Part shown: piece after piece, positions 1 to 22,504 of the stretch
How the letters are laid out: each line of letters begins with the position of its first letter
How positions within the stretch are numbered: position 1 is the stretch's first letter
DNA from: Conexibacter sp.
GTDB taxonomy: Bacteria > Actinomycetota > Thermoleophilia > Solirubrobacterales > Solirubrobacteraceae
DNA length: 22,504 nucleotides
Reading direction: 5' to 3'
Assembly: GCA_025964295.1 (NCBI GenBank)
Contig: JAOPZD010000420.1
Span: 1-22,504 of the forward strand
The notes under the pieces: generated by a model
The model's input: the letters and a program-made list of their open reading frames with translations, nothing else
Database searches by the model: none
Told to the model about the DNA's origin: nothing
Program-made: the position numbers and the translations under genes

Positions 1-113
1 CCCTCGACCGGGTCGAACAGCAGCGTCCGCGCGCCGCTCTGGGCCGCGAGCTGGGCGATCCCCGATCCCATCGTGCCGGCGCCGACGACGCCGATGACCT
101 GCGGTGCGCTCAT
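1..113 (-). CDS. 3-hydroxyacyl-CoA dehydrogenase, N-terminal part (runs off window)
   Basis: Only the first 37 or so codons are inside the window. The gene starts at ATG (complement of 111-113) and reads leftwards off the edge. The N-terminus contains the Rossmann dinucleotide-binding fingerprint VIGVVGAGTMGSGIAQLAA at about residues 6-24, in the form typical of the NAD-binding domain of 3-hydroxyacyl-CoA dehydrogenases (FadB2/PaaH/Hbd type), followed by a beta strand ending in Asp (LLFDP) where the NAD ribose binds. These enzymes oxidise 3-hydroxyacyl-CoA to 3-ketoacyl-CoA. It lies 58 nt downstream of an acyl-CoA dehydrogenase on the same strand, which fits a fatty-acid or branched-chain acid degradation operon. 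The family is well supported by the motif; the chain-length specificity cannot be seen. Confidence 0.85.
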   Translation of the reverse strand, partial: MSAPQVIGVVGAGTMGSGIAQLAAQSGARTLLFDPVE

Positions 114-171
114 GGCCGCAGCGTGACAGCCCGCCGCGCGCCGCGCCGCCCCGGCCCCTGACCGCCCGGCC

Positions 172-1332
172 TCACGACGGGATCAGCGCGTTGATGCCCG
201 TCTCGGCCCGGCCGATGATGAGCTTTTGGATCTGCGACGTGCCCTCGTAGAGCGTCGTCACGCGGACGTCGCGGAAGTGGCGCTCGACTGGGTGGTCGTC
301 GGCGTAGCCCGCGCCGCCGTGCAGCTGGATCGCCTCGTTGGCGCACCACACGGCGGACTCCGAGGCGTACAGCTTGGCGATCGACGTCTCGGTCGTGTTG
401 GGCAGCCCCTCGTCCTTCATCCAGCCCGCGCGCCACACGAGCAGGCGCGCCGCGTCGGTGCGCACGCGCATCTCGGCGATCATCGCCTGCACGAGCTGGA
501 AGGAGGCGATCGGGCGCGCGAACTGCTCGCGCTGCGTCGAGTACTTCACGGACTCCTCCAGACAGCCCTGGCAGACGCCCACGCAGCCGGCGGCCACCGA
601 GTAGCGCCCGGAGTCCAGCGCGGTCATCGCGACGCGGAAGCCCTGGCCGACCTCGCCGAGCACGGCGTCGTCGGGCGCGAAGACGTCGTCGAGCGCGATC
701 TCCGCGGTGTCCGATCCGTGCAGCCCCATCTTGTGCTCGATCAGCGTGGGGCGGAAGCCGTCCTGGTCGGTGTCGACCAGGAAGCAGGCGAGGCCCTTGT
801 GCTTCAGCGCCGGATCGGTCTGCGCGAAGACGAGCGCCAGGCCGGCGTGGTTGCCCAGCGAGATCCACATCTTGGACCCGTTGAGGCGCCAGCCGCCGTC
901 GATCTTCGTCGCCCGCGTCTTCTGGTTGGCGGCGTCGGAGCCGGTGTCGGGCTCGGTCAGCCCGAAGCACCCCAACAACTCGCCGGAGCACAGCGCCGGC
1001 AGGTACCTGCGCTTCTGCTCCTCGGTCCCGAACTTCAGGATCGTGGAGCAGACCAGCGACGTCTGGACCGAGATCACGGTGCGCATCGAGCTGTCGCCGC
1101 GCCCGACCTCCTCGACGACGAGCCCGTAGGTCCGGTAGTCCAGCCCGGCGCCGCCGTACTCGCGCGGGACGATCGCGCCGAGGTAGCCCTGGTCGGCGAT
1201 CTTGCGCACCAGGTCGGTGTCGAAGCGGTGGTCGCGCGAGTTCTGCTTGGCCGCCGGGATCACCTCGCGGTCGGTGAACTCCCGCGCGGTGCGCCGGATC
1301 AGCTCCTGCTCGTCGGTCAGGCTGAAGTCCAT
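172..1332 (-). CDS. Acyl-CoA dehydrogenase
   Basis: A 386-aa FAD-dependent acyl-CoA dehydrogenase that introduces the alpha,beta double bond of acyl-CoA thioesters. The start is set at the ATG giving MDFSLTDEQELIRR, the usual N-terminus of the family; the open frame further upstream would run through the divergent gene. Visible landmarks: the flavin/substrate loop CFGLTEPDTGSDA near residue 130, KMWISLG in the middle beta domain, and LYEGTSQIQ near the C-terminus with Glu363 at the usual catalytic-base position. Length is normal for the family. RTVISVQTSLV near residues 85-95 recalls the short-chain and glutaryl-CoA group, but the substrate is not certain. A TACGGT box (complement of 1340-1345) lies 7 nt before the ATG and suggests a leaderless transcript. 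Followed by a 3-hydroxyacyl-CoA dehydrogenase. Confidence 0.95.
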   Translation of the reverse strand: MDFSLTDEQELIRRTAREFTDREVIPAAKQNSRDHRFDTDLVRKIADQGYLGAIVPREYGGAGLDYRTYGLVVEEVGRGDSSMRTVISVQTSLVCSTILKFGTEEQKRRYLPALCSGELLGCFGLTEPDTGSDAANQKTRATKIDGGWRLNGSKMWISLGNHAGLALVFAQTDPALKHKGLACFLVDTDQDGFRPTLIEHKMGLHGSDTAEIALDDVFAPDDAVLGEVGQGFRVAMTALDSGRYSVAAGCVGVCQGCLEESVKYSTQREQFARPIASFQLVQAMIAEMRVRTDAARLLVWRAGWMKDEGLPNTTETSIAKLYASESAVWCANEAIQLHGGAGYADDHPVERHFRDVRVTTLYEGTSQIQKLIIGRAETGINALIPS

Positions 1333-1339
1333 GGCGCAG

Positions 1340-1345
1340 ACCGTA
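1340..1345 (-). promoter_or_regulatory. Candidate -10 box, leaderless promoter of the acyl-CoA dehydrogenase
   Basis: On the minus strand TACGGT (TAnnnT pattern) is followed by exactly 7 nt and then the ATG at 1332, the geometry of actinobacterial leaderless transcripts. No good -35 is seen. It shares the 33-nt divergent gap with the plus-strand box at 1352-1357. Confidence 0.45.
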
Positions 1346-1351
1346 CCGGCG

Positions 1352-1357
1352 TAGACT
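1352..1357 (+). promoter_or_regulatory. Candidate -10 box, leaderless promoter of the coiled-coil protein
   Basis: TAGACT (TAnnnT) lies 8 nt before the GTG start at 1366, and there is no Shine-Dalgarno in between. The same TAGACTCGCC string occurs in front of tRNA-Pro (6315-6324), which supports it as a -10 element of this genome. Confidence 0.45.
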
Positions 1358-1365
1358 CGCCGCCC

Positions 1366-1791
1366 GTGGACCCCTTCGCCGTGATCATGCTCGGCATCGT
1401 CGGCGGGATGCTCGCCGGCCTGCTGCTGCTCGGCCTCTTCCACCCGCGCTCGGGCCGGGAGACCCTCGACTGGCGGCCGACCCGCTCGGCCGAGACCGAG
1501 ATCCAGAACGAGATCGACGACCTCGACCAGATGCTCGAGGCGGCCAACGCGCGGCGCCGGCGGCGGGGCGAGGCCGAGCTCACCGAGGAGGCGGTCCGCG
1601 CCCGCGTCGGCGCCGACCTCGCCGAGACCATCAAGCGTCGCGAGGACCACCTCGCAGAACTGGAGGTCGTCCAGATGCTGGACGCCAAGAACGCCCGCCG
1701 CCGCGCCAAGGGGCTGGCGGAGATCACCGTCGAGGAGTACCGCGCCACCATCCTGGGCGAGCGCGCGCCGCGGCGCGAGGGTGGCGCGTGA
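1366..1791 (+). CDS. Small membrane-anchored coiled-coil protein, unknown function
   Basis: A 141-aa protein starting at GTG (an ATG seven codons later is the alternative). Residues about 5-25 (AVIMLGIVGGMLAGLLLLGLF) form one hydrophobic transmembrane segment. The rest is highly charged and predicted helical, rich in Glu, Arg and Ala, with two related stretches (DQMLEAANARRRRRGEAELTEE and VQMLDAKNARRRAKGLAEITVE) that look like an internal duplication of one helical unit. I do not recognise a named family. It overlaps the next gene by 4 nt (GTGA), so the two are probably co-translated. The start is chosen because a TAnnnT box sits 8 nt upstream and earlier in-frame sequence would cross the divergent dehydrogenase gene. 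The anchoring topology is inferred from the sequence only. Confidence 0.75.
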   Translation: MDPFAVIMLGIVGGMLAGLLLLGLFHPRSGRETLDWRPTRSAETEIQNEIDDLDQMLEAANARRRRRGEAELTEEAVRARVGADLAETIKRREDHLAELEVVQMLDAKNARRRAKGLAEITVEEYRATILGERAPRREGGA

Positions 1792-2249
1792 GGGCGCTGC
1801 TGGTCGGCGGCGGCCGGCCCGGCCTCGCCCTGACCCGCGTGCTCAGCGCCGACGGCCACGCCGTCCGCTTCGTCACCCGCCACGAGGCCTTCCGGCCCGA
1901 GATCGAGGCGGCCGGCGGCGAGTGCTACATCGGCGACCCCGACCGCATCGGCTCGCTGCGCTACGGCCTCGACAACGTCACCGTCCTGCTGTGGCTGATG
2001 GGCCGCGCGCCCGCCGGCGACCTGCACGGCTCGCGGCTGACGATGATGATGGAGCGCACGATCGACACGACCGTGCGCGGCATGGTCTACGAGGGCACGC
2101 CGGAGGGCGCCGCGGTGGTCGCGCGGATGGCGGAGTACAACGAGATCCCGCACGCGATCCTCGACGTCTCGCGCGACGACGAGAGCGCCTGGGTCGAGGC
2201 GGTCCTGGCGCGGATCGACGGCGTGCTCGCGGCGCCGCGGGGGCGCTAG
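1788..2249 (+). CDS. Rossmann-fold NAD(P)-binding-like protein
   Basis: A 153-aa protein starting with GTG inside the stop of the preceding gene. The N-terminus MRALLVGGGRPGLALTRVLSADGH is a beta-alpha-beta unit with a glycine-rich turn (GGGRPG), and a second strand VRFVTR follows, as in NmrA/epimerase-like NAD(P)-binding proteins. The chain is only about half the length of a full short-chain or extended dehydrogenase, and no YxxxK catalytic motif is visible. It may therefore be a minimal Rossmann domain that binds a nucleotide without being a standard dehydrogenase. Overlap with the upstream membrane-anchored protein suggests related function. Function otherwise unknown. Confidence 0.75.
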   Translation: MRALLVGGGRPGLALTRVLSADGHAVRFVTRHEAFRPEIEAAGGECYIGDPDRIGSLRYGLDNVTVLLWLMGRAPAGDLHGSRLTMMMERTIDTTVRGMVYEGTPEGAAVVARMAEYNEIPHAILDVSRDDESAWVEAVLARIDGVLAAPRGR

Positions 2250-2257
2250 GGGCGCCC
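2241..2257 (+). terminator. Weak hairpin at the end of the Rossmann-like gene
   Basis: GGGCGC (2241-2246), loop TAGGG, GCGCCC (2252-2257). The stop codon lies in the loop and the hairpin sits between two convergent genes. There is no T-tract, so termination is only a possibility. Confidence 0.2.
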
Positions 2258-2289
2258 TGGGATCCGCCGCTGACGGTCGCCCGCCGCGC

Positions 2290-3234
2290 TCAGCCCGCGC
2301 CGCGGCTGAGCGTCCGGACCGCGTCGATGACCAGCGCCCAGAAGGCGCCGTGGTCGAGCTGCAGCGCGACCTGCGCGTTGGGCTCCTGGCCGGTGACGCC
2401 GAAGCGGTCGACCACGGTCGCGCCGCGCGTGTGGGTCCCGTGCAGCTCGATCGCGACGTGCGCGTCGACGCAGCCGACGATCGCCGGGTCGATCACGCGG
2501 GCGACCGCGACCGGGTCGTGGACCGGCGCGGCGGGAAAGCCCCAGAGCGACTTGTAGCGGTCGGCGAAGAAGCCGAGCAGGTCGACGACCAGCGTGGCCA
2601 GCGGCGAGCCGATCGCGCGCAGGTCGGCGAGCACGTCCTCGGTCGCCAGCGCCTGGTGGGTGACGTCCAGCCCGCACATCGTCACCGGCAGGCCGCTGGT
2701 GAAGACGACGTGCGCGGCCTCGGGGTCGACCCAGATGTTGAACTCGGCCAGCGGCCGCCAGTTGCCGGTCGCGATCGAGCCGCCCATCAGGACGATCTCG
2801 CCGATCGCGGCGCGCAGCTCGGGGTGCCGGCGCAGCAGCATCGCGACATTGGTCAGCGGGCCGGTCGGGATGATCGTCACCGGCTGCGTCGTCGCGCGCA
2901 GCACGTCGGCCAGGAGGTCGACGCCGTGGCGCGGGTCGACCGCGACCGTCGGCTCGCCGAGGTCGGCGCCGTCCATCCCGGACTCGCCGTGGACCGCGCC
3001 CGCCGTGTCGAGGTCGCCGAGCAGCGGCCCGGCGCAGCCCGCGGCGACCGGGACGTCGCGGATCCCCGCATGCGTGCACGTCAGCAGCGCGTTGCGCGTC
3101 GTCTGCTGCAGCCGGCCGTTGCCGCCGACGGTCGTGATCGCCCGCAGGTCCAGCGCGGGCGACCCGGCCGCGAGCAGGATCGCGACCATGTCGTCGTGGC
3201 CGGGATCGCAGTCCAGGACGACGGGGATCGTCAT
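2290..3234 (-). CDS. Nucleoside hydrolase (inosine-uridine preferring family)
   Basis: A 314-aa protein of the IunH/RihA nucleoside N-ribohydrolase family, which cleaves the N-glycosidic bond of ribonucleosides in salvage. The N-terminus MTIPVVLDCDPGHDD carries the calcium-chelating DxDxxxDD signature (Asp8, Asp10, Asp14, Asp15). Further family landmarks are the ITTVGGN strand, TNVAMLL, EFNIWVDPEAA and PVTMCGLDVTHQ, the last being the conserved region around the third metal ligand and the substrate ribose. The start is the ATG whose ATG/TGA overlaps the Nudix stop by 3 nt; a longer in-frame extension would be internal to the Nudix gene. It is the last gene of the DUF1015-OsmC-Nudix-hydrolase run. 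Exact base preference cannot be read. Confidence 0.93.
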   Translation of the reverse strand: MTIPVVLDCDPGHDDMVAILLAAGSPALDLRAITTVGGNGRLQQTTRNALLTCTHAGIRDVPVAAGCAGPLLGDLDTAGAVHGESGMDGADLGEPTVAVDPRHGVDLLADVLRATTQPVTIIPTGPLTNVAMLLRRHPELRAAIGEIVLMGGSIATGNWRPLAEFNIWVDPEAAHVVFTSGLPVTMCGLDVTHQALATEDVLADLRAIGSPLATLVVDLLGFFADRYKSLWGFPAAPVHDPVAVARVIDPAIVGCVDAHVAIELHGTHTRGATVVDRFGVTGQEPNAQVALQLDHGAFWALVIDAVRTLSRGAG

Positions 3235-3716
3235 GGCGCCGCGCGCGCCAGCCGCTCGAAGAGGTCGGCGAGCATCCGCGCCGTCGCGCCCCACACGAGG
3301 TGGTCGCCGACCACGTAGGTGTCGGTCCGGAACGGCACGCCGCGGCGCATCAGGCGCCGGCGGCAGTAGCCGTCCTGCAGCTCGGCGAGCGTCAGCTCGA
3401 GCACCTCGGCGACCTCGGCCTCGGCGGGCAGCCAGGTCTGGCCGGGCTCGATCAGCCCGACGAAGGGGTAGACGGCGTAGCCGGTGGCGATCGTTGGCGT
3501 CGGCTGCAGCGCGCCGACCAGCTCGACGCCGTCGGGCGCCAGGCCGATCTCCTCGTGGGCCTCGCGCAGCGCGGTCGCGCAGAGGTCGGCGTCCTCCGGA
3601 TCCTGGCGGCCGCCGGGGAACGAGATCTCGCCGGGATGGCGGCGCAGGTCGTCGCGCCGGCGGGTGAGGACGACGGACGGGGCGCCGCCGGCGTCGAGGA
3701 ACAGCGGGACGAGCAC
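3231..3716 (-). CDS. Nudix hydrolase, CoA pyrophosphatase-like
   Basis: Nudix fold protein of the CoA diphosphatase group (NudL/NUDT7-like). It contains TRRRDDLRRHPGEISFPGG, the sequence that typically precedes the Nudix box in CoA pyrophosphatases, and the box itself at about residues 35-60 with the core REAHEEIG that binds Mg2+. The annotated GTG start gives 161 aa, beginning directly at strand VLVPLFLD. The same frame stays open and family-like for at least 27 more codons (LRELLDG...HGRTDAA), but has no ATG, GTG or TTG before a stop codon. Translation may start at a CTG (complement of 3795-3797), making about 188 aa. Located 100 nt after OsmC and coupled to the nucleoside hydrolase by overlap. 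Confidence 0.9.
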   Translation of the reverse strand: MLVPLFLDAGGAPSVVLTRRRDDLRRHPGEISFPGGRQDPEDADLCATALREAHEEIGLAPDGVELVGALQPTPTIATGYAVYPFVGLIEPGQTWLPAEAEVAEVLELTLAELQDGYCRRRLMRRGVPFRTDTYVVGDHLVWGATARMLADLFERLARAAP

Positions 3717-3816
3717 GGCCGCGTCGGTGCGGCCGTGGACGTCGAGCGCGGCCGCCTCGACCGGGTCGAGGAGGACGCCGTCGAGCAGCTCGCGCAGGTG
3801 GGTGCGCCCGGTCGTG

Positions 3817-4221
3817 CTAGCGCGCGAGGGTGACCCGCTCGACCCGCTCGTCGAACATCACCTCGCCCTCGAGCGTGCGGTGGACGGGGCACTTGGCGGC
3901 GATGACGCGCAGGCGCTCGACCTGCTCGTCGCTCATCGAGTCCGGGAAGCGCATGACGAGGTTGAAGCGGGTGGGACAGCCGCGCTCGGCGGGCGTGTAG
4001 TCGCAGGCGACCTCGACGTCGCCGACGTCCCAGCCCTTGCGCTTGGCGTACATCTCCATCGTGATCGCCGTGCACGCGGCCAGCGAGGCGGCGAGCATCT
4101 CCTGCGGGCTGGGGCCCTGGTCCTCGCCACCCTTGTCCGTGGGCTCGTCGATGGTGAGGTGGTGGTCGCGGATGCGGATCGCCTGGCGCAGGCTGCCCGA
4201 TCGCGTCGCGGTGGCCTTCAT
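3817..4221 (-). CDS. OsmC/Ohr family protein
   Basis: A 134-aa OsmC-like protein. The family reduces organic hydroperoxides through a reactive cysteine pair. Cys50 in LAASLAACTAITMEMYAKRKGW and Cys111 in AAKCPVHRTL sit at the two conserved active-site positions. GPSPQEMLAASLA is the usual entry to the central helix. Two additional cysteines (73 and 82) are present. The length is slightly short but within the YhfA/OsmC subgroup. The gene begins 22 nt after the DUF1015 stop and precedes the Nudix hydrolase, so it is probably part of one transcript. Subfamily (OsmC, Ohr or YhfA) was not resolved. Confidence 0.93.
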   Translation of the reverse strand: MKATATRSGSLRQAIRIRDHHLTIDEPTDKGGEDQGPSPQEMLAASLAACTAITMEMYAKRKGWDVGDVEVACDYTPAERGCPTRFNLVMRFPDSMSDEQVERLRVIAAKCPVHRTLEGEVMFDERVERVTLAR

Positions 4222-4243
4222 GGCATCGATGATGGCAAACGCT

Positions 4244-5518
4244 TCACGCCAGCGGGTTGAACATCAGTCCAGTTGGCACCTTGGGGTAGAAGAACGTGGA
4301 CTTGGGCGGCATGTTGACGCCCGCCGCCGCGATCTCCTGGACCTGCTTGACCGGGCTGCCGCGCAGGAAGAACGCGCAGTCGTACTCCTTGGACTGCACG
4401 AGCTGCAGGGCTTCGTCGTCGGTGCGCGAGTAGCCGAGGCCGTCGAGGTGGGCGATGTCGTCCTCGGTCATCCCGAGCACGCCCTTGAAGATCAGGGCCT
4501 CGAGGACGGCGGTGTCGAGGTGACGGTAGGGCTCGGGGTAGTCGGCGAGCGCCGCGTCGGCCAGCGCCTGGTCCTTGAGCACGAGGCGGTAGGGCTGCTG
4601 GTGGAAGGAGTCCAGGTAGCCCATGGTCAGCGGCGTCGACGCGGACGGGTCGTCGGGCGGGCGCAGCGCGGACGTGTCGATCGGCGTGATCGCGAAGTGC
4701 TCGCGCAGGTACCGGCCGAGCTTCTGCTGGATCTCCGGCGCCTTGACCTTGTTCAGCAGCCGGTGCGTCGGGAAGATCGTCAGCCCCGGGTCCTGCAGCG
4801 CGACGAGACACATCAGCACATAGCGGTGGTCGCCCTCGCCGCCGATCTCCTCGGCGTAGACGCGCGCGGTCTCGTAGCGGTGGTGGCCGTCGGCGATCAG
4901 CAGCTCGGTCTCGCCGAGCGCCATCCTGACCCGCGCGATCGCGGCGCCGTCGCTGATGCGCCAGAGCTTGTTCAGCGTGCCGTCGGCGTCGGTCGCGGTG
5001 CCCCACGGGTCCTCGGCGGTGAACGGCGCGACCGCGCCCCAGGCCGCGTTGGCCGGGTCGTCGTAGAGGCTGAAGATCGGCGACAGGTTGGCCTGCGTCG
5101 CGCGCGTGAGCCGCAGCCGGTCCTCCTTGGGGCCGGGATGCGTGCGCTCGTGCGGCCGGATCTTGCCGGGGCCGTACTCCTCGACGCGCACGCGCGCGAA
5201 GATCCCGCGCCGCGTGAGCGGCCGGCCGTCGGGGCCGACGTAGTCCTGCTGCAGCGCCCAGACGGCGGGCTCGGCGTCGCGGACGACGGCGCCCTGGCGC
5301 TTCCAGAGGTCGAGCAGGCGCGCGGCCTCCTCGTAGGCGTCGCCCCCGAGCGGCGCCTGCGGCAGGTCGATGTTGACGACGTTGTGCGGCGACCGGGTGG
5401 CCAGCGCGGCCCGCTGCTCGGGGTCGATGACGTCGTAGGGCGGGGCGATCACCGACTGCAGGGAGCCGACGACGCCGAGGTCGTAGCGGAGGGCGCGGAA
5501 GGCTTGGACGTCGGCCAT
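4244..5518 (-). CDS. DUF1015 family protein
   Basis: A 424-aa protein of the DUF1015 family, widespread in bacteria and archaea and still without a settled function. Diagnostic segments are VIAPPYDVI at residues 23-31, PHNVVNIDLP at 44-53, YGPGKIRPHERTHPGPKEDRL at 115-134, and ADGHHRYETA at 209-218, the most conserved block, whose histidines and acidic residues look like a catalytic or metal-binding site. Full length for the family. The start ATG is supported by a TAGATT box 8 nt upstream (leaderless) and by the family N-terminus VQAFRALRYD. It appears to head a four-gene minus-strand operon with OsmC, Nudix and nucleoside hydrolase genes, a mixture suggestive of small-molecule repair or salvage; that link is inference. 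Confidence 0.95.
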   Translation of the reverse strand: MADVQAFRALRYDLGVVGSLQSVIAPPYDVIDPEQRAALATRSPHNVVNIDLPQAPLGGDAYEEAARLLDLWKRQGAVVRDAEPAVWALQQDYVGPDGRPLTRRGIFARVRVEEYGPGKIRPHERTHPGPKEDRLRLTRATQANLSPIFSLYDDPANAAWGAVAPFTAEDPWGTATDADGTLNKLWRISDGAAIARVRMALGETELLIADGHHRYETARVYAEEIGGEGDHRYVLMCLVALQDPGLTIFPTHRLLNKVKAPEIQQKLGRYLREHFAITPIDTSALRPPDDPSASTPLTMGYLDSFHQQPYRLVLKDQALADAALADYPEPYRHLDTAVLEALIFKGVLGMTEDDIAHLDGLGYSRTDDEALQLVQSKEYDCAFFLRGSPVKQVQEIAAAGVNMPPKSTFFYPKVPTGLMFNPLA

Positions 5519-5526
5519 GGCCGACG

Positions 5527-5532
5527 AATCTA
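5527..5532 (-). promoter_or_regulatory. Candidate -10 box of the DUF1015 operon
   Basis: TAGATT on the minus strand, 8 nt before the ATG at 5518. It begins one base from the stop codon of the upstream CAP gene, so the operon probably has its own leaderless promoter inside the end of that gene. Confidence 0.45.
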
Positions 5533-5533
5533 C

Positions 5534-6076
5534 CTAGCCGCGGCGCCCGAACTCGTTGACGTAGGTCGCGCCGGAGCGGCCGTTGGGCGCGCCGAGGGCG
5601 ATCCCGATCCCGATCTCGCGGAAGGAGCGGTCCAGGATGTTGCGGCGGTGGCCGGCGGAGTGCATCCAGGCGTTGACGATCCGGGCGGGCGTCGCGGAGC
5701 CGCCCGAGCCCCAGGCGATGTTCTCGCCCAGCGACCACCCGCGCGAGCCGCGCAGGTAGTTCGTGCGCTTGATCCGCTGGGCCATCGTGGAGCCGGCGGG
5801 GGAGACGTGGTCGAAGAAGCGCTCGGCGACCATCAGGTGCGCGTAGCGCCGCGCGGCGTGGCTCAGCGACCGGTGCTCGCGCAGGCGCGGCAGGCCGTGG
5901 CCCGCGCGCTGGCGGTTGAGCAGGCAGAGCGTCGCCTGGCGCACCTGGGCGGCGTGCGCGGCGGACGGCGTCAGGTTCGCGCCGCGGCAGGCGCTCGCCG
6001 CGGACGACGTGGCGGGGAGGGCCGGCAGGATCGCCGCGAGGGCGAGTGCGGGCAGCAGGAATCGGAGTCGGCGCAT
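5534..6076 (-). CDS. Secreted CAP-domain (SCP/PR1/YkwD-like) protein
   Basis: A 180-aa exported protein. Residues 1-28 form a signal peptide (MRRLRF, hydrophobic LLPALALAAILPAL, cleavage near SSAASA). The CAP domain spans about residues 48-177: LCLLNRQRAGHGLPRLREHRSLSHAARRYAHLM, then FFDHVSP (His90), GWSLGENIAWGSG (Glu118), and WMHSAGHRRNILDRSFREIGIG (His143). These are the usual cavity residues of the family. Two cysteines (30 and 51) flank the domain start and could form a disulfide. Bacterial YkwD-type proteins are extracellular and of unclear activity. It is on the same strand as DUF1015 with only a 15-nt gap, although DUF1015 seems to have its own promoter. No strong Shine-Dalgarno is visible. 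Confidence 0.93.
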   Translation of the reverse strand: MRRLRFLLPALALAAILPALPATSSAASACRGANLTPSAAHAAQVRQATLCLLNRQRAGHGLPRLREHRSLSHAARRYAHLMVAERFFDHVSPAGSTMAQRIKRTNYLRGSRGWSLGENIAWGSGGSATPARIVNAWMHSAGHRRNILDRSFREIGIGIALGAPNGRSGATYVNEFGRRG

Positions 6077-6314
6077 GGCGGCTCAGGGTGGGTCGGAGGA
6101 GGGAGTCAGCGAGGGCGGCGGTGCTGCGCTGCTTCGTGCCGCGGCCTCCCTCCTGTTGTCGGCCGCGGATGCCGCGTTATGTCGCCGTCCAGGGCGGTTC
6201 TGGACGTTTGTCCTACTCACTGTCAGCGGCCAGACCTGCCAACGCGTCCACCCTCCCCAAGCGGCGGGATGCCGGGTGGCACACCGGCCGCGTCGAGCGG
6301 CGAGGTGCGATCAC

Positions 6315-6320
6315 TAGACT
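6315..6320 (+). promoter_or_regulatory. Candidate -10 box of tRNA-Pro
   Basis: TAGACT ends 8 nt before the first tRNA base, an expected distance. A poor -35 candidate (GTCGAG, 6292-6297) lies 17 nt upstream. Confidence 0.35.
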
Positions 6321-6328
6321 CGCCACGA

Positions 6329-6402
6329 CGGGACGTGGCGCAGCCTGGTAGCGCACCTGCTTTGGGAGCAGGGGGTCGCCGGTTCGAATCCGGCCGTCCC
6401 GA
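6329..6402 (+). tRNA. tRNA-Pro (anticodon TGG)
   Basis: A complete 74-nt cloverleaf. The acceptor stem CGGGACG (6329-6335) pairs with CGTCCCG (6395-6401), discriminator A at 6402. D arm GCGC...GCGC with AGCCTGGTA loop; anticodon stem CCTGC/GCAGG around the loop TTTGGGA, giving anticodon TGG; T arm GCCGG TTCGAAT CCGGC. CCA is not encoded. Anticodon TGG reads proline codons. tRNA 3' ends are common integration sites, and the region to the right has accessory character. Confidence 0.97.
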
Positions 6403-7193
6403 CTGTGGGGGGAGAACCCTATGACGTTGAGGGTCGCTGACCGCGTCAGGGTCAGCACTCCCGCTGTCGGGGGAGCGTCGCCGGCAGTCATCGCCGCGTG
6501 ACAGCCCGGTGAGGCGGTTGAGGGCGCTGATCACTCGGCGGACTGAGCACCCAGGCGCTCGCCGGCCTGTCGTGCGGCGGGCTGGTGGTCGGGAGCCGAC
6601 ATCGTTCGGGCGCAGCGTGCTGCCGTGGAGGCATGGGCAGGCGTCGATGCCCGCCCCAATCAGGCGCCGCTGCCCTGCAGGGAAGGGAGGACGTTATGGA
6701 CCCGACGGGGCTTGTTCACTCCCGCGTCCGGGGGACCTTTGGGGGTGAGAGCTGTCTACGGCTTCGGAAAGTAGATGGACCGATCGCAAACGGCAGGACG
6801 ACGCCGTCCGTCGCCGATCGGAAGGCGCTCTCATTCCTCATCGCCTGGCCGAGGGCGAAGCCCACTGCGAAGCATCTGTTGCAGCGTGCGGCGATCCCCA
6901 AAAGGATGCCGAGCATCGACAGGCTGTCAAAGTCACTGGGGCCTTCTCGCCGTTCCGCGGCACTTGAGGGGTCTGACGCGAAGAGTCCGCCGCCCCTGGC
7001 TCTTCGTCGCTGTGGCGCCGGTCGGACTAGCTCCGTTAGAGGCCTCACAGGCCGAGGTGGTGCTACGAATCGTCCAGCAGGGCGCGCCGACCGATAAATG
7101 GACCACATCGCTTACTGTTCGCGAGGTAATCGGGCGAAACCCCCTGAACCACCACGGCTCCGCGCGATGCGAATCGTGACCGCGATCCGGCCG
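6403..7193. other. Gene-poor stretch after tRNA-Pro
   Basis: About 790 nt with no reading frame I would defend. Open frames exist on both strands but their translations are rich in Arg, Pro and Ser, match nothing I recognise, and their third codon positions do not show the strong GC bias of the neighbouring genes. A short hairpin, GCTGACC (6436-6442) with GGTCAGC (6450-6456), follows the tRNA but has no T-run. No copy of the tRNA 3' end was noticed here. The stretch may be a decayed part of an integrated element. Confidence 0.4.
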
Positions 7194-7661
7194 CTAGGCC
7201 TTGGGTGCGGTGTGGCGGTTCGCCGCGTCGCTCACGATCTTGTGGACCTTGGGACGGATCTTGTCGAGAAGGGCCACGAGCTCGTCGCGGGCGTGCTCGT
7301 CCAAGCTGGCCGGTGATGGAAGGCCGCCCCGAGGATTTGGCAGCGTCAGCGCATCGCAGGCCGCCTGAAGCTTCGCAACTGGGTCGTTCCAGTCGGCGGT
7401 GGCGTCTTCGTCCGCGGCTAAGGCGTAGAAGTGCTCCACCGCACCTCGGACGCGTCCTTCGTCGGCCATCACGACGATCCCGGCATCGCGCAGCGTGCGT
7501 ACGTGGTAGGCGGTCGCTCCTAGCGTCTCGCCCGTCACTTCGCTCAGGCGCGCTGGGCTGAGCGGTACGCCCGCGCTGCGCAAGGCGTCGACGATCCGCT
7601 CCCGGGTGGGGTGGTGGCGCAGGGTCCTACGCCGGTGGCGTTGTTTCTCGGTGTTACTCAA
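7194..7661 (-). CDS. Winged-helix (ArsR-like) transcriptional regulator
   Basis: A 155-aa DNA-binding protein. Residues about 19-82 form a winged helix-turn-helix: TRERIVDALRSAGVPLSPARLSEVTGETLGATAYHVRTLRDAGIV, followed by the wing GRVRGAVEHFYAL. This is the ArsR/HTH_20 pattern, with AYHVRTLRDAGIV as recognition helix and following turn. The C-terminal half is helical and of unknown ligand specificity; no metal-binding cysteines are present. The start is the TTG at 7661, chosen because GGAG lies 8 nt upstream and because the longer in-frame extension overlaps the coding end of the preceding gene. It begins 34 nt after that gene, so the pair is probably one transcription unit. Confidence 0.85.
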   Translation of the reverse strand: MSNTEKQRHRRRTLRHHPTRERIVDALRSAGVPLSPARLSEVTGETLGATAYHVRTLRDAGIVVMADEGRVRGAVEHFYALAADEDATADWNDPVAKLQAACDALTLPNPRGGLPSPASLDEHARDELVALLDKIRPKVHKIVSDAANRHTAPKA

Positions 7662-7695
7662 TTTTGGATCTCCGGTTGATGGGACGGTCGAGGGG

Positions 7696-8232
7696 TCAAC
7701 CGCTGAGGTCGCCCGGCTCGTCCGTGTGACGCGCTGGGTCTTGGAGGTCGGCGGCCGCGCCGTCTGCTTCTTCGCGCTTAACCGCGTCGAGGATGATGGA
7801 GTGCTGTTTGCGCGCTTCCTCGTCGCCGGCTTCAGCACGGGCCGCCAAATCCTCCAAGGCGTCCGCGAGCGCGAGGCCCAGGTTGATCTCACGGAAGAGT
7901 CCGAACGATGCGGATCTGATGCCTTCTAGCGCGAGATAGCGCTTCTGAGCGTCGGTGGTCGGCCTCGCGGCATCGAGGCTGGCGAAGCTTGCCCTGATAG
8001 GCACGCTCCGTCCTCCCTCAGGATGTTCGTCATCGCCGGCGAATGGGTCGCCGAACATCGCTACGACGAGCACGCGCACGTCGATGCTTTCACCGGTCAC
8101 CGCGCTCATCGCCTCGAGCCCGGCGACGACCGCTTCTTCGAGCAGCGCTTTCTCGCGCACCTCGCGCTGCGCTTGACGGTCGGCGAGATGCGCGACCTCG
8201 GCGTCGCGGCAGGCATCGGATCGGTCAGGCAC
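7696..8232 (-). CDS. Hypothetical helical protein next to an ArsR-like regulator
   Basis: About 178 aa, function not recognised. The best start is the GTG at 8232 (VPDRSDACRDAEVAHLADRQ). The frame remains open to a TTG at 8433, but that stretch has mixed third-base composition and runs into an inverted-repeat region, so I treat it as untranslated. The protein is rich in Ala, Glu and Arg, with two probable long helices (QAQREVREKALLEEAVVAGLEAMSA and LALADALEDLAARAEAGDEEARKQ, here quoted in part), and a central segment with strands VRVLVVAMFGDPF. No signal peptide or membrane segment. It precedes the ArsR-like gene by 34 nt; a partner or sensor role for that regulator is only a guess. Confidence 0.6.
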   Translation of the reverse strand: MPDRSDACRDAEVAHLADRQAQREVREKALLEEAVVAGLEAMSAVTGESIDVRVLVVAMFGDPFAGDDEHPEGGRSVPIRASFASLDAARPTTDAQKRYLALEGIRSASFGLFREINLGLALADALEDLAARAEAGDEEARKQHSIILDAVKREEADGAAADLQDPARHTDEPGDLSG

Positions 8233-8432
8233 CTTGCGACCCCGGGACGTCGCCCGCCCCGGCCTGGTGTCCGTGTCTCCCAGGGAAGGATGCTGCCCAG
8301 GTGCGGCGAGCGACGCCGTTGCGGCTTCGCTGGGGACTGGTCGCGAAGTGGTCCATTCAGCTGCGGCGGCGAGAAGGGGTGTGAGCGCAGGACGCCATCG
8401 GCCAGCCACGATATGTCGGACCCATTGCGGCA

Positions 8433-8475
8433 ACTAGTGCCACCGGCACTACTGCTCGGGGCAGTAGTGACTAGT
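8433..8475. repeat. Nested, mutually exclusive inverted repeats
   Basis: Two direct copies of the palindrome ACTAGT (8433-8438 and 8470-8475) bracket two overlapping hairpins: TAGTGCC (8435-8441)/GGCACTA (8445-8451) and ACTACTGC (8448-8455)/GCAGTAGT (8461-8468, loop TCGGG). The hairpins share bases 8448-8451, so only one can form at a time. The site lies between the stop of the degenerate ABC ATPase and the start of the unknown helical protein, both on the minus strand. It may be an operator or an attenuator; there is no T-tract. Confidence 0.6.
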
Positions 8476-8516
8476 CGTGAGCGCTTTACACGACGGAACG
8501 TCTAGCCGCGAAAGTG

Positions 8517-9230
8517 TCAGCTGCCGTCGGAGGCTCGCAGCTGCACGACTGCGCCTAACGGCCGAGGCGGCGGGCCGTCGAGGCGTCCTCTGTCCAGCGC
8601 CCAGACTTGGTCTGCTCCGTGAAGCTCGGAGAGCTCGGCGGCCGTCATCAGTACCGCGACGCCGTCCGCGGCGATGTCGCGAAGCAGGTCCATGACCTCG
8701 GCTCGGTCGCGGTCCCCGAATCCAGCCACGGGGTCGTCGACGATGATGAGCCGCGGGCCACGCGCAATCGCTTGGGCGATCGCGGCGAGCATGCGCTCCC
8801 CGTCTGACATGTGCTCCCAAGGCATCGAGGCGAGATCCCCGATGCCGACGCGATCGAGGGCTGCACGAGCGCGACGCTGGGCAGTCCGCCATGGGCCGAG
8901 GTGAACGAGCGTCGACATGATCCACGTCAATGCGTCCATGTCCTCGAAGTCGGGTCCGCGACGCGATGCCAGGCCGATCTGGGCCATCAACTTGCCGTCA
9001 CGATCCGGATCGCGCACCAGATGACCATCGAAGAGGACGCGCCCCTGGTCGGGGGCCTGGACGCCCGCGACGATCCTCGCGAGGGTCGTCTTGCCAGCGC
9101 CACGCCGGCCCCAGATGCCACCGAACTCGCCGGCGTGCAGCTCCAGTGACACCTCCCGCAACACATCGACTGCTCTCGGACCGCGCCAGAAGGAGAGGCT
9201 GACCGACTGGACCTGAACGAGCGGCGTCAC
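8517..9230 (-). CDS. ABC transporter ATP-binding protein with altered catalytic motifs
   Basis: A 237-aa nucleotide-binding domain. Walker A is intact (GRRGAGKTT, residues 41-49). Other motifs depart from consensus: the Q-loop region reads IGLASRR with no Gln at the expected place; the signature is MSDGE (141-145) instead of LSGGQ; Walker B ends LIIVDDP, with Asp in place of the catalytic Glu; and the H-loop region reads VLMTAAELSE, with no His. It can probably bind ATP but may hydrolyse it poorly. The gene starts with GTG overlapping the PadR stop by 4 nt. The canonical ATPase and FtsX-type permease of the divergent arm are the obvious partners for a heterodimer with one degenerate site, though this is inference. 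It could instead act alone as a soluble regulator. Confidence 0.9.
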   Translation of the reverse strand: MTPLVQVQSVSLSFWRGPRAVDVLREVSLELHAGEFGGIWGRRGAGKTTLARIVAGVQAPDQGRVLFDGHLVRDPDRDGKLMAQIGLASRRGPDFEDMDALTWIMSTLVHLGPWRTAQRRARAALDRVGIGDLASMPWEHMSDGERMLAAIAQAIARGPRLIIVDDPVAGFGDRDRAEVMDLLRDIAADGVAVLMTAAELSELHGADQVWALDRGRLDGPPPRPLGAVVQLRASDGS

Positions 9231-9805
9231 GGCGCCACCGCTCCGGCGTCGGGCCGTTCCCGGAGATCCTCAAGGGTCCGGCGCAGGTCTCGCAGGAAGG
9301 TCGCCCGCGATGCCACTTCGTTGCGTTCGGCAGCAGCCAGAGCGGCTGCGCAGACCACCTCCCACGGCGCCTGTTCCTTAACCAGCGGGCCGACCTCTTG
9401 TACCCGCAGGTCTCGATGCAGTGCGATGAGCTGGTGCTCGGCGGTGATAACGAGCTCCACCAGCTCGGGCAAATCGCTTTCGCGGGCCGTCACCAACCTA
9501 CGAAACAGGTCCGCGAACGATTCGGGTGGGCAGCGCAGCCATGCTTCATAGCGGCGCTCGCCCTCAGGCGTAGCGACGTAGCGGCGTCGGCTCGGACCGC
9601 CGACATCTCCATCGCTTGCGGCTCGTAACGGTTCGATCAGGCGCCCTTGGCGCAGAACTTCGAGCGCCTTGTACACCGCTCGCGGTGCTGGGACGACGCC
9701 TTCGGGGCCAGACCAGCGTTGTACCTCGTCGACGAGGGAGTACCCGTAGCTCCGCGGGCGACGCCTGACCATGCCCAGCACTGTGAGACGCGTTGATTCC
9801 GACAC
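9227..9805 (-). CDS. PadR family transcriptional regulator
   Basis: A 192-aa regulator. The N-terminal winged helix reads TRLTVLGMVRRRPRSYGYSLVDEVQRW, then VYKALEVLRQGRLIEP and RRRYVATPEGERRYEAWL (residues about 5-95), the standard PadR order of helix-turn-helix and wing. The remaining part (about 95-180) is helical, EHQLIALHRDLR and so on, as in the long PadR-s2 type dimerisation arm. It starts at GTG with AAAGGG 6 nt upstream. A near-duplicate 21-nt element lies at 9815-9835, just before this start, and again in front of the divergent ABC operon. Autoregulation plus control of the transporter is the likely role. PadR proteins commonly repress drug or lipid exporters in response to membrane-active compounds. 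Confidence 0.93.
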   Translation of the reverse strand: MSESTRLTVLGMVRRRPRSYGYSLVDEVQRWSGPEGVVPAPRAVYKALEVLRQGRLIEPLRAASDGDVGGPSRRRYVATPEGERRYEAWLRCPPESFADLFRRLVTARESDLPELVELVITAEHQLIALHRDLRVQEVGPLVKEQAPWEVVCAAALAAAERNEVASRATFLRDLRRTLEDLRERPDAGAVAP

Positions 9806-9814
9806 TTCCGGCCC

Positions 9815-9835
9815 TTTAGAGACACGAGCATATCT
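9815..9835 (-). promoter_or_regulatory. Operator/promoter element copy 1 (PadR side)
   Basis: On the minus strand it reads AGATATGCTC, then GT, GTCTC, T, AAA. It matches copy 2 at 18 of 21 positions. TATGCT within it could serve as a -10 box, giving a leader of about 15 nt before the PadR GTG. The arms AGA and TCT give it imperfect dyad symmetry. Confidence 0.6.
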
Positions 9836-9992
9836 CGTTCAGTGTCCGGGAGGGAACTTCTGCCTCGTGACCAGCCGGCTCTCGAGGAGGCGCTGCCCAG
9901 GGGGTGCTGGCGTAGGCGCTGCCACGGGTGCCGGCGTGCTGCCGCAGTGGCCCGGATCTGCGCCCCCCGTGCAAACATCCGGGTTTTGCGTC

Positions 9993-10013
9993 AGATATGC
10001 TCACGTCTCCAAA
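9993..10013 (+). promoter_or_regulatory. Operator/promoter element copy 2 (ABC operon side)
   Basis: On the plus strand it reads AGATATGCTC, then AC, GTCTC, C, AAA. It is the inverted partner of copy 1, about 180 nt away. TATGCT is a possible -10 for the ABC operon, which would have a leader of roughly 125 nt to the ATG at 10134. Confidence 0.6.
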
Positions 10014-10073
10014 ATGGAGTGTGGTGTCGGTGGCCGAGCGATGCGAAAGACCCAAGATCGAAGATGACGGGTT

Positions 10074-10088
10074 CGGCGCTAAACGCCG
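10074..10088 (+). promoter_or_regulatory. Leader hairpin before the ABC ATPase
   Basis: CGGCG (10074-10078), loop CTAAA, CGCCG (10084-10088). It lies just before the alternative GTG start at 10092 and could influence which start is used. No T-run, so not an obvious terminator. Confidence 0.3.
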
Positions 10089-10133
10089 TCTGTGTCACGA
10101 CCGCAGGCCAGCGTGAGGGCTGAGCGCCTCCGG

Positions 10134-10892
10134 ATGTCAAACGCCGCGGATCTGCCCACCGACACTGGCCTTCACGCGGCGCAGCCGCCTGCGGCGCCGG
10201 TCCTGGAGTTCCGTGACGTTCGGAGGCACTTCGCCGTTGGAGATGAGGTCGTTCGTGCAGTTGACGGCGTGTCCCTTCAGATCGACTCAGGCGTGCTCGT
10301 GGCGCTATACGGACCGTCGGGCTCGGGGAAGAGCACGCTTCTGCGGATCGCAGCAGGAATCGAGACGGCTGACGATGGCGCCGTCCTGGTAGACGGGGTA
10401 GACGTGACCTCGCTTTCGTCCCGGGAGGCGTCGGACTACCGGATGCACGCGCTGGGCTGGGTCGGACAGGAGTCCGACCTCATCGATGGAGCGACCGCCA
10501 TCGACAACGCTGCGTTCAAATTGATCTGCGCCGGGCGCAAGGTTCGAGAGGCGCGGCGAGCCGCCGCGTCCTTGCTCGACGCCGTGGGGTTCTCGCAGCG
10601 GCTCGAACAGCGCGCCGAGACCCTGTCGATGGGCGAGCGCCAGCGCGTCATGATCGCTCGTGCTCTGTCGATGGACCCCAGGGTCGTACTCGCCGACGAG
10701 CCGACAGGCAACCTCGATAGCCGGCGGACCCACCAGGTCCTCGAGCTGCTCAGGGCAACGACCCATCAGCGGGGCATGGCGACCCTGCTGGTCACCCATG
10801 ACGAACACGCTATGGAATACGCCGACAAGGTGTATGCCTTGCAGGACGGAGTGCTGCGCGAACTCCCCACGGAGCAGAGGTCGCGCTCGTGA
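10134..10892 (+). CDS. ABC transporter ATP-binding protein (MacB/LolD type)
   Basis: A 252-aa ATPase with every catalytic motif intact: Walker A GPSGSGKST (60-68), Q-loop GWVGQES (108-114), signature LSMGERQRV (164-172), Walker B VVLADEP with the catalytic Glu (184-190), D-loop TGNLDS, and H-loop LLVTHDE (218-224). This set and the HFAVGDEVVRAVDGVSL start are typical of LolD/MacB/FtsE-like ATPases that drive FtsX-type mechanotransmission permeases. The ATG at 10134 is preferred; an in-frame GTG at 10092 would add 14 residues and no start has a strong Shine-Dalgarno. The gene overlaps the following permease by 4 nt (GTGA), so the pair is surely co-expressed. Confidence 0.95.
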   Translation: MSNAADLPTDTGLHAAQPPAAPVLEFRDVRRHFAVGDEVVRAVDGVSLQIDSGVLVALYGPSGSGKSTLLRIAAGIETADDGAVLVDGVDVTSLSSREASDYRMHALGWVGQESDLIDGATAIDNAAFKLICAGRKVREARRAAASLLDAVGFSQRLEQRAETLSMGERQRVMIARALSMDPRVVLADEPTGNLDSRRTHQVLELLRATTHQRGMATLLVTHDEHAMEYADKVYALQDGVLRELPTEQRSRS

Positions 10893-13471
10893 GCATGGCC
10901 GGTCTAGAGCCCCTCGCACGGGGCCGACCGCGGCTCGGAAGCGTTTTGATGCTGTACGCCGTCAGGTTTCGCCGGCGGTGGGTGGCCGAGCTGATGGCCG
11001 TCTTGGGAATCGCCTCCGGCGTTGCGCTCCTCTACGCCGCGAACGTCGCGTCGACCTCACTGTCTGCTCCGGTCCGCAGCCTGAACGAGGGCCTCGTCGG
11101 AAACAGCCAGCTCCAGCTCCTCTCCCGCGGCGGGGTCGGGATGCGGGAACAGCTCTATGACCGGGTGATCGCGCTTGGCGCCGTCAAGCGGGCGGCCCCC
11201 GTCCTGCAGGTCCCCGGCAACCTCGTCGGCCCGCATGGCGATCGGGGCGTGATCTTCTTCGGTGCCGACCCGCGCATCGTCAGGCTGCGCGGAAACCTGC
11301 TGCAGGGGTTCAACAGCGCTGATGCCGCGAGGCAGCAGACGCTGGTCATCACCGCGCCGGTGGCACGAAGCATCGGCGCGAAGTTCGGTGATGACGTCCA
11401 GTTGGAGATCGCCGGGCGACGGCTCACCGTGCCGGCAGTAGTCGCCGGCCGTGAGCAGGTTGGATCGCTGGCGGACACGTCGATCGCGCTGCTGCCGCTG
11501 CGCTACCTCCAGCGCATCGCCCACAGCGGGCCAACGGTCAGTCGCATCCTTGTTGAGGCCAAGCCTGGGCAGGTCGCGACGGCGAGCCGCGAACTGCGAC
11601 GGCTGGCTGGGGTTGGTGGGGTCGACGTCAGGCCTGCCAACTACGAGAGCCACCTGTTCGACAACGCGGCGAAGCCGACCGATCAGGCGACGCTGGCCTT
11701 CAGCGTCCTCAGTGCGCTCGTCGGTTGGCTCTTCGCGGCTTGCGCGTTGCTCGTCACCGCCGGCGACCGGCGCAAGATGGCGATGCAACAACGCGCGATC
11801 GGGGCCCGGCCGTCGGCGCGTCTGGTGACCTTGCTGGTCGACGCGGCGGTGGTCGGACTGCTCGGCACGGCCGTGGGTCTCGGGGCGGGAGAGCTGCTGT
11901 CGCGGGCTGGGTTCTCCTCGGACGTCAGCTTCCTCTCAGGTGCGTTTCCCGTGGGTGATCAGCGGATCGTCACCTGGCAGAGCGTTGTGATCGCCAGCGC
12001 TGGCGGTCTGCTGGCCGCGACGATTGGCGTGCTCGCCCCGCTTCGAGAAGTCGTTGTCGCCACGATCCCGCATCGGGTGCGCCCGGCCAGCCGAAGGGAG
12101 ACGGCGCCTGCCGTCCGCCGAGGCCAGCGGCCCAACGCCTCGATCCTGCTGAGCGGGCTAGCGTGTCTGGGCGGTGCCACGGCGATCACCGTGCTTGCCC
12201 CTGGCGCGGTCATGGTCGGGCTTGTCCTCCTCGGCGCTTCGCTGGTACTCATGCTGCCCTCGGCGCTCTCGGCGACGATCTCGGGCCTGGAGTGGTGGAA
12301 CCGGCGCGGCCCCATGTCCTGGAATGCCACCGAACTGGCGCTCCAGCACCTCAAGACGCGCAGGTGGCGACCTCGTGCACTCGCGATCACCGCGACGGGT
12401 GCGATCGCCGTGTTCGGCGCCACCGCGCTGCAAGGCGCGCGGGTCAACCTCCAGGCCGGTCTGGACGACCTGACGACCGGCCTCACCGAGACCGCAGATG
12501 TCTGGGCTGCCCCGCGTGGAGCGGGCAGCTCGATCGGGACCGCAACGTTCCCTGCCACCGCGACAACAGCCCTCGCAGGGTTGCCCGACGTTCGAGGCGT
12601 CAGCCTGTACCGCGCCGGGCTTCTTGACCTCGCCGGGCAACGGGCATGGATCATCGGCCAGCCCAAAGACGTTAAGAACCCGATCCCACCTCATCAGGTT
12701 CTCAAGGGCAACGATGCGCGAGCCGCGGACGAGATCAGACGGGGCGGCGCGGCCGCAATGTCACACGCGCTGGCCAAGGACCTTCACCTCCATATTGGGC
12801 AGCGCTTCACCCTCGACACACCCCACCCCGTCACGCTCAAGCTGACGGCAATCACCACGAATCTCGGATGGTCTGCCGGCGCGATCGTCCTCAGTGCCGA
12901 CGACTTCGCGCGCGCCTGGGGCACAACGGCCATCGCCGCCTACCAGTTCCATGTCCGCCCCGGCGCATCGGCGATCGCCGCCCGCCGACAGGTCGCCGAC
13001 GCGCTCGGCCCGCGCTCGCCGCTGCGCGTAGAGACAGGCACCGAGAGAGGCGACCGCCAGCGAGCGATCTCACGCGCCGGTCTGGCGCGCCTGCGAGAGA
13101 TCACAACGTTGACCCTGATCGCCGCCGTCTTGGCGATGGGGGCCGCCATGACGGGGCTGCTCTGGCAGCACCGCGCTGTCGTGTCGAGTCTCAAGGCCCA
13201 TGGACCTCGCACAGGGATGATGTGGCGGATGCTGCTGATCGAGACCGGCGTCCTCTTCGGCGCAGGCGCTGTCGCAGGCGGAGTCTTCGGGCTCCTCGGA
13301 CAGGTTCTCGGTACGAAAGGCGTACAGGTCGTGACCGGCTTCCCAGCGGTCGAGTCGCTGCGCCTAGACGTAGCTGTCGTAACGGTCGCGGTCGTTGTGG
13401 GGGCGTCCTTGCTGGTAGTGATCGTGCCCGGCTATCTCGTCGCCCGGGTTCGACCATCCTGGCGCGGCTAA
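10889..13471 (+). CDS. FtsX-like ABC transporter permease, two-domain
   Basis: An 860-aa membrane protein. The layout is one N-terminal transmembrane helix (about residues 33-55), a large extracytoplasmic domain (about 56-265), three helices around 268-395 (VLSALVGWLFAACALLVTAG, VVGLLGTAVGLGAG, VIASAGGLLAATIGVLAPL), two near 415-465, one near 495-515, a second extracytoplasmic domain, and three C-terminal helices after about 740. That is about ten helices and two FtsX-type units, as in LolE/MacB-related duplicated permeases. Such proteins use ATP hydrolysis to move lipids, lipoproteins or peptides at the outer leaflet. It overlaps the ATPase gene upstream and is followed after 10 nt by the terpene synthase homologue. 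The substrate is unknown. Confidence 0.92.
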   Translation: MSMAGLEPLARGRPRLGSVLMLYAVRFRRRWVAELMAVLGIASGVALLYAANVASTSLSAPVRSLNEGLVGNSQLQLLSRGGVGMREQLYDRVIALGAVKRAAPVLQVPGNLVGPHGDRGVIFFGADPRIVRLRGNLLQGFNSADAARQQTLVITAPVARSIGAKFGDDVQLEIAGRRLTVPAVVAGREQVGSLADTSIALLPLRYLQRIAHSGPTVSRILVEAKPGQVATASRELRRLAGVGGVDVRPANYESHLFDNAAKPTDQATLAFSVLSALVGWLFAACALLVTAGDRRKMAMQQRAIGARPSARLVTLLVDAAVVGLLGTAVGLGAGELLSRAGFSSDVSFLSGAFPVGDQRIVTWQSVVIASAGGLLAATIGVLAPLREVVVATIPHRVRPASRRETAPAVRRGQRPNASILLSGLACLGGATAITVLAPGAVMVGLVLLGASLVLMLPSALSATISGLEWWNRRGPMSWNATELALQHLKTRRWRPRALAITATGAIAVFGATALQGARVNLQAGLDDLTTGLTETADVWAAPRGAGSSIGTATFPATATTALAGLPDVRGVSLYRAGLLDLAGQRAWIIGQPKDVKNPIPPHQVLKGNDARAADEIRRGGAAAMSHALAKDLHLHIGQRFTLDTPHPVTLKLTAITTNLGWSAGAIVLSADDFARAWGTTAIAAYQFHVRPGASAIAARRQVADALGPRSPLRVETGTERGDRQRAISRAGLARLREITTLTLIAAVLAMGAAMTGLLWQHRAVVSSLKAHGPRTGMMWRMLLIETGVLFGAGAVAGGVFGLLGQVLGTKGVQVVTGFPAVESLRLDVAVVTVAVVVGASLLVVIVPGYLVARVRPSWRG

Positions 13472-13481
13472 GCTCGCCTCG

Positions 13482-14588
13482 GTGCTGGCGAGGACTCGCC
13501 AACGAGATCCCGCGCCGCTCTCGCTCGCACAGGTGAGCGCTCTTGGTTCCGCAGCTACGCGGGAGCTCGTTTGGGGCCTTCGACTCGTTCGCGCCACGGT
13601 CGGCCAGTGGCAAGCCCGCGCCCTGGCCATCCCCGACCCCTCGATGCGAAGCAACGCTCTCGCGGCCCTCAGCGACAAGCGCCCGCTGCTGGATGGGGCT
13701 GCACTGTTCTGGATCTTGCCGACCCGGCGACACGGCGAGCTCGTGCAGCTGCTCGTTGCGTTTCAGATCCTCGCCAACTTCCACGACCATGCCGGCGAGC
13801 GCGCAGGCCGCGCCCCCACGGCCATGGAGCCAGCGGGCACCATCCGGACTCTCGCTGCCGTTATCGACGTCGAGCGCCCTTGGGCCGGGTATTTCGGCGA
13901 GTGGCCACCGGCGGATGGTGGATACCTCGACGCGCTGGCCAGCACATGCCGATCGGTGAGCGCTCGCCTTCCCGGATACCCGGCTGCCCGCACGTTGCTC
14001 GTCCAACAGATCCGGCGTGCGCAGGTAATGGACATCGAGCACGGTCCCGCCGCGCGCGACCGGCCGCGACTGCTTCGACACTTCGCAGCGAGCGATCTCG
14101 GCCCAACGGAGGACCTGGAGTGGTGGGAGTTGGCCGCCGGTGCCGCTTCGCTGTTGACAGTGATCGTCACCCTCGCGCTTGCTGCCGACGAGCGCACCAC
14201 GCCTGACGATCTCGACCAGGCGGTCGATGCCTACATCTGGGTCGGGAGCGTAGGCTCGTTGTTGGACAACTACATCGACCAGGCTGACGATGCTCGCACC
14301 GGGGCCCACAACTACCTGAGCTACTACGGATCGCGCCACGATGCGGCTGAGCGACTCGCCAGCCTGATTGACCGAGCGTTATGCAAGGCTCGATCTCTGC
14401 GCCAAGGCGAACGCCACCTGGTCATCGTCGCCTCCATGACGGCCATGTACCTCAGCAGTGGGAGCGCGCGCAGCGAACCACTCCGCGCCTCGACCAAAGA
14501 CCTGATCACCCGAAGCGGATCGCTGACTCGCCTGCTGCTCCCGCTCATACGCGCCTGGCGCATCGCCTACGGCGAGGCCGACGCCTAG
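13482..14588 (+). CDS. DUF2600 / class IB (large-terpene) synthase homologue
   Basis: A 368-aa protein of the DUF2600 family, whose characterised member is Bacillus YtpB, a synthase that cyclises tetraprenyl or larger prenyl diphosphates. From memory of YtpB, landmarks line up along the whole length: RSNALAALSDK (56-66), LLVAFQILANFHDHAGER (90-107), PADGGYLDALASTC (143-156), DLEWWEL (211-217), LLDNYIDQADD (260-270) and NYLSYY (277-282). The second Asp-rich motif is intact. The first, YtpB-like DYLDNLCDR, here reads NFHDHAGER, with its leading Asp replaced. No membrane helix is obvious. It starts with GTG 10 nt after the permease stop. Its stop codon abuts a broken ArdC-like gene on the other strand. 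Product and activity are unknown. Confidence 0.88.
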   Translation: MLARTRQRDPAPLSLAQVSALGSAATRELVWGLRLVRATVGQWQARALAIPDPSMRSNALAALSDKRPLLDGAALFWILPTRRHGELVQLLVAFQILANFHDHAGERAGRAPTAMEPAGTIRTLAAVIDVERPWAGYFGEWPPADGGYLDALASTCRSVSARLPGYPAARTLLVQQIRRAQVMDIEHGPAARDRPRLLRHFAASDLGPTEDLEWWELAAGAASLLTVIVTLALAADERTTPDDLDQAVDAYIWVGSVGSLLDNYIDQADDARTGAHNYLSYYGSRHDAAERLASLIDRALCKARSLRQGERHLVIVASMTAMYLSSGSARSEPLRASTKDLITRSGSLTRLLLPLIRAWRIAYGEADA

Positions 14589-14780
14589 ATACGTCGCGTC
14601 CTCGCACTGCAGAGCGATCAAGAACTGGTTGTTGTCGCTGTAGTGCCGGAAGTGCCGGCGCAGCCGCAGCCACGCCTGCCATCCCTCCGACGTCTTCAAC
14701 GCCTCGACCGCCTCCGCGGCCTTCTGACGATCCGCCTCACGACGAGCCTGCCGTTCGGCGTCGCTGAGCTTGGTGGGCAC
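14589..14780 (-). pseudogene. ArdC-like ssDNA-binding (antirestriction) gene, 5' fragment
   Basis: Sixty-four codons from GTG at 14780, preceded by an excellent ribosome binding site (AGAGGAGG, 5-6 nt before the GTG). The translation, VPTKLSDAERQARREADRQ at the start and then TSEGWQAWLRLR, FRHYSDNNQFLIALQ and DATY, is the N-terminus of ArdC-like proteins carried by conjugative plasmids and integrative elements. In intact proteins DATY is followed by a VAGFRAW-like segment and a long C-terminal part. Here the resemblance stops after Tyr64, exactly where the antisense DUF2600 stop codon begins. The frame stays open to 14379 but that part only mirrors the terpene synthase gene. Thus the gene was truncated by recombination. 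The family assignment is from memory of the motif. Confidence 0.75.
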
Positions 14781-14798
14781 GGGAGCCTCCTCTCTCGA

Positions 14799-14819
14799 GG
14801 TCCCGCCCGGTGCGGGACC
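14799..14819. repeat. Perfect 8-bp inverted repeat upstream of the ArdC-like fragment
   Basis: GGTCCCGC (14799-14806), loop CCGGT, GCGGGACC (14812-14819). It lies immediately upstream of the ribosome binding site of the ArdC-like fragment, in the position of an operator or leader hairpin. Confidence 0.5.
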
Positions 14820-15190
14820 GATCCCGGTCCCACAGCACGCACGGACGCGTGCCACATTGGGGCTGGGTGGGTTCCCGCGGCCGGGCGATCGGCAAAGAGC
14901 GTGCGCCTGCCGGCGGACTGAGCCGTACTCTCGATCGGCGATCGCGCTGGACGCTCGGAGCCTGGTTGACCGGGGCGTTACGCAAGATCGGAGATCTCCG
15001 GCGGGGCGAACGCAACCCCGCGATCGCTACCTCGATTAAGCGATATGTCTCAGCGCTACTGATCGATGATCAATCGCGCGCCAACGGATCACCTGGTGAG
15101 CGCGTAGATGATATTTGTTTGGCCGGCGTTCGCGAGCTGGGCGAAGTAAAATAGTCAGCAGTCCTGATAGACGGATATCGTACCTCTAGG

Positions 15191-15345
15191 ACACATTTCT
15201 GTGTGTATGTTGCCGGACGATGCTGCTCGTATGAGCAGCATCGCGAAGCGGTCAGCGGAGGTAAGGAGCTGGCGTTCTCGCGCCGGGCAGGAATCCGTCG
15301 GTCAACCGATGCGGACCTGGCCTGCGCGGACAACTACCTAGGAGG
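15191..15345 (+). promoter_or_regulatory. Structured leader of the secreted-protein operon
   Basis: Several hairpins in series before the ATG at 15357: ACACA/TGTGT (15191-15204); a perfect 11-bp stem CGATGCTGCTC/GAGCAGCATCG with loop GTAT (15218-15243); GGCG/CGCC near 15270-15285; TCGG-TCAA-CCGA near 15298-15309; and ACCT/AGGT (15337-15347), which folds the Shine-Dalgarno AGGAGG (15340-15345) into a small stem. No known riboswitch consensus was matched. This suggests RNA-level control or an operator array. Confidence 0.45.
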
Positions 15346-15356
15346 TGCAGAGAGAC

Positions 15357-15737
15357 ATGCTCTCATCGTTGCGCCGCCGCCTGATGGTGGCGGGTACGGC
15401 TGCAGTTCTTGCGGTCGGGATGTCGGGCGCCGTTGGCGCTTCTCCGGCGTCGGCGACCACGATTCAGTACCACAGCGGGTACCAGTACATCGCCAACGGC
15501 TACCCGTGGGTGGTCGGGCCGGCGCACTCGCTGACCAACAACAGCGCTTACGTGCTCGCCAACCTGTGCGTCGGCGCGATCGACGTCAACGGCGGGAACT
15601 TGACGGGCGCTGGCTACTGCAGCACCAACTACGGCGGGACCGTCAGCCACCCGTACTGCGGGTGCGTCTTGCGCGACCCGGCGGTCTACCCGTACACGAC
15701 GGCTGGCGCCGTGTACGAGGCATACGAGTCCTACTAG
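15357..15737 (+). CDS. Small secreted four-cysteine protein, unknown function
   Basis: A 126-aa exported protein. Residues 1-33 are a signal peptide with a twin/triple Arg start (LRRRL), hydrophobic core AGTAAVLAVGMSGAVGA and cleavage after ASPASA. The mature part of about 93 residues is rich in Tyr, Gly, Asn and Thr, with four cysteines (71, 88, 101, 103) that could form two disulfides, and repeated aromatic motifs such as YHSGYQYIANGYPWVVGP. I do not recognise the family; the composition suggests a small beta-rich extracellular or cell-surface domain. The ATG is chosen over an upstream in-frame GTG because AGGAGG lies 11 nt before it. Followed after 12 nt by another secreted protein, so probably an operon. 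Confidence 0.8.
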   Translation: MLSSLRRRLMVAGTAAVLAVGMSGAVGASPASATTIQYHSGYQYIANGYPWVVGPAHSLTNNSAYVLANLCVGAIDVNGGNLTGAGYCSTNYGGTVSHPYCGCVLRDPAVYPYTTAGAVYEAYESY

Positions 15738-15749
15738 GGAGACGGTGAC

Positions 15750-16427
15750 ATGAGAAAGACACTTCACAATCCCTTCGCAGTCACGATCGCGGCGCTGGCC
15801 GTGCTGTTCGCCGTGGTCGGCGGCGCCAGCGCGCAGTTCGGGACGCCCAGCGACGCGGGCGGACCGGTCGGCAACGCGGGCGACGTGGTCACACGGCTGG
15901 CAGCGGTGCCGGCGGTTCAGGCGCAGGCGTTCGGAGATCTGCGCAAGCCGGCAGCCGCGTCGGTGTCGTCGGCGGTGCGAGAGCAGATCGCTACCGGGCC
16001 GGATGTGGTCCGTGCGTACGGGCTCGACCTGGCGCAGGTGCGTTCGGTTGGGGCAGGGGGCCGCAGCTTCTACCTCGCGCCTGCGCGGAACGGTCTCTGC
16101 CTGTTCCTCGAGGACGGCACGAGCGTCTGCAACGGTCACCTCGGTGATGTCACCAGGTACGGGATCTCCGTCGCGGTCGTTCCGCCCGGAAGCGGCCCGG
16201 CCGGTCCGAACATGAAGAGCCCAATCGGGCCCGGGGACATCACGACGTTCGGCGTCGTCCCGGACGGCGTGACCCAGGTCGTCGGGAGCACGACGTCCGG
16301 CAAGGACGTCGACGCGACCATCAACGGGAACGCGTACGTGCTTGTCACCGACGCCCCCGTGCTCAAGACCACGTTCCGAAGCGTGTCGTCCTCGTGGACG
16401 ACGCCGGATCCACCGGCGGCGCCCTGA
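15750..16427 (+). CDS. Secreted protein, CX9C paralogue A, unknown function
   Basis: A 225-aa exported protein with an N-terminal signal or anchor (residues 8-28, AVTIAALAVLFAVVGGASA). The mature domain is clearly homologous to the protein at 16609-17337. Shared blocks are FGDLRKP (61-67), GPDVVRAYGLDLAQVRSVG (83-101), GLCLFLEDGTSVC (115-127) with a CX9C cysteine pair (117 and 127), TRYGISVAVVPP, a TTFGVVPDGV segment near residue 170, and NGNAYVLVTDAP near the end. No catalytic motif or named family is recognised. Start is supported by GGGAGACGG upstream of the ATG and a 12-nt gap from the previous gene. Likely extracellular or surface-exposed; the pair of paralogues suggests a lineage-specific family. 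Confidence 0.82.
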   Translation: MRKTLHNPFAVTIAALAVLFAVVGGASAQFGTPSDAGGPVGNAGDVVTRLAAVPAVQAQAFGDLRKPAAASVSSAVREQIATGPDVVRAYGLDLAQVRSVGAGGRSFYLAPARNGLCLFLEDGTSVCNGHLGDVTRYGISVAVVPPGSGPAGPNMKSPIGPGDITTFGVVPDGVTQVVGSTTSGKDVDATINGNAYVLVTDAPVLKTTFRSVSSSWTTPDPPAAP

Positions 16428-16444
16428 GCAGAACGAAGCGGTGA

Positions 16445-16476
16445 GGGCGCGGTTGCTGAGTTGAGCGATCGCGCCC
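16445..16476 (+). terminator. Possible weak terminator hairpin
   Basis: GGGCGCG (16445-16451) pairs with CGCGCCC (16470-16476) around an 18-nt loop, 18 nt after the stop of paralogue A. No T-tract follows, so support is limited. Confidence 0.25.
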
Positions 16477-16608
16477 GCCACTGCTAGCGTCCGGCATCTT
16501 GCTTAGTCGCGACAACCGTTGAATTCCAGCTCAGTCCGTCACAGCCGATGCCCTCCGTGCGTCTTAGGTGATGGGCGTGTGTATAGAACCATTCGGACGA
16601 GGGGTCAG

Positions 16609-17337
16609 ATGTTCACGAGCGCAGGTAGGAGTGTTACTCGTCGGGCGACGTTGGTTGCTGCTCTTGCCATGTTGGTCGCCGCGTTCGCTGCGGTGTCGGC
16701 GTCGGCGCGCGCAGACGCCGACAGGGGTGGCGCGGCACACGCCAAGAGCAAGCACAAGCTGAAGGCGCACAAGAAGCACAGCAAGAGCAAGAAGGCCGCG
16801 GTGAGCGCACCCCTTCATGGTGTGGTTCCGCCGGCACAGGTCGCAATCTTCGGGGTGCTCAAGGCACCGCCAACGCATGAGCTGCCGTCAGCGATCAGCC
16901 GTACGATCAGCGATGGGCCGCCGGTCTACAAGGCGCTCGGGATCGACGTCACGCAGGCGCGTGAAGTGGGACCGGACATGGCTCCGTTTTTTATCGTCCC
17001 AGGGACGTCGGGCATCTGCCTCTTCATGACCGACGGCGGGAGCGTGTGCTCGCAACGGCTTGACAGGGTGGCTACGTACGGCCTGAGCGTCGACGTCGTC
17101 AATCCCGCGCCGAGGCCGGGCGGGTCGATCGATCCGACCGGCTTCGTGGTGACGTATGGCGTCGCTCCGGACGGCTTCTCCGCCGTGACGGCCGTGACCA
17201 GCGGCGGCAAGCAGGTCACGGCAGGAACGAGTCGCAACGGATATCTCCTCGCCACGGATGGCCCAATCGCGAGCCGCACCCTCACCGGCCCGGGACGAGA
17301 TCCGGTCTCAGACGCAAGCGTCGCTCTCGCGCCTTGA
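16609..17337 (+). CDS. Secreted protein, CX9C paralogue B with Lys/His-rich linker
   Basis: A 242-aa exported protein. The signal peptide covers about residues 1-36 (VTRRATLVAALAMLVAAFAAVSASARA). A strongly basic linker of Lys, His, Ser and Ala follows (about residues 44-63, KSKHKLKAHKKHSKSKK), likely to bind acidic wall polymers or nucleic acid. The main domain repeats the pattern of the upstream paralogue: FGVLKAP, GPPVYKALGIDVTQAREVG, GICLFMTDGGSVC (Cys137 and Cys147, CX9C), ATYGLSVDVVNP, VTYGVAPDGF, and NGYLLATDGP. The ATG at 16609 is preferred over upstream in-frame starts because GAGGGG lies just before it and the signal peptide then begins properly. It is 181 nt downstream of paralogue A and probably has its own promoter. 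Function unknown. Confidence 0.85.
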   Translation: MFTSAGRSVTRRATLVAALAMLVAAFAAVSASARADADRGGAAHAKSKHKLKAHKKHSKSKKAAVSAPLHGVVPPAQVAIFGVLKAPPTHELPSAISRTISDGPPVYKALGIDVTQAREVGPDMAPFFIVPGTSGICLFMTDGGSVCSQRLDRVATYGLSVDVVNPAPRPGGSIDPTGFVVTYGVAPDGFSAVTAVTSGGKQVTAGTSRNGYLLATDGPIASRTLTGPGRDPVSDASVALAP

Positions 17338-17961
17338 TCGACGTCCCCACCGCGGCCGACGGACCGAGGCGGGTGGGGGCGGACAACCTCCCACCTGCGG
17401 GCGCTTGGTGTATCCCTCGTGACTCGTGTCAGCCCACGACTCGTCGATGCCTGAGGCACCCCGCGTGTTCGGTTCGGCTTACGTGCGTACCCAGGGAGTT
17501 CATCGGCGGGCAGCCCTTCTCATCGCCACCCCGCTCGGGTAGCTGGGTCAGCCGACGTCGTGCAGACCAAGGTTGCTTCCTCGTTCTACGCGCGCCGGTG
17601 GGCTCAAGAAAGGACTGGGGGCTTAGTGATGGTGGATCAGAGCTGGGGAGGGTCCGTACCGCTGTTCCCACGACGCCGCGGAGTCCTCGGGCGACTGAGT
17701 CGGGTCGGCGGGAAGCTGGTCCTCGAGAGCGACACGCTTCGCTTCGCGCCAATCGCTGACGCGATTTCGACGGCGCGGCCGCCCAGCTGAGTAGCCGTCG
17801 GCCCCTGTTGCCCGACAGCGTGCTGATGCCCCCCGGGCCACACCAACGGGTGGCTCGGGCGCAACGCGAGCCGGGAGCGGTCGACGTTCAGCGAGGCGAC
17901 CATCCGCTGGCCCCCCGCGACGACCTGAAGGCCGCGATAAGAGGAAGCACAAGGCGTTACT
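17338..17961. other. Intergenic stretch with one possible small gene
   Basis: About 620 nt between secreted paralogue B and the TPR protein. The only candidate gene is the 53-codon frame at 17629-17790. The rest yields only low-complexity Arg/Ser/Pro frames on both strands. Confidence 0.4.
17629..17790 (+). CDS. Possible short protein or fragment, GRAM/PH-like strand
   Basis: A 53-aa frame starting at ATG. Third positions are mostly G or C, in line with coding sequence here. The segment GKLVLESDTLRFAP recalls the first beta hairpin of GRAM or bacterial PH domains (G-x-LVL-T-xx-RL-x-F-x-P), but only this part is present, so it would be a fragment. GGGGG lies about 10 nt before the start. This may be a remnant or a chance frame. 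Confidence 0.3.
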   Translation: MVDQSWGGSVPLFPRRRGVLGRLSRVGGKLVLESDTLRFAPIADAISTARPPS

Positions 17962-18837
17962 ATGGGTGACTTAGCGATGAGCAGACCAGAGCACACCCCG
18001 TCCGCGGAACGCAGCACCGCATGGGGCCTCTTGGAAGAAGGCCACCACTTCGTCGAGTCACGACAGCTCGATCGAGCACTCGAGACCTTCGACGCCGTGA
18101 TGCTTCGCTTCGCCGCCCACCCGGATCCGTACACGCGCTCGGTGGCCGCAGATGCGCTGATCGGCAAGGCCTGGGTCCTCGAAGGTCTGGATCGGGTCGA
18201 TGAGGCGTTGACCGTGTTCGAAGAGGCTGTGGGGCTCGCGGGAGACGCAGCCGACCCGGACCTGAGGAGCTCAAGGGCGTTCGCGGAATACGGCAGGGGC
18301 TACGTCCTCAACCGCTTGGGGTGCTTCGAGGATGCGGCGGTCGCGTTGGCCGACTTCTTCAACGCCTTCGTCCACGACCCGCCGGCCGGCGGCATCCAGC
18401 CGGTGGTCGACGCCGAGCTGCTGCTCGGCGGGCTGGCGCTGCACTTCGGACATCCCGACAAGGCGATCGAGACCTACGACGACCTCGTCGATCGCTTCGG
18501 CCGTCTCGATTCGGTGGGCGTGCAGGCGTCGGTGACGCGCGCGCTGTTCTCCAAGGCAGTGATCCTCGGCGATGGCGGCCGCTTCGATGAGGCGCTGGCC
18601 ACATGCGATGACATGGTCCTGCGCCTGAGCACATGGCCGGACGAGGCAGGGCTCGAGATCGAGCTGGCCCTGGGCCTCAGCGGCCGAGGCCGCTGGCTTC
18701 GTGCTTTGGGCAGGCACGACGAGGCCGTCGAGGCGTACCGCAAGGTGGTGGAGCGCTTCGCCGAGGGGGACGATCCGGAGATCAACGCGCGGCTCGCGTT
18801 CGCTCGTGACGTCCTTCGGCAGCTGGCCGCGGACTGA
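17962..18837 (+). CDS. Tetratricopeptide repeat protein
   Basis: A 291-aa soluble protein made largely of TPR-type helical pairs. Repeat-like segments: ESRQLDRALETFDAVMLRFA (about 32-51), LEGLDRVDEALTVFEEAVGLA, LNRLGCFEDAAVALADFFNAF, ALHFGHPDKAIETYDDLVDRF, LGDGGRFDEALATCDDMVLRL, and LRALGRHDEAVEAYRKVVERF, spaced about 38-45 residues apart. Each has the typical G/A-x-x-x-x-A pattern followed by an acidic-hydrophobic helix. Such proteins act as scaffolds for protein partners. No catalytic, signal or membrane segment is seen. The ATG at 17962 is used (AAGG 8 nt upstream); an in-frame ATG five codons later is possible. It stands alone on the plus strand, convergent with the antiporter gene. Confidence 0.9.
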   Translation: MGDLAMSRPEHTPSAERSTAWGLLEEGHHFVESRQLDRALETFDAVMLRFAAHPDPYTRSVAADALIGKAWVLEGLDRVDEALTVFEEAVGLAGDAADPDLRSSRAFAEYGRGYVLNRLGCFEDAAVALADFFNAFVHDPPAGGIQPVVDAELLLGGLALHFGHPDKAIETYDDLVDRFGRLDSVGVQASVTRALFSKAVILGDGGRFDEALATCDDMVLRLSTWPDEAGLEIELALGLSGRGRWLRALGRHDEAVEAYRKVVERFAEGDDPEINARLAFARDVLRQLAAD

Positions 18838-18895
18838 CGTCCCGCCCGCGGCAGGGCAAATGGTCTCGTGGTCGGCCGACGCGACGAACCGACGA

Positions 18896-19969
18896 CTACT
18901 CGTAGAGGGTCAGCGCGCCGAGGACGATGTAGAGCGCGATCAGCGCCCAGCCTTCGAAGGCGGCCGCTTCGCCGTCTCCGGTGATCTGCCATACCGCGAG
19001 CGCCGACATCAGCAGCGCGCCGATGTAGACGGGGTCCAAGGCGAAGCTCAGCCGGTGGCTGAACAGCAGCGAGATCAGGACGAGGACGGGGTAGAGGAAC
19101 GCGGCGATCTGCGCGACGGAGTTCTTGACGACGCTGATGGCGAGGTCGGACTGTCCCTTGCGGGCCAGCGCAATGCCGGCGACGTTCTCCACCGCGTTGC
19201 CGGCGATCGCCACGATCACGATCCCGGCGAAGGCCTCTGAGACGTGCAGCTGGTCGATGGTGGGGCGCAGCGCGGCGACGAACCAGTCCGAGACGAAGGC
19301 GGCGCCCAGCCCACCGGCACCGAGCAGGCCGGCCGAGATCGCCAGCGGCACGAGCGGGCCTTCGTGTTCCGAGCCGTCGTCGTCTTTCGGCGCCGCGGCG
19401 TCGGCGCGCAGGTAAGGCACGACCCAGGCGAGGTAGACGCCCAGCAGCGCGACCGCGGCGACGGTGGAGATCGCCTGGACGTGGTGGCTGGCGGGATCGT
19501 GGGAGGCCAAGGAGATCCCGACGACCACGATGATGAAGACGGTGACCAGCAGCAGCGTCGCGGTGTCCTGTGGCAGGCGCGGCCGGAAGCGCATGACCGT
19601 CCCGTCGGCCGCCGCGGCGCCGACGACGATGACAGCCCCCAGGACGAGCAGGGCGTTGGCGAACAGCGAGCCGATGATCGAGGTCTGCGCGACCACGACC
19701 TCCCCGGCGCGCAGCGCGAAGATGACGACGAACAGCTCGGGCAGGTTGCCCAGCGTCGACTGCATCACGCCCGTGACACCGGGGCCGAAGCGCCGGCCCA
19801 CCTGCTCGGTGGCGAAGCTGACGATGTGCGCGAGGCCGGCCAGCGCCAGGGCGGCGATCGCGAACGCCAGCAGCGACGCCACGCCGGCGTAGTGAGCGAT
19901 GCCGGCCGCGGCGGTCAGGATGAGCACGACGGCCACGGCCGCCTGTTCGGAGCGTGAGAGGGCAGACAC
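18896..19969 (-). CDS. Calcium/proton (cation) antiporter, CaCA family
   Basis: A 357-aa integral membrane protein of the cation/Ca2+ exchanger superfamily. The two inverted alpha repeats are visible: GVMQSTLGNLPELFVVIFALRAGE (GNLPE at 74-78) and IVIVAIAGNAVENVAGIALARKG (GNAVEN at 257-262), with the Asn and Glu residues that bind the cation. About eleven hydrophobic segments surround them, and the central acidic linker KDDDGSEHEG (195-204) is cytoplasmic or regulatory. It resembles ChaA/CAX proteins. The start is the GTG at 19969 (VSALSRSEQAAVAVV), with AAGG upstream; the longer frame upstream translates to an Arg/Pro-rich sequence typical of non-coding DNA. Likely exports Ca2+ in exchange for H+. 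Confidence 0.92.
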   Translation of the reverse strand: MSALSRSEQAAVAVVLILTAAAGIAHYAGVASLLAFAIAALALAGLAHIVSFATEQVGRRFGPGVTGVMQSTLGNLPELFVVIFALRAGEVVVAQTSIIGSLFANALLVLGAVIVVGAAAADGTVMRFRPRLPQDTATLLLVTVFIIVVVGISLASHDPASHHVQAISTVAAVALLGVYLAWVVPYLRADAAAPKDDDGSEHEGPLVPLAISAGLLGAGGLGAAFVSDWFVAALRPTIDQLHVSEAFAGIVIVAIAGNAVENVAGIALARKGQSDLAISVVKNSVAQIAAFLYPVLVLISLLFSHRLSFALDPVYIGALLMSALAVWQITGDGEAAAFEGWALIALYIVLGALTLYE

Positions 19970-20215
19970 GCCGCTGGCCTTACCCCGACCCGCGGCCCCC
20001 CAACATCGAGCATGGCTGTGTGCCCGCCTCCGAGCCGAGCCGATCGGCCCCGGTAGGCGTCGACGATTGCGAGAACGTCCTGTTCGATCAGCGGTCAGAC
20101 GCGGTCTGCGTCGTCCCGGCGAGGCGGACGGTCTCGGCGGCGGGTCCCAGGGCGGGCGCCGCGGCACCGCCTATGACGGCCGATACGTCAGCGGTACCCA
20201 CCGCGGAACCTCGGC

Positions 20216-20743
20216 TCAGGGTCCGACGCAGAGCACATAGGCCACCGGCGTGCGCGGGGCCGTGGCGCCGTTGAACAGGCTCACGCGCCAGCGGACCACG
20301 GGGCGCTCCTCGCCGACCGGGATCGAGTCGACCATCTTGTCGTTGGTCACCGCGGGGCCGGCGAAGCCACCTCCGCCGCCGGTCGCGCGCTGGCCCGGGT
20401 CGCACGCGGCGCTGGCGGCGCCGACGGCGCCGGGCGCGATCGGATCGCCGCTGGCCTGGTGGACGGTGCTCGTTGCCGCGGGCAGGATGCCCTTCGCCAG
20501 GTCCTGCGCCTTGACCGACCCGTTGCGGATCGCACGGCTCGTGATCGCGTCGCCGTGGAGCTTGCCCGCCGTGATGGAGCCGTCGCGGAGCTCGAGGTTG
20601 CCGACCGCGCCGTTGCGGATCTGCTTCTGCCCGACGCTGTCAGCGGGAAGCTGCGTAGCGGCATAGCCGGTGCCACCGAGCGCGACGAGCAGCGCCGTGC
20701 AGGCAACGACCATGGCGGGAGAGGGACGACCCAGAGGCAACAC
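20216..20743 (-). CDS. Secreted or anchored repeat protein of unknown function
   Basis: A 175-aa protein starting with GTG (VLPLGRPSPAMVVACTALLVALGGTGYAA). The first 28 residues are a signal peptide or anchor, the SPAMVVA-type start familiar from solirubrobacterial surface proteins. Short degenerate repeats follow: SVGQKQIRNGAVGN, LELRDGSITAGK, LHGDAITSR, AIRNGSVKAQ, spaced about 10-12 residues (pattern N/D-G-x-V/I-x), which would form a beta-solenoid or extended stalk. The C-terminal part has a glycine-rich stretch (ATGGGGGFAGP), and the last strand ends in a Cys (VAYVLCVGP) that could pair with the Cys of SAACDPGQ. Function not known. Alternative starts at TTG (one codon later) and ATG (20713) cannot be excluded. 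Confidence 0.8.
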   Translation of the reverse strand: MLPLGRPSPAMVVACTALLVALGGTGYAATQLPADSVGQKQIRNGAVGNLELRDGSITAGKLHGDAITSRAIRNGSVKAQDLAKGILPAATSTVHQASGDPIAPGAVGAASAACDPGQRATGGGGGFAGPAVTNDKMVDSIPVGEERPVVRWRVSLFNGATAPRTPVAYVLCVGP

Positions 20744-20908
20744 GATGATCTCGAGAGTTCCCGTGGAGGGGGCGGGCGAACCCCGAGCGGTGCTCAGCGA
20801 CGAGGATGGGTGCGACGGACGCTGACGAGTGAGATCGTCCTCCCAGGCGGCGACCAAGCGCGACGGCGTCCGGATCGGCCGCGTCGTGCTGGCGGCCCGC
20901 CGTGCCGG

Positions 20909-21808
20909 TCAGCGGTCGGGGAGGTCGAGGGTCTCGTGCTCGGGCACGCCCTCGCCGAGCTCCTGCTCGCGCTCGATCTCGGCGTTGAGCTCGGCGCCGA
21001 ACAGCAGCGCCACGTTGGTCAGCCACAGCCAGACGACCAGGACGATCGCGCCCGCGAACGCCCCGTAGACGGCTCCGACGTCGGCGACCTTGCTGAGGTA
21101 GATGGAGAACCCCGCCGAGGCGACGAGCCACAGGGTGACGCCGGCGACCGCGCCCGGGGTCACCCAGCGGAACGAGCGCTGGCGGACGTCAGGCGTCACG
21201 TAGTAGATGTAGGAGAACACGAGCATCGCGACGGCCACCGCTCCCGGCCAGCGGGCGAGGTCCCAGACGCGGACGACCGTCTCACCCAGCCCGAGGAACC
21301 CCAGGAGATCCTCGGCGAGGTGCCCGCCGATGAAGATCAGGACCAGGCTGATCAGCACCAGCGCCATCAGGACCACCGTGCTGACGATGTCGATGGCCTT
21401 GCGCTTGAGGAACGGCCTGCCGCTGTCGGCTTCGAAGACGACGTTGAGCGCTCGGCGGGCGGCCTCCAGCGCCCCGGTCGTGCCGTACAGCGTGACGACG
21501 ACGCTGATGGCCAGCGTCGTGGCAGCCGTGCCCTTCTGCTGGAGGGCGGCGCGCAGCGAGCTGTCGAGCGGGACGAGCGCCGACGGCGGGACGACGTCGC
21601 GCAGGTATCCGAGGATCGCGTCGTAGGTGGCCGGGTACTGGCCGACCAGGCCGAGGATCGAGACGGCGAGCAGCAGCGCCGGGAACAGCGACATCAGCGC
21701 GTAGTAGGTCAGCGCCGCCGCGTGATGGGTCATCTGGTCGTCATAGAACTCCCGGCCCGTGCGCAGCAGGATGACCGGCGCCGCCCGCAGCTTGCGCCTT
21801 GCGCTCAT
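20909..21808 (-). CDS. YihY/BrkB family inner membrane protein
   Basis: A 299-aa protein of the YihY (formerly BrkB, RNase BN-annotated) family. The family N-terminus FYDDQMTHHAAALTYYALMSLFPALLLAVSILGLVGQ is present (about 20-57), followed by further hydrophobic helices near 85-110 (AATTLAISVVVTLYGTTGAL), 140-160 (VSTVVLMALVLISLVLIFIGG), 180-205, and two more toward the C-terminus (GVTLWLVASAGFSIYLS and AIVLVVWLWLTNVALLFGAELNAEIER). The last signature, LLFGAELNAE, is highly characteristic. Six transmembrane helices are expected. The start ATG directly follows the TAG of the phosphatase gene (TAGATG) with no spacer, so the two genes are translationally coupled. Its cellular function is not settled. 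Confidence 0.94.
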   Translation of the reverse strand: MSARRKLRAAPVILLRTGREFYDDQMTHHAAALTYYALMSLFPALLLAVSILGLVGQYPATYDAILGYLRDVVPPSALVPLDSSLRAALQQKGTAATTLAISVVVTLYGTTGALEAARRALNVVFEADSGRPFLKRKAIDIVSTVVLMALVLISLVLIFIGGHLAEDLLGFLGLGETVVRVWDLARWPGAVAVAMLVFSYIYYVTPDVRQRSFRWVTPGAVAGVTLWLVASAGFSIYLSKVADVGAVYGAFAGAIVLVVWLWLTNVALLFGAELNAEIEREQELGEGVPEHETLDLPDR

Positions 21809-22504
21809 CTAGTGGTCGGCGCCCTCGCTGGCGTGGCGGAGTCTCGGAGGTCCGCCGTGCCAGTCGAGGCAGAGGATGGTGGCGTCGTCGCGAAGCGTGC
21901 CACCGCACGCTTCGACCACGCACCGGGTCAGGCCCTGCACCGCCTCGCGAGGGTGCAGGTGCCGGCTGGCAGTCAGGATCGACATGGCGTCGACGGCTGC
22001 GGCGTTTCGCTCGAGCATCCCGTCGGTGAGGAAGACGAGCCGGTCGCCCGCCCGCAGCGAGAGGTCCTGGACGCGGTAGGTCGCAGACGGCGATGCGGAG
22101 AACGGCAGGTCGGACATCAGGGCCACCCGCTCGGCGCGACCGTCGCGGACGCGGATCGGGGCGGGGTGTCCGGCGTTGACGATGCGCGCGGTTCCCGACG
22201 GGAGATCGATGCGCACGAGTTGGCCGGTGACGAACTCCTCGTCGTCGGCGTAGCCGGCCAGGGCCAGGTGGGCGATGCTCGCCTGCTCGGCGAGGTCGAC
22301 CCCGCGGCGTCGGGCGTTGCGCAACGCTCCGACCAGGACGGTGGCCAGCAGCGCAGCGTCGAGCGTGTGGCCCATCGCGTCGGTCATCGACAGGTGCAGG
22401 GTGTCGCGCTCGAGGCTGAAGTCGAACGTGTCGCCGCCGACGTCGCTGGCCGGCTCCAACCACCCGGCGAGCGTGAACTGCCCCGCCTCCAGCGTGTAAG
22501 AGCT
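21809..22504 (-). CDS. PP2C/SpoIIE-type serine phosphatase, C-terminal domain (runs off window)
   Basis: The last 231 codons of a gene that enters from the right edge. The frame is continuous to the window end, so the reported part is not the start. The catalytic domain reads EPASDVGGDTFDF (metal-binding Asp pair, GGD-DF motif), TDAMGHTLDAALLA (DAMGHG-like), NAGHPAPIRVRDGRA, DRLVFLTDGMLERN, and DDATILCLDW, all in the order of SpoIIE/RsbU-type PP2C phosphatases. They dephosphorylate anti-anti-sigma factors in stress signalling. Upstream sensor or GAF/PAS domains, if any, lie outside. Stop codon TAG abuts the YihY start, so the two share a transcript. The partner anti-sigma factor is not seen in the window. 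Confidence 0.93.
   Translation of the reverse strand, partial: SSYTLEAGQFTLAGWLEPASDVGGDTFDFSLERDTLHLSMTDAMGHTLDAALLATVLVGALRNARRRGVDLAEQASIAHLALAGYADDEEFVTGQLVRIDLPSGTARIVNAGHPAPIRVRDGRAERVALMSDLPFSASPSATYRVQDLSLRAGDRLVFLTDGMLERNAAAVDAMSILTASRHLHPREAVQGLTRCVVEACGGTLRDDATILCLDWHGGPPRLRHASEGADH

Follow-up and report, generated by a model that had tools for sequence, protein, structure and literature searches.

What does a terpene synthase gene do beside the genes of an ABC transporter? The question is raised by positions 8517-14588 of the window (the whole stretch of DNA that was analysed, 22,504 nt), where one arm holds padR and the gene for a degenerate ABC ATPase, N2, and the other holds the genes for a second ABC ATPase, N1, a permease and a DUF2600 protein. 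All five genes named in a preliminary description are present where it placed them. Its close packing also stands, since padR and N2 overlap by 4 nt (9227-9230), N1 and the permease gene by 4 nt (10889-10892), and 10 nt separate the permease gene from DUF2600. Pfam bears out four of its gene assignments as well. Both ATPases are above the ABC_tran cut-off (N1, 104.9 bits; N2, 82.4 bits), the FtsX-type permease exceeds the cut-offs for MacB_PCD (60.3 bits) and FtsX (33.8 bits), and the DUF2600 homologue scores 215.2 bits with PF10776 against a cut-off of 25, over positions 3-328 of 328.

The gene set is a lineage-wide, conserved and repeatedly copied module. DUF2600 was found in 25 of 201 genomes of the order Solirubrobacterales, at 91 places, of which 90 could be examined (a DUF2600 scrap without a region, G164:C117, was dropped); a separate set of 16 loci overlaps these 91. 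The preliminary description had allowed that the adjacency of DUF2600 and permease might be unique to this genome and that N2 might never accompany the permease. We find a permease within 3 kb at 80 of the 90 other places, a count in which modules cut by a contig end score as misses, and the whole five-gene set at 46 of the 51 DUF2600 places away from contig ends. N1 and N2 genes both lie within 2.5 kb upstream of 62 of the 76 full-length permeases (DUF2600 regions plus the window), and none has two N1 genes. In the counts at DUF2600 places, partners were taken as the nearest genes within 3-8 kb, a rule that may borrow one from an adjacent module. The neighbourhood search that had been proposed across Actinomycetota confirms the adjacency in carriers of this order, but the phylum is too wide a frame, since in a phylum-wide sample of 396 genomes DUF2600 occurred in the centre genome only. 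The divergent layout, formerly read as part of the design, is an exception found in 1 of 58 complete modules; the usual order is PadR-N2-N1-permease-DUF2600 in one direction. These 58 modules, which also serve the co-evolution analysis, are length-filtered, include the window and follow the nearest-partner rule; where two N2 genes or two modules adjoin (L086, L093, L096, L101, L145, L149 and L170) the rule picks an unusual partner, and these were kept in. A single genome can carry up to 10 modules, and the single-contig genome G100, which we take to be the complete genome of Conexibacter woesei, has four. Clustering of the flanks gave no other constant partner, the widest clusters spanning 6 genomes. 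We found no description of the module in the open-access literature, and its conservation as a unit suggests that terpene lipids are made and moved in these bacteria by a route that has gone unrecognised.

The DUF2600 protein (13482..14588, plus strand; 368 aa) is, judged by its motifs, a class IB YtpB-like large-terpene synthase, for which C35 cyclisation is predicted. A profile built from 26 sequences matches the solved tetraprenyl-beta-curcumene synthase BalTS (5yo8) with an E value of 2.1e-60. The second Asp motif of the window protein, DNYIDQADD, is a close though imperfect match to the family motif DY[FLW]IDxxED given in PMC7839719; among the 86 sequences that are 900 nt or longer, the window included, D266 and D270 are present in 86 and D262 in 83. 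The first Asp motif reads NFHDHAGE against DYLDNLxD, with N in place of its first D, the second D kept and E in place of the last; 86 of 86 sequences have D102 and E106. The protein thus resembles YtpB and BalTS (5yo8, 6loo, 6lop; PMC7839719) in its Pfam family, its second Asp motif and the later acid pair of its first. It differs from Bacillus YtpB in being tied to a transporter, whereas ytpB is reported to sit in a ytpAB operon and to feed the cyclase SqhC (PMC11708026). By eye it has no signal peptide, and it should act inside the cell. To our knowledge, DUF2600 has been given no role in actinobacteria so far.

C. woesei and Solirubrobacter are reported to have MK-7(H4) as their main menaquinone (PMC3035278, PMC10722151). 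The most likely substrate would be C35 heptaprenyl diphosphate, which the order must make for its MK-7 menaquinones. Among 29 cis-prenyltransferase genes, 8 lie within 7 kb of DUF2600, where 0.5 would be expected. Two other candidates were set aside. Trans-prenyl synthase is not a module gene (0 of 54 within 7 kb of DUF2600), and a squalene-type cyclase is not a constant partner: 13 strong matches occur in 12 of the 25 carriers (13 carriers with a partial match in G157), and 0 of the 13 lie within 7 kb of DUF2600. No clear squalene-type cyclase was found in several carriers, among them G100 and G123, whose genomes are single contigs.

The permease (10889..13471, plus strand; 860 aa) offers a possible route for such a product. 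Type VII ABC machines act on lipoproteins, drugs and cell-wall enzymes and, since 2025, are associated with lipid extraction. In an AlphaFold2 model of the permease (pLDDT 79.4, pTM 0.77), visual inspection of the secondary structure gives 10 predicted membrane helices, and MacB/LolC-like external domains sit at two places, between TM1-2 and TM7-8. Among the matches listed, the nearest solved fold to this model is YbbP (9ge6/9ge7), which also has the highest Z (24.2); in the structural alignment about 12% of residues are identical. YbbP belongs to the YbbAP-TesA complex of E. coli, for which extraction of hydrophobic compounds out of the membrane has been reported (PMC12646458). The module shares with it the 10 helices, the two MacB/Lol-like external domains at the same places, the type VII architecture and a lipid-enzyme gene neighbour. 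It differs in its ATPases, since the complex contains two copies of the same protein, YbbA, whereas the module encodes unequal N1 and N2, in its predicted PadR control, and in the enzyme itself, since TesA works on the outer side and DUF2600 is a synthase that should act inside. Of the 105 ORFs listed for the window, 30 were scanned, and no TesA-type hydrolase was seen among them.

The likeness to BceAB (type VII, 10 helices in one chain, and a link to YtpB through heptaprenyl diphosphate) raises the alternative of defence against envelope antibiotics. The transporter would then release intermediates of the lipid carrier from a cell-wall antibiotic. DUF2600 would drain heptaprenyl diphosphate, an extra cis-prenyltransferase would refill the carrier pool and PadR would sense the stress. 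We consider this improbable. The BceAB permease has a single external domain and the module permease model has two, and in Foldseek YbbP matches that model better (E 8.9e-21) than BceB does (1.9e-10). BceAB-type transporters have a sensor kinase partner, as in the structures titled BceABS, but neither a BceS-like or other sensor kinase nor a response regulator was seen among the same 30 scanned ORFs. A set of up to 10 divergent modules per genome would be odd for defence, and accumulation of heptaprenyl diphosphate is reported in the literature to have left BceAB activity unchanged.

The pump may instead carry other cargo, such as a lipoprotein, a peptide or a phospholipid, with DUF2600 merely co-regulated and its terpenoid stiffening or shielding the membrane in the same stress. 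The sequence profile of the permease does find LolE, LolC and LolF first, and the module resembles LolCDE and MacB in its FtsX-type permease fold and LolD/FtsE-class ATPase. Unlike these, it has two repeats in one chain with linker helices and one degenerate ATPase, and its hosts are Gram-positive (C. woesei, as reported in PMC3035278). Transporter genes without a nearby DUF2600 also exist, and 20 such regions were fetched (L119-L138). However, in L135 a cis-prenyltransferase occupies the place of DUF2600 (10 neighbouring ORFs were scanned in 9 of the 20 regions). Co-evolution also speaks against other cargo. Distances between DUF2600 proteins follow those between permeases with r 0.69, compared with at most 0.40 in 500 within-genome shuffles of the 58 modules. 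With the other genes allowed for, the partial r is 0.51 for DUF2600 and permease, against 0.06 for DUF2600 and N1 and -0.10 for DUF2600 and N2. The two proteins therefore co-evolve directly and specifically, which is what one would expect of a permease that handles the product of the synthase. We regard a cargo unconnected with the terpenoid as distinctly improbable.

The two ATPases are unlike each other. N1 (10092..10892, plus strand; 266 aa as listed) is a canonical LolD/FtsE-type subunit, matching the NCBIfam models for LolD (185.6 bits, the best, equivalog cut-off 307.75) and FtsE (169.6 bits), both below equivalog cut-offs. Its true start may be further in, because homology begins near residue 37. 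N2 (8517..9230, minus strand; 237 aa) has an equivalent gene in most relatives. The earlier claim that it is catalytically altered proves right: its Q-loop reads LASRRG, its signature MSDGE, its Walker B has DD for DE and its H-loop has A for H, while Walker A is kept. All four catalytic residues (Lys, Gln, Glu and His) are kept in 70 of 74 N1 and 0 of 68 N2 sequences, the window included; the sorting of N1 from N2 by profile is partly circular, yet no permease has two N1. In the clade of the window (24 modules, with clade labels assigned by hand from the tree), N2 has Walker B Glu changed to Asp in 22 and the His lost in 24, and the signature of the partner N1 is altered at position 3 in 19. 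Window-clade N2 shows much of the usual degenerate-site pattern described for the heterodimeric exporters TM287/288, TmrAB and TAP (PMC7756269), in which one ATPase has Glu changed to Asp and the His lost and faces an altered partner signature. Those are type I exporters. For type VII, the rows for FtsE, YclH, YknY and YtrE of B. subtilis each enter one ATPase twice (PMC11466899), and we found no description of a degenerate ATPase pair in the open-access literature. Most of the full-length permeases have genes for two unlike ATPases upstream, where described type VII members have two identical subunits, and N1 and N2 may form a heterodimer.

N2 could also be an ATPase-like regulatory partner of PadR. 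The pump would then be driven by N1 homodimers, and N2 would tune expression or displace one N1 to shut the pump off. N2 tracks PadR most closely (r 0.83, partial 0.62), in the window the two genes form a pair on the strand opposite to the other three, and in L086, L101 and L170 a second padR-N2 pair lies on the opposite strand behind DUF2600, with the N2 in the usual place retained. Some permeases have N1 without N2, and across the modules N2 has frequently lost its own signature. On the other hand, the adjacency of padR and N2 in the usual operon would alone make both travel together, and the permease co-varies with N2 as strongly as with N1 (partial r 0.36 and 0.32, respectively). In the window clade N2 keeps the Walker A Lys in 22 of 24 and the signature Ser in 22 of 24, as known degenerate partners do. 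We therefore judge a purely regulatory N2 rather unlikely and favor N2 as a subunit of the transporter.

The preliminary description had read the locus as a system under regulation for making a large terpenoid and extruding it. This is the best-supported reading in view of the gene order, the co-evolution, the YbbP-like fold and the linked cis-prenyltransferase genes, from which we infer the product, its transport and its regulation. With moderate confidence, we suggest a PadR-controlled unit in which a C35-type terpenoid is made and then taken out of the membrane by an asymmetric type VII ABC machine; here the chemistry, the direction of transport and the composition of the complex are the inferred parts. 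DUF2600 would ionise and cyclise a long prenyl diphosphate, most likely C35 heptaprenyl diphosphate, and in some paralogous modules a dedicated cis-prenyltransferase may supply another chain. The strongly hydrophobic terpenoid would partition into the cytoplasmic membrane. The YbbP-like pseudo-dimer permease would dock N1 as the catalytic and N2 as the degenerate subunit, so that one ATP site is hydrolytic and the other mainly structural, and its ATP-driven opening and closing would pull the terpenoid from the outer leaflet by mechanotransmission. PadR would bind the GATATGCTC-N-YGTCTC element, which would overlie the promoter, and repress until its ligand appears. The tight co-evolving link gives the terpenoid enzyme a likely destination for its product and the transporter a likely cargo, and both are directly testable in Conexibacter woesei. 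If the proposal is true, the conserved pair of a dead and a live ATPase on a type VII permease would be a new mechanical variant. Tentatively, each paralogous module could make its own large terpenoid for its own asymmetric YbbP-like extractor with one live and one dead ATPase. Solirubrobacterales would then have a repertoire of surface terpenoids that can be switched, and a new heterodimeric type VII branch; we see this wider picture as rather unlikely.

The regulator itself (9227..9805, minus strand; 192 aa) is a probable PadR-type winged-helix protein that scores 24.6 bits with PF03551, below the cut-off of 27, while the genes in the equivalent position in relatives score 29.7-66.3, all above it (9 distinct genes in 10 entries, one being seen in two loci). 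The matched pair of 21-nt elements reported earlier exists, but it does not flank the module. It sits inside the divergent promoter region, with one copy ahead of each arm: AGATATGCTCGTGTCTCTAAA at 9815-9835 (minus strand) faces padR-N2, and AGATATGCTCACGTCTCCAAA at 9993-10013 (plus strand) faces N1-permease-DUF2600. The copies are inverted and match at 18 of 21 positions, and when the 286-nt intergenic region was dinucleotide-shuffled 500 times, an equally good pair arose in 0 cases. The pair looks like a duplicated promoter/operator, with TATGCT at 9996-10001 resembling a -10 box. Since the element occurs twice and padR-N2 is divergent in the window, we propose that both arms are under one control. 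The element also stands ahead of padR in the two nearest relatives, L177 and L179, as the sole site with at most 1 mismatch in each of those genomes; the exact element occurs in 2 of 189 loci. It is absent from the second module of G147, from L172 and from L141. No site with 1 mismatch was found in 6 of 10 genomes, and those in two others (G001 C83, G004 C99) lie on contigs without any of their DUF2600 matches; sites with 2 mismatches are mostly chance-like. A search for an operator common to all modules gave none; in the sequences ahead of 53 padR genes the leading 8-mers are GC-rich and only just surpass mononucleotide shuffles (12, against at most 11). The module-specific 21-nt element offers a handle on the inducing signal. 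An Rfam scan of the window returned tRNA only. A one-sequence search of viral contigs, which has only close relatives within reach, found no permease relatives, and a plasmid search returned a single distant DUF2600, in Anoxybacillus.

The module that joins a DUF2600 gene to an ABC transporter is real and conserved. In the window, all five genes lie where the preliminary description had placed them, and the short joints that it gave hold as well, with 4-nt overlaps at two junctions and 10 nt between the genes at the third. The left arm, on the minus strand, carries the degenerate ABC ATPase gene N2 (8517-9230) and padR (9227-9805); the right arm, on the plus strand, carries the ATPase gene N1 (10092-10892), the permease gene (10889-13471) and the DUF2600 gene (13482-14588). 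Pfam assigns N1 and N2 to the ABC ATPases, the permease to MacB_PCD/FtsX and the last gene to DUF2600. The window's PadR protein scores below the Pfam PadR cut-off, which all 9 distinct relatives taken from the equivalent position pass. Other genes nearby are ordinary neighbours: an acyl-CoA dehydrogenase (172-1650), a nucleoside hydrolase (2290-3294), DUF1015 (4244-5518), a CAP-domain protein (5534-6076), a calcium/proton exchanger (18896-20167), a BrkB/YihY membrane protein (20909-21808) and a SpoIIE-type phosphatase (21809-22459). A tRNA-Pro(TGG) gene (6329-6403) lies about 2 kb to the left of the module.

A DUF2600 profile scan of species genomes gave 18 loci. The permease adjoins DUF2600 in 16 of them (15 labelled actinobacteria and one contig from a 'Ramlibacter' bin), and does not in the two from Eremiobacterota. 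The 'Ramlibacter' contig (L016), a 3.7-kb MAG contig holding a cut module with 58-63% identity to that of the window, is probably misbinned. Among 201 genomes from the order of G007 (Conexibacter sp.), DUF2600 occurs in 25, at 91 places, 90 of which were fetched as regions and annotated with profiles from the window's own relatives. A permease lies within 3 kb at 80 of these 90. Where both contig ends are 8 kb or more away (51 places), the permease is found at 48 and the complete set of PadR, N2, N1 and permease at 46. In a first look, one 6.1-Mb genome gave 43 permease-like candidates; by our own arithmetic, chance alone would then bring a permease this near at about 1 place in 20. In the DUF2600-FtsX search proposed for Actinomycetota, the linkage stood within the order, and the phylum-wide sample (396 genomes) yielded DUF2600 in the centre genome only. 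As sampled here, DUF2600 in Actinomycetota therefore belongs mostly to Solirubrobacterales. Matches number up to 10 per genome, some of them partial; in the complete genome G100 there are four, all within modules.

The order PadR, N2, N1, permease, DUF2600, in one direction, is found in 42 of 58 complete modules, and none of the others shares the divergent form of the window. The nearest candidate was taken as each module partner; at a few loci with closely spaced N2 genes or modules (L086, L093, L096, L101, L145, L149 and L170) this rule puts one partner in the wrong place. At seven loci, some near contig ends (L089, L167, L171, L174, L176, L178 and L186), the order is DUF2600-N1-permease and no N2 is seen; five of these fall in one nine-row set of the tree, where the remaining rows are contig-end cases. 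The transporter also occurs with no DUF2600 nearby (25 of 74 family permeases; regions L119-L138 hold such cases). L086, L101 and L170 keep N2 where it usually stands and have another padR-N2 pair behind DUF2600, on the opposite strand, and only in these three does E replace D262 of DUF2600.

The two ATPases are unequal. In the window, N1 keeps every catalytic residue, with signature LSMGE, and N2 lacks the Q-loop Gln, shows D at the position of the catalytic Glu and A at that of the H-loop His, and carries the signature MSDGE. Lys, Gln, Glu and His are all kept in 70 of 74 N1 and in 0 of 68 N2 proteins (window included), a contrast that is partly circular because the two were sorted by two profiles, N2's being built from degenerate proteins. 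The N2 losses are His in 67, Gln in 62 and Glu in 33, with Lys changed to Arg in 26. Even so, as the preliminary description had supposed, the degenerate ATPase co-occurs with the permease: both N1 and N2 lie within 2.5 kb upstream of 62 of 76 full-length permeases, N1 alone in 9, and two N1 genes in none of the 76. The window's clade comprises 24 modules: N2 carries Asp at the Glu position in 22, lacks His in 24 and keeps the signature Ser in 22, and the N1 signature is changed at its third position in 19. This is similar to the degenerate-site pattern of type I exporters described in PMC7756269, although the signature of N2 itself is altered too. In the other clade, the N2 Glu is more often kept (29/34) but Lys and the signature are lost, so degeneracy was reached by a different path. 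The N1 signature and N2 Glu covary weakly (P 0.03, kinship uncorrected).

The transporter belongs to the type VII ABC systems. By analogy, the chances are about evenly balanced that the module acts as a lipid extractor of the YbbAP type, one that has two unequal ATPases and is fed by a YtpB-type synthase. Identity with YbbAP-TesA was rejected, as no TesA was found among the 30 window ORFs scanned, of 105 listed, and so was identity with BceAB, since the window permease has two external domains in its model and the kinase of that system was not found among the same 30 ORFs. Across 58 modules, agreement between distance matrices is far above that of within-genome paralogue shuffles (eight gene pairs were compared, and in every case 0 of 500 shuffles reached it). 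With the other genes allowed for, DUF2600 is tied only to the permease (partial correlation 0.51), which is itself tied to N1 (0.32) and N2 (0.36). Alternatively, N2 may act as a regulator; the main reason for keeping this rival explanation is the N2-PadR partial correlation (0.62), which may reflect a joint regulatory role but may stem solely from the adjacency of the two genes.

The intergenic region of the window holds an inverted pair of 21-nt elements (9815-9835, minus; 9993-10013, plus) that is beyond chance, and at up to 2 mismatches the core is found nowhere else in the window. In the tree, the window's DUF2600 clusters with a single DUF2600 of G123 and a single one of G147 (support 100/92). 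In these two relatives the operon is undivided (L177 in G123, L179 in G147) and a single copy, the sole such site in each genome at up to 1 mismatch, precedes padR. At that threshold the element is absent from 6 of ten genomes searched, and 2 have one site, on a contig without their DUF2600 matches. Thus, it marks the window's close kin rather than all modules. G100 (C1:2065354-2065369) and G053 (C8:198387-198402) share an identical variant of it, GAAATGCTCCCGTCTT, placed some 60 nt ahead of N2 in related modules. The element includes TATGCT, resembling a -10 box, and we infer that PadR binds it. Doubled in the window with one copy per arm, it would let the same control extend to the divergent arm.

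As to the synthase that would feed a lipid extractor, DUF2600 is, judged by sequence, a class IB synthase of the YtpB/BalTS family. Its second Asp motif is intact, and the first has D102 and E106 in 86 of 86, with N in place of the Bacillus motif's first D. Conexibacter woesei and Solirubrobacter use MK-7(H4) (PMC3035278 and PMC10722151), so heptaprenyl diphosphate is presumably available. Of 29 cis-prenyltransferase genes (PF01255) in the 25 carriers, 8 lie within 7 kb of DUF2600, against 0.5 expected. Within the same distance there are none of the 54 trans-prenyl synthases and none of the 13 clear squalene-type cyclases. Six cis-prenyltransferase copies are 86-183 nt from DUF2600 (L095, L099, L104, L106, L175 and L183), and in all five genomes that carry multiple copies one or more lies within 7 kb; none was found among the ORFs scanned in the window. 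A P450 gene, a possible tailoring enzyme, directly follows DUF2600 at four loci in two genomes (L158 by Pfam; L080, L143 and L146 by sequence clustering). At three loci DUF2600 lies near an MMPL transporter gene instead of the ABC permease (L112 by Pfam, L085 and L114 by clustering; the DUF2600 match is partial in L112 and L114). Taken together, such neighbours suggest chemistry and transport of prenyl lipids rather than any fixed product. Another apparently secreted protein is also encoded near DUF2600 at L085, L112 and L114, and at L153 a complete module has an MMPL gene next to it. A further family, in which three scanned members (L113, L174 and L177) matched nothing in Pfam and four were judged by eye to have a signal-like start, lies near modules at 10 loci in 6 genomes (L099, L113, L167, L172, L174, L177, L178, L180, L183 and L185) and is a possible carrier or surface partner.
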